Origin: Acholeplasmatales bacterium DTU067
GTDB taxonomy: Bacteria; Bacillota_I; Bacilli_A; ML615J-28; CAG-698
DNA: 44,395 nt
Assembly (NCBI GenBank): GCA_001512995.1
Contig: LFRY01000065.1
Span: 23,324-67,718 of the forward strand
Direction of reading: 5' to 3'
The position numbers and the translations under genes are program-made. Each line of letters begins with the position of its first letter. The first letter of the stretch is position 1. Shown piece by piece: positions 1-44,395 of the stretch. The notes under the pieces are model-generated. The model did not search any database and had not been told where the DNA came from. It worked only from the letters and a program-made list of their open reading frames with translations.

Positions 1-973
1 TTTGACCAAAATCAAGGACTTTTTCTCCGTTGGGAGTGATTATCAATTGCGGTTCAAAAACTTCAGCTTCGATTGTCTCTTCTTGGTCATCGGGAAAGAG
101 TATGTTTTTCGGGAATTTTTCTATTTTAACGGGGCGGAAATTTCTGGGTTTGATCCGAGCATCAACGATTTCTCCGTCCATCAAATCCGATAAATAGATC
201 CCGTTGTCCGTGCTGGCAACCCAAGTTTCATCGGTTTTGATGATTTGGGTACCGGAATGGATTTCAAGAAGGAGGGAATTGTCATTTCCGAAATTGTTAA
301 TCAAGCCAGAATTGTACATCCTTCCCCGATACCAGCCGCTCACAACCGTGACTTCAATAACGTTTTTGCCTAGACGGAGATAATTGCTCAGATCATAAGT
401 CTGATACGGAATCCGAATGTCATATTCTGCCGGTCCCGGCTCCAGAATTGAGTCGATTATTTTGTCGTTTATTTTTACTTTATAGATTCCGTGGCAAGTT
501 ATGTATAACCGCGGGTCCCGAATTTCTTCGATGACAAAATCCTTTTTATAAATCACCGCATTCCGTTTTGGGGCAAGTTCCCCGAATTTTGATTTAAAAG
601 CATCCCTTCCGATTTCCACTTCCCCTTCCGTGCGGTCCGGAAAGACTTGGTAGGCCTCTATGTCCTCCCCGTTTATCCATTCGGCAGTGATGCTTTCGGG
701 ATAAATCGGCACTTCAAAACTGAGCGCCCGGGAATCTTTATTATTGATGGTCAGCAAGATTTCCACTTGGTCAAATTCTTTGATTTCGATGGGGATTCGG
801 AAATAGTTGGCGTCCGTTTCCAGATGCTCGGAATACTTTTGCTTTTTATTTATCACAATGTCCACTTGGAAGCAATGTTGGACCTCTTCATCGTAAATCC
901 AATTTAAAACATAGGACTCGCCATAAAGAAAACGCAAATTTGAACGGTTGACCTGCAGTCTTTTAATTTTCAT
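1..973 (-). CDS. Alpha-L-rhamnosidase, GH78 family (N-terminal part, cut by window edge)
   Basis: This reading frame enters from the left edge and shows the first 324 residues. The visible part is the N-terminal carbohydrate-binding beta-sandwich region of bacterial GH78 rhamnosidases: a stretch like YITCHGIYKVKIND (about residues 160-175), the VVSGWYRGRM motif (about 210), ETWVAST and SDLMDGEIVDAR (about 250-270), and a final GEKVLDFGQ that matches the G-x-x-x-L-D-F-G-Q-N motif before the (alpha/alpha)6 catalytic barrel. The catalytic domain lies outside the window. No signal peptide is present, so it should act in the cytosol on imported rhamnosides. The start follows GGAGGAG by 6 bases and overlaps the end of the MarR gene by 11 bases, so the two are probably co-transcribed. 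GH78 assignment is by motif recognition. Confidence 0.85.
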   Translation of the reverse strand, partial: MKIKRLQVNRSNLRFLYGESYVLNWIYDEEVQHCFQVDIVINKKQKYSEHLETDANYFRIPIEIKEFDQVEILLTINNKDSRALSFEVPIYPESITAEWINGEDIEAYQVFPDRTEGEVEIGRDAFKSKFGELAPKRNAVIYKKDFVIEEIRDPRLYITCHGIYKVKINDKIIDSILEPGPAEYDIRIPYQTYDLSNYLRLGKNVIEVTVVSGWYRGRMYNSGLINNFGNDNSLLLEIHSGTQIIKTDETWVASTDNGIYLSDLMDGEIVDARIKPRNFRPVKIEKFPKNILFPDDQEETIEAEVFEPQLIITPNGEKVLDFGQ

Positions 974-1436
974 ATTTCTCTCCTCCGGAAATCATTTCTT
1001 CCGTTTTTATGCTGATGCTTTCAATATCAATCCTGTATAATTTGTCTTTGAGTGAACTTAACGCTTCAATTTCCTCTTTCTTAAAGAAGCCAGCCAAACC
1101 GGAAGCAATTCTTCTGTAAATTTTTCTGACCTCATTCATAAAGGCAGTTCCCTTTTCGGTCAAATGCAGTTTGAAACCTCTTTTATTAAGGCCGTCTCTT
1201 TGGATTAATGCTTTTGCTTCCAATCTTTTCGCTATTTTTGTAATCGAGGATTTGTCTATCCTCAGAGTCAAGGAAAGATCTTTCATTGTTGAAGGAGAAA
1301 GGCTCAAAGAAGTCAAGACCAAAATCTCGTTTTTGCTGAGACAGTATTGTTTCATCAGTATTTTTTCTTCGTTTTCGATGATGTTTTTCAGCCGAAAAAG
1401 GTTAAAATATAATGCCATTATGTCAGAATCATTCAT
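963..1436 (-). CDS. MarR-family transcriptional regulator
   Basis: A 157-residue protein with the length and pattern of MarR regulators. It has an N-terminal dimerisation helix, a winged helix-turn-helix (about residues 45-100, with SPSTMKDLSLTLRIDKSSIT as the recognition region followed by RLEAKALIQRDG), and a C-terminal dimerisation helix. Start is ATG at 1436 after AGGAGG. It overlaps the downstream GH78 start by 11 bases, so it probably controls the rhamnosidase and its own transcription. A likely terminator separates it from the upstream GH3 operon, so it seems to begin a separate unit. The effector cannot be read from the sequence; a rhamnose-containing sugar is a guess from context. 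Confidence 0.9.
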   Translation of the reverse strand: MNDSDIMALYFNLFRLKNIIENEEKILMKQYCLSKNEILVLTSLSLSPSTMKDLSLTLRIDKSSITKIAKRLEAKALIQRDGLNKRGFKLHLTEKGTAFMNEVRKIYRRIASGLAGFFKKEEIEALSSLKDKLYRIDIESISIKTEEMISGGEKYEN

Positions 1437-1484
1437 AATTGCCTCCTAAGTGGAAATTTTCTACTTTCAAGCAAGAAAAAGAAA

Positions 1485-1522
1485 ATAGGCCGACCCAGAA
1501 CAATCTGAGTTCATTAGCCTAT
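1485..1522 (-). terminator. Probable rho-independent terminator after the GH3 gene
   Basis: On the minus strand ATAGGC pairs with GCCTAT around an inner imperfect stem (CTCAGA with TCTGGG). The hairpin is followed by TTTCTTTTTC. It lies immediately after the GH3 stop codon and separates the ABC/GH3 operon from marR-GH78. Confidence 0.65.
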
Positions 1523-1523
1523 A

Positions 1524-3335
1524 TTAAATTCTTGTGTCAATGAAACCGCAGAAAGCATCGACCGGCGAAGTTCCTTTAAATTCAGATTTTCCGGCCAGTT
1601 TATCTATCAGGGCATCGATAGTTGTCTCATCGGCATCATAGCAGTTGATGTAGTTTTTGACTTGCGGAACATCCGCCAAGTGAAAGGGGCAGGCAAAGGA
1701 AACGAAAATCGTCGGTATGTCGTTGACATACCAGGGGTTGTCCCATCCGCCTTTGGAAATCGCCCATTCAAGCCTCTGCACGGTTTTCATGGTCGATGTG
1801 ACATTGGCAACCGAGAGAACCAAATCGAAATTTTCGGTCAATGCCCTAATCGGTTGTTTCATACCATAAGCGCCCTTCGATTTTCTCGACTTTTTCGCGA
1901 TCCTCCGCAAAATCAACTTCATGAGCCATTTGGGCGCTTTTTTCATTCTCTCAAGGTTTTTCTTGATGGGATCGACATAGACGTTTACGGTTAAGCCCCT
2001 CGCTTCCAGTTTTTCTTTAAGCTGTTTGACATATTGCGACCCGTCAACTCCCATTCCCGCCAGACTGAGCATGGAATCGGGTTCCGGACCGACGGGAACC
2101 AGCAATATCCGCTTGTATCTTTCCGGAGTCACTGGAAACACTTCTTCTTCAATGCTCTTCACCAGCGTGATCGCTTTGTCGGAAACTTCCTGGGTAATCT
2201 TTTTATATTCCGGCTTTCCGACAACCGCAAGCCCGCTAAAGGGGGGGAATTTGTCGATTGAAAAATTGGCCAGTCCTGCTGCTGCTTTCAGCCCCAAAAT
2301 TCTTTGCAGGGCTTCATGCAATCTTTCTTCAGTGATGATTCCGTTCAGATATCCATTTTTCATGAACTCAAAATCCTCATCCGGATCATTATAAAACAAG
2401 AACATGTCGCAGCCCGCCTGAATCGCGCGCGGAACCAGTTCGCTTCTCTTCATCCTGCCCGCGACTCCCACCATGTGCGATGCATCGGACACAATCAGGC
2501 CGTTGAACCCGAGTTTTCCCCGCAACAAATCGGTAAGGATTTCTTTGCACAGGGTCGCCGGCAACAAATCCCTGTCTTCAATTTCAGGATTGAAATATTT
2601 CTGATAAGCGGGAAGCATGATGTGACCAGGCATGACGGAATGAATTCCCGCCTCAATCATTCCCCTGTACACATATCCGTAGGTTCTATCCCATTCTTCA
2701 ACGGAAAGGGGATTGGTGCTCGAAGAAACATGGGGATCGCGTTCATCCGCTCCGTCTCCGGGAAAATGCTTCATTGCACAAACCATTCCCGCGTCCGTCA
2801 TTCCCCGAAAATATTCTTTGGAAAACTCCAATACCAATTCCGGATCACTGCCCCAGCCCCTAGTTGATATTCCTGGGTTGTGCCAATCGAGAACCAGATC
2901 GGTGATTGGAGCGAAGGCCCAATTGCAACCTACGGCTTTTGCTTCTATGCCGGATATCAAACCGAGCTGATAAGCCAATTTTTTATCGCGCGTCGCGGCG
3001 ATCTTCATTTCATTTCCGATGTAAGTTCCGCTTTTTGTGGCACCGATACCGCCGGACTCTGTGTTCACTGCGGAAAGAACGGGGATTTTTGAATGTTTCT
3101 GATAATTATAATTCATTTCCCAAATCGCTTCTTTTTCCAAGGGATTGAAGCGGATTCCGCCCATGTTGCGGCATTCCCTGATTTCCGATTTCACATCTTC
3201 TTCTTCAACTGCAGCCGTGAAATGCACAAAGAGCTGCCCGATTTTCTCATCAAGGGTCATTTTGCTAATCGTGTCATTGACCCATTTGATTTGTTCATCG
3301 TTCAGATAAAAGGGTTTTGCTTTTAAATCTACCAT
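1524..3335 (-). CDS. Glycoside hydrolase family 3 (NagZ-like beta-N-acetylglucosaminidase or beta-glucosidase)
   Basis: About 603 residues. The GH3 barrel carries KHFPGDG (about 189-195) followed by a D-P-H element (D200, H202), which resembles the acid/base loop of NagZ-type enzymes (KHFPGHG...DSH), and IVSDASH with the probable nucleophile Asp284. A C-terminal alpha/beta sandwich follows. No signal peptide is present, so it is cytosolic and would cleave an imported oligosaccharide. I chose the ATG at 3335 rather than the one 9 bases upstream because AGAGG lies 8 bases before it and directly abuts the earlier ATG. It overlaps the ATPase gene upstream and is the last gene of the ABC operon. 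The Asp-His pair favours N-acetylhexosaminidase chemistry, but the substrate is not certain. Confidence 0.88.
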
Positions 3336-4554
3336 TTCTACCATCCTCTTCTATTTTTGTTGGCACCAAATTTACTTCTTTTTCCTTATCAAAAAGATGC
3401 ATCACTTCCCTGTCAAAAGTGAATTCAACGGAGCCGTTTTTCTCAAGGTTTAGTCGATCCTGTTTTGATAGTTCAATGGTTTGAACGCGGATAACTAATT
3501 TTTGATTGTTTTCTGTTTTTACGTGCAAATGCAATTCGCTTCCCATCATTTCGGAAACAATGACATTGGCTTTGAAATACTGCACTCCCTTTTGTTTCGG
3601 GAAGTTTTCTCTAACGATTTTGATGTGTTCCGGCCTGATGCCAAGAACGATTTCTTTTCTTCCGAGATTGATTTTATCAAAGTGTTCGGAGACATCGTCC
3701 CGCACCTCTAAATGCCGGTTTTCGAAGAACACCCGGTATTTTCCGTCTATTTTCTCGATTACGGCATCAAAGAAATTCATTTGCGGCGTGCCGATGAACC
3801 CGGCAACAAATAAATTAGCCGGATGGTCAAACACTTCCGAAGGCGTACCGATTTGTTGGATGAATCCGTCCTTCATGACTACTATCCGATCGCCGAGTGT
3901 CATCGCTTCGACTTGGTCATGGGTAACATAAACGAAAGTCGTATTGATTTTCTTTCTGAGCAGCAAAATTTCGCTGCGCATCTGATTCCGTAATTTCGCG
4001 TCCAAATTAGAAAGGGGCTCGTCCATTAAGAAAACCTTCGGTTTCCTTACGATTGCCCTGCCAATGGCAACTCTTTGTCTCTGACCGCCGGAGAGTTGCC
4101 TTGGCTTCCTGTCAAGATATTCTTCAATTTCAAGAATTCTTGCCGCTTCCAAAACTTTTTCCCAAATTTCTTCCTTCGTATATTTCCTTTTAATTACAAC
4201 TTCTTTTCCGTTCTTGCCCTGTTTCACTTCTTTGACCCTGGACATTTTTAATCCGAAGGCCATGTTTTTGAAGACGGTCATGTGCGGATAGAGGGCGTAG
4301 TTTTGAAAAACCATGGCGATGTTTCTGTCCTTCGGTTCAACATCATTGCATCTCACACCGTCTATGTAGAGATTGCCGTAAGAAATTTCCTCGAGCCCGG
4401 CAATCATTCTTAGGGTGGTCGATTTCCCACAACCCGAAGGGCCGACCAAAACAATGAATTCTTTTTCCTTTATTTCAAGGTTAAAATCGGCAACCGCAGG
4501 AACATCGCTTTTTTCGTAGAATTTATAAATATTTTTCAGTGTTACGTATGCCAT
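3295..4554 (-). CDS. Sugar ABC transporter ATPase, MsmK/UgpC/MalK type
   Basis: A 419-residue ATPase. Walker [10 protein letters not shown] lies at 38-46, the Q-loop at about Q84, the ABC signature LSGGQ at 154-158, Walker B VFLMDEP at about 174-180, and the H-loop in [19 protein letters not shown]-terminal TOBE/OB regulatory region (about 240-400) is typical of CUT1 importers. Residues about 105-125 form a lysine-rich insertion ([14 protein letters not shown]) before the helical domain. Start follows AGGTGA. It probably powers the LplB/LplC-type permeases of this operon and could also serve other CUT1 systems, as MsmX does in Bacillus. The long C-terminus overlaps the GH3 start by 41 bases. 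Confidence 0.93.
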
Positions 4555-4562
4555 AATTCACC

Positions 4563-5444
4563 TCAGAGAATTTCCTTTCCTTCTTCTTTTATCAAGCCCT
4601 TGCGATAAAGCTGAGGGACGTTGGTTTTATTAAACTGTTCATCAAGCAAATTGAAACTGTACAAAAAGAAGATCAGCATGAGAAATGGGATTAGAAATGT
4701 AGAAACCAACCGCAGGATGGTTGAAATCCAAAAATTCTCGACAAATCCGAAAAAGAAAGGGATCAACAATAACGCGGAAACGCCAAGGGTTTTGAGGATG
4801 CTTCTTCCGTACAGCAGCGTGGACATTTTTAAATTAGTCGTATAACTGTTGTCGTAAACCGGGATGCAGACCGTCATGAAGAAACCGATGGGCCCCAGGA
4901 TTACGGAAAGCAACACGCTTGGAACCCTTCCCAGGACAAAGAATAAATTTCCTTCCAAAAAAGAGGAAAGATTCAGAGCATATTCGGAAGCCAACCGCAA
5001 AATTGCATATGTCATACCGATGAGGATGAATTGCGGCGAGTTTTGCTTTATCCCTTTCGGAAAATCATATTTGAAATACACATTCTCCAAGAATCCATAC
5101 CGCTTGATAATCCTCGCCATTCCGGATAGGCCGACAAAGAACAGCACAATCAGCGGAACGTCAATTAAAGCCGTTGTGATTTTATTTCCCGCGATGCTGG
5201 CTGTGACTTGATTTATCTCCTCAGCCGTTGAAGCCTCAGTGATGGTGCTTTTTAAACCAAGAATGTAAGCATCGCTTGCCAATCTATTGAAGAAAATGGG
5301 GAGATAAAACAGCAGGATTATCAAACCATAGAACAAGAATTTTACAAAATGTAAATTCATTACGTCCCAAAAAACTTCGGTTCTAGTTTTTGGAAGCGAG
5401 GATTCTTGGAAATCCTCTTTCGCAAGTTTCGGTTTAAACAGCAT
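4563..5444 (-). CDS. Polytopic membrane protein of the sugar ABC operon, unknown function
   Basis: About 293 residues with roughly six hydrophobic segments (around residues 35-55, 95-115, 140-160, 170-200, 225-245 and 250-275) and charged ends. I do not recognise the family with certainty. Its place in a sugar ABC operon recalls YesL/DUF624 proteins, but it is longer and I see no clear motif. An in-frame GTG lies 9 bases upstream; the ATG at 5444 is preferred because GGGTGA stands 6 bases before it. It overlaps the upstream membrane-anchored protein gene by 11 bases and stops 8 bases before msmK-type ATPase, so it is tightly co-expressed. It could be a permease-associated or sensor subunit. 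Confidence 0.7.
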   Translation of the reverse strand: MLFKPKLAKEDFQESSLPKTRTEVFWDVMNLHFVKFLFYGLIILLFYLPIFFNRLASDAYILGLKSTITEASTAEEINQVTASIAGNKITTALIDVPLIVLFFVGLSGMARIIKRYGFLENVYFKYDFPKGIKQNSPQFILIGMTYAILRLASEYALNLSSFLEGNLFFVLGRVPSVLLSVILGPIGFFMTVCIPVYDNSYTTNLKMSTLLYGRSILKTLGVSALLLIPFFFGFVENFWISTILRLVSTFLIPFLMLIFFLYSFNLLDEQFNKTNVPQLYRKGLIKEEGKEIL

Positions 5445-6039
5445 TTCTTTCACCCAGGAATTTTTCCAAAAAATTTATTAATTCTTTGTCATCAACGGAG
5501 CCCTTACCGTTGATGGCCATGAAATTTTTGGTTTCCGGCGATACAAAAATTACTAATTCCGGTTTTTCTTCAACAAAATCATACAGCTCTGACTTTTTGG
5601 GGACTAGAAATCCGTATGCCGAACCTTCCTCTAGATAATAGGTTTGCGGTCCAAGCAAAGAGTCCATTTGTTCTTGGTCGAGAGGATGGAAGTATTGCCG
5701 ACCGATGTTTCCCGGCATTAAAGTTTTTTCAATAATGATTAAATCAAATTCGCCCTGCGAGGTCACATAGAGATTCGTGTTGATCACATATTCATTTATG
5801 GTTTGCATCCACACGGCATTCACTTGCAGGATTTTCTCGTTTGATACAATGCTTTTTGCGTACTCTGCAAATCCTTTGTCGTCAAAGGCCTCGCAAAAAA
5901 TCGCGATGTTGATTCTCTCATTTGCTTTGGGTTCGGACAAGGTTTTGAAAGCGAAATTCCAGATGAGCACCGATAAAACGGCGATGGCAAGATAGACAGT
6001 CCAATTGTAAATAAAATGGTTTTTCAATTTACTTTTCAT
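5434..6039 (-). CDS. Membrane-anchored extracellular protein, unknown function
   Basis: A 201-residue protein with a basic N-terminus, one transmembrane segment (about residues 12-30, VYLAIAVLSVLIWNFAF) and an extracytoplasmic domain of about 165 residues. The domain has alternating strands and helices (INIAIFCEAF, FDLIIIEKT, YGFLVPKK, LVIFVSPE) that resemble a minimal periplasmic-binding-protein lobe, although I cannot assign a family. A longer frame exists, but the ATG at 6039 is chosen because GGAGAT stands 6 bases upstream and the extra N-terminal part would lie inside the preceding gene. It overlaps both neighbours by 11 bases, so it is translationally coupled within the ABC operon. Confidence 0.68.
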   Translation of the reverse strand: MKSKLKNHFIYNWTVYLAIAVLSVLIWNFAFKTLSEPKANERINIAIFCEAFDDKGFAEYAKSIVSNEKILQVNAVWMQTINEYVINTNLYVTSQGEFDLIIIEKTLMPGNIGRQYFHPLDQEQMDSLLGPQTYYLEEGSAYGFLVPKKSELYDFVEEKPELVIFVSPETKNFMAINGKGSVDDKELINFLEKFLGERNAV

Positions 6040-6496
6040 CAATGATCTCCAAAACCAGCCCTTCGTTTGCTTTAAAATGCAATTGCTTTCCTTCTGAAAT
6101 ATCATGAGCAAAAGGTAAATAGAAACGCCTAACATTGCCATCAATGACCGCAAGCACCCTTATACAATCAACTTTTAAATATCTTTCAGTGTGTTCTCTT
6201 ATTTCAATGATTTTTCCCCGAAACTCCTCCGCTTCGGCATGGAGCTTTTCATACAGAGCGTATCTTTGTTTCTGAGAAAGATAAAAGAAAGAATAAAGGA
6301 AGTAGGCAATGGAGAAAAAGACAATGTCTGCCATTGAGTTAACGAGAACGAAAAAAGCCACATTTTTCCTGTTAAAGAGGAAAATGAGGGCAATGTTGAT
6401 TGCAATCGCCACAAAAATCAGCGTAAAGATGATTGAAACCAGTTTTCTTAATTTTTTCTGAAATTGATCTTTTGTGGTTCCTAGAATCGTCATCAT
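6029..6496 (-). CDS. Two-TM membrane protein with soluble C-terminal domain, unknown function
   Basis: A 155-residue protein. Two hydrophobic hairpin segments (about residues 20-42 and 47-72) are followed by a charged helix (about 75-100) and a small beta-rich C-terminal domain (about 105-155, with YLKVDCIRVLAVIDG and FYLPFAHDI). It is unrecognised. Its start overlaps the stop of the preceding ATPase gene in an ATGA arrangement, and its stop overlaps the next gene by 11 bases. This shows strict coupling with the ATPase and the membrane-anchored protein, so the three plus the 293-residue protein may form one accessory complex. Confidence 0.68.
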   Translation of the reverse strand: MMTILGTTKDQFQKKLRKLVSIIFTLIFVAIAINIALIFLFNRKNVAFFVLVNSMADIVFFSIAYFLYSFFYLSQKQRYALYEKLHAEAEEFRGKIIEIREHTERYLKVDCIRVLAVIDGNVRRFYLPFAHDISEGKQLHFKANEGLVLEIIDEK

Positions 6497-7215
6497 CTGC
6501 TTAAAAAACTCCTCACAAAAGCTTTGTCGCTATTTTCGATTTCTTCTTTTGTGCCGATCGCTTCCAATTCTCCTCCGTTCAGAACCGCTATTTTTTCTCC
6601 CAAAATGAAAGCATCGGTCAAATCATGGGTAGCGTATATGATGGTCGGCTTGAACTCTTGGTGGATATTTTTCAAAGTCAGCCGCAGCTCATTCTTGAGG
6701 GTCGGTTCGAGATTGGAAAAGGGTTCATCAAACAGCATAATCCGCGGGTTTTTTACAAGGGCACGCGCGATCGCGACTCTTTGCATTTGTCCATAGGACA
6801 GTTGCCTGGGCTTTCTGGAAGCAAGAAAATCAATTTTCAAATAATCGAGAACGGTTTTGACCCTCAGATCGATTTCCTGGAAATCGGTCCGCATTCTCCG
6901 CAAGGGAAAAGCAACATTCTCATATACCGTCATGTGCGGATACAGGCTGTATTCTTGGGACAGGTAGGAAATGTTTGCTTCCTTTTTTTTGATGTTTTCG
7001 ACGCTCGTTCCATTTATGATGAGCAAGCCGTCCGTCAATTCGACTCCGCCGAGAATTGCTTTAAGCAAGGTTGTTTTTCCTGAGCCGCTCGGACCGACCA
7101 CAACAAAGAATGATTCGCTCGGAATTTCGAGAGTTATTTTGTTTAAGGAAAGAACATATTTTTTCTTCTTCAGTTTATAGTAAGCAGAAAAATCCTGGAA
7201 ACTGATCTTCGCCAT
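6493..7215 (-). CDS. Second ABC ATPase of the operon, short form without TOBE domain
   Basis: A 240-residue ATPase. Walker A GPSGSGKTT is at 41-49, the Q-loop glutamine at 87, Walker B IMLFDEP at about 159-165, and the H-loop in IYATHDLTDAF. The signature is LSYGQ (139-143) rather than LSGGQ. The protein ends right after the catalytic core, unlike the MsmK-type ATPase of the same operon. It is followed directly by three unrecognised membrane genes, so it may serve them rather than the LplB/LplC permeases. The core motifs needed for ATP hydrolysis are present. SD is AAGGAA. Confidence 0.88.
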   Translation of the reverse strand: MAKISFQDFSAYYKLKKKKYVLSLNKITLEIPSESFFVVVGPSGSGKTTLLKAILGGVELTDGLLIINGTSVENIKKKEANISYLSQEYSLYPHMTVYENVAFPLRRMRTDFQEIDLRVKTVLDYLKIDFLASRKPRQLSYGQMQRVAIARALVKNPRIMLFDEPFSNLEPTLKNELRLTLKNIHQEFKPTIIYATHDLTDAFILGEKIAVLNGGELEAIGTKEEIENSDKAFVRSFLSR

Positions 7216-7216
7216 T

Positions 7217-8188
7217 TTATTCCTTCACACCGCCAATGATGACGCCCTTTTCGATATATTTCAAAAATAAGGGAAATAAAAGGAGAACGGGTAAACTTGC
7301 AATCAAAATTACGCAGTATTGCAACAAGTATTTATTGTAATCGGGGTTGGCAGCCTGTAGGAAGGATGAAGGTTGGTTTTGAGCCAAAATTTCTTTGATC
7401 CAGAGCTGAATTGGCCAAAGGTTTCTCTTGGTCGGAACGTAAATCGATGCCGGATACCAAGAATTCCAATGAAGAATGACTGTGTTTAAAATAATGACCG
7501 TAGCTATGCTCAAAGATTGGGGTAGGACAACCTGGAACATGATTGTGAAATGGCCGGCGCCGTCGATTTCGGCGGCTTCAATGGTAGATTCCGGAACGTT
7601 TCTAAAAGCATTGGCCATGATGACCATGAAAATTCCCGATGTGCAGCCGGGTATGATCAATGCCCAGCGCGTTCCGACCATTCCCAATGCCTTAATGACC
7701 ATATAGGTGGGAATCAAGCCGCCGTGAAACATCAATGTCAGAACCAGCATTAATGCCAAAGGTCTTGAAAGCATGGATTTTCTGCTGATTGTATAGCCGC
7801 CAATAACATTTAAGACAAAACCTAAAGTTGTGGAACCGGCCACATAAATGAATGTGTTTAAAAAACCGCTCCAAATCCCTCTGTTTCTGAACAATAATTT
7901 ATAGCCACCCCAGTTGAACATTGATTCCGCACCACTATCCTGGATGGGCCACCACACAATTCCTTTTTTGAAAAGGAGAATGCTTCCGTCGGATAATGAT
8001 GAGGTTAGCACATGCCACATGGGAACGATGCAGATCAGAATGATGATTGCCATGAAAGCATAGAGTATGACGGTGTATAAAACACCAAGCCAACTCTTAT
8101 GTTCAACCATTCCTCCGTGGTATTTATTTGATCGTTTTTCCGGCGGAATATAGTGCTCTTCCCGAGCTTTAACTAAAATTTCATGCAT
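7217..8188 (-). CDS. Carbohydrate ABC transporter permease, LplC/YtcP type
   Basis: About 323 residues and six predicted membrane segments, with the CUT1 permease EAA loop (TIEAAEIDGAGHFTIMFQVV, about 195-215). The N-terminal cytoplasmic extension (KAREEHYIPPEKR) and the C-terminal EKGVIIGGVKE are typical of LplC-type permeases that pair with LplB and a large LplA-type binding protein. A GTG lies 9 bases upstream in frame; the ATG at 8188 is preferred because AGGAG lies about 8 bases before it. It forms the membrane channel together with the LplB-type gene 11 bases upstream. Confidence 0.93.
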   Translation of the reverse strand: MHEILVKAREEHYIPPEKRSNKYHGGMVEHKSWLGVLYTVILYAFMAIIILICIVPMWHVLTSSLSDGSILLFKKGIVWWPIQDSGAESMFNWGGYKLLFRNRGIWSGFLNTFIYVAGSTTLGFVLNVIGGYTISRKSMLSRPLALMLVLTLMFHGGLIPTYMVIKALGMVGTRWALIIPGCTSGIFMVIMANAFRNVPESTIEAAEIDGAGHFTIMFQVVLPQSLSIATVIILNTVILHWNSWYPASIYVPTKRNLWPIQLWIKEILAQNQPSSFLQAANPDYNKYLLQYCVILIASLPVLLLFPLFLKYIEKGVIIGGVKE

Positions 8189-8199
8189 ACTCTCCACTC

Positions 8200-9186
8200 C
8201 TAAAACAGTGATGATTTGGTAATCTTTCTGTTAAGATAATTGGATATGATCAATAGTGTGGTAGCGATGGCCGATTGAAACAAACCGGCAGCGGTGGACA
8301 CTCCGTAGTCGGCCGAGCCAGCGAAGGCAATGCGATAGATATAGGTGGTGAGGCAGTCAGCCGTAGAATAAATCGACGGTGAATAAAGCAGCAACACCTT
8401 ATCAAAACCTTGCAGGAATACCGTTCCGATTCTCAAGGTCAACATTGTGACAACCAACGGAATGATTGACGGAATCGAGACATGCCACATCCGCTTCCAT
8501 TCGCCAGCTCCGTCAATGGCGGCAGCTTCATGCAAATTGGGATTGACATTTGCGATTGCCGCACAGTAGATTATTGCTCCGTATCCGAAACCGACCCAGA
8601 TGTCGATTGCAGTATTGATGAGCCAAAACACGGGAACTTTATTATTTGCCAACCAGTTTTGGTTTCTAAAACCAAACCAGGAAAGGAAGTTGGCAATGAC
8701 TCCGCCTTCATCCAGAAATTCTTTCCACAGGGCAACCACAACCACCGTGGAAATGAAATAGGGAATGTATGAACTGATTTGAATTACTCGCTTATACCGT
8801 TTATGTCTGATTGTTGACAAAAGCAGGGCAAATATGACTGGAACGATGAAACCAACCGTCAAATTAAGCAATGCCATTCCGGCAGTGTTCCTAAGGACGA
8901 TTCCGAAATTATCCCGGAAAAACAAGGTTTTGAAGTTGGCGAAATTATTGAAAGAACTGCCGAAAACACCCTTTAAAACATTGAAATCCTGAAAAGCCAT
9001 GACCAAACCAAACAAGGGGGCATAATTGAAAAGCAATACATAAAGGAGCACGGGTAAAAAGATTACATAAACGACCCAATTCTTTTTCAGGTCTTTTTTT
9101 AATCTTTTGCCGAACGATAATTTCGGTATTGAATGAATTAATCTTGCTTGTTTGGCTTGGAATTCTGTGTTCGGTTTCTGAACCAT
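8200..9186 (-). CDS. Carbohydrate ABC transporter permease, LplB type
   Basis: A 328-residue, six-segment permease. The basic N-terminus GKRLKKDLKKNWVVYVIFLP and the EAA loop (LHEAAAIDGAGEWKRMWHVS, about 215-235) mark the LplB family of CUT1 importers. The C-terminus (NRKITKSSLF) is typical. Start is ATG at 9186 with CAGGAGG 6 bases upstream. The intergenic region to the binding-protein gene contains a perfect 11-bp hairpin that may lower permease expression relative to the binding protein. Confidence 0.94.
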   Translation of the reverse strand: MVQKPNTEFQAKQARLIHSIPKLSFGKRLKKDLKKNWVVYVIFLPVLLYVLLFNYAPLFGLVMAFQDFNVLKGVFGSSFNNFANFKTLFFRDNFGIVLRNTAGMALLNLTVGFIVPVIFALLLSTIRHKRYKRVIQISSYIPYFISTVVVVALWKEFLDEGGVIANFLSWFGFRNQNWLANNKVPVFWLINTAIDIWVGFGYGAIIYCAAIANVNPNLHEAAAIDGAGEWKRMWHVSIPSIIPLVVTMLTLRIGTVFLQGFDKVLLLYSPSIYSTADCLTTYIYRIAFAGSADYGVSTAAGLFQSAIATTLLIISNYLNRKITKSSLF

Positions 9187-9208
9187 TATTTCCTCCTGAG
9201 TTAATATG

Positions 9209-9233
9209 CGCCTGAGGTTATATTAACCTCAGG
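9209..9233 (-). promoter_or_regulatory. Intercistronic hairpin between binding protein and permease genes
   Basis: A perfect 11-bp inverted repeat (GCCTGAGGTTA with TAACCTCAGGC, 3-base loop). It is not followed by a T-run, so it is not a standard terminator. Such hairpins often protect the upstream binding-protein message from 3' decay or slow read-through. The left arm can also pair with the CTCAGG of the permease SD region. Confidence 0.75.
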
Positions 9234-9242
9234 CAACATAAG

Positions 9243-11129
9243 TTACGATAAATCATTCAATAATTGATTATATACTTCCAATACTTCCTCGAGATATTCC
9301 AGGCGATTGATGTATTTCTTTATGTTCGCCCATTCGCGGTCGAAGGTTGCATCATCGCCTTTTATCATCATCGGAACATGCTGCTCTAAATACTCTTCTA
9401 TGTCATTGAATGTGCTATTCCGCTTTTTGGAGATGTTGGAACCGAGTTGTCCTTCAAAGGAACGGAGCAGATATCCGGAGTTTATGTAAAAGCCCCATTC
9501 ATGTTGGACTTGGTGGTCTTCTTCTCCTTTCCATTTATCCAGCGGCCCTTGCAGCCCGCCGACTATCCTATTCAAGGTGCTGGGATTGCGTAAGGCATCA
9601 TTGCTTCCGATAATCGGATTGGTTTTATATTTGATGCCGTTGTCGGAATAATCCTCTTTTACAAAATAAGAGCCTTCAGTTAAACCAAACCTGTCATACA
9701 TGTCGCCTGGTTTCGCTACCGTTTCATACTGTTCTTTGGTTAAACCGGCAAAATTCAAAAGATATCCCGGTAGTGAGCCGTCTTCGGTTTCCCATTCATT
9801 TAAGAAATTGAGGACGCTCATCAGGCATTCAATATCCTTGCCGGTTTCTTTGAAGGCAGTGGTGAAGATGCCGCCGCTGAATTCTTTAGAGGTATTATAG
9901 AAAACTTTGGGGGTGAAAATATTATCTTTGGAAAATTTAACTTTGCCTTCTCCGTAGACATCATTGATCGGCTGCCGGGCAGCAACGACATAAATGCCTT
10001 TGGTTGCCGGAGCAATTTCTTTTTCCAATCTGTTAAACAGACTGCTGATGTTGGAATACCACATACCCGCTTTGCCTGAATGGGTTGTTTTCATGTCCAC
10101 CTGGTAGAAAATATCACTCGTGTGTTCCGCAAACTTCTTATCAAGCCAGCCCTTCTTATACCAGATTTGCATCATCTTAATATAAGTATTGAAAGCTTCG
10201 CTTGTGCCGCCAAACTTGATTTCGTTGGCTTCCTCGTCAAGATAGAACATTACGCCGCCGCCGCCGAAGGAGGAAATGAGATCACCTGTTCCGATGTAAC
10301 CAGGATAATAAATCGTTGTACAATACCCGTCGGTAATTCCTTCTTCTTTCAAAGCTGTGGAAAAGATGTCAAGCATCCATTCCCAGTCAGAAATGAATAC
10401 GGGGCAGGTTCCGTCCCATTCAGGATCTATGTTTTCCTTGTAAATTTGTCCTAGTTCCGTATAATAGCTCGGGAAGGTGATGTCGTCGTTCCAGGTTCCG
10501 TTCTCGTCGAAACCTCCGGTGAAGGGTTGTCCGGCTTTCGGAGAACCTTCGGGATGTTTTCCGTATTTTAAAACCCAATCCCGGCGATAAACAAATCCGC
10601 CCCAGTTTTCGACATCATCATGGTAAGAATAGAGCGTGAGGTAGCGGCGTTCGCCATTGACGATGTTCGCCGCGGTCCTTGCATAATCGGGGTTGGCTTG
10701 CAGCCAATTCATGTAGTTGGGCAGCCATTCTTCCATGTAGTCTGTGAGATCCAACGCTATGCCCGCTTCATACAATTCCGTAACCGAGTAGGAGCTGAAA
10801 GAATAATCAATGTAGTCATATTCTTTCCAACCTCCCGTGGCTATCATGGTATTAAAGAACTTCTCCTGTTCTCCGGTTATGCCCGTTTCCACTTCAATGT
10901 GAACGTGGTGGAGTTTGCCGTCGCGGCCTTTGAATTTCAATGTGTTCAAATATTTCAAAGCCACGTTTTCATTATAATCGGAATAATAGGATGAATCTTC
11001 GGAATTTGCAAGCCAGATTTTATATGTGTGCGCCGCATCCGCAAGAATCTCTTCATCCATGCAGGATGTCAATACAAACAAAGAGAGGGAAAATAGCAGG
11101 ATAATTAAAGAAGTGCTGAATTTATTCAT
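9243..11129 (-). CDS. Extracellular solute-binding lipoprotein, LplA type
   Basis: 628 residues. The signal peptide ends in lipobox LTSC (Cys23), so it is lipid-anchored outside the membrane. The length and motifs (DYSFSSYSVTELYEAGIALDL type region near the N-terminus, YRRDWVLKYGKHPEG about 185, and the late DRFGLTEGSYFV) match the large family-1 binding proteins that go with LplB/LplC permeases and carry complex plant or host oligosaccharides. SD AAGGAG precedes the ATG. It lies 13 bases after the lipoprotein gene. Substrate is not readable; the GH78, GH43 and GH3 neighbours suggest a rhamnose- and galactose-containing glycan. Confidence 0.92.
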   Translation of the reverse strand: MNKFSTSLIILLFSLSLFVLTSCMDEEILADAAHTYKIWLANSEDSSYYSDYNENVALKYLNTLKFKGRDGKLHHVHIEVETGITGEQEKFFNTMIATGGWKEYDYIDYSFSSYSVTELYEAGIALDLTDYMEEWLPNYMNWLQANPDYARTAANIVNGERRYLTLYSYHDDVENWGGFVYRRDWVLKYGKHPEGSPKAGQPFTGGFDENGTWNDDITFPSYYTELGQIYKENIDPEWDGTCPVFISDWEWMLDIFSTALKEEGITDGYCTTIYYPGYIGTGDLISSFGGGGVMFYLDEEANEIKFGGTSEAFNTYIKMMQIWYKKGWLDKKFAEHTSDIFYQVDMKTTHSGKAGMWYSNISSLFNRLEKEIAPATKGIYVVAARQPINDVYGEGKVKFSKDNIFTPKVFYNTSKEFSGGIFTTAFKETGKDIECLMSVLNFLNEWETEDGSLPGYLLNFAGLTKEQYETVAKPGDMYDRFGLTEGSYFVKEDYSDNGIKYKTNPIIGSNDALRNPSTLNRIVGGLQGPLDKWKGEEDHQVQHEWGFYINSGYLLRSFEGQLGSNISKKRNSTFNDIEEYLEQHVPMMIKGDDATFDREWANIKKYINRLEYLEEVLEVYNQLLNDLS

Positions 11130-11142
11130 TTTATTCTCCTTT

Positions 11143-12576
11143 TCATTCCATTGCCATAAGATCTGCGACTATCGATGCGTCGCAAGAGAAGGGAACCGGA
11201 TAACCGCCCATGGAAATTGAAACCTTCAATTTCCCAGCCTGCAAATCCTCGCCAGAGGAAGTTGCGCTTTCGCCATTAATCTCGACCGTCAATTGGTAGT
11301 TGGCAAAGGACCAAGTTCCAGTGGATAAAGCTTCCCCGTTCTCGACGATGGCGCAGCTATGGTCATCATAGAGAACGAGAACAGCTTCAACCTGAGGATA
11401 CTCACATTCGAGTGTCGCGACCTCTTGGGGGCCTTCAGGAACGGCATTCAAGTCTCCTACAACAGTGGCAGGAGCGGTAAATTCCAATGAAACAGTATCA
11501 GTTAGGGGGAGAGTGATACTTAAAACTCCTTCTGCCAATTTTCCAATGTCGCTGTAGGCAGGTTCAAAACCTTCAATGGTTATGGTGAGCGTGTAAGTGG
11601 CCATCGACCATGACCAGGTGCCGAATAAAGAACCTTCAATGCTGCAGGTGTGGTCATTGTAGAGTTCGCACTTTTGTCCATGTGCGGTTGTCAGGGTTGC
11701 AACCAATTTTTCATTGGGTTCCGCATATACCACGCATTCGATCGTTACTTCATCGTCTTCATATACGGCTGTCTGCCCGTCTTCGCCGATTCTGAAAGTT
11801 CCTCCTTTGGACAAAACATAAACGCCGTCTTCTATCGTATAGGTGCCGTTTACTTCTTTAACTCCCAAGGCATTCTTGTAACCATTATGATAAATCGTGA
11901 ATGTCAATTCGGTTTGCTCAAATTCATCCGCAAGCTCTTCGGGAACCTCTTTGATCATGAATTTAAACAGAACGATCGGTTCTTCATCTTCTTCGCTCCA
12001 GTAATACTCGGGATCGTGTTTGACTGTTCTTGTTGTCTGCCCGATTTTCAACATATGGATGTATCCCTCAGTCCAGGCAACATAACAGGAGTCAATGCCC
12101 TCGTTCAAGGTTGATTGCCCCTCATAATTATCGTTCCTCATGTCTTGCATTACGGAGCCATCCAAATGATAGAACTTGATGGCCTTGGAGGAAATTAAAA
12201 CTTCAACGGAATCCCCGTCTGCTTCAGAGTCCTCCGCTTCCGGGTTTTCCCAGTTTCCGTTCGTTCCCGCAAGGCGGTACTCAATCTCCATGTCGACAAC
12301 TTCATATTTTCCGGCTATCACATCGCCATACAAGCCGATAGCATAAAAAGTGCCGTCAGTCTTGAATTTGATCAATTGCTTTCTGTCATATCCGGGAACA
12401 CCCACATAAAAAACTCCGTCCGTCAGTTCTGCCGTTTCGGTTTCATCGGGATCCTCACCATTTTCCGGTCCATTTGGTCTTTCATCATCCTTACATGCAG
12501 TCAGCGTCAAAAAAAGGCTAAATGTAAGCGCGCACAGAAAAAACGTTTTCAAAAAGTGAACAAAATATCTCTTCAT
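11143..12576 (-). CDS. Repeat-containing surface lipoprotein, first gene of the sugar operon
   Basis: 477 residues with a signal peptide and lipobox LTAC (Cys28), then an acidic linker (ERPNGPENGEDPDETE). The remainder is beta-rich. Two C-terminal units are clearly related: ELYNDHTCSIEG...GTWSWSMATYTLTI (about 300-335) and VLYDDHSCAIVE...GTWSFANYQLTV (about 390-425). Each is followed by a hydrophobic strand region and a final VV/IVADL motif. No known family is recognised. As the first gene of the ABC operon it may bind glycan at the surface and feed the LplA-type protein. The ATG at 12576 is chosen over one 12 bases upstream because GGAGG lies just before it. Confidence 0.82.
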   Translation of the reverse strand: MKRYFVHFLKTFFLCALTFSLFLTLTACKDDERPNGPENGEDPDETETAELTDGVFYVGVPGYDRKQLIKFKTDGTFYAIGLYGDVIAGKYEVVDMEIEYRLAGTNGNWENPEAEDSEADGDSVEVLISSKAIKFYHLDGSVMQDMRNDNYEGQSTLNEGIDSCYVAWTEGYIHMLKIGQTTRTVKHDPEYYWSEEDEEPIVLFKFMIKEVPEELADEFEQTELTFTIYHNGYKNALGVKEVNGTYTIEDGVYVLSKGGTFRIGEDGQTAVYEDDEVTIECVVYAEPNEKLVATLTTAHGQKCELYNDHTCSIEGSLFGTWSWSMATYTLTITIEGFEPAYSDIGKLAEGVLSITLPLTDTVSLEFTAPATVVGDLNAVPEGPQEVATLECEYPQVEAVLVLYDDHSCAIVENGEALSTGTWSFANYQLTVEINGESATSSGEDLQAGKLKVSISMGGYPVPFSCDASIVADLMAME

Positions 12577-12614
12577 TTTTCCTCCCATTTTTTTATTTCT
12601 CCTCCCATTTTTTT
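12575..12614 (-). repeat. Tandem 20-bp duplication spanning the lipoprotein ribosome binding site
   Basis: Two adjacent 20-base copies (12575-12594 and 12595-12614) differ by one base. Each contains ATGGGAGG on the minus strand. The downstream copy supplies the SD of the lipoprotein gene; the upstream copy places a second SD-like GGAGG in the leader. Confidence 0.9.
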
Positions 12615-12627
12615 AGAGTTCAACCTA

Positions 12628-12633
12628 ATTATA
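12628..12633 (-). promoter_or_regulatory. Probable -10 element of the sugar ABC operon promoter
   Basis: TATAAT preceded by TTG on the minus strand, about 50 bases before the lipoprotein start. No good -35 hexamer is found at 16-18 bases, which fits a promoter that depends on an activator such as the adjacent divergent AraC protein. Confidence 0.55.
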
Positions 12634-12654
12634 CAAAAAACTCCGCTTTATTTC

Positions 12655-12684
12655 TTGCATTTACTTATGTTTTATTGTAAAATT
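12655..12684 (+). promoter_or_regulatory. Candidate promoter of the AraC-type regulator
   Basis: TTGCAT (12655-12660) and TAAAAT (12679-12684) are separated by 18 bases, 26 bases before the ATG. The divergent arrangement with the operon -10 (12628-12633) leaves a compact shared control region. Confidence 0.5.
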
Positions 12685-12709
12685 TTAATATGTGAATACG
12701 GAGGAAAAA

Positions 12710-13921
12710 ATGGAGAACAAGCTTTCAGAATTGCAGACTTTTCTTAATTTATATAACCAATTGTTTAACTTCCCTTTGACGCTGTACACGTTTGAAAAGG
12801 GTTTCTTTTTTTCAACCCTTGAGCTTGATGACATCGCAAAAGACTTCCTCTCTTATCAACAGAAATATGTAGAGCCGCTCATTGATGAAAACGAATGCGT
12901 GAATATTTTTACGGAAGATTTTTTTCTGACGGCGTTAATGAAAATCCAGGATTCAAAATTGTACCTCTTGATTGGTCCCGTTAAACTTGATATATTGACC
13001 GAAGGACAAATTACCAAACTAATGGAACGCTACCATGTTCCCAACATTTACCGCCCTTCAATTGAATTCATTATTGAAAACATTCCAGTGAAAGAGCATT
13101 CCGTTTTTTTGAAAAACGTAGTCATCATCAATTATGCGATAAACCGTTGTCAATGCTCAGCCAATAAATTATTGGAAAGTGAAACCATTGAGAAAAAAGA
13201 AGATTCCAATGATTATATACCGATTCTGGAAAACTATTTTGATGAAGAAGCAAGACATGTCGGAGGGGAATTTGAAGAAAAACTGATTTTCATTATAAAA
13301 AACGGTTTGGTTGATGAGCTTCATGAAATAAGTTACGGAAACGCCAAGGGCAGAATCGGCATTCTGGGGGATACGTATTTAAGGAACATAAAGAACCAGC
13401 TAATCATTCTCAATTCCTTATGCTTGAGAGCGGCCATATCCGGGGGAATGGACAGGGAAACGGCCTGTACCGTCGGGGAAAAATATGCCCGTGAAATTGA
13501 AAAATGCAAAACGGTTAATGAACTTAGTTCTCTTTCTACCAAAATAAAATATGACTACTGTTCGCGCGTAAAAGCAATCATAGAACCGGAGATAAATAAT
13601 CCCCTGATTTTAAAGGCCATCATATATATAAAAAATAATAAATATAATTATATTCAGGCAAAAGATATTGCTAATGATTTGGGAGTAACCCCGGAATATT
13701 TTTCCGCCCTTTTCAAGAAATACACCGGGAAAACATTCAGCGAATATTATAATTCATTAAGAATTCAAGAAGCAAAAAAACTACTTATCTTTACGGATAA
13801 AAGTTTGGTTGAAATCGCAATGCTTCTCAATTTTTCTTCGCAATCACACTTTCAAAATCAATTTAAAAAAGTCATAGGTATAACTCCGACTGAATATCGT
13901 AATATGCGTAAAACCGGTTAA
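12710..13921 (+). CDS. AraC-family transcriptional activator of the sugar operon
   Basis: 403 residues. The C-terminal ~100 residues form two AraC helix-turn-helix motifs (AKDIANDLGVTPEYFSALFK and SLVEIAMLLNFSSQSHFQNQ) ending in the family signature GITPTEYRNMR. The ~290-residue N-terminal part is a sensor region resembling those of YSIRK/YesN-like AraC proteins that sense an unidentified ligand; it is not a simple cupin. Start is the ATG just after GGAGG; an in-frame GTG about 18 bases upstream lies before the SD and is rejected. It is divergent from the ABC operon it probably activates. Its stop codon directly abuts the stop of the convergent GH43 gene. Confidence 0.93.
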   Translation: MENKLSELQTFLNLYNQLFNFPLTLYTFEKGFFFSTLELDDIAKDFLSYQQKYVEPLIDENECVNIFTEDFFLTALMKIQDSKLYLLIGPVKLDILTEGQITKLMERYHVPNIYRPSIEFIIENIPVKEHSVFLKNVVIINYAINRCQCSANKLLESETIEKKEDSNDYIPILENYFDEEARHVGGEFEEKLIFIIKNGLVDELHEISYGNAKGRIGILGDTYLRNIKNQLIILNSLCLRAAISGGMDRETACTVGEKYAREIEKCKTVNELSSLSTKIKYDYCSRVKAIIEPEINNPLILKAIIYIKNNKYNYIQAKDIANDLGVTPEYFSALFKKYTGKTFSEYYNSLRIQEAKKLLIFTDKSLVEIAMLLNFSSQSHFQNQFKKVIGITPTEYRNMRKTG

Positions 13922-14959
13922 TCATATCCTCCACTCGCCCAAATATTCAATTGAAAACTCATCCCCATCAAATACCAACGGCAGCCAAACATAGGTGGCT
14001 TTTGATGTGTTGGCTTTCCCCATAAACGGCATTTTTAACAGACTCAGTTTTTCTTTCAGAGTCGCTTTATGCGTTCGATCAAATCTACTCGCTATTGCTC
14101 TGCTGATGCTTTCATATCTTTCTTTTGTAACAACAAAATCAGGAATCCATCTATCTGCTATTGCTATGTATAATTCTTTGTTCATCACTTTAAAGATGCA
14201 GGACACCTGACTGTTGAATGAAGAAAAATCATCACCAACATGGGGGTTTTTTACAACCCTATACTCCCCAAGAATACTGTCAGCGATGGCGTATTCGCTT
14301 GGATTCGGAATGTAGCCGGTAATTCCGCTGGTTAAGAGGTAATGTTTCCCATTTCTCTCGAAGTGGGTTACCCCTTCTCTCGCATAAGGGGGGTAGAGAC
14401 CCGTGTAAATGATTTTTTTATCTCCGACAACCTCGGTATAATCCTGAGAAAGTTTTGCACCCCAGAGATCCGTATGGTTCGCATCGAAAAACAGATATGC
14501 ATCCCCATTTTCATCTACTGCCAAATCAAAATCTCCGCATTTTGCTCCAAAGGGACGATATGCGGATCTTTTTATTTCATAAGAACCCCTTAATTTATCC
14601 GAGGTTAATACGGCATAGGAAGCATCGTCATTACATTTTACCCACAGGACATATGTCTTTGTTTTTCTGTTAAAAATTAAATGGGGACGATCAAGCCTTC
14701 TTGTGGGATGGAATATGGATTTCTTATTTTTTAAATCCGGTTCTACAAGATGACCCAAATCTTCCCAATTATACAAATCCTTTGAAGAATATATTCTTAT
14801 ACCCCAGGTCCATATTTTTCCCTTGCCCGCGGTATGGGATTTGTCTTCTCCAATCCAATAGTAAGTATCTCCCTCAACAAAAATACTTCCACCATGAGCA
14901 TTTATCAGATTGCCGTTTGTATCTTTCCAAGGAATTCCTGGTTTAAAAGAAGCATACAT
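13922..14959 (-). CDS. Glycoside hydrolase family 43 (exo-beta-1,3-galactanase-like subgroup)
   Basis: 345 residues forming a single five-bladed propeller. The opening W-K-D-T-N-G-N-L-I-N-A-H-G-G then YYWIGEDK is typical of the GH43 subgroup that includes exo-beta-1,3-galactanases. Other blade motifs are RIYSSKDLYNWEDLG, RPHLIFNRKTKTYVLW, DFDLAVDENGDAYLFFD and the Glu-containing REGVTHFERNGKHYLLTSG. There is no signal peptide and no carbohydrate-binding module. AGGAGG precedes the ATG. It converges on the AraC gene with no bases between the stop codons and lies apart from the main operon. The subgroup placement is by pattern and the exact linkage is an inference. Confidence 0.85.
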   Translation of the reverse strand: MYASFKPGIPWKDTNGNLINAHGGSIFVEGDTYYWIGEDKSHTAGKGKIWTWGIRIYSSKDLYNWEDLGHLVEPDLKNKKSIFHPTRRLDRPHLIFNRKTKTYVLWVKCNDDASYAVLTSDKLRGSYEIKRSAYRPFGAKCGDFDLAVDENGDAYLFFDANHTDLWGAKLSQDYTEVVGDKKIIYTGLYPPYAREGVTHFERNGKHYLLTSGITGYIPNPSEYAIADSILGEYRVVKNPHVGDDFSSFNSQVSCIFKVMNKELYIAIADRWIPDFVVTKERYESISRAIASRFDRTHKATLKEKLSLLKMPFMGKANTSKATYVWLPLVFDGDEFSIEYLGEWRI

Positions 14960-14981
14960 AATCCATTCCTCCTACAAATAT

Positions 14982-15119
14982 TTAATATAACTTGCACTTC
15001 AACTTAAGACAGCCCCGGACATTTCCTGTAGAGGAGCCCCACTTCCGGGAGCGTGTTTCAGCGGTAAATTCGTCCCCAAAAACAAAAAAATGCCGCCGGT
15101 ATTCTTCCTCAAAGCGCAT
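14982..15119 (-). CDS. Small ORF or gene remnant overlapping the nfnB 3' end
   Basis: A 45-codon frame starting inside the last codons of nfnB (start MRFEEEYRRHFF, end GCLKLKCKLY). AAGGAG stands 5 bases before its ATG. The first ~27 codons use CGG, CGC, GAA and TTT in the style of the neighbouring core genes; the remainder looks less protein-like. It could be a short real gene, or the truncated 5' end of a gene that once followed nfnB and was cut where the accessory sugar block begins. No family is recognised. Confidence 0.35.
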   Translation of the reverse strand: MRFEEEYRRHFFVFGDEFTAETRSRKWGSSTGNVRGCLKLKCKLY

Positions 15120-15124
15120 GGCGG
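15094..15124 (-). terminator. Probable terminator of the ROK-MBL-nfnAB operon
   Basis: On the minus strand GCCGCC and GGCGGC pair across 19 bases and are followed by ATTTTTTTG. The stem includes the nfnB stop codon region. The loop is long, so strength is uncertain. Confidence 0.5.
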
Positions 15125-16473
15125 CTCCTTAAATACGCATCAATTTCTCGGGCCGCTTTCTTGCCGGCGCCCATGGCGAGGATCACGGTCGCTGATCCCG
15201 TCACGACGTCGCCTCCGGCGTAGACGCCCGGAACCGAGGTTCTGAGCCGTTCGTCAACTTCGATGCAGCCCCATTTGTTGGTTTTAAGTTCGGGCATGGA
15301 AGATGCCAGGATGGGATTGGGATGGTTGCCGATTGCCATTATGACAGCGTCACAGGAAATGACGAAATCAGAATCTGGAACGGCGACCGGGCGCCTCCTC
15401 CCGCTTTCGTCGGGCTCCCCGAGTTCCATGCGCTGGCATTCGATTCCGGAAACTTCGCTTTCTCCCAGGATCCGCACGGGATTCGCAAGCAAACGAAACC
15501 TCACCCCCTCCTCTTCCGCATGCCTCACTTCTTCAAGGCGCGCGGGCATTTCTTCCCTTCCCCGGCGGTAGACAAGATGCACTTCTTCGGCGCCAATCCT
15601 GAGCGCGGAGCGGGCGGCATCCATGGCGACGTTCCCGCCGCCGACGACCGCGACTTTTCTCATTTTCTTCAGCGGCGTGTCGTACTCCGGAAGATGGGCC
15701 TTCATGAGGTTAATCCTGGTCAGGAATTCATTGGCGGAAAGGACGCCGTTCAAGTTTTCTCCCGGAATCTTCATGAATTTCGGATACCCGGCACCGCTGC
15801 CAATGAAGACGGCCTGGAAACCTTCATTGAAAAGCTCCCGCACCTTTTTCGTCCTGCCGATGACAGTGTTGTAGTGGATTTTGATGCCGAGCGCCAACAG
15901 CCTTCCGACTTCCGAATCCACCACCCGCTGGGGGAGCCTGAATTCCGGAATCCCGTAGGTGAGCACCCCGCCCGCGGCATGGAGGGCTTCGAAAATGTGG
16001 ACTTCGTAACCCAGCTGCGCAAGTTCCGCCGCGCAGGAAAGCCCCGCCGGGCCGGAACCGACGACCGCGACTTTTTCTTTGTCGGGGGCAATTTTCCTGA
16101 TTTCCGGTTGATGGTTGTCGCTTGCGAATCTCTCCAGGCGGCCGATTGCGACCGCTTCGCCCTTGCGGGCGCGGACACAGCGGGCTTCGCATTGGTTTTC
16201 CTGGGGGCAGACGCGCCCGCAGATGCCGGGCAGGAAATTGGCGTCATAAATGGTTTTCGCGGCTTCCTCAAGCCTTCCTTCCCGGATTTCTCTGATGAAT
16301 TTCGGAATGTCAATCTCCACGGGGCAGCCCCCGACGCAGGGCGCATGCTTGCAGTCCAGGCAACGCTCGGCCTCCAAGAGCGCTTCTTCTTTGGTATAGC
16401 CCAGAGCAACCTCAGAAAAATCTTTAACTCTCTCCCGGGGAGAGCGAGTTTGCATCGGAACTCTTTTTTTCAT
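15109..16473 (-). CDS. nfnB: NfnB-type subunit of electron-bifurcating ferredoxin:NADP transhydrogenase (GltD-like)
   Basis: 454 residues of the glutamate-synthase small-subunit family. Two N-terminal [4Fe-4S] motifs (C38, C41, C46, C50 and C85, C89, C95, C99) are followed by an FAD site (GSGPAGLS, 139-146) and an NADP site (VVGGGNVAMDAAR, about 275-287). It overlaps the 3' end of an NfnA-type gene by 4 bases. This fused order without a GltB glutamate synthase gene points to NfnAB, which couples NADH and reduced ferredoxin to NADP reduction, rather than to glutamate synthase. Older annotations would call it gltA/gltD or sulfide dehydrogenase subunit. It acts in the cytosol of an anaerobe. Confidence 0.88.
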   Translation of the reverse strand: MKKRVPMQTRSPRERVKDFSEVALGYTKEEALLEAERCLDCKHAPCVGGCPVEIDIPKFIREIREGRLEEAAKTIYDANFLPGICGRVCPQENQCEARCVRARKGEAVAIGRLERFASDNHQPEIRKIAPDKEKVAVVGSGPAGLSCAAELAQLGYEVHIFEALHAAGGVLTYGIPEFRLPQRVVDSEVGRLLALGIKIHYNTVIGRTKKVRELFNEGFQAVFIGSGAGYPKFMKIPGENLNGVLSANEFLTRINLMKAHLPEYDTPLKKMRKVAVVGGGNVAMDAARSALRIGAEEVHLVYRRGREEMPARLEEVRHAEEEGVRFRLLANPVRILGESEVSGIECQRMELGEPDESGRRRPVAVPDSDFVISCDAVIMAIGNHPNPILASSMPELKTNKWGCIEVDERLRTSVPGVYAGGDVVTGSATVILAMGAGKKAAREIDAYLRSRHAL

Positions 16474-17282
16474 AGCAATCTGCAGTCCTCTTCCCGCTCT
16501 TCTCTGCGGTACATTTTCGACCTAAGGATCGCCTCGTCAAAATCAATCCCGAATGCGTCGAACTCGGGACCGTCGACACAGGCAAATTTGACCTCGCCGT
16601 AATAAGTCACGCGGCAGCCCCCGCACATTCCCGTCCCGTCGATCATGATCGGGTTCATGCTGACCACGGTTCTTTGGTCACGGGCTCTGGTGAGCTTGGC
16701 GACCGCCTGCATCATCGCCAGGGGGCCGACGGCAATCACCAAGTCGTATTTTTTCTCATCGAGAAGTTTGGCCAAGCGGTCGGTGACCAAACCTTTTTCG
16801 CCCGCGGAACCGTCATCGGTCACCAGATAGAGTTTGCTCACTTCCCGGTATTCTTCGTCCAAAATAATCAAATCCCGGGTGCGGAAACCGGCAACGGCGT
16901 CCACCGTTGCCCCTTCATCATGGAGCGCCTTTGCGAGCGGATACCCGGCGGCGCTTCCCACCCCGCCCACGACTAAACAGACTTCCCGAAGGCCATCCAG
17001 GTCTGATGGTTTTCCCAGGGGACCCGCAAAATCCAAAATTTGGTCCCCTTCCTGAAGCGCGTTCAGCTTCCGGGTAGATTTCCCGACGATTTGGAAAACA
17101 ATCGTCACCGTTCCCCTTGCGGGATCCGCGGCGGCGATCGTAAGCGGGAACCTCTCACCCGCCTCATCGACGCGGAGAATGGCGAACTGTCCGGGCTTGA
17201 AAGCCTTCGCAACCTCCGGCGCATCCACCTCGAACAGGGTTACGCAATCGTTGAGATTCCTTCTCCTCACAATTTTATACAT
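16470..17282 (-). CDS. nfnA: NfnA-type FAD/[2Fe-2S] subunit (ferredoxin-NADP reductase alpha)
   Basis: 270 residues with an FAD-binding barrel (RFPLTIAAADPARGTVTIVF, about 45-64), an NAD-binding Rossmann domain (VVGGVGSAAGYPLAKALHDEG, about 104-124) and a C-terminal PyrK-like iron-sulfur segment. Cys220, Cys223 and Cys235, with Asp215 nearby (IDGTGMCGGC, then CVDGPEFD), match the three-Cys plus one-Asp [2Fe-2S] site known for NfnA. It resembles the dihydroorotate dehydrogenase electron-transfer subunit, but no pyrD is adjacent and nfnB follows with an ATGA overlap. The MBL gene ends 3 bases upstream. Confidence 0.9.
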   Translation of the reverse strand: MYKIVRRRNLNDCVTLFEVDAPEVAKAFKPGQFAILRVDEAGERFPLTIAAADPARGTVTIVFQIVGKSTRKLNALQEGDQILDFAGPLGKPSDLDGLREVCLVVGGVGSAAGYPLAKALHDEGATVDAVAGFRTRDLIILDEEYREVSKLYLVTDDGSAGEKGLVTDRLAKLLDEKKYDLVIAVGPLAMMQAVAKLTRARDQRTVVSMNPIMIDGTGMCGGCRVTYYGEVKFACVDGPEFDAFGIDFDEAILRSKMYRREEREEDCRLL

Positions 17283-17285
17283 GCC

Positions 17286-17915
17286 TCATCTCCTCAAATA
17301 CGGATTCAAGGCCCTTTCCCGGGCAAGGCTCGTCGGAGCCGAATGGCCGGGATGGACCGGGTAATCCCCCAGTGATAGGAGTTTATCCAAACTCTTCTTC
17401 AGGGTTTCATGGTCGGAGGTTTCCAAATCGGTGCGACCGACCGAACCCCGGAAGAGGGTGTCGCCGGTGAACAGATTGCCCCCTGTCAGGACCGACAGCG
17501 AACAGTCCGAATGCCCCGGAGTTTCCAGAAAATAAAATTCGGTTCCGAGGAGTTTGTGAACCCCATCCCCCGTAATCGCAATTATTCTTTCCTCCGGCAC
17601 CTGGAACTTCAGTTCCAGGCCGAGGAGCGCGCTCGCGTTCTTCCGGGGATCCTCGAGTTTGTCAACCCCATTCGCATGCATGTAAACAGGGCAGGAGGTT
17701 TTCTCCAAATAGGACGAAATCTCATGGATGTGGTCGAAATGGCAGTGAGTGATGATGATGGCTTCAATCCTTGCGTTTCTGTTTCCATAAACTACCCCAT
17801 AGGGCACGCAGGGGTCGATGATGACTTCTCCCAAGTCGTTTTCCAAGAGATAAAGATTGCATTCCAGGAAGGAAGAAACAAACCGCCTGACGGAGAGTTT
17901 ATTTGCCTGCGACAT
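17286..17915 (-). CDS. MBL-fold hydrolase, glyoxalase II-like (YqgX type)
   Basis: 209 residues. The metal motif THCHFDH (H-x-H-x-D-H) lies near residue 57, followed by ETPGHSDCSLSVL, GDTLFRGSVGRTD and VHPGHS, which together give the binuclear zinc site of hydroxyacylglutathione-hydrolase-like proteins. The ATG at 17915 is chosen over one 42 bases upstream because ACGGAG lies before it. It overlaps the ROK kinase stop by 17 bases. A glucokinase near a YqgX-like gene also occurs in Bacillus, which suggests a role in sugar-derived aldehyde detoxification; this is inference. Confidence 0.85.
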   Translation of the reverse strand: MSQANKLSVRRFVSSFLECNLYLLENDLGEVIIDPCVPYGVVYGNRNARIEAIIITHCHFDHIHEISSYLEKTSCPVYMHANGVDKLEDPRKNASALLGLELKFQVPEERIIAITGDGVHKLLGTEFYFLETPGHSDCSLSVLTGGNLFTGDTLFRGSVGRTDLETSDHETLKKSLDKLLSLGDYPVHPGHSAPTSLARERALNPYLRR

Positions 17916-18807
17916 GAGCTGCTCCGTAGATTCCGGCGTCATTGCCCAATGAGGCAAGCGCGAATTCGGTTTCTTTGAGCGCGAAAAAGCAGACTTCGCG
18001 GAATTTTTTTGAGAGTTTGTCCAGCAAAAAAGTGCCGACTTTCGAAACCCCGCCCCCGATGATGAAGGCTTCGGGATTTAGCACCGCCCCGATGTTCGCA
18101 AGCGTTACCGCAAGCGCCTCAACCATCTTGTCGACCGCCTCAAGAGCGACTTCGTCCCCTTCCTTGGCAAGGTCGAAGATGGATTTTGCGGAAAAGCCGG
18201 TTTGGTGGAGGCGCGTCTTCCGCCCCTCGGAAAGTTCCTTTGCCGTGATCACAAGCCCCGTTGCGCTCGCATATCTTTCAAAGCAATCATGCCTCCCGCA
18301 ATTGCAGAGTCGCTTTCCATCATTGGCAATCTGCATGTGGCCGATCTCTCCGCCGGCGCCGTTTTCCCCTTCCAGAACTTCGCCGTCGATGACCACGCCG
18401 CCGCCGATGCCGGTTCCGAGGGTCACGAAGACGAAATTTTTGAATTTGCTGGCGCTGCCCGCTGCCATTTCTCCGATCGCGGCGGCGTTGGCGTCATTCA
18501 ACACCCTGACCCGCGCTTCCGGATATCTTTCCCTGATCAGCGCTTCCGCTTCCACTCTACCCCAACCGAGATTCTGGGCTCCGTTCACGATGCCCTTGAA
18601 AACCGGTCCGGGAATGCCGACGCCGATGCCGGCGATTTTTTCCCCCTTGCTTAATTCGTCGATTTTCCGGAAAAGATCCGGCAAAACATACCGTCCCCCT
18701 GCGGATGTGTCCGTTTTGATGCTGGTTTTCAAGACCAATTCCCTACCCTTAAATTTCCCGATTTTTATTTCCGTTCCCCCGATATCAATTCCGAATATGC
18801 AACCCAT
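17899..18807 (-). CDS. ROK-family glucokinase
   Basis: 302 residues from the ATG at 18807, which has GGAGG 7 bases upstream; the longer frame would add an implausible leader. The phosphate loop GIDIGGTEIK is at about 6-15, followed by GIPGPV, LNDANAAAIGE (catalytic Asp), GTGIGGGVV, and the ROK zinc site H-M-Q-I...CNCGRHDCFE. It is probably a glucokinase, but the ROK family also includes fructo-, allo- and N-acetylmannosamine kinases. No DNA-binding N-terminus is present, so it is not a ROK repressor. First gene of the nfnAB operon. Confidence 0.9.
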   Translation of the reverse strand: MGCIFGIDIGGTEIKIGKFKGRELVLKTSIKTDTSAGGRYVLPDLFRKIDELSKGEKIAGIGVGIPGPVFKGIVNGAQNLGWGRVEAEALIRERYPEARVRVLNDANAAAIGEMAAGSASKFKNFVFVTLGTGIGGGVVIDGEVLEGENGAGGEIGHMQIANDGKRLCNCGRHDCFERYASATGLVITAKELSEGRKTRLHQTGFSAKSIFDLAKEGDEVALEAVDKMVEALAVTLANIGAVLNPEAFIIGGGVSKVGTFLLDKLSKKFREVCFFALKETEFALASLGNDAGIYGAAHVAGK

Positions 18808-18848
18808 AATATCCTCCATTCTTCTATTAAAATTATAACATATTAAAA

Positions 18849-18878
18849 GGAAATTGTTAATTCCCTTTAACAATTTCC
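18849..18878 (-). terminator. Rho-independent terminator after the YlmC/YmxH gene
   Basis: A perfect 12-bp stem (GGAAATTGTTAA with TTAACAATTTCC, 6-base loop) followed by TTTTAATA on the minus strand. It closes the yqeG-yqeH-yqeK-rsfS-ylmC unit. Confidence 0.8.
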
Positions 18879-18889
18879 TGCTTCGCTCA

Positions 18890-19126
18890 TTAATAGCTGG
18901 AATAATTGACGATGATCACTTCTCCACCGATTTTCACTATCTGATTCCAGGGAATGACGGCGTTGTTCCCGGAAGAAAAGAAATTGGCAAACCTGGTATT
19001 GGGCTGGACGGTAATCGAGATGATGCGGCCGCTGGTCGGGTCGATCTCAAGATTGGAGATCCTACCCAATTTGCTTCCGTCAACGACGTTGATGACGTCT
19101 TTGGATTGCAGGTCGCCTAAAAGCAT
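18890..19126 (-). CDS. PRC-barrel protein, YlmC/YmxH sporulation-related family
   Basis: A 78-residue single PRC-barrel domain. MLLGDLQSKDVINVVDGSKLG followed by RISNLEIDPTSGRIISITV matches YlmC/YmxH. The family is widespread in spore-formers; ymxH disruption has a weak phenotype and the molecular role is unknown. SD GGTGAG. It ends the ribosome-assembly operon and is followed by a strong terminator. Confidence 0.85.
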   Translation of the reverse strand: MLLGDLQSKDVINVVDGSKLGRISNLEIDPTSGRIISITVQPNTRFANFFSSGNNAVIPWNQIVKIGGEVIIVNYSSY

Positions 19127-19170
19127 AATCTCACCAATACATTATATAAGGCATGATTAGAGATTATACA

Positions 19171-19317
19171 TCATTTTTCGCGGTACTTATCCGAATACAA
19201 AAGCTCCAGCCCGATTTCTTCCTGCGCCCGCTTCCTCCTTCTTTTTTTTCTGCCTTCCCTGTGGAGAATGTAAAAACGGTAACCGTTCTTTGTTTTTGTA
19301 ATGAAATAATTCTTCAT
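19171..19317 (-). CDS. Small basic protein, 48 residues, unknown
   Basis: An ORF between rsfS and the PRC-barrel gene on the same strand. It begins MKNYFITKTKNGYRFYI, has a strongly basic stretch (REGRKKRRRKRAQEE, about residues 22-36) and ends LLYSDKYREK. GGTGAAGGA precedes the ATG. The gap to rsfS is 38 bases and to the next gene 44 bases, so it fits operon spacing. The basic run suggests RNA or ribosome contact, which would suit the cluster, but no family is recognised. Confidence 0.5.
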   Translation of the reverse strand: MKNYFITKTKNGYRFYILHREGRKKRRRKRAQEEIGLELLYSDKYREK

Positions 19318-19355
19318 GTCCTTCACCGGAATTAGTTTGTCCGGGAAAGAGCATT

Positions 19356-19697
19356 TTATAAGCAGGTTTCGGGATCGATTTGCGGGAGATCCTTCCAAAG
19401 TTTATCGAGATCGTATTTCGCCCTTTCTTCCGGCAAAAATACATTCACAAGGATGTCGCGCATGTCGACGAGCGCCCAGTAACCGCCCCTGAGGCCTTCG
19501 ATGCCTTTCAGGTAATAACCTTTTTCCGCGCTCATTTTTCTGAGCCGCTGCACCGCGGCGGAGAGCTGGCGCGAATTGTTCGCCGTGGAATTGACGACCA
19601 AATCATAGAAAGGGGTAATCGTTTCTGTCCGATAAATTTTGATGTCCTCCATCTTCGAGTCAGAGAGACATTTGATGACGTCTTTTAAAATCTGCAT
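19356..19697 (-). CDS. rsfS: Ribosome silencing factor RsfS
   Basis: A 113-residue RsfS/Iojap protein. It blocks joining of ribosomal subunits by binding L14 (uL14) during starvation. Family motifs are visible: ITPFYDLVVNSTANNSRQLSAA, then GYYLKGIEGLRGGYWALVDMRDILVNVF and the late YDLDKLWKDLPQ. It overlaps yqeK by 13 bases, the same order as yqeK-yqeL in Bacillus. Confidence 0.94.
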   Translation of the reverse strand: MQILKDVIKCLSDSKMEDIKIYRTETITPFYDLVVNSTANNSRQLSAAVQRLRKMSAEKGYYLKGIEGLRGGYWALVDMRDILVNVFLPEERAKYDLDKLWKDLPQIDPETCL

Positions 19698-20257
19698 TTT
19701 ACCTCCGTGTATTTCTGATACAGTTTTCGATTGTGTTCGCCGGGAAAAGCTTTGAGGAGCGCTTCGACCTTCACAAGTATCGCTCCGTAAAAATCCCTGC
19801 GGGAAAGCCTTCTCGCTGCTTCGAATTCCGGTCCCCGCCGGTTTTCCTCTGTAATGTCCGCAAGATAAATCACTTCTTCAAGCAATCCCATCTCCGGGCT
19901 GCCGAGCGTGTGGTTCCTGACGGCGGCGAGAATGTCCGGATCGACAAGGCCCAGTTCTTCCCTGATGATATAGGGCCCGAGCAGCGAATGCCAGACCACC
20001 GGATTCAGTTCCGATATTTCTGGGTCGAGTTTGTATTTACGGATGACTTCCCGGAAACGCTCCTCGGATTCAAATTTCGCATAATCATGGAGGAGAGCGG
20101 CGACCGCGGCTTTGTTTTTGTCAATGGGAAAACCGAAGCAATCGATCAATTCCAGGGCTTCCTTCTTCACTCCGAGCGCATGGCGGAAGCGTTCTTCGAT
20201 GCCGGGCTGGCCGGATTTTTGGTATTTTTCCCAGAGCAACTTTTCGTATTTTTTCAA
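19685..20257 (-). CDS. yqeK: HD-domain hydrolase YqeK (Ap4A symmetrical hydrolase)
   Basis: 190 residues with an HD metal site: RFRHALGV (H26), ALLHDYAKF (H57, D58), VVWHSLLG, AVRNHTLG, and YLADITEE. The family hydrolyses diadenosine tetraphosphate to two ADP. It overlaps the yqeH stop by 4 bases (ATGA). In Bacillus yqeK follows nadD; here nadD, aroE and yhbY are missing from the cluster. Confidence 0.93.
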   Translation of the reverse strand: MKKYEKLLWEKYQKSGQPGIEERFRHALGVKKEALELIDCFGFPIDKNKAAVAALLHDYAKFESEERFREVIRKYKLDPEISELNPVVWHSLLGPYIIREELGLVDPDILAAVRNHTLGSPEMGLLEEVIYLADITEENRRGPEFEAARRLSRRDFYGAILVKVEALLKAFPGEHNRKLYQKYTEVKCRF

Positions 20258-21348
20258 ACGATCGCCTCGCGCAAGCTAACTTTAATTTTTTCAAAACAAT
20301 ATAAATCCACCTTCCCGCTTCCGACCAAAGCGATGAAACCCAGCCCGGAAATCGCAATTTCCCGTTTTTTTTCTCCGAAAGCAAAACTATATTTCCGAAA
20401 ATTGCCCAGTTTTTCTCTTTCCTCCGCATCGGGAATTTTCAAGATGTCATCCTTGTGCCCCTCATAAAATGCCTCGGCGTTCGTCGTTTTCGTTCTGTGC
20501 ACCGTCAGAGCATTCGGGACATTGACGACGAAGGAGGATGCTTCCCCGGAAAGAAAATCCAAACGGCAGAAACCGCCGATGAAGAGCGTCTGTTTGGGCT
20601 TGAGCTGGTAGACGCGGGGGCGGATGAATTTTTTCTGCAGCATGAGTTTCTGATGGGCAAAAGAAAGATAATATGTCGCCTGTTTGCGGTTGGGAATGCC
20701 CGGGGTGTCGAGCAGATGGCTCCCGTCAGGAAGCGGTATTCTCACAAGGCCCAGGGTTGTGGAAACGGCGGTGCTGGTCGTGAGCAGTTCACCCTCAAAC
20801 CCCAGTTTCTTAGCGAGCGCATTGATGACAGTGCTCTTACCGACATTGGTCGTGCCCACGAAACAGATGTCGCTTCCGCCCTTCAGGCGGAATAATTCCG
20901 AGAGCAAACCCTCGATGTCCGAGCCTTTGAAAGCGGACATCAACATGACCCCTTCCGGAACAATTCCCCGTTCCTTCAGGAATTTTCGTAAATAGGCCAA
21001 AATTTTTTCTTTTTTGACCGATTTCAAAAACAAATCGAATTTGTTGGCGACGATGATTTTTTTCCTCTGCGGAAAAGTCCCTAAGTTTTCCGGAAAGGTT
21101 CCCTCCAGATCAAATATGTCGACGATGCAGACAAGCAAAGCATCCCTGGAGATTTTCCCGACCTCTGCCAGCAACTCCGCTTCGTCGATTGCGACTTCCA
21201 ATCCGCGGTTATAATGCATTAAATTATAACAGCGTTCGCAGCGGAAATCGTCGCTTCGTTTTTCCAATACATCGGCGCGGATGAAACCAGGCAATTTCGG
21301 ATCAACTGTCTGGATCTTCGCTCCGCAACCCTTGCATTTAAGTTCCAT
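20254..21348 (-). CDS. yqeH: Ribosome biogenesis GTPase YqeH (circularly permuted)
   Basis: 364 residues. An N-terminal zinc finger (CKGCG at 5-9 and CERCYNLMHY at about 37-46) precedes a GTPase with permuted motif order: G4 NKFD (about 107), then G1 GTTNVGKST (about 165), then G3 DTPGIPN (about 214). This order is diagnostic for YqeH, which is needed for 30S assembly. The C-terminal domain binds RNA. It overlaps yqeG by 11 bases. Confidence 0.95.
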   Translation of the reverse strand: MELKCKGCGAKIQTVDPKLPGFIRADVLEKRSDDFRCERCYNLMHYNRGLEVAIDEAELLAEVGKISRDALLVCIVDIFDLEGTFPENLGTFPQRKKIIVANKFDLFLKSVKKEKILAYLRKFLKERGIVPEGVMLMSAFKGSDIEGLLSELFRLKGGSDICFVGTTNVGKSTVINALAKKLGFEGELLTTSTAVSTTLGLVRIPLPDGSHLLDTPGIPNRKQATYYLSFAHQKLMLQKKFIRPRVYQLKPKQTLFIGGFCRLDFLSGEASSFVVNVPNALTVHRTKTTNAEAFYEGHKDDILKIPDAEEREKLGNFRKYSFAFGEKKREIAISGLGFIALVGSGKVDLYCFEKIKVSLREAIV

Positions 21349-21901
21349 CGTTTACCCTCGCTATTTTTTCATGAACTTCCGGGTATTTTTTCTTCAGCCG
21401 CTTCAAAACATGATTTTCGTTCAGGCGATTAAATTTGGTATACCATTTTTCGCTCCTTTTTTTCAAGGGTTTCACCAAAATAACGTCGATTCCGAAGCGG
21501 TTCCCTCCGAGAACGTCGGTCATCAGCTGATCCCCCACGGCAACAATTTCCCCGGTTCCATGGGGAGAGGCCATTTTCAATGCCCGGCGGTAGCCGCGCC
21601 CGAAGGGCTTGAATGCCTTTTCCACAAACTCCAAACCGAGGGGTTCGGTAAAGGCCCGGACTCTCGCTAAACAATTATTGGAAATGAGAATGATCCGAAA
21701 CCCTATTTTTTGGATGTTTTCAAGCAAAGCCCTGATCTCCGGAGTCGGAAGCGCAATGTCATAGGGAATCAAAGTATTGTCTATGTCCATTAGTATTATT
21801 CTTTTTCCGTTCTCATATAATTTATTGTAATCAATGGAAAAAACATCTTTGAAACAATCATGGGGAATGAATTTTTCAAGCGGATAAATCAATTGCAGCA
21901 T
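21338..21901 (-). CDS. yqeG: YqeG-family HAD phosphatase
   Basis: 187 residues of HAD class IIIA. Motif 1 is MDIDNTLIPYD (nucleophile Asp39, Asp41), motif 2 is ILISNN, and the late motif is GDQLMTDVLGGNR. The substrate is unknown in the family, although co-occurrence with yqeH suggests a role in ribosome maturation. SD GGAGG. It is the first gene of the cluster and has a good promoter just upstream. Confidence 0.93.
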   Translation of the reverse strand: MLQLIYPLEKFIPHDCFKDVFSIDYNKLYENGKRIILMDIDNTLIPYDIALPTPEIRALLENIQKIGFRIILISNNCLARVRAFTEPLGLEFVEKAFKPFGRGYRRALKMASPHGTGEIVAVGDQLMTDVLGGNRFGIDVILVKPLKKRSEKWYTKFNRLNENHVLKRLKKKYPEVHEKIARVNDGT

Positions 21902-21919
21902 AAAATCCTCCGTTAGAAT

Positions 21920-21948
21920 ATTATATCAAAAGTTCAGACAAATGTCTA
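21920..21948 (-). promoter_or_regulatory. Promoter of the yqeG operon
   Basis: TAGACA (21943-21948) and TATAAT (21920-21925) with a 17-base spacer, 20 bases before the yqeG start. AGACA and TGTCT form an inverted repeat overlapping the -35. It lies in the 66-base divergent gap shared with sigK. Confidence 0.7.
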
Positions 21949-21967
21949 AATTAAAAGGAGAAATTCT

Positions 21968-22639
21968 ATGTTTGAATTGCTTGCGCTCCTGCTGCTTCCG
22001 CTCTTGGGCGCCGTGAGCTCCCAAAGCTTTCCGGAAGTGCTCTCCCCGGAAGAGGAAGAAAAATACCTGAAGCTGTGGCAGGAGGGGGACGAGAACGCGC
22101 GTACGAAGCTGATTGAGCATAATTTGCGTTTGGTCGCGCACATCGTCAAAAAATTCGAAAACACCAAAGAAGACAGGGAGGATCTACTTTCGATCGGGGC
22201 CTTCGGATTGATCAAGGCGGTCGACACATATAATTTCTGTTCCAACACGAAACTCGCAACCTATGCAGCCCGCTGCATTGAAAACGAAATTCTCATGCAT
22301 CTCAGAAGCTCCAGACGGAAAAAACAGATCAGCTGGCTGGATTCACCAATCGGGTCAGACAAAGAAGGGAACGAAATCAAGCTAAGCGACGTTATCGAAG
22401 ACCCCTCCAAATCGGCGCTCGAAAAGTTAGAGTTCGAAGAAAAGGTCGCGACCATCAAAGAAGCCCTGAAAACCCTCACGCCGCGGGAATACGACATCAT
22501 TTCCCGCCGTTTCGGTCTGGATGGGAAAAAAGTCGAAACGCAACGGGAAATCGCGAAGAGCCTGAACATCTCCAGGAGCTATGTGTCCCGGATCGAAAAA
22601 AGAGCTTTGACGAAACTCTATCTGAAAATAAAAAAATGA
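21968..22639 (+). CDS. sigK: RNA polymerase sigma factor SigK-like, with pro-sequence (late mother-cell sporulation)
   Basis: 223 residues, closely matching Bacillus sigma-K in regions 2 and 4: IEHNLRLVAHIVKKFENT (region 2.1), NTKLATYAARCIENEILMHL (2.3-2.4), PIGSDKEGNEI, and TQREIAKSLNISRSYVSRIE (4.2). The N-terminus MFELLALLLLPLLGAVSSQS is a hydrophobic extension ahead of FPEVLS, which aligns with FPQPLS of pro-sigma-K, so it should be made as a membrane-bound precursor and cut by SpoIVFB (present at 29905). The gene is intact, with no skin-like insertion. SD AAAAGGAG. It is one of only two plus-strand genes. Confidence 0.92.
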   Translation: MFELLALLLLPLLGAVSSQSFPEVLSPEEEEKYLKLWQEGDENARTKLIEHNLRLVAHIVKKFENTKEDREDLLSIGAFGLIKAVDTYNFCSNTKLATYAARCIENEILMHLRSSRRKKQISWLDSPIGSDKEGNEIKLSDVIEDPSKSALEKLEFEEKVATIKEALKTLTPREYDIISRRFGLDGKKVETQREIAKSLNISRSYVSRIEKRALTKLYLKIKK

Positions 22640-22662
22640 CCGTCCGTTACCCAACGGACGGT
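22639..22662. terminator. Bidirectional terminator between sigK and bcp
   Basis: A perfect 10-bp stem (ACCGTCCGTT with AACGGACGGT, 4-base loop) flanked by T5 on the plus strand and by TCATTTTTTT on the minus strand. It starts at the last base of the sigK stop and serves both convergent genes. Confidence 0.9.
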
Positions 22663-22665
22663 TTT

Positions 22666-23118
22666 TCAAAACAGCGCCAGTATCTCCTGTGCATTATTGT
22701 TCGGATCAGCGTTTTCGAAGATCTTAAGAATCCTACCTTCTTCGTCCAAAACGAAGGTCGTGCGGCTGACACCGAAATAGGTCTTTCCGAACCTTTTCTT
22801 TTCCGTCCAAACACCGTAGGCTTTGATCGCTTCAAGGTCGGGATCGGCAAGCAAAGTGAAGGGGAGTTCGAGCCGTTCCGAAAACTTCTTGTGGGAAGAG
22901 ACGGAATCCTTGCTGATGCCGATGACGGCGATACCATTTTCCTGAAAAGCTGAGTAGGCATCCCGGAAAGCGCAAGCCTGGCGGGTGCAGCCGGGCGTGT
23001 GGTCCTTGGGATAGAAATAAACGACAGTCTTCCTGCCCCTAAAGGAAGAAAGGCTGACATCGTTTCCGGATTGGTCTTTAAGCTTGAATGCGGGCGCGGT
23101 TTGTCCTTCTTTGAGCAT
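22666..23118 (-). CDS. bcp: Thioredoxin-dependent thiol peroxidase Bcp (peroxiredoxin Q)
   Basis: 150 residues. The peroxidatic site is YPKDHTPGCTRQACAFRD with Cys44 and, five residues on, the resolving Cys49 of the two-Cys BCP type. Later motifs GISKDSVSSHKKF, FTLLADPD and RTTFVLDEEG are typical. It reduces hydroperoxides using thioredoxin. SD AAAGGAG. It stands alone between two terminators with TATAAT about 35 bases upstream. Confidence 0.95.
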   Translation of the reverse strand: MLKEGQTAPAFKLKDQSGNDVSLSSFRGRKTVVYFYPKDHTPGCTRQACAFRDAYSAFQENGIAVIGISKDSVSSHKKFSERLELPFTLLADPDLEAIKAYGVWTEKKRFGKTYFGVSRTTFVLDEEGRILKIFENADPNNNAQEILALF

Positions 23119-23182
23119 GGCAAACTCCTTTCTTTTTTCTAATTATATACCGAATCGGAAAAGAAAGGAGGGAATATGCTTA

Positions 23183-23207
23183 ATAAAAAATCTGGCCTTG
23201 CCAGATT
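23183..23207 (-). terminator. Terminator after the small membrane protein
   Basis: AATCTGGC pairs perfectly with GCCAGATT around a 3-base loop, followed by TTTTATT on the minus strand. The stem begins two bases inside the stop codon of the 37-residue ORF. Confidence 0.85.
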
Positions 23208-23320
23208 CATTTCGATTCCGTATTCGAAAAAATCATTTCCTGCCATGTGCTGCCCAAAAATTTCGGAACCACCAACAGAAACAAAACGACCGCAACAAGA
23301 ACCACGCCTTTCCTGCTCAT
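23207..23320 (-). CDS. Single-pass membrane microprotein, 37 residues
   Basis: A short ORF with an excellent SD (GAGGTGA) 5 bases before the ATG and a terminator directly after. The sequence begins MSRKG, then a hydrophobic run VVLVAVVLFLLVV (residues 6-18), then PKFLGSTWQEMIFSNTESK. This is the plan of a single-pass membrane peptide with a basic cytoplasmic end. It lies 43 bases after asnA, and CATATAAT just upstream may be its own -10. The family is not recognised. SD, TM segment and terminator together argue that it is real. Confidence 0.7.
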   Translation of the reverse strand: MSRKGVVLVAVVLFLLVVPKFLGSTWQEMIFSNTESK

Positions 23321-23363
23321 GCTTCACCTCATTACATTATATGAAACAGGATGGTTTTTGAGC

Positions 23364-24368
23364 CTAGAGAATCGGTATCCCCAGTTTTTCCAGTTCTTTC
23401 AGGTCTTCTTCTTCCCAAAGCGAGACCTGGACTTCGCCGATGTGGACCTTTTCCAGCATGACCAGGCAGAGCCGGCTCTGGCCGATGCCACCGCCGATCG
23501 AATGAGGAAGCAGTTCGTGAAGGATGTCCTGATGAAAGGGGTATCGCAGTTTGTCAAGGGCGCCGGCGGCTTCCAATTGCCGGAAGAGGGATGCTCCGTC
23601 CACCCTGATGCCCATTGAGGAGAGTTCGACGGCCTTGTTTAAGGGTTCGTACCATAGGATGATGTCTCCGTTCAGATTCCAGTCGTCGTAGTCGGGAGCC
23701 CTGAGATCATGGGGCCGACCGTCTTCCAGGGGCCAGCCGATGCCGATGATGAAGACGGTGCCGTGCTTCCTCGCAATCGCGTTCTCCCTTTCTTCCGGAG
23801 TCATTTCCGGATAGAGTCGCTGCAGTTCTTCTGCCGTGATGAAGAAGACATCCTCGGAAAATTCCATTTTCAGTTGCGGAAAACTGCGGTTGACCAAGGC
23901 TTTCGTTTCCGCAAGCGCCCTGACGATTCTCCTCACGGTCATCCTTAAATAATCGAGATTGCGGTCGCATTTTTCGATGCATTGTTCCCAATCCCATTGG
24001 TCGACGTAGATGGAATGGAGATTGTCGAGCTCCTCATCCTTTCTCAGGGCGTTCATGTCGGTATAAAGACCGTCCCGGGGCCTGAAACCGTATTTCCCCA
24101 GAGCCATCCGCTTCCACTTCGCCAGGGACTGCACCACTTCCGCAACCTCCCCGTTTGCTTTCAAGGTGAAACTCACGGGGCGTTCCACCCCGGTCAGATG
24201 GTCGTTCAGTCCCGATTTTTCATAAACAACCAGGGGGGCTGACACCCGCGTCAGGTTCAAACTTTCCGCCAGCTTCCTTTCGAAACTGTCTTTCACAAGC
24301 TTTATCGCTTTCTGCGTTTCCAACAAGTTCAGAAGCGGAACGTATTTTTTCGAAAAGCTGTGAATCAT
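23364..24368 (-). CDS. asnA: Aspartate-ammonia ligase (asparagine synthetase A)
   Basis: 334 residues of the class II aaRS-like AsnA family. It makes asparagine from aspartate, ammonia and ATP. Motifs are LTRVSAPLVVYEKSGLNDHLTGVERPV (about 39-65, in shorter segments), YVDQWDWEQ, KSRG-equivalent AIARKHGTVFIIGIG, ELSSMGIRVD and the class II motif 3 GGGIGQSRLCLVML. Its ATG overlaps the greA stop by 4 bases. It replaces the udk-greA neighbourhood known from Bacillus. Confidence 0.95.
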   Translation of the reverse strand: MIHSFSKKYVPLLNLLETQKAIKLVKDSFERKLAESLNLTRVSAPLVVYEKSGLNDHLTGVERPVSFTLKANGEVAEVVQSLAKWKRMALGKYGFRPRDGLYTDMNALRKDEELDNLHSIYVDQWDWEQCIEKCDRNLDYLRMTVRRIVRALAETKALVNRSFPQLKMEFSEDVFFITAEELQRLYPEMTPEERENAIARKHGTVFIIGIGWPLEDGRPHDLRAPDYDDWNLNGDIILWYEPLNKAVELSSMGIRVDGASLFRQLEAAGALDKLRYPFHQDILHELLPHSIGGGIGQSRLCLVMLEKVHIGEVQVSLWEEEDLKELEKLGIPIL

Positions 24369-24829
24369 TTTATGTCCTTGATGATCACATAGAATTCATC
24401 CCCGCCATCCGGTTTTACAAGCACCTTATCTCCGACCTTGTGGTGGAGAATCGCGGAGCCGAGGGGGGATTCATAGGAGATTTTCCCGGACAGGGGATCG
24501 GCTTCGAGTGTGCCGACGAGAACGAATTCATCGACCGTTCCGTCGTCAAATTCCAAAGTGATCTTTTTTCCCAAATTTGAGGAAAATGAATTGTTTCCGT
24601 CGATGATGACGGAATTTTTGATGATGTTTTCCAGTTCTTTGATTCTTGCTTCTATCCGCGCCTGCTCGTCGCGCGCCGCGTCATAATCCGCGTTTTCGGA
24701 AAGATCCCCCTGCGACCGCGCTTCTTTCAGGGATTCAATCACACGTTCTCTTTCCTTGCTTTTTAAATCATCCAACTCCATCTTCAGTTTATCTAATCCA
24801 GCGAGCGTCAAATGATGTTTTTCAACCAT
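24365..24829 (-). CDS. greA: Transcription elongation factor GreA
   Basis: 154 residues. The N-terminal coiled coil carries the conserved tip QGDLSENADYDAARDEQ with the acidic residues that reactivate backtracked RNA polymerase, and the C-terminal FKBP-like domain ends with ISYESPLGSAILHHKVGDKV. Normal length. SD GGAGG. A good vegetative promoter lies just upstream, and asnA is co-transcribed. Confidence 0.97.
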   Translation of the reverse strand: MVEKHHLTLAGLDKLKMELDDLKSKERERVIESLKEARSQGDLSENADYDAARDEQARIEARIKELENIIKNSVIIDGNNSFSSNLGKKITLEFDDGTVDEFVLVGTLEADPLSGKISYESPLGSAILHHKVGDKVLVKPDGGDEFYVIIKDIK

Positions 24830-24856
24830 GATTATCCTCCATAAATTTTTATAGTT

Positions 24857-24885
24857 ATTATATCAAAACGCCTTTTGAAAAACAA
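24857..24885 (-). promoter_or_regulatory. Promoter of greA-asnA, overlapping the trhP2 terminator hairpin
   Basis: TTGTTT (24880-24885) and TATAAT (24857-24862) with a 17-base spacer. The hairpin AAAACGC...GCGTTTT (24866-24893) encloses the -35, so the same DNA may terminate trhP2 and start greA. Confidence 0.7.
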
Positions 24886-24937
24886 GCGTTTTGTTGTTTT
24901 CTTTGGCGTTTATATATTATATTCAAACCGTGTTTTT

Positions 24938-26113
24938 TTAGACTCTCCGAAACATGTCATATTCATTCAGTTTAAACGGCGCCCGGAACCTGACGATTTG
25001 GCGAGGGTGGCGGGCCACCTCCAACACCTCCATATTTTCGTCAAATAATTCCGGTATCACGTAGCGCGTGTTGCAAAGTTTCGGTCCGAAAAACTCGACT
25101 TCCGCGCCCGCAGCAAAATTATTCCTCTGTTCCGCGGTCACCCAGCCGGTCTTCTCATCGTAAGCGAGCACGATTCCCAAAAAGTCGTTGCTGGCTGCTT
25201 TTCCGGACTCGTAGAGTTGGCCTTCGGGTCCGGGAATGCCGTATAAAAAGCCGGTGGCTGCTGGTCTGTTTTCGGCTTTGTATAACTCTTGTTCGTAGGA
25301 GGAAAAATCTCGGATCCTGCCTTCGCGAAGGTATTCGTCAATCAACATCCGGTAAACCCGCACCGTCGTGCCGATGTAATGGACTGATTTCATTCTGCCC
25401 TCAATTTTCAATGATTTCACGCCCAAATTAATCAGCTCCGGGATGGCGCGGAGGGCAAACAAATCTTTGGAGCCCATTTTAAAACTTTCGGACATGATTT
25501 TTCCTTTTCCATAAAGCCTGTAAGCCCACCGGCAGCTATGCGCGCAACCCCCGCGGTTCGCATCACGGTCGGTCATATAGTTGCTAAGCATGCAGCGGCC
25601 CGAATAAGAGGCACACATGCCACCGTGGATGAAGACTTCCAAGTCAATGTCCGTATTTTTTCTGATTAACTCAATTTCCGAGAGACCGACTTCCCGGGCA
25701 AGCACCGCCCGCGCAAATCCCATTTTCTTGAAGAAATTGAGCGCCAGTGAATTTGCTGAGGAAAACTGCGTGCTGAGATGGAGTTCGAGCCCCGGAGCGT
25801 GGAGTTTCGCCATTTTTGAATAATACAGGCTCGTGAGGATGATCCCGTCCGCGCCCGCGGCTTCCAATTCTCTGAGATACTCGGGGAACCCTTCCAAATC
25901 TTCACCGTGGGGAACGATGTTCACAGTCACATAGACCTTGGCGCCGCGCGCATGCGCGAACTTGCATCCTTCCTCAATGTCCGCCAGCGAAAAATTGCTG
26001 GCCCTGGCCCGGAGGCTGAATTTCTTTCCGCCGACATAAACGGCGTCCGCACCGTAAAGCACGGCCACCCGCAGTTTTTCCAAATTCCCAGCCGGCGCAA
26101 GTAGCTCAATCAT
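24938..26113 (-). CDS. trhP2: U32 family prephenate-dependent tRNA uridine(34) hydroxylase subunit TrhP2 (YrrO-like)
   Basis: 391 residues. The U32 signature is clear: MIELLAPAGNLEKLRVAVLYGADAVY at the start (in segments), EVFIHGGMCASYSGRC, SNYMTDRDANRGGCAHSCRW with cysteines for an iron-sulfur cluster, and SLKIEGRMKSVHY. A C-terminal U32 domain follows (about 310-391). With TrhP1 it hydroxylates wobble uridine 34 of tRNA, and TrmR upstream methylates the product to 5-methoxyuridine. Order trmR-trhP1-trhP2 matches Bacillus yrrM-yrrN-yrrO. Older annotations call it collagenase-like protease. Confidence 0.92.
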   Translation of the reverse strand: MIELLAPAGNLEKLRVAVLYGADAVYVGGKKFSLRARASNFSLADIEEGCKFAHARGAKVYVTVNIVPHGEDLEGFPEYLRELEAAGADGIILTSLYYSKMAKLHAPGLELHLSTQFSSANSLALNFFKKMGFARAVLAREVGLSEIELIRKNTDIDLEVFIHGGMCASYSGRCMLSNYMTDRDANRGGCAHSCRWAYRLYGKGKIMSESFKMGSKDLFALRAIPELINLGVKSLKIEGRMKSVHYIGTTVRVYRMLIDEYLREGRIRDFSSYEQELYKAENRPAATGFLYGIPGPEGQLYESGKAASNDFLGIVLAYDEKTGWVTAEQRNNFAAGAEVEFFGPKLCNTRYVIPELFDENMEVLEVARHPRQIVRFRAPFKLNEYDMFRRV

Positions 26114-26973
26114 GCTTCCTCCTTCAAAAGGATGCTTTTTTTGTCTAAAAAGCCGCGCCCGACATTCGGATTAATCGCCAATAATTTTTCATAGAGAGTG
26201 TCCATGCAATCACCCGCAAGTGCCTTTTTATACAATCCGATTATTTTCATGGCCTCATCTTCGGAAAGAAAAGCGGTGTTGATTCTGCCGAAGAGCAATT
26301 TATCTTTCAGGAGCGAAAGTTCCTTGAAAAGCGCGTAGCGATAGGGCGTGTAGATGAAAGTCCCACGCTTTGTTTGATGGATGGGGTATTTTTCCGGTCG
26401 TTTTTCTTCCTGCAATTCATAAAACAGTTTTTCGTCACCGGTCAGGCCGGCATTCTTGAAATAATTGCCCAAGAGGGGCCTTTTCGAATAAAATATCTGG
26501 CGGTGCCCGTAGATATCAAAGAGGCAGTTTCCGGCGGAAGCGACCTCCAGAATCTCCTCCAGACTAATTTCATTGCTGATTGCGATCATTATCCCCAAGT
26601 CCTTGTAAATCAAAGCATCCTCTTTATTGGTAATCAGGGTTTTCGAATCGAAGATCAGCCCTTTCTCACCTTTTTCGCGGAAATGGCCGTAGACCGCAAA
26701 ATCGCCGAAAAGATAATAATCTATTCCGAGCGCGAGGTAGGCGTCAAGTTTTTCAATGAGGAGCGGGAGTTCTTCTTCTCCGATGATCGCGTCGATGTTT
26801 AAAACAATCATTTTCCCATGTTTCCGGCAAAGCGAGGCGACTTCCTTCACTTCTTCATATGTGAAGGTCGGTTCGGGAAAACAGGAAAAATCCGCGTCGG
26901 AAACGATGATTCCGTCCGCGGGGCAATCCGCTATCATTTCTGGAGACAATATATCAGCCAGCAGCTTCATCAT
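26110..26973 (-). CDS. trhP1: U32 family tRNA hydroxylation protein TrhP1 (YrrN-like)
   Basis: 287 residues of the shorter, divergent U32 group. It shows a barrel-like pattern (GKMIVLNIDAIIGEEELPLL, YLALGIDYYLFGDFAV, MIAISNEISLEEI) but lacks the HGGMC/Cys signature of TrhP2, as is usual for YrrN. It overlaps trhP2 and trmR by 4 bases each (ATGA type). It probably works as the partner of TrhP2 in tRNA U34 hydroxylation. Confidence 0.88.
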   Translation of the reverse strand: MMKLLADILSPEMIADCPADGIIVSDADFSCFPEPTFTYEEVKEVASLCRKHGKMIVLNIDAIIGEEELPLLIEKLDAYLALGIDYYLFGDFAVYGHFREKGEKGLIFDSKTLITNKEDALIYKDLGIMIAISNEISLEEILEVASAGNCLFDIYGHRQIFYSKRPLLGNYFKNAGLTGDEKLFYELQEEKRPEKYPIHQTKRGTFIYTPYRYALFKELSLLKDKLLFGRINTAFLSEDEAMKIIGLYKKALAGDCMDTLYEKLLAINPNVGRGFLDKKSILLKEEA

Positions 26974-27599
26974 TTTTTCCTTCTGGAGATGGCGATTCCG
27001 TCGTCGATTCCAAAAAATTTCGTATCAAAATTTCTGTTTCTGGCAAGATATGAATTATAAGCCTCAATCTTTTCCACAAGATGGAGCAGATTCCTGCTCT
27101 CGATGATTTTCTTGTTGTTTACGAAACCGTGGAAGAGAAGATTATCGGAGATGATTACTCCTTCTTCCGAAAGCAATTTTTCGTATCTTTCGAAATAATT
27201 GACATATTGAGCCTTCGCGCCGTCGATGAAGATGATGTCGTATTCCGGGTTCAACTTCTCCAACTCCAATTCCGCGGCATCTCCCAAGAATAAATTGATT
27301 CTGTCATCAAGCTTCGCCTTCCGGACATTATTCACAGCAAGCGAAAACAGGGTTTCGTTTTTCTCGATCGAATCGATTAGGATATCCCCGTCATAGGTCG
27401 CGATGCTGATGGCGCAAAACCCGATGGCCGTGCCGATTTCCAGCATCTTTTTCGGCTTCATTAAATCAATTAGATGCAAGAAAAAAAGCAGCGTCTCATC
27501 ATTGATAATCGGCACTTTATTGTTTTCCGCATATTTTCTCATTTCCTTTATGACCCTGCTTGTCGGGAGCAGATTAAGGGTTTTGAAATATTCATTCAT
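26970..27599 (-). CDS. trmR: tRNA 5-hydroxyuridine O-methyltransferase TrmR (YrrM)
   Basis: 209 residues of the O-methyltransferase family 3. The SAM site is MLEIGTAIGFCAISIA (about 49-64), followed by IDSIEKNE, LFLGDAAEL, YDIIFIDGAKAQYVNYFE and the metal site ISDNLLFHG. It methylates 5-hydroxyuridine 34 in tRNA. The ATG at 27599 has TAGGTGA upstream and a promoter 22 bases before it; a longer frame would start inside the promoter. Confidence 0.92.
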   Translation of the reverse strand: MNEYFKTLNLLPTSRVIKEMRKYAENNKVPIINDETLLFFLHLIDLMKPKKMLEIGTAIGFCAISIATYDGDILIDSIEKNETLFSLAVNNVRKAKLDDRINLFLGDAAELELEKLNPEYDIIFIDGAKAQYVNYFERYEKLLSEEGVIISDNLLFHGFVNNKKIIESRNLLHLVEKIEAYNSYLARNRNFDTKFFGIDDGIAISRRKK

Positions 27600-27620
27600 G
27601 CTATCACCTAAGTATGCATT

Positions 27621-27649
27621 ATTATACAACAAAACCTCTCTTTTTACAA
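27621..27649 (-). promoter_or_regulatory. Promoter of trmR-trhP1-trhP2
   Basis: TTGTAA (27644-27649) and TATAAT (27621-27626) with a 17-base spacer, 22 bases before the trmR ATG. Confidence 0.78.
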
Positions 27650-27650
27650 G

Positions 27651-27680
27651 CAAAAAAACGGGTTCTCATCCGCTTTTTTG
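27651..27680 (-). terminator. Terminator overlapping the end of the HTH-TPR gene
   Basis: On the minus strand CAAAAAAGCGG pairs with CCGTTTTTTTG (one G-T pair, 8-base loop), ending in the T-run. The stem includes the last codons and stop of the regulator gene. Confidence 0.7.
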
Positions 27681-28904
27681 TTTGATCAGAAAATTGACCG
27701 CTTCTTTATATTTCGAACTCTTGCATAAATAACTGAGATAATAATCTTCGAATGCTTTCGACAGAAGATGGTGTTGGTAGGTGTTTCTCACCGGGAGCAG
27801 ATTGTATTTTAGATAATCGATCACCAGATGGGGTTTGTCGGCTGTCATCTTGAGGATGAAAAACCTGATCAGCTTATACAAAAAGGCGTCGGTGTCCTCA
27901 TACGGAAACTCTTCCGCAATCCTTACCGCATTCTTTTTGTATTCCTCGTCGTTAATGTGGTCTGCAACATAGACCAAAAGCGCTACGAAACGAATATCAT
28001 GGATCAAATCATGTTCGATGATCCAATCATAGACCTCCAGAAAATTCTTTCCTTTGAGAAGAATCACCAGTTTCCAGTAAGCAACATCCAGAAAATAATC
28101 GTAATCATCATCCTCCACCTGAAAATCCTTAATTTCCTCAATCACTTCTTCATAGCACTCTTCGGCTTTCAGGGAAAGCAACATCAGTTGGAACACGGTT
28201 TGTTTCTTAATTGGATAGCCGATGTTGATGTCCTTGATTAACTCCAAATAATGGCTCATCGCCAGCGGATATTTTCCTAAATGGAGACCGACCAGGAAGT
28301 GCTGCTCGTGAATCAACCAATTAAGTTCCCGGTAATCAAACTCCTCGTCATGGAGATAATTGAGGTGCTCGTACGCCTCCCAGAACTGATATGTTTGGAT
28401 GTAGAATTCAACAACCAAAAACACAAATACCCCGAGATCGTCGCGCAGCAAAGTATCTTTGATCTTGTCCAAAACCCGGATGGATTCTCTGAATTCGGCG
28501 TAATCCTTCTTAATCAGATAATGCATGGCTTTGATTAAGTAATTGTAAGCGTTGAATATCGAATCATCGATTTGCATGAAAAGTTCTTCTATCCCCTTAA
28601 AATTCCGGTTTAAATAAAACTGAAGCATTTTCTTGATGCCGTCTTCGAGAATGTTTTTCCCGACCTTTTCATAGTCGAGATTGACCCTTTCGAAAATCGC
28701 TCTGATGTAGAATTCCTCGGGATCTATGGCATTCTTTTCAACTTTGCATAAATAACTCACCGAACAAATCCCCTTCGCCATTTCCTCCAAGGTCATGTTC
28801 CTTTTCAGCCTTTCGTTTTTAATGATTTGGCCGTAGAGATAGGATTTGCTGTTGCGAACTTTTCTTTGAAAAAGTGTGCTGAGTTTTTCTGCCTTTGTTA
28901 TCAT
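27666..28904 (-). CDS. HTH (XRE) regulator with TPR-like C-terminal region
   Basis: 412 residues. The N-terminal helix-turn-helix (about 24-80: GQIIKNERLKRNMTLEEMAK, ICSVSYLCKVEKNAIDP) is followed by a long all-helical region with repeated Y/F-rich helices (for example ELNWLIHEQHFLVGLHLGKY), typical of TPR arrays in Rgg/PlcR-type regulators. GGAGGGG precedes the ATG. Its own promoter carries inverted repeats that may bind the protein. No hydrophobic pheromone-like ORF was found beside it, so a peptide-sensing role is not supported here. Target genes are unknown. Confidence 0.85.
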   Translation of the reverse strand: MITKAEKLSTLFQRKVRNSKSYLYGQIIKNERLKRNMTLEEMAKGICSVSYLCKVEKNAIDPEEFYIRAIFERVNLDYEKVGKNILEDGIKKMLQFYLNRNFKGIEELFMQIDDSIFNAYNYLIKAMHYLIKKDYAEFRESIRVLDKIKDTLLRDDLGVFVFLVVEFYIQTYQFWEAYEHLNYLHDEEFDYRELNWLIHEQHFLVGLHLGKYPLAMSHYLELIKDINIGYPIKKQTVFQLMLLSLKAEECYEEVIEEIKDFQVEDDDYDYFLDVAYWKLVILLKGKNFLEVYDWIIEHDLIHDIRFVALLVYVADHINDEEYKKNAVRIAEEFPYEDTDAFLYKLIRFFILKMTADKPHLVIDYLKYNLLPVRNTYQHHLLSKAFEDYYLSYLCKSSKYKEAVNFLIKQKSG

Positions 28905-28924
28905 TCTTTCCCCTCCCTATGGCA

Positions 28925-28953
28925 ATTATATCCCAAGTTTCGACAAAACTCAA
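28925..28953 (-). promoter_or_regulatory. Promoter of the HTH-TPR regulator
   Basis: TTGAGT (28948-28953) and TATAAT (28925-28930) with a 17-base spacer, 21 bases before the start. CTCAAG and CTTGAG (28949-28954, 28963-28968) overlap the -35 as an inverted repeat. Confidence 0.75.
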
Positions 28954-28969
28954 GAGCGAGGGCTTGAGA

Positions 28970-28984
28970 AATTTCAGTGAAATT
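28970..28984. promoter_or_regulatory. Operator-like palindrome upstream of the HTH-TPR promoter
   Basis: AATTTCA-G-TGAAATT, a perfect 7-bp inverted repeat with a one-base centre, 17 bases upstream of the -35. The 288-base gene-free stretch 28905-29192 otherwise holds a hairpin at 29025-29050 and the terminator at 29148-29173. Confidence 0.45.
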
Positions 28985-29024
28985 GAAAGCGATTCTTAGG
29001 TATCAAAAGGATGGAAATAACAAG

Positions 29025-29050
29025 AACCGGGCTGATGCATAGACCCGGTT
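29025..29050 (+). terminator. Orphan terminator-like hairpin in the HTH-TPR upstream region
   Basis: AACCGGG pairs with CCCGGTT (12-base loop) and is followed by TTTTC-like bases on the plus strand only. No plus-strand gene leads into it, so it could end a short antisense or small RNA, or be a structural element. Confidence 0.4.
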
Positions 29051-29147
29051 TTCAAATCCTATTCAAACTAAACTTTCATCTTCAATTGTGATAAAGCGAA
29101 TCAAGCGACACCGCCAATAAAATTAAATTAGGGTTCACTGCCAAATG

Positions 29148-29173
29148 AAAAAAAATGCTTGCTATAGGCAAGC
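29148..29173 (-). terminator. Terminator of the YgjP-like metallopeptidase gene
   Basis: GCTTGC pairs with GCAAGC (5-base loop), followed by ATTTTTTTT on the minus strand, 20 bases after the stop codon. Confidence 0.85.
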
Positions 29174-29192
29174 CAATAAATCTTGTATATGC

Positions 29193-29891
29193 TCAGTCTA
29201 TTTTCAGCAGGAAAACATAGTTCTTAAGTTCTTTTTCCGCTTCCCGATGGGTCGGATACAGCCTTCCCAAAAGCTCTTTGAAATCACGGCCGTGATTGGG
29301 GTGAATCAGGTGTACGAATTCATGGACCATGACAAAACGGAGCAAGCGTGGAGAAAGGTGAACCAATGCGCGGTTGATGGTTATCCTTCCGGTTCTGTGG
29401 TTGCAGCTTCCCCAGCGACTTTTCATTTTCCGGATGGTGAGGAAGGGTTTTTGTTTGATTACTTCCGAAAAAGCGTGTCGCGCCCTCTCGAACTCTTCTT
29501 CTATGTAGGCATGGTTGTCCCTTCGGAGCGCTTCCAAAGCATCCGCGGGATTGCCCCGATAATAGATGACCCCCTCCCTGATTTCGTAAGGAGGCTTTAA
29601 ATCAGGCTTTTCGCGAAGCAAATGGGGTTTTCCGAAAAGATAGGTCCTTCTGTATTTCAGGCAGGCCGAAATGCCAAGCTTCCGTTCCATCCCCTCATGG
29701 ATGATGAGGGCTTTTTCAAGCCAAGCGCGGTTCTTTTCCAAAAATTTAACCGCCGTCCTGTGGGAACAATGCTCGGGGCAGCTTACCCTTATCCAACCCG
29801 AAGGGTCAATCTTGACTGCTATCCGTTTCCTTTTTTTTCTTGTGATGACAATCGGATATGTTTTTTCTTGAAATTTAAAACTCAGTTCCAT
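29193..29891 (-). CDS. YgjP-like M48-clan metallopeptidase (DUF45)
   Basis: 232 residues with KSRWGSCN (about 161-168) and the zinc site MVHEFVHLIHPNHGRDF (HExxH, about 190-206), both diagnostic of the YgjP/DUF45 group. It is cytosolic, with no membrane segment. The N-terminal part (ITRKKRKRIAVKIDPSGWIRVSCPEH) is the usual beta-rich region. The substrate is unknown in the family; it often stands beside restriction genes, but not here. It lies 13 bases before spoIVFB in the same direction of transcription, upstream of neither sporulation gene. Confidence 0.9.
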   Translation of the reverse strand: MELSFKFQEKTYPIVITRKKRKRIAVKIDPSGWIRVSCPEHCSHRTAVKFLEKNRAWLEKALIIHEGMERKLGISACLKYRRTYLFGKPHLLREKPDLKPPYEIREGVIYYRGNPADALEALRRDNHAYIEEEFERARHAFSEVIKQKPFLTIRKMKSRWGSCNHRTGRITINRALVHLSPRLLRFVMVHEFVHLIHPNHGRDFKELLGRLYPTHREAEKELKNYVFLLKID

Positions 29892-29904
29892 ACCTAAGAT
29901 TATA

Positions 29905-30531
29905 TCATAAACCTTCCTGTTTTACATGTCTTCTATAATTATTTATGATCTTCTTCAGTATTATGTTGTTTTTGTTGACGCTGTAATTAATGTTCTGATA
30001 CAAAAGAAAGACAAGGATGATCCATGCGCCCAAACCCAGGCGCGCAAAAAATACCAAGAGGAAAAATGCGCCCAAAACCAAATAGGAAACCAGAGAAGAA
30101 ATCCGGAATTCCCGGTAGGGTGAATTGAAAAAACTTAAGAGAACCTGGAAAATCTGAAAGCCGTCCAAGGGATGGATTGGAAGCAAATTGAAACAAATGA
30201 GCAAAAGATTATAATTTGCAAATAATTTTTTGAATTGGGAATCGGGAAGTGTTTTCAAAATCAGAAAAAGCAGGAGATTTACAAATATTCCCGCCGAATA
30301 AATCAAGAGTTGTTTAAAGCGGGAGATTTCGGTCATCTCCATCTTCAAGATCCCGCCCAGAACAGTGAAGGTCAGATGTTCGATTCTTTGTTTGAAAAGC
30401 CTGGCAACAAGAAAATGCCCCAGTTCATGCGCAAAAATCACCAGAAAGAACAGCAAGAATTCCCGGAAGAATCCCGTGAAAAGAAAAACAAAACCGAAGA
30501 GAGCCAGCGAATAATGAATGCGAATTTTCAT
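29905..30531 (-). CDS. spoIVFB: Intramembrane metalloprotease SpoIVFB-like (pro-sigma-K processing)
   Basis: 208 residues of the M50 site-2 protease family with about six membrane segments. The zinc ligands are in FAHELGHFLVARL (HExxH, about 35-39) and the second motif NLLPIHPLDGFQI (about 118-130) supplies the Asp ligand. No CBS domain is present. In spore-formers this enzyme releases sigma-K from its membrane precursor in the mother cell. Stop and start codons overlap with the SpoIVFA-like gene (TAATG). The pro-sigma-K gene lies at 21968. A vegetative site-2 protease role is the alternative, but gene order and partner favour SpoIVFB. Confidence 0.88.
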   Translation of the reverse strand: MKIRIHYSLALFGFVFLFTGFFREFLLFFLVIFAHELGHFLVARLFKQRIEHLTFTVLGGILKMEMTEISRFKQLLIYSAGIFVNLLLFLILKTLPDSQFKKLFANYNLLLICFNLLPIHPLDGFQIFQVLLSFFNSPYREFRISSLVSYLVLGAFFLLVFFARLGLGAWIILVFLLYQNINYSVNKNNIILKKIINNYRRHVKQEGL

Positions 30532-31070
30532 TATGAAAAGAGATCGACCGGCCTGCCTTTCGAATAAACATAGAAGCGGAAGAAATTCTTGCCGTTCTTG
30601 CTTCCCGGAAGACCGATTATCTCCCCGCTTTTTACAAATTTATACATGTTCACGTCGATCGTTTCCAGATTGTCGTAAACATATTCATAACCGTCAATGC
30701 CCTTGACAGTGACCTCATACATCCCCTCGCGCCTCATTATCTTCACAACCACTCCCGCTTTGAAATTTTCCACTCCCTGGTAATCATTCAAGATGACCAA
30801 CCTTCCGTTGGTGATGATTTGCGAATTTTGGTAGATCTGGTAAGTGGGAGCGGATACCTGATCGGTGATTTCCACGGGGATGAGGATACCCTCTTTGTTG
30901 ATTTTTTGGATGAAGGGAAGAATGTTCGCATGCTCCGCAAAGGGCTGGCGGGCATTCTCGATTTTTATCAGATTGATTTTATCAAAGATTACAACCGCAA
31001 AGAGCAGGAAAGAGCAGATCAGCAATTTGTACAGGAAACGGTCAATGATATTGAGTTCCTCGTTTTTCAT
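30531..31070 (-). CDS. spoIVFA: SpoIVFA-like membrane protein with degenerate M23 domain
   Basis: About 179 residues. One N-terminal membrane segment (about 14-33, KLLICSFLLFAVVIFDKI) is followed by an M23-like beta domain: KAGVVVKIMRREGMYEVTVK, YEYVYDNLETIDVNMYKFV, KSGEIIGLPGSKNGKNFFRFYVY and RPVD. The zinc ligands of active LytM enzymes are missing, as in SpoIVFA, which inhibits and stabilises SpoIVFB. The ATG at 31070 is chosen because GGGGTGA precedes it and a sigma-E-like -10 overlaps the first ATG of the longer frame, so transcription would begin after it. Confidence 0.82.
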   Translation of the reverse strand: MKNEELNIIDRFLYKLLICSFLLFAVVIFDKINLIKIENARQPFAEHANILPFIQKINKEGILIPVEITDQVSAPTYQIYQNSQIITNGRLVILNDYQGVENFKAGVVVKIMRREGMYEVTVKGIDGYEYVYDNLETIDVNMYKFVKSGEIIGLPGSKNGKNFFRFYVYSKGRPVDLFS

Positions 31071-31092
31071 GCGCATCACCCCGATTACTAGC

Positions 31093-31121
31093 ATTATATG
31101 AAGAACCAGTCCGAGATATTA
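31093..31121 (-). promoter_or_regulatory. Candidate sigma-E-type promoter of spoIVFA-spoIVFB
   Basis: TAATATC (31115-31121) and CATATAAT (31093-31100) are 14 bases apart. They match the Bacillus sigma-E pattern (kmATATT, 14-15 bases, CATACAnT) at 6 of 7 and 7 of 8 positions. It lies between radC and spoIVFA. Confidence 0.5.
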
Positions 31122-31796
31122 TAATTTCTTGTTTTCAAGAAAACTGTAGTACCGGTTTTTTCCGACAATGATGTGGTCGACGACGATGATGTCCATGATC
31201 TTCGCCGCTTCAACAATCTTCCTCGTAACGATTATGTCCTCCTTGCTCGGGGTGGGGTTTCCGGAAGGGTGGTTGTGGGCGACGATGATGCCGGTCGCGG
31301 AATGCTTCAGCGCCCATTTTAAAATGTCCTTGGGATTGATGATAGTCTGATTGACTGTGCCGATGCTGATCGTTTTCGTTTCGATCACTTCGCTCTGCGT
31401 GTTGAGATAAACGCAGACGAGGTGTTCCTGGCTTTCGTTCTGGATCAATTCTTTCAGGTATAAATAGGATTGGTAGGGGTTCGCAAGGATGACTTTTCCG
31501 GAAGCGGGAAGGTTTATCCGCCGCCCGAGTTCGATCGCCGCCAGTATTTCGATTGCCTTCGCTTCCCCGATGCCTTTGATTTTCTTCAGTTCCGAAACCG
31601 TGGCTTCGTTTAATCGGTTCAGATTTTGAAATTCAATCAGCACCTTCTTCGCAAGATCCAAAACGGACATATCCTTCGTCCCGGTTCGCAAAATGATTGC
31701 CAGCAACTCATGGTCGGAGAGCGCTCTGACGCCATGTTTCAAAAGCCTTTCCCGGGGTCTTTCGCTCGCCGGGATTTCTCTTACCAAAAAACTCAT
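31119..31796 (-). CDS. radC: RadC/DUF2466 JAB-domain protein
   Basis: 225 residues. An N-terminal helix-hairpin-helix region (ELKKIKGIGEAKAIEILAA) leads to a JAB1/MPN+ metalloprotease-like domain with IVAHNHPSGNPTPSKEDI. The original DNA-repair assignment is not supported by later work and the function is open. The ATG at 31796 is preferred over one 12 bases upstream because GGGAGGGG precedes it. It follows the spoIIB-like gene, as in Bacillus. Confidence 0.95.
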   Translation of the reverse strand: MSFLVREIPASERPRERLLKHGVRALSDHELLAIILRTGTKDMSVLDLAKKVLIEFQNLNRLNEATVSELKKIKGIGEAKAIEILAAIELGRRINLPASGKVILANPYQSYLYLKELIQNESQEHLVCVYLNTQSEVIETKTISIGTVNQTIINPKDILKWALKHSATGIIVAHNHPSGNPTPSKEDIIVTRKIVEAAKIMDIIVVDHIIVGKNRYYSFLENKKL

Positions 31797-31841
31797 GTCC
31801 CCTCCCACTAAATATTAGGAAGGGAACAGCATTTTTCGTTT

Positions 31842-32438
31842 TTATTCCAAAGCCTCCATGATGTGTTTATAAGCCAGAAGCTGGAGTTTCATAAGGTTTT
31901 CTTCCGAATTTTCATTCAGATATAAAAGCGAAGCCAGAATCCATGGGTGTTTGAGTTCATCCATGTATTTCGGGCTGATCTCCACCCTTTTGCCGGCCAA
32001 ACTGTTCAGTAAATTTTCGACGCATTCCGTCAAAAAATCCATCTCCTCCTGGTTCTCCATTTCCGCACGGAGCTTGTCCAAGAGGTTTTCCTTGACGATC
32101 CTGGTAGGATAACCTTTCTCAAGATAATCGGCTTCCAGATTCGCGAGTTTCGCTTCTTCCAGGGCCATTCCGCCGTAAATATAATAGGAATCGTTCCCCT
32201 TCCTCACGTCCACGGCTTCAAGCCCGTCAAGTTTCAGTTCCTCCAGAAGGTTTTTAACTTTTGTGGGATCGTTCGTTTTCGTAATCTGCAACAAATAAAC
32301 GGAACCCTTTTCCGACATGACCTCTTCCGTTCCGGGTTTGTTATTGAAACTGATGCGCGATGACAGGAAGAATCCCAGGATGCAGCCAATGATCAAACCG
32401 AGAAGCATTCCAAAAATATCAATATCCCTCTTTCTCAT
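31842..32438 (-). CDS. SPOR-like membrane-anchored protein at the spoIIB position
   Basis: About 198 residues. One membrane segment (about 8-28, FGMLLGLIIGCILGFFLSS) precedes a SPOR-like domain (about 48-115: GSVYLLQITKTNDPTKVKNL, SYYIYGGMALEEAKLANLEA, KGYPTRIV) and a helical C-terminus. SPOR domains bind denuded septal peptidoglycan. The order folC-this-radC-spoIVFA equals Bacillus folC-(comC)-spoIIB-(maf)-radC, so it may be the SpoIIB counterpart, although it is shorter. ATG at 32438 follows GGGGGAG. TTGACA stands just after the folC terminator as a possible -35. Confidence 0.72.
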   Translation of the reverse strand: MRKRDIDIFGMLLGLIIGCILGFFLSSRISFNNKPGTEEVMSEKGSVYLLQITKTNDPTKVKNLLEELKLDGLEAVDVRKGNDSYYIYGGMALEEAKLANLEADYLEKGYPTRIVKENLLDKLRAEMENQEEMDFLTECVENLLNSLAGKRVEISPKYMDELKHPWILASLLYLNENSEENLMKLQLLAYKHIMEALE

Positions 32439-32490
32439 GCACACTCCCCCTTTCCAACAAGTTTATTGGAGCGGGGGCTGAAAAAATGTC

Positions 32491-32520
32491 AAAAAAAGAT
32501 GGACGAATCCATCTTTTTTT
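32491..32520 (-). terminator. Terminator after folC
   Basis: A perfect stem (AAAAAAGATGGA with TCCATCTTTTTT, CGAA-type tetraloop), with T-runs in both directions. It lies 33 bases after the folC stop and before the spoIIB-like gene. Confidence 0.9.
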
Positions 32521-32553
32521 TACGCTTTTAATACAATTGTTTTCTTGTTTTTG

Positions 32554-33819
32554 TCAAGAGGTCGGGGTGAATTTTTGGAGAACGTCGCTCGCGAAATAAA
32601 GGCTCCCGCAAAATACAGTCATCATTTTTTCATCCGCGCACGCCTCCTCGATCAGGCGGTCTAAATCCACCTCGATGCGCTTGCGGGGGTGCTTTGAGAT
32701 TTCCATGAGGGTTTGCGGATCCGCGCTCCGCGCATAGGCATAGCGGGAGAAAACCAGCTCGTCGGCGACCGCTTCGATCGGTGGGAGCATGTTCTCGATG
32801 GCTTTGTCATGGGATGCCGCGAAAACCACGCGCAAGCATTCCCTTTTCACCTCTCGCAAGAACTCCGCCAGCGCCTCCATCCCCCCGGGATTATGGGCCC
32901 CGTCTACAAGAACCAATGGCTTTTCCGAGAGCACCTGCAGGCGGCCCGGCCATTCCGTTCCGGCCAAGCCCCGGTAAACATGTTCCCGGGAAATGGGGTG
33001 GCTTTTTCTGAGTTCCCACGCCGCTTCAATTGCCAGGGCGGCGTTTTTTGCCTGGTGCCTGCCCAAGAGGGGGAGCCGCAAATCCTTGAAATCCCGATAA
33101 TCGAATGCGGTTCCGCGGAGGCCCAGTCGCAGATTTTCAATCCCTTCCTCCCGCGCGAACACCAGGGGCGCGCCGATTCGCTCGCAGGTTTCCCTGTAGA
33201 GAGCCTCCAATTCCGGAATCCGCCCCGCTATCAGGGGCACGCCCGGCTTCACGATCCCGAGTTTGTTTTTCGCGATTTCCGGAAGCGTCTTCCCCAGGAC
33301 ATTCATGTGGTCGTAAGAAACATTGGTGATAACGGAAACCAGGGGAGTGATGATGTTTGTACAATCGAGGAGGCCGCCGAGTCCGACCTCAAGGATGATG
33401 AAGTCGGGTTCAGTATCCGAAAAATAGAGGAAGGCCATGAGCGTCACGAATTCAAAGAAAGAAAGAGGTTCGAGGCCCGCTTCTTCCAGGAGCGGGTATT
33501 TGGAAAGGATGCGGTTCCCGATTTTAAGCAATTCACTATCGGGAATGAATTCTTCGTTCAAAGAAATTCTTTCGTTAAATTTCAATACATAGGGCGAGAT
33601 GAAAGCCCCGACATTGTAACCCGCTTCCCTAAGGATGTTTTTCAGAAAAGCGGCGACGGACCCCTTTCCGTTCGTTCCGCCGATGTGGATGTATTGCTTG
33701 TTTTTTTCGGGATTACCGAAAAGAGCGCAAATTTTCCTGAATCCCTCCAGCGAAGTTCTGGGAGAGAGCCGTTTTTGTTTCTCAATCCAAGCGATCAAGT
33801 CTTCAGTTTTCTTGAACAT
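32554..33819 (-). CDS. folC: Folylpolyglutamate synthase / dihydrofolate synthase FolC
   Basis: About 421 residues of the Mur ligase family. The ATP site is HIGGTNGKGSVAAFLK (about 39-54), with the signature LEVGLGGLLDCTNII, TNVSYDHMNVLG and the late LVDGAHNPGGMEAL. The family adds glutamate to folates and, in bacteria, often also makes dihydrofolate. The ATG at 33819 follows AGGTGG and overlaps the upstream HPt gene by 17 bases. With fhs further on, the window carries two one-carbon genes. Confidence 0.94.
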   Translation of the reverse strand: MFKKTEDLIAWIEKQKRLSPRTSLEGFRKICALFGNPEKNKQYIHIGGTNGKGSVAAFLKNILREAGYNVGAFISPYVLKFNERISLNEEFIPDSELLKIGNRILSKYPLLEEAGLEPLSFFEFVTLMAFLYFSDTEPDFIILEVGLGGLLDCTNIITPLVSVITNVSYDHMNVLGKTLPEIAKNKLGIVKPGVPLIAGRIPELEALYRETCERIGAPLVFAREEGIENLRLGLRGTAFDYRDFKDLRLPLLGRHQAKNAALAIEAAWELRKSHPISREHVYRGLAGTEWPGRLQVLSEKPLVLVDGAHNPGGMEALAEFLREVKRECLRVVFAASHDKAIENMLPPIEAVADELVFSRYAYARSADPQTLMEISKHPRKRIEVDLDRLIEEACADEKMMTVFCGSLYFASDVLQKFTPTS

Positions 33820-34351
33820 TTTCCACCTGACAATGAGCCAGAAGCCTTTCATAAAGTCTCAAGAAATGGCGGTAATGGCCGTGCTTGTTTTCTTTAAGTT
33901 CCGTTTCCAAAATCCCCGCGACCTTCTGGAGAAGTTTTCCGCCCGCGTAGAGCGCGTACCCCTTAACCTTATGGGCGAGCGCCCGCATTTCGGAAAACTC
34001 ACGCCGCGAAAACAGTTCCTCAAATCGCTCGGACAAATCTCCGTATTCGGAAGCGTACAATCTCTGCGCATTCCGGAAGAGTTCCGGGCTGCCCGCGAGC
34101 ATTTCCATGGCGAGTTGCGGATCATACTCCTCCGAGGAAAGCGTTCTGATGCCTTCTTCAACAGCTTGCTTCAAGCCAATTCCCGGGTTTTCTATGCTGG
34201 TGCCGGTCGCGGGGAAATAGATTTTTCCCAGGCGCAAATCGATGACCAAATCATAATCGCCATGGTCTTCTCCACCCTGCGCAAATTTCAAAGAGTAGCT
34301 TTTAAGGGAAAGGTCCTCGGGCTCGCCGAGGACGAGAACCGAATAAGCCAT
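33803..34351 (-). CDS. Orphan HPt-domain protein between valS and folC
   Basis: 182 residues. The N-terminal ~55 residues form a small beta-rich region of no known family (MAYSVLVLGEPEDL, DLVIDLRLGKIYFPATGTSI). The C-terminal ~85 residues are helical and contain RALAHKVKGYALYAGGKLLQ (about 123-142), which matches the HPt motif A-H-x-L-K-G with the phosphoacceptor at His127. No histidine kinase or receiver gene is nearby. It starts 2 bases after valS and overlaps folC, so it is co-transcribed under the valine T-box. A degenerate HPt fold is possible, but the key His, Lys and Gly are present. Confidence 0.68.
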   Translation of the reverse strand: MAYSVLVLGEPEDLSLKSYSLKFAQGGEDHGDYDLVIDLRLGKIYFPATGTSIENPGIGLKQAVEEGIRTLSSEEYDPQLAMEMLAGSPELFRNAQRLYASEYGDLSERFEELFSRREFSEMRALAHKVKGYALYAGGKLLQKVAGILETELKENKHGHYRHFLRLYERLLAHCQVENVQEN

Positions 34352-34353
34352 CC

Positions 34354-36966
34354 CTACCCCCGAAGGCCCGCAAGGAGCTTCCTGATTTCTTCAAGCTGGC
34401 GTCTGTAATCTTCCAATTTGTTTGTTTCCAGTTCGATTTTTTCCGCCGGGGCTTTGCTTAAGAAGCCGGGGTTGTTTAAGAGGCGTTCGCATCTCTCGAT
34501 TTCCGAAAGCATCTTCTGCTCCCGCTCCAAGAGCTTGGCGAGCTCTTCTTCCAAATCGACCAGTTCCTGAAGGGGCACCGCGAGAACCGCCTCGGAAAGA
34601 ACAGTCACGCTCTTCTGCTCGGTCTCAATTTCCGCATCCGAAATCATAATCTCCCGGTAATTTGTGAAGCGTTGCAGGAATCTCAGATTGTTTACTATGA
34701 ATTCTCTGATTTCCGGATCCCGGATCTGGAGTTCGATGATGATTTCCTTCTTGAAAGAAACGTCTTTTTCGGCGCGGATGTTCCTCACCGCGGTGATGAT
34801 GTCATAAACGGTTTCGATTCTTTTCGCATCGGGGAAATCAAATTCCGGATTGATTTCCGGCCAGGGGCTCTTGGTGATGCTTTCCTCCGCAATCATCATG
34901 TAGATTTCTTCGGTAAAGAAGGGCATGAAGGGGTGGAGGAGTTTGAGAATGGCAACCAAAACATGGCGCAGAACCGCGCAGGCATTGGTTTTCTCCTCGG
35001 CACTACCTTCCGAAAACACCACTTTCGTCATTTCCAGATACCAGGAAGCGAATTCGTCCCAAGCGAATTTATAGATGCCCTTGGCGGCTTCTCCGAATTC
35101 GTATTTGTCATAGAATTCATCCGCCAGGGCAAGCGTTTCGTTCAGTTTCTTCAGAATCCATTTGTCGGCGGCGTTCAAAAGTTTGACGTCGATTTCTTCG
35201 CCCCGATAGGCGGTTTCCGAAAATTTCAGTCCGATATAACGGGAAATGTTCCAGAGTTTGTTGATGTAATTCCAGGCGGCCTCGACCTTTTCTTCGGAAA
35301 ACCTCACGTCCTGCCCCATCGCCCCCGCGGTCGTGAGGAAATAGCGGAGGCTGTCGATGCCGTACTTGTCGCGGATTTCCATCATGTCGGTGGCGTTGCC
35401 GAGGGATTTGGAGAATTTGCGTCCTTCTTCGTCGCGGATCATGCCGTGGATGACAACCTCTTTGAAGGGGCGGACGCCCAAGAGATACTTGGATTGGAAT
35501 GCCATCCGCGCGACCCAGAAGAAAACCAGATCGCTGCCGGTGACCAGGCAATCGGTCGGGAAATATCTTTCCAGATCCGGAGTTTTTTCCGGCCAGCCGA
35601 GCGTCGAAAAGGGCCAAAGCGCGCTTGAAAACCAGGTGTCAAGCGTGTCTTCGTCCTGGACCCAATCCGGGCCGGGAGACCCATGCCCGACATAGACTTC
35701 CTCGCCCCGGTAATAGGCGGGAATCCTGTGCCCCCACCACAATTGCCGGGAAATGCACCAGTCCTGGATGTTGTTGAGCCAGTTCGTAAAGATTTTCTCG
35801 AATCTCTCGGGGATGAAATGGACCTTTCCTTCTCCCCTTTGCATTTCCAGCAAGTCCCGGGCAAGTTTCTCCATGCTGACGAACCACTGGAGCGAAAGCC
35901 TTGGTTCGACGATGACACCCGTTCTTTCGCTGTGGCCAACCGCATGGATCACCTTTTCCACATTCCTGAGATAGCCGTCCCGCTCCAGGTCTTGTACAAG
36001 CCGCTTCCGGCACTCGAAACGCTCCAGACCCTCGTATTTGCCCGCCAGATGGTTCATGGTGCCGTCCTCATGCATGCAGAGAGGGCGTTCGAGACTGTGG
36101 CGGAGTCCGACCTCGAAGTCATTCGGGTCATGAGCCGGCGTGACCTTCACGACCCCGGTTCCGAATTCGCGGTCGACGTAGGCATCGGCGATGACCGGAA
36201 TCGCGCGGTCGGTGTAGGGGATATAGACTTTCCGGCCGATGTATTTTTGATAGCGCTCGTCCTCCGGGTGGACCATCAAAGCGACGTCCCCGAACATCGT
36301 CTCTGGCCTGGTCGTCGCGACCACGAGGCCGCCATCCCCGTCCGCGAAGGGATAGAGAATCGAATAGAACGCGCCTTCTATGTCCTCATAAATGACCTCA
36401 ATGTTCGAAAGCGCGGTTTTGCTTTGGACATCCCAATTGATGATGCGCTCGCCCCGGTAGATGAGCCCCTCATTGTACATCCTGATGAAGACATCGCTCA
36501 CGGCCTTTGACAGCCCCGCGTCGAGCGTGAAGCGCTCGCGCGTGTAATCGAGGCTGAGGCCAATCGTCGCCCATTGCTTCCGGATGACCTCCGAATAATA
36601 TTCCTTCCATTCCCAAACCTTTTCGAGGAATTTTTCCCTGCCCAAGTCGTAGCGGGAGATGCCCTCCTCCCGGAGCATGGCCTCAACCCTGGTTTGGGTG
36701 GCGATGCTCGCGTGGTCCATCCCGGGAAGATACAGGACGTCATAACCCTGCATCCTTTTCCTCCTCGCGACGATATCCTGGAGCGTGGTGTCGAGGACAT
36801 GCCCGAGATGGAGTTTCCCCGTAATGTTCGGGGGCGGAATCACGATTGCGAAGGGTTTTTTCGAAAGGTCCCCGGCAGTGAAAAAGCCGTTCTTCACCCA
36901 GAATTCATATTTCCCTTCCTCGACCGCATTGAAATCATATTTTGTCGGTAAATCTTTCAGTTTCAT
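34354..36966 (-). CDS. valS: Valyl-tRNA synthetase
   Basis: 870 residues, complete. The HIGH motif is HLGH (53-56) within PPPNITGKLHLGH, and the KMSKS motif is KFSKS in EEGRKFSKSLGNATDM. The editing (CP1) domain includes ATTRPETMFGDVA and the GTGVVKVTPAHDPNDFEVG stretch. A C-terminal coiled coil (about 805-868) completes the protein. It charges tRNA-Val. AGGAGG precedes the ATG, and a T-box leader lies upstream. Confidence 0.98.
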   Translation of the reverse strand: MKLKDLPTKYDFNAVEEGKYEFWVKNGFFTAGDLSKKPFAIVIPPPNITGKLHLGHVLDTTLQDIVARRKRMQGYDVLYLPGMDHASIATQTRVEAMLREEGISRYDLGREKFLEKVWEWKEYYSEVIRKQWATIGLSLDYTRERFTLDAGLSKAVSDVFIRMYNEGLIYRGERIINWDVQSKTALSNIEVIYEDIEGAFYSILYPFADGDGGLVVATTRPETMFGDVALMVHPEDERYQKYIGRKVYIPYTDRAIPVIADAYVDREFGTGVVKVTPAHDPNDFEVGLRHSLERPLCMHEDGTMNHLAGKYEGLERFECRKRLVQDLERDGYLRNVEKVIHAVGHSERTGVIVEPRLSLQWFVSMEKLARDLLEMQRGEGKVHFIPERFEKIFTNWLNNIQDWCISRQLWWGHRIPAYYRGEEVYVGHGSPGPDWVQDEDTLDTWFSSALWPFSTLGWPEKTPDLERYFPTDCLVTGSDLVFFWVARMAFQSKYLLGVRPFKEVVIHGMIRDEEGRKFSKSLGNATDMMEIRDKYGIDSLRYFLTTAGAMGQDVRFSEEKVEAAWNYINKLWNISRYIGLKFSETAYRGEEIDVKLLNAADKWILKKLNETLALADEFYDKYEFGEAAKGIYKFAWDEFASWYLEMTKVVFSEGSAEEKTNACAVLRHVLVAILKLLHPFMPFFTEEIYMMIAEESITKSPWPEINPEFDFPDAKRIETVYDIITAVRNIRAEKDVSFKKEIIIELQIRDPEIREFIVNNLRFLQRFTNYREIMISDAEIETEQKSVTVLSEAVLAVPLQELVDLEEELAKLLEREQKMLSEIERCERLLNNPGFLSKAPAEKIELETNKLEDYRRQLEEIRKLLAGLRG

Positions 36967-36993
36967 GTTCGCACCTCCTGATAAATAAAAAAA

Positions 36994-37222
36994 TCCTTAA
37001 GACAAGCCTTAAGGACGAAAAATTTCCGCGGTACCACCTTAATTTCAAAACCATTTGGTTTTGACGCTCTTGATCAAATAACGCTGATCAAACGGACGGC
37101 TCTACTCGGGGTTCAAACCGTCGACTCCGAGGCGACCTTCGCAGCCGCTTTTTGGGACTTCCCACCAACCGTCCCTCTCTGGGAAAAAGTGGGGCTGCTA
37201 CTCCTCCTCATCGCAGTCTTTA
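36994..37222 (-). ncRNA. T-box riboswitch leader of valS, specifier GTC (valine)
   Basis: The gene-free stretch 36967-37273 holds this leader. On the minus strand stem I shows AGTAGCAGCC pairing with GGCTGC, the AGAGAGG element and the GGTTGGTGGG apical part. The specifier loop reads GAA-G-GTC, placing the valine codon at 37136-37134. The T-box core AAGGTGGTACCGCGG is at 37026-37040. The terminator TCCTTAAG/CTTAAGGA followed by TTTTTTT lies at 36994-37015. Uncharged tRNA-Val should bind and allow read-through into valS, the HPt gene and folC. Confidence 0.95.
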
Positions 37223-37231
37223 TTTTCCTAT

Positions 37232-37260
37232 ATTATATTCGGAATCATTCCGAAAGTCAA
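37232..37260 (-). promoter_or_regulatory. valS promoter whose spacer is a perfect palindrome
   Basis: TTGACT (37255-37260) and TATAAT (37232-37237) are 17 bases apart. The spacer itself reads TTCGGAAT-G-ATTCCGAA, an 8-bp inverted repeat with a one-base centre, so a dimeric protein could bind exactly between the two hexamers. Confidence 0.85.
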
Positions 37261-37273
37261 TACATATTTCCCT

Positions 37274-37462
37274 TTAAATGATGCTGATGAATTGATTCTT
37301 CTCTTTAGAGTATCGGTATCCGACTCCGGCAAGTTTTTCTTCCAACTTTATCTGATTGATGCCCATGTCTGCGCACAAATCATTAAGAGAAGAATAGAAA
37401 TCACGCAGTTTCGTATTCACGATGCTCAAAAGAACATAACTATCCAACAAGAGATAGCGCAC
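37274..37462 (-). CDS. DUF4250 family protein
   Basis: 62 residues with the family pattern VLLSIVNTKLRDFYSSLNDL followed by EEKLAGVGYRYSKEKNQF. It resembles a small helix-turn-helix-like protein, and the function is unknown. Start is GTG at 37462, supported by AAAGGAGG about 7 bases before. It has its own promoter. The -35 of the valS promoter begins 14 bases after its stop. Confidence 0.88.
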   Translation of the reverse strand: MRYLLLDSYVLLSIVNTKLRDFYSSLNDLCADMGINQIKLEEKLAGVGYRYSKEKNQFISII

Positions 37463-37529
37463 TTCCTTGCCTCCTTTGATGCTACCTCCTCCCCTCTATT
37501 ACCATATATATTTTACCACAATCCGAAAA

Positions 37530-37558
37530 ATTATACAGAAATACGCAACCGGAAACAA
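37530..37558 (-). promoter_or_regulatory. Promoter of the DUF4250 gene
   Basis: TTGTTT (37553-37558) and TATAAT (37530-37535) with a 17-base spacer, directly after the fhs terminator. Confidence 0.7.
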
Positions 37559-37565
37559 GGAAAAA

Positions 37566-37582
37566 ACCGCCCGAAAGGCGGT
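37566..37582 (-). terminator. Terminator of gdhA-fhs
   Basis: ACCGCC pairs with GGCGGT (5-base loop) followed by TTTTTT on the minus strand. It abuts the fhs stop codon. Confidence 0.88.
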
Positions 37583-39246
37583 CACATAATACCGGAAATG
37601 GTTCCGTCGTCATTCATGGAAATTTTCGTTGCCATCGGCACTTTCGGAAGGCCGGGCATCGTCATAATCGTGCCCGTCAGGCAAATCACGAATTTCGGGC
37701 CAGTGGCCAGGCGGACTTCTTTGATGTGAATCGTGTGCTCATCCGGAACGCCGTATATTTTCGGATTGTCGGTAATCGAATTCGGAGTTTTTGCCATACA
37801 GATGTAATAATTCCGGTAGACGGGATCCCGGTTGAGGCGTTCCAATTCCTGGAGCGCTTCCGGAAGATATTCGATTCCCGTCGCGCCGTAAACCTTGGTG
37901 CAGATCTTTTCGATTTTTTGGAAGAGATCCTCGTCGGTGCGGTAAATCGGCTCGTATTTTACGTCCGTAAGGGACGCAAGCACCGCTTCCGCCAGTTCCA
38001 CTCCCCCTTCCGAACCCTTAGTGAATACCTCAGACAAAGCGAGGGGAACATTTTGTTCTTTGGCCCAGGCTTCCATAAAGGCGATTTCTGCATCGGAATC
38101 GGATGCGAATTTGTTTAAGGCGACGACGGCGGGGAGCCCGAAGGCGCGGACGGTCCGGAGATGCCTTTCCAGATTCTTCACGCCTGTTTTCAAAGCTTCC
38201 AAGTTTTCCGCATTCAATCCTTTGACTGAAACTCCCCCATGGTATTTCAGCGCTCTGATTGTGGCGACGACCACGACGAGATTGGGATTCAGGCCTTCTT
38301 CCTGGCATTTGATGTCGAGGAATTTTTCGGCTCCGAGATCGGCGCCGAACCCGGCTTCCGTCACCACATAGTCCGCAAGTTTCAATGCCAGGCGCGTGGC
38401 AACGACGGAATTGCAACCGTGGGCGATGTTCGCGAAGGGGCCGCCGTGGACGAGCATGAGATTGTTTTCAAGCGTTTGTACAAAATTGGGTTTCAGAGCG
38501 TCCTTCAGAAGGACCATGAGCGAACCCGTGATTCCCAGATCCTTGATCGTGACCGGCTTTCCGGTGCGGTCATAAGCGACCAAGGTGCGGTCCAGCCTTT
38601 CTCTCAGGTCGCCATAATCATGGGCCAGGCAGAGGATGGCCATGATTTCGGAAGCAACGGAGATGTTAAAGGAATCGTCGCGGGGCACTTCCTTTTGCGA
38701 TGAAAGCCCAACTTTGACTTTTCTCAAAGCGCGGTCGTTCAAATCCAGGCATCGCTTCCAAGTGATGCGCTCTGGATCGATGCCAAGCTCATTGCCATGG
38801 TAGAGGTGGTTGTCGATCACGGCGCTGACCAAATTGTTCGCCGCGGTGATGGCGTGGATGTCGCCGGTAAAATGAAGATTGAGATCGACCATCGGATTCA
38901 CCTGCGCATAGCCTCCGCCCGCGGCACCGCCCTTGATTCCGAAAACAGGTCCCAGGGAGGGTTCGCGGAGACAGCCGAGAACTTTTTTCCCGAGGCGGTT
39001 CAAAGCGTCCACCAGTCCGATCGTCGTCGTCGATTTGCCTTCGCCCGCGGGGGTCGGCGTGATCGCCGTGACCAAAATCAATTTCCCGTCCGGACTTCCT
39101 TCCACTCTTTTCAAAAGCTCAAATTCAGCTTTCGCGATATACCTGCCGTAATGATACAGTTCTTCTTCTTTGATTCCGTATTTCTCCGTCAGTTTGCTGA
39201 TTTCCACCATCTTCGAGGCATTGATGATTTCAATATCGGATAACAT
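37582..39246 (-). CDS. fhs: Formate-tetrahydrofolate ligase
   Basis: 554 residues, normal for the family. The ATP site is TPTPAGEGKSTTTIGL (about 64-79), followed by CLREPSLGPVFGIKGGAAGG and the DLNLHFTGDIHAI motif. It makes 10-formyl-tetrahydrofolate from formate and ATP. AAGGAG precedes the ATG at 39246, which is chosen over a frame starting 18 bases upstream. It lies 18 bases after gdhA and is probably co-transcribed. No other acetogenesis genes are in the window, so a role in purine and one-carbon supply is more likely than the full Wood-Ljungdahl pathway. Confidence 0.97.
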   Translation of the reverse strand: MLSDIEIINASKMVEISKLTEKYGIKEEELYHYGRYIAKAEFELLKRVEGSPDGKLILVTAITPTPAGEGKSTTTIGLVDALNRLGKKVLGCLREPSLGPVFGIKGGAAGGGYAQVNPMVDLNLHFTGDIHAITAANNLVSAVIDNHLYHGNELGIDPERITWKRCLDLNDRALRKVKVGLSSQKEVPRDDSFNISVASEIMAILCLAHDYGDLRERLDRTLVAYDRTGKPVTIKDLGITGSLMVLLKDALKPNFVQTLENNLMLVHGGPFANIAHGCNSVVATRLALKLADYVVTEAGFGADLGAEKFLDIKCQEEGLNPNLVVVVATIRALKYHGGVSVKGLNAENLEALKTGVKNLERHLRTVRAFGLPAVVALNKFASDSDAEIAFMEAWAKEQNVPLALSEVFTKGSEGGVELAEAVLASLTDVKYEPIYRTDEDLFQKIEKICTKVYGATGIEYLPEALQELERLNRDPVYRNYYICMAKTPNSITDNPKIYGVPDEHTIHIKEVRLATGPKFVICLTGTIMTMPGLPKVPMATKISMNDDGTISGIM

Positions 39247-39264
39247 GCTTTCTCCTTTCCTCAT

Positions 39265-40608
39265 TCAGATTATTCCCTGTGCCTTCATGGCATCGTATAC
39301 TTTCAGAAAGCCGGCGATGTTGGCGCCGATGACGAGATTTCCGGGATGGCCAACCCGGACGGACGTCCTGTAACAGTTTTGATAGATGTTCTTCATGATT
39401 TCCCGGAGCTTCGCGTCTACTTCGGACGCGGACCAAGATATGTGTTGGGCATTCTGTGACATTTCCAGACCGGAAGTCGAGACCCCGCCCGCATTCGCCG
39501 CTTTTCCGGGAGCGAAAAGGATTTGTTTCTCCAGGAATAAATCGATCGCTTCCGCCGTGCAGGGCATGTTCGCTCCCTCACAGACCATCATCACGCCGCT
39601 CTTCACGATGTTTTTCGCATCCTCCAGCTTGACCTCATTCTGCGTCGCGCAGGGGAAAGCGATGTCTGCCTGAACCTTCCATAAATCCCGGTAATCGGCG
39701 GAAAACGAAACATCGGTCCGGTAGAGGGGGTATTCGGAAATCAGCCTGCGCCCGTCTTTGAGTTCCTTCACGAATTCCACATCCAAGCCCTTTTCCGAGG
39801 CAATCATGCCGCTGATGTCGCTCATGCCGACGATGATGGCTCCAAGTTCCTTCGCTTTGACGGCGGCGTTGCTGCCGACATTCCCGCTTCCGGAAATGAC
39901 GACGCGTTTCCCCTTAAGATCCTCGCCCCGGAGGTTCGAAAGCATTTCCCGGGCAAAATAGCAGAGTCCGAATCCGGTTGCCTGCGGCCGGAGCACGCTC
40001 CCGCCGTAGCTTAGTCCCTTGCCGGTGAAAGTGCCCGTGAATTCGTTCCTGATTTTCCGGTAGTAGCCGAACATGAAACCGACCTCGCGCGCGCCCGCGC
40101 CGAGATCCCCCGCCGGGATGTCGATGTTGGAGCCGAGATGGCGGAAGAGTTCAGCCATGTAACTCTGGCAGAAACGCATGACTTCACCTTCGCTTTTTCC
40201 AGCCGGGTCAAAATCGCTTCCGCCCTTGGCGCCGCCCAGGGGCAGCCCCGTCAGGGCATTTTTAAATGTCTGCTCAAAACCGAGGAACTTGATTATTGAC
40301 TGATTCACGGACGGGTCGAACCTTGTCCCGCCCTTGTAGGGACCGATTGCGGAATTGTATTGGACACGGTAGCCGCGATTGACGCGGACCCTGCCGGCAT
40401 CATCAACCCAGGGAACCCGGAAAATAATCAGTCTTTCCGGCTCCACCAAACGTTCGATAATGCCCAGCCTTTCGATGTCTGGATCCTCGTCCACGATTAA
40501 GTCGATCGCTTCCATAAATTCGCTCACGGCTTGGATGAATTCATCCTCGCCGGGATTTTTACGCAAACATTCCGAAAAAACGCGCTGTAAATATTTGCTT
40601 TTGAACAT
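39265..40608 (-). CDS. gdhA: NADP-type glutamate dehydrogenase
   Basis: 447 residues, the length of the hexameric NADP-linked bacterial class. PLGGAKGGSDFDPAGKSEGE (about 120-140) carries the catalytic Lys region, and VVISGSGNVGSNAA is the Rossmann motif. It assimilates ammonia into glutamate and would draw NADPH from NfnAB. AAAGGAG precedes the ATG at 40608; the longer frame adds an unlikely leader. No glutamate synthase large subunit is seen in the window. Confidence 0.96.
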   Translation of the reverse strand: MFKSKYLQRVFSECLRKNPGEDEFIQAVSEFMEAIDLIVDEDPDIERLGIIERLVEPERLIIFRVPWVDDAGRVRVNRGYRVQYNSAIGPYKGGTRFDPSVNQSIIKFLGFEQTFKNALTGLPLGGAKGGSDFDPAGKSEGEVMRFCQSYMAELFRHLGSNIDIPAGDLGAGAREVGFMFGYYRKIRNEFTGTFTGKGLSYGGSVLRPQATGFGLCYFAREMLSNLRGEDLKGKRVVISGSGNVGSNAAVKAKELGAIIVGMSDISGMIASEKGLDVEFVKELKDGRRLISEYPLYRTDVSFSADYRDLWKVQADIAFPCATQNEVKLEDAKNIVKSGVMMVCEGANMPCTAEAIDLFLEKQILFAPGKAANAGGVSTSGLEMSQNAQHISWSASEVDAKLREIMKNIYQNCYRTSVRVGHPGNLVIGANIAGFLKVYDAMKAQGII

Positions 40609-40674
40609 GGTGTCTCCTTTACGCTTCAATTTTACCACATCTCCCCTGCCCAAGACAAGAGCCTAAAATAAGAA

Positions 40675-40695
40675 AAAGGTATCCCCGATACCTTT
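40675..40695 (-). terminator. Terminator after tspO
   Basis: A perfect 9-bp stem (AAAGGTATC with GATACCTTT, 3-base loop) followed by TTC and TTATTTT on the minus strand, between tspO and gdhA. Confidence 0.85.
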
Positions 40696-40711
40696 CCATG
40701 CATCTCCCCTG

Positions 40712-41185
40712 CTACTTGTTCATGAAGAAGAGCGCTGCCGTATAATAGGTCAAAAACAATGTCCACAGCAGATAGGGTAGCAACAGATACCCGCATTTGC
40801 GGTTGAGTTTGATGAATTTCCAAAAAACAATCGCCGTCATGGCCAAAAGCAATACCGTCCAAAGCAAAGCGAAGAAGAGATTCCTGAACCCGAAGAGCAC
40901 CGGCATCCACAAAAGATTCACAAGGAGTTTCAGATAATAGAGATTGAAAACTTTCTGTTTGCAAACCTGGTCAGCTTCGGAAAATTCTGCGCAGGTCGCT
41001 GCGATTCCCATCAAAAAGTAGATGGCGCACCAAGCGATGACGAAGGTCTCCTCCGGAAGCTGGGGTGCTGGTTTCTTTAAGGCGTTATAGAAAACCGTGT
41101 AATCGGGTATCAGCATCCAGATGATGAACGAAAGCATGATCGGCACCAAAACATGGAATGCCAGGCTTTTAATTTTTTTCTCCAT
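40712..41185 (-). CDS. TspO/MBR family membrane protein
   Basis: 157 residues with five membrane segments. Family marks are WMLIPDYTVFYNALKKPAPQLP, VIAWCAIYFLMGIA (Trp and Tyr after the first helix) and NLLWMPVLFGFRNLFFALLW. TspO proteins bind tetrapyrroles and sterols and are linked to oxidative stress; the bacterial role is unsettled. The SD is an unusual run of six G that can pair with a C-run just upstream. It lies after the flippase gene with a 40-base gap. Confidence 0.88.
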   Translation of the reverse strand: MEKKIKSLAFHVLVPIMLSFIIWMLIPDYTVFYNALKKPAPQLPEETFVIAWCAIYFLMGIAATCAEFSEADQVCKQKVFNLYYLKLLVNLLWMPVLFGFRNLFFALLWTVLLLAMTAIVFWKFIKLNRKCGYLLLPYLLWTLFLTYYTAALFFMNK

Positions 41186-41190
41186 TTTTA

Positions 41191-41224
41191 CCCCCCTTAA
41201 TTCATTATATGTCCTTGACGGGGG
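41191..41224 (-). promoter_or_regulatory. SD-sequestering hairpin at tspO
   Basis: CCCCC just after the flippase stop pairs with the GGGGG of the tspO SD across 24 bases. The loop contains CATATAAT, a possible -10. Confidence 0.4.
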
Positions 41225-41225
41225 C

Positions 41226-42680
41226 TTATTCTTTTTTTCGGAAGAGATGAGCCTTCACTTTACGAAAACTTGTTTTCAGATTGTTAATAAAAACCCTGTC
41301 TTTAAACAAGATCAATAATATAACATATGCGGTCAAAAAGAGCGCAAAGGAAAGCGCGAGCGCCGCCAAGCCCGGAAGCTCAAACCGGGAAAGGAAGGCT
41401 TTGACAAAAATCGCTGGAAGCGAAAAAAGAAAATAAGTGCAGGCGCGAAAGTTCAGAAGCCGGAGCCCGGGAGAGATTTTCTTGGCGATGAAGATCCGAT
41501 AGAGAAGGGCGACCGAAAAATAGGACACAATCAAAGTTGCGACTGCGGCAGCGGGAGTGAAGCGCCCCAAAAAGTAAAGCGCCGTGTTCGCCAGCAAATT
41601 GAAAAGCCCGCCCAGAAGATTGAAAATGATGATCGGCTTTTCCCGCTCCGATAGATAGAGCACGCCTTCCCTTTGGATGTAGACCAGGGAGTTGAAAAAT
41701 ATGTGGACCACAAACAGCTTCAGGGGAAGGATGGAGTCGCTGTACTTGCCTGCGGCATAGAGCGTGACCAGCGCTTCCGCATTCAGAAAGATAAAAACAA
41801 GCAGGGGCATGAAGACCAATAGAAATGCCTGAACCAGTTCGTTGTAAAGCTTTCGGTACTCTTCCTTCTTCCCCTCATGAAAGAGGGAGGTGAGACGCGG
41901 GATCGCGACCACGAAGAGGGAGATGACGATGTTGTAGACCGATGTGACGATGTAATTGGGAATCGTGTAAGCCGCGACCGCAGCTTCCCCCACCAAAAGA
42001 GCGAGCATGATTTTGTCGGTCTGAACATAGAGGAGGGAGATGTTCGTTATCAGAAAGGCGAGCGCCAGTTTCCGGAAATGCCTGAGGGGCTTGATGCCGC
42101 GCAGGCGCATCCGGTTTTTCCGTAAGAGGTATACGAAACTGATGAGACTTTCCAATACATAGGCCAGCGAAGCGAGAAGACCGTAGCGGAGGGGGTTGTC
42201 GGTTTTTAGAAAAGCAAAAACGGAAGCGAGGTAGACCGCCTTCACAAAGAGCGATTTGAGGGTGATGAAAAGATAATTCTCTTCCGCTTCGTTCAGCCAT
42301 TCGACCTGGAGGGAGCTGCCGATGAATTGGAGGGCAAGGACATAGTAAATCGCTTCCCGGTAGCGGCCTGCATAGAGGAGGTAGCCGCCGAGAAAGACCG
42401 AATTCAAGACTAGACCGATGGCGAACGCTTCCGAAAAAAACTCTGCCACTTTTTCTTTGTCTTTGCGGATCTGGCTGATGGTGCGGACTCCGTAGACATG
42501 AATCGCCCCGGTCGCAAGCGTCAAAAAGAGTTGGATTTCAGCCGTGGCTTTTGTAAAGCTGTCATAAGAGGATCTGCTTAAGACTCTGATGACATAGGGG
42601 CCGACGAAAAAGGGGATGAGGATGTTGGCAATGCTTAAAAGAATTTTTAATACCGCGTTCAACCTGAGGGATAATTTCAT
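41226..42680 (-). CDS. Polysaccharide flippase (Wzx/MviN-like, MOP superfamily)
   Basis: 484 residues with about 12-14 membrane segments. The opening NAVLKILLSIANILIPFFVG and PYVIRVLSRSSYDSFTKA is typical of oligosaccharide flippases of the polysaccharide-synthase family, as is DKIMLALLVGEAAVAAYTIP in the middle. It would move lipid-linked sugars across the membrane. No glycosyltransferase genes are adjacent, which is unusual. Its start has only GGGTG as an SD, inside a hairpin and 7 bases before ATG. Confidence 0.87.
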   Translation of the reverse strand: MKLSLRLNAVLKILLSIANILIPFFVGPYVIRVLSRSSYDSFTKATAEIQLFLTLATGAIHVYGVRTISQIRKDKEKVAEFFSEAFAIGLVLNSVFLGGYLLYAGRYREAIYYVLALQFIGSSLQVEWLNEAEENYLFITLKSLFVKAVYLASVFAFLKTDNPLRYGLLASLAYVLESLISFVYLLRKNRMRLRGIKPLRHFRKLALAFLITNISLLYVQTDKIMLALLVGEAAVAAYTIPNYIVTSVYNIVISLFVVAIPRLTSLFHEGKKEEYRKLYNELVQAFLLVFMPLLVFIFLNAEALVTLYAAGKYSDSILPLKLFVVHIFFNSLVYIQREGVLYLSEREKPIIIFNLLGGLFNLLANTALYFLGRFTPAAAVATLIVSYFSVALLYRIFIAKKISPGLRLLNFRACTYFLFSLPAIFVKAFLSRFELPGLAALALSFALFLTAYVILLILFKDRVFINNLKTSFRKVKAHLFRKKE

Positions 42681-42689
42681 AAAAAAACA

Positions 42690-42719
42690 CCCGTTTTCTA
42701 TTATTGTCAGAAAAACGGG
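42690..42719 (-). promoter_or_regulatory. Terminator-like hairpin covering the flippase SD
   Basis: CCCGTTTT pairs with AAAACGGG, followed by TGTTTTTTT and then the flippase ATG. The 3' arm includes the only SD-like bases. Confidence 0.6.
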
Positions 42720-42797
42720 GTTTACTAATAAGATTCAAAGAAATGTTTTCATCTGATGCCGCTTTAATCATAACATGTTTTCAATCCCATGAAAAAA

Positions 42798-42809
42798 CCG
42801 CGGCAGCGG
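42798..42809 (-). terminator. Short terminator after hsp20
   Basis: CCGC pairs with GCGG around a 4-base loop, followed by TTTTTT, one base after the hsp20 stop codon. The stem is short but all G-C. Confidence 0.6.
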
Positions 42810-42810
42810 C

Positions 42811-43242
42811 TCATTGAATGTCGATCCAGCGCGCTTCTTTTTCCGAATCGGATACTTTCGGCAACCAAAGCGTCAAAGTGCCGTTTTCGTATTTAGCTTT
42901 GATTTCATCTTCTTTCACTTTTCCGATGTAAAAGCTGCGGGAAGCGGTGCCGACATAGCGCTCTCGGTAAACATATTTCCCGCCCTTCGGCGCTTCTTTG
43001 CCTTCTTCTTCCTTTTTCACGTAGACCGTGAGGTAATTGTCTCCGACATGGACCTTAATGTCCTTTTTGTCATAACCGGGGATGTCGACGTGGACGACGT
43101 ATTGATCCTTGGTTTCGATGATGTCGGTTTTCATCTTTTGCATATTGCGTCCGAAACGGGAAAAGGGAAAGTCCAGCCAATCGGAAAAGAATTCTCCTTT
43201 AAACAAATCAAAATCGTGATCCTTGAGCGGTGTTAGTTTCAT
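42811..43242 (-). CDS. Small heat-shock protein, Hsp20/alpha-crystallin family
   Basis: 143 residues. The alpha-crystallin domain covers about 35-140 (KTDIIETKDQYVVHVDIPGY, DKKDIKVHVGDNYLTVYVKK, SRSFYIG, KAKYENGTLTLWLPK). It is an ATP-independent chaperone that holds unfolding proteins. The C-terminal I-x-I is present only as WIDIQ. SD GGAGG lies 7 T before the ATG and is fully paired in a predicted hairpin, as in RNA thermometers. No CIRCE element was seen. Confidence 0.95.
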   Translation of the reverse strand: MKLTPLKDHDFDLFKGEFFSDWLDFPFSRFGRNMQKMKTDIIETKDQYVVHVDIPGYDKKDIKVHVGDNYLTVYVKKEEEGKEAPKGGKYVYRERYVGTASRSFYIGKVKEDEIKAKYENGTLTLWLPKVSDSEKEARWIDIQ

Positions 43243-43244
43243 AA

Positions 43245-43288
43245 AAAAACCTCCTTCGCCATTATTATTTTACCGCTTGGAGGTTTTT
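43245..43288 (-). promoter_or_regulatory. Hairpin pairing the hsp20 SD: candidate RNA thermometer or shared terminator
   Basis: AAAAACCTCC pairs with GGAGGTTTTT over 10 bp around a 24-base loop. The 3' arm is the hsp20 SD. The same hairpin with its T-run also looks like the ogt terminator. TTGAAT and TAAAAT (43289-43294, 43267-43272, 16-base spacer) could be a promoter that starts inside the loop. Confidence 0.55.
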
Positions 43289-43290
43289 AT

Positions 43291-43734
43291 TCAATTTTCC
43301 AATTCCAAAAGTTTTGCTTTGATATCCAAACCGGAGGCATAGCCCACAAGTTCGCCGTTTTTTCCGAGAACGCGGTGGCAGGGGATGACAATCGCCAGGG
43401 GGTTTTTATTGCAGGCGGAGCCGACGCTCCTGGCTCCGCGGGGAGACCCGATTTTAACTGCTATCTCACCGTAAGTGCTGGTCTGCCCGTAAGGGATTTT
43501 CAAAAGTTCACGCCAAACCTTTTTCTGAAACTCCGTGCCCTTGGGATTCATCGGGAGCGAAAAACTCCGGCGTTCTTTCCGGAAATACTCTTCAAGCTGC
43601 CTTTTCGCCTCCAAAAGCAACGGGGTTTCCGATGTCCCTTCAGCTTCTTCTACAAAATCAATTTCCATAATCATTCCCGCCTCTTCTTTGATCAGAAGCA
43701 AACCGAGCGGGGAAGCATAGATTGTTTTCTTCAT
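43291..43734 (-). CDS. ogt: Methylated-DNA-protein-cysteine methyltransferase
   Basis: 147 residues. The C-terminal domain carries GTEFQKKVWRELLKIPYGQT, the helix-turn-helix region, and IVIPCHRVLG with the methyl-accepting Cys (about 117). It repairs O6-methylguanine by suicidal transfer. The short N-terminal domain is of the Ogt type and has no Ada zinc region. It overlaps the GNAT gene by 4 bases. Confidence 0.95.
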   Translation of the reverse strand: MKKTIYASPLGLLLIKEEAGMIMEIDFVEEAEGTSETPLLLEAKRQLEEYFRKERRSFSLPMNPKGTEFQKKVWRELLKIPYGQTSTYGEIAVKIGSPRGARSVGSACNKNPLAIVIPCHRVLGKNGELVGYASGLDIKAKLLELEN

Positions 43735-44273
43735 ACCTTTAGTTCAAAAACCCCCATCTGAAAAACTCTACACGTGAGCGCTCCTTTTTCTTCAAACTCG
43801 CCGGTTTTTTTGAAGCCGCATCTTTCCAGGAGTTTGACCGAAGGCTGGTTCCTGATATCCGTATAGGCCAAGAGGCTTCTCAGACCGAGACTTCGGAATG
43901 CATGGTTAATCACAGCCCGGAGCGCTTCGGTCATGAAGCCCTGTCCCTGGTAGCGGCGGTCTAGGCAATAGCCGAGCTCGCCCCGGAGGTTGTTCTTTCC
44001 GAAATTCCAGATGCTTAAGGTGCCGATCAGCCGCGCCTCGCTTTTCAGTTCCAAAGCCCAAATGATCCACTTCCCTGCCTCAATGCCCCTGTTCATTCGC
44101 TCCAGATAATCCAAAGTTTCGGAAATATCCCGATCGGGAACATTGTCAACATATAAATTCATCAGCGGATCCTTCCTGATCTCATACAGATCCTGCAAAT
44201 CGCGGTCCCTGAGCTTCCTTAATATTAAATTGGCGGTCCTTATTTCAGGGAAGGGGTCGAAAGAGAGCCTCAA
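43731..44273 (-). CDS. GNAT acetyltransferase, RimJ/RimL type
   Basis: 180 residues. The pattern IRTANLILRKLRDRDLQDLY, GYCLDRRYQGQGFMTEALRA (acetyl-CoA loop R/Q-x-x-G-x-G/A) and LLERCGFKKTGEFEE is that of the RimJ/RimL N-acetyltransferases. The start is TTG at 44273, preceded by GAGGTAA. The substrate may be a ribosomal protein, an N-terminus or a small amine and cannot be told from the sequence. Confidence 0.88.
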   Translation of the reverse strand: MRLSFDPFPEIRTANLILRKLRDRDLQDLYEIRKDPLMNLYVDNVPDRDISETLDYLERMNRGIEAGKWIIWALELKSEARLIGTLSIWNFGKNNLRGELGYCLDRRYQGQGFMTEALRAVINHAFRSLGLRSLLAYTDIRNQPSVKLLERCGFKKTGEFEEKGALTCRVFQMGVFELKV

Positions 44274-44291
44274 ATTCTTTACCTCGTTTCT

Positions 44292-44395
44292 TTATTCTTT
44301 CCTGAATTTATTATACAACATTTTTCGGATTAGTTCGAGTATATTTTCATCCAGCCAAGGAAAAATACTATAGAAATGGCGGCTTGTACCTTTCT
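44292..44395 (-). CDS. Possible C-terminal end of an unidentified protein (cut by window edge)
   Basis: An open frame of 33 codons enters from the right edge and ends in TAA at 44292-44294, 18 bases before the GNAT start. The visible residues include HFYSIFPWLDENILELIRKM and end in YNKFRKE, an amphipathic, protein-like helix. The frame is too short to assign a family. TATAAT at about 44314-44319 within it could also be the GNAT promoter. Confidence 0.4.
   Translation of the reverse strand, partial: KGTSRHFYSIFPWLDENILELIRKMLYNKFRKE

Follow-up and report, generated by a model that had tools for sequence, protein, structure and literature searches.

Analysis of a 44,395-nucleotide stretch of DNA (the window) from the 1.47-Mb draft genome of Acholeplasmatales bacterium DTU067 supports the view that four adjacent genes within a sugar ABC importer operon, coding for a short ATPase and for proteins with two (TM2), one (TM1) and six (TM6) transmembrane segments, make up a genuine unit that recurs and is linked to sugar uptake. 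With a probability of roughly 0.55, this cassette is an elaborated YesL/MusI-type accessory complex of an LplABC-type oligosaccharide importer, which has acquired an ATPase of its own. No description of the four-gene cassette as a unit was found in the literature searched; DUF624/YesL and MusI are already known families, the mechanism of which is little or not known.

Organization of the Importer Locus

All four cassette ORFs are open on the minus strand and lie consecutively after the gene of the LplC-type permease, followed by that of the MsmK-type ATPase (Table 1). The LplC gene ends one base ahead of the short ATPase start, the short ATPase and TM2 genes overlap by 4 bases (ATGA), the TM2/TM1 and TM1/TM6 pairs by 11 bases each, and the MsmK gene starts 8 bases past the six-TM gene. 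A GTG at 5453 is also a possible start of TM6; the relatives start at MFK... This layout, with its overlaps and the presence of MsmK, had been described in a first-pass annotation of the same DNA and is borne out by the ORF coordinates and the Pfam/NCBIfam domains. The second ATPase, described there as carrying LSYGQ and lacking TOBE, indeed matches ABC_tran alone in Pfam, its best score placing it in the MalK/UgpC kind; MsmK has OB_MalK and TOBE_2. The topologies claimed agree with the AlphaFold2 models of TM1 and TM6 and, for the two-TM count, with hydropathy read by eye.

Table 1. Importer operon and cassette features in the window.
Feature	Position	Strand	Evidence
Putative LplA-type binding lipoprotein, 628 aa	9243..11129	-	Lipoprotein signal, size and position only
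LplB-type permease	8200..9186	-	BPD_transp_1, 3.4e-13
LplC-type permease	7217..8197	-	BPD_transp_1, 3.5e-9
Short (second) ATPase, 240 aa, MalK/UgpC-like NBD without OB/TOBE	6493..7215	-	ABC_tran, 3e-33; clade separate from MsmK
Ser86 at MalK F81/MsmX F82 position, coupling-helix pocket, just before Q-loop Gln	6958..6960	-	Phe lost in 17/19 short ATPases
Altered ABC signature LSYGQ, residues 139-143	6787..6801	-	First Gly replaced in 10/19 short ATPases, 0/26 MsmK
Two-TM protein (TM2), 155 aa, cytoplasmic C-terminal domain	6029..6496	-	30-member family within same cassette
One-TM protein (TM1), 201 aa, extracellular SBP-lobe-like domain	5434..6039	-	AlphaFold2, pLDDT 88; Foldseek
Six-TM protein (TM6), 293 aa, divergent DUF624/YesL-MusI homologue	4563..5444	-	hhalign, NCBIfam, AlphaFold2
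MsmK/UgpC-type ATPase with OB_MalK and TOBE_2, presumed LplBC motor	3295..4554	-	UgpC subfamily, 443 bits (cut-off 432)
Glycoside hydrolase, GH3-like by eye	1524..3344	-

Pfam and NCBIfam searches gave no confident match for the three cassette membrane proteins of the window, and nothing significant for the 628-aa putative LplA-type lipoprotein. At the operon head lies a 481-aa lipoprotein (window 11143-12588), whose weak GH43_C lipocalin-like match (E 0.0018) is below the cut-off.

Recurrence of the Cassette

The cassette or parts of it were found at 43 loci, in rumen and gut Bacilli and in two Clostridia-type MAGs. The first-pass annotation had suggested looking for the same four-gene set in other genomes, and had counted absence elsewhere, together with clear DUF624/YesL homology of the 293-residue protein, against its own proposal; the families recur at all these loci and are neither a one-off nor a product of chance. 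When an alignment was used to scan GTDB contigs, 17 loci came up, belonging to Bacilli of the rumen and gut and to two records with Clostridia/Oscillospiraceae in the title; a direct single-protein scan of genome contigs gave no match, the cassette loci surfacing with the alignment query only. Of about 395 Bacilli genomes covered by profile searches, 19 gave matches to the one-TM protein and 21 to the six-TM protein, a few of the matches being weak; the four weakest six-TM matches are frames of about 220 aa, and both of the two that were checked are DUF624 proteins.

An ATPase gene lies within three genes of TM6 at 38 of the 43 six-TM loci, and the TM2/TM1 pair is present at 30, mostly with short overlaps. 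The order of the genes is variable (short ATPase-TM2-TM1-TM6, TM6-short ATPase-TM2-TM1 or short ATPase-TM6-TM2-TM1), and the genes are kept together. MsmK without a short ATPase is found nearby at 19 loci and neither ATPase at five, so the short ATPase is dispensable to the TM6 family, 24 members of which are without it. At loci with TM6 but without the short ATPase (L031, L117, L116, L136, L138 and others), MsmK is often 600-830 aa long, with a C-terminal extension of at least 250 aa past TOBE that gave no Pfam match. The possibility that the MsmK of about 630 aa is a fusion of MsmK and the short ATPase was rejected, as it contains a single ABC_tran stretch, and the remainder resembles additional OB-like repeats by eye.

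Elsewhere in the genome of the window, contig C81 has another complete cassette, and contig C55 a remnant of a six-TM gene. In the remnant (L139:631-1041, about 22 kb from the window start), a 136-aa frame corresponds to the C-terminal third of the six-TM protein, and the upstream part was not recognised. Cassette copies are also carried by genomes of the same genus. In one of these, an in-frame stop splits a six-TM gene (L012:1317-2195), intact copies being present elsewhere. At L015 (7929-8555 and 8907-9782), a truncated, rearranged MsmK-like ATPase frame precedes the six-TM gene. The largest set was found in a 1.7-Mb genome of rumen Bacilli (G529; L164-L175), which has 11 full six-TM copies and one fragment. 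This set is a large paralogous expansion, with an LplB permease of its own for each full copy. The window copy adjoins loci L023 and L024 in both the six-TM and the ATPase trees; since it is closer to these Clostridia-type records than to its own genus, the tree positions suggest horizontal transfer of the operon.

Linkage to LplB-Type Importers

In nine genomes, 27 out of 30 TM6 copies are located within 14 kb of an LplB permease, compared with 6.4 expected from the genome share within 14 kb of LplB matches (threshold of at least about 60 bits). This corresponds to a P of about 4e-16, a value for which the 14-kb distance was picked after seeing the data, and contig ends and the clustering of sugar genes were disregarded. 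At 6 kb, eight of the 30 copies are near LplB (2.8 expected). In G529, every full TM6 copy (11/11) is within 11 kb of an LplB-type permease. The cassette loci are glycan-use loci, judging by neighbours that include sugar kinases, regulators of the LacI and GntR types and GH2, GH20, GH30 and GH32 enzymes. Among 24 short loci (about 3 kb) with a classical DUF624 gene in relatives, at least 9 have this gene next to LplB/LplC.

The Six-TM Protein and the DUF624/YesL and MusI Families

A TM6 profile aligned to DUF624 proteins of related genomes with an hhalign probability of 99.1% (E 1.3e-17, 223 columns). In the controls, TM6 gave 0.3% with both LplB and LplC, while LplB and LplC gave 99.8% with each other. 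Pfam DUF624 (PF04854) matches six out of 36 TM6 relatives weakly (best 1.6e-4); the TM6 of the window has no PF04854 match, its gathering score (24.2 bits) not being reached. Judged by sequence, TM6 is a remote DUF624/YesL homologue that falls outside the family by the curated cut-off. The DUF624/YesL homology that the first-pass annotation had weighed against its proposal is hence present in remote form. NCBIfam MusI_fam (NF052431) matches half of the TM6 set (18/36; best 2.8e-9, far below the 160-bit cut-off) and does not match the TM6 of the window; DUF624 proteins match it with values of up to 3.7e-24, also below the cut-off. On these scores TM6 is not an established MusI member.

TM6 resembles DUF624/YesL in homology over most of its length and in its position beside LplB/LplC-type permeases. 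It differs in size (about 290 aa, with conserved additional N- and C-terminal parts, as opposed to about 215 aa) and in company, as DUF624 loci are seen without the ATPase or the one-TM and two-TM partners. A functional study of DUF624 was not found among the PMC papers naming DUF624, and a search for the YesL family gave a transcriptome table. MusI, the membrane protein of the maltose importer MusEFGK2I of Corynebacterium glutamicum, is likewise an additional membrane protein of a CUT1 importer. Henrich et al. (2013), a study cited in PMC10101108, are said to have found that it is needed for maltose uptake. Unlike the cassette, MusI is not known to come with a second ATPase.

The AlphaFold2 model of TM6 consists of six long helices (pLDDT 88). 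Foldseek revealed neither a close solved relative nor an ABC permease fold, and its best matches, at E 0.09 (Pns1, choline transporter-like), were set aside as too weak. TM6 as a hidden LplB/LplC permease was rejected, considering the lack of a Pfam match and of a Foldseek permease and the hhalign value given above. Conservation peaks in parts that are predicted, from the model and the charges, to be cytoplasmic; the conserved sites are LP..R near the N-terminus, E..DF..GIK.N between helices 2 and 3, Y200, N210 and the C-terminal FD..N....P....KG.

The One-TM and Two-TM Proteins

In the AlphaFold2 model, TM1 has one long N-terminal helix followed by an alpha/beta ectodomain. The leading Foldseek matches in the PDB are nearly all ABC binding proteins, maltodextrin-binding proteins first, and the agreement is moderate (E 1.1e-3, probability up to 1.00, about 116 aligned columns, TM-score 0.3-0.4 by query length). 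By eye, the order of the strands agrees with that of the N-terminal SBP lobe. With moderate confidence, the modelled ectodomain is folded like a single lobe of a sugar-binding protein. It differs from Type II-like sugar-binding proteins, such as the maltodextrin-binding protein, in being a single lobe rather than a two-lobed fold, and in its N-terminal TM anchor. Since sequence comparison with the PDB and with the SBPs of the same loci found no similarity, the likeness is one of fold alone, and descent from a binding protein is unsupported. The three membrane proteins had been called unknown in the first-pass annotation, which is too strong, given the remote DUF624/YesL homology of TM6 and the SBP-lobe fold of TM1. 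TM2 has no confident Pfam match; all members of its family were found in the cassette context.

The Short ATPase Compared with MsmK

With 41-46% NBD identity to MsmK, the short ATPase resembles the MsmX/MsmK/UgpC multitask ATPases. It differs from them by the missing OB/TOBE part, the changed signature, the loss of the pocket Phe and its placement in a separate clade. The window copy keeps GPSGSGKTT (Walker A), DEP (Walker B Glu) and THD (H-loop His), and the Walker B Glu and H-loop His, like the LYP..T.f.N part of the coupling region, are retained across the short ATPases. In MalK, the Phe opens the region that receives the EAA coupling helix (PMC7658222). This residue is kept in 26/26 MsmK and lost in nearly all of the short ATPases (Table 1). 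MVFQ precedes the Q-loop in the same 26 MsmK, while its Met is changed to Tyr in 14 of 19 short ATPases; the MsmK of the window keeps both MVFQ and LSGGQ. The changed coupling pocket, as read from the alignments, argues against a pairing of the short ATPase with LplBC. The altered signature that had drawn attention to this protein is present here, and loss of the first Gly is common in the clade, but the paralogue in the same genome and a same-genus copy have LSGGQ.

The short ATPases are separate from MsmK, unrelated outliers aside, in a tree built from 47 ATPases. The 24 TM6 proteins that accompany a main-clade short ATPase form one clade in the six-TM tree (support 98/93), and the two short ATPases that keep the Phe (L134, L135) fall outside the main clade, as do their six-TM proteins. 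Because the clades match in the two trees, the short ATPase and TM6 are inherited together. A mirror-tree comparison of 24 loci gave r 0.59 (p 0.001) for TM6 and the short ATPase; at the 12 loci with a readable LplC, these two were uncorrelated and TM6 and LplC were weakly correlated (r 0.37, p 0.03). The mirror-tree contrast between the cassette and LplC, clear with unequal locus sets, was gone on equal sets and was not used.

Proposed Role and Alternative Explanations

Under the accessory-complex reading, the four gene products would form one membrane complex serving the neighbouring LplABC-type importer, of which MsmK would remain the motor. TM6, DUF624/MusI-like and with its conserved residues presumably facing the cytoplasm, would be the core. 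The short ATPase may dock on TM6 and not on the coupling helices of LplB/LplC, its docking site having possibly been remodelled to fit the helper, and would drive or gate the core. TM2 would connect the parts, and TM1 would hold its SBP-like lobe outside the membrane near the LplBC mouth, where it could assist in the seating, loading or release of the true binding protein; the core, moved by ATP, could in turn shift the tethered lobe at the importer mouth. The cassette as a whole would affect sugar uptake. As for its origin, on the simplest reading a YesL/MusI-type helper of LplBC may have gained TM2 and TM1, and one clade a dedicated ATPase. A bolder form, which we consider tentative, is a two-motor sugar importer, in which an MsmK-driven LplBC is joined by a separately powered complex (a YesL/MusI-like core, a membrane-tethered binding-protein lobe and a two-TM linker) that acts from outside on the binding protein or the entry gate and has been replicated once per importer in gut Bacilli.

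The first-pass annotation had thought of an undescribed transporter, sensor or export system tied to sugar uptake. A recurring, LplB-linked unit for which the searched literature gave no description agrees with this in part; the close LplB linkage favours an importer accessory over an independent exporter. On another reading, a TM6 dimer would be the transmembrane domain, the short ATPase the motor and the TM1 lobe a tethered receptor of an ABC system in its own right, moving a second compound, in or out, that is needed on the same glycan, for instance a signal or a side product. The possession of an ATPase with an altered coupling pocket would suit such a system, as would the cassettes at L118, a separate transcription unit opposite LplBC, and at L113, a stand-alone unit. 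It is nevertheless unlikely, considering not only the linkage but also the homology of TM6 to DUF624/MusI, which are known solely in association with importers, the many TM6 copies without a short ATPase, and the absence of an ABC permease fold among the Foldseek matches of TM6.

It may also be asked whether the short ATPase replaces one MsmK subunit. LplBC would then run on a heterodimer of MsmK and the short ATPase in which one site is degenerate, with the three membrane proteins as YesL-type helpers. An operon that holds both ATPases is present here and at L114, L125, L028 and L024, the altered signature of 10/19 short ATPases would make one composite site degenerate, and the LYP..T.f.N portion is retained. 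The loss of the coupling-helix-pocket Phe in 17/19, the several short-ATPase loci without MsmK nearby and the co-inheritance of the short ATPase with TM6 all speak against it and make this arrangement quite improbable. By analogy with the BceAB-type ABC sensors, the tethered lobe, which has no second lobe of its own, might instead read importer activity or extracellular sugar and signal to a regulator. Regulators of the LacI, ROK or GntR types are found near several copies, GntR and LacI types adjoining some; they vary by locus, however, and the cassette has neither a sensor kinase nor a regulator of its own conserved beside it, so that a flux sensor seems very improbable.

In the usual view of carbohydrate ABC importers, one binding protein, two permeases and an ATPase shared with other systems suffice. 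The examples of YesL/DUF624 and MusI show that many such importers have an additional membrane protein. To a protein of this type, the cassette adds an ATPase dedicated to it and a lobe that is tethered and resembles a binding protein, and many copies of the cassette stand beside glycan importers in rumen Bacilli. The ATPase partner offers a testable biochemical handle on DUF624/MusI, and the cassette suggests that there are importers with a second energised part.
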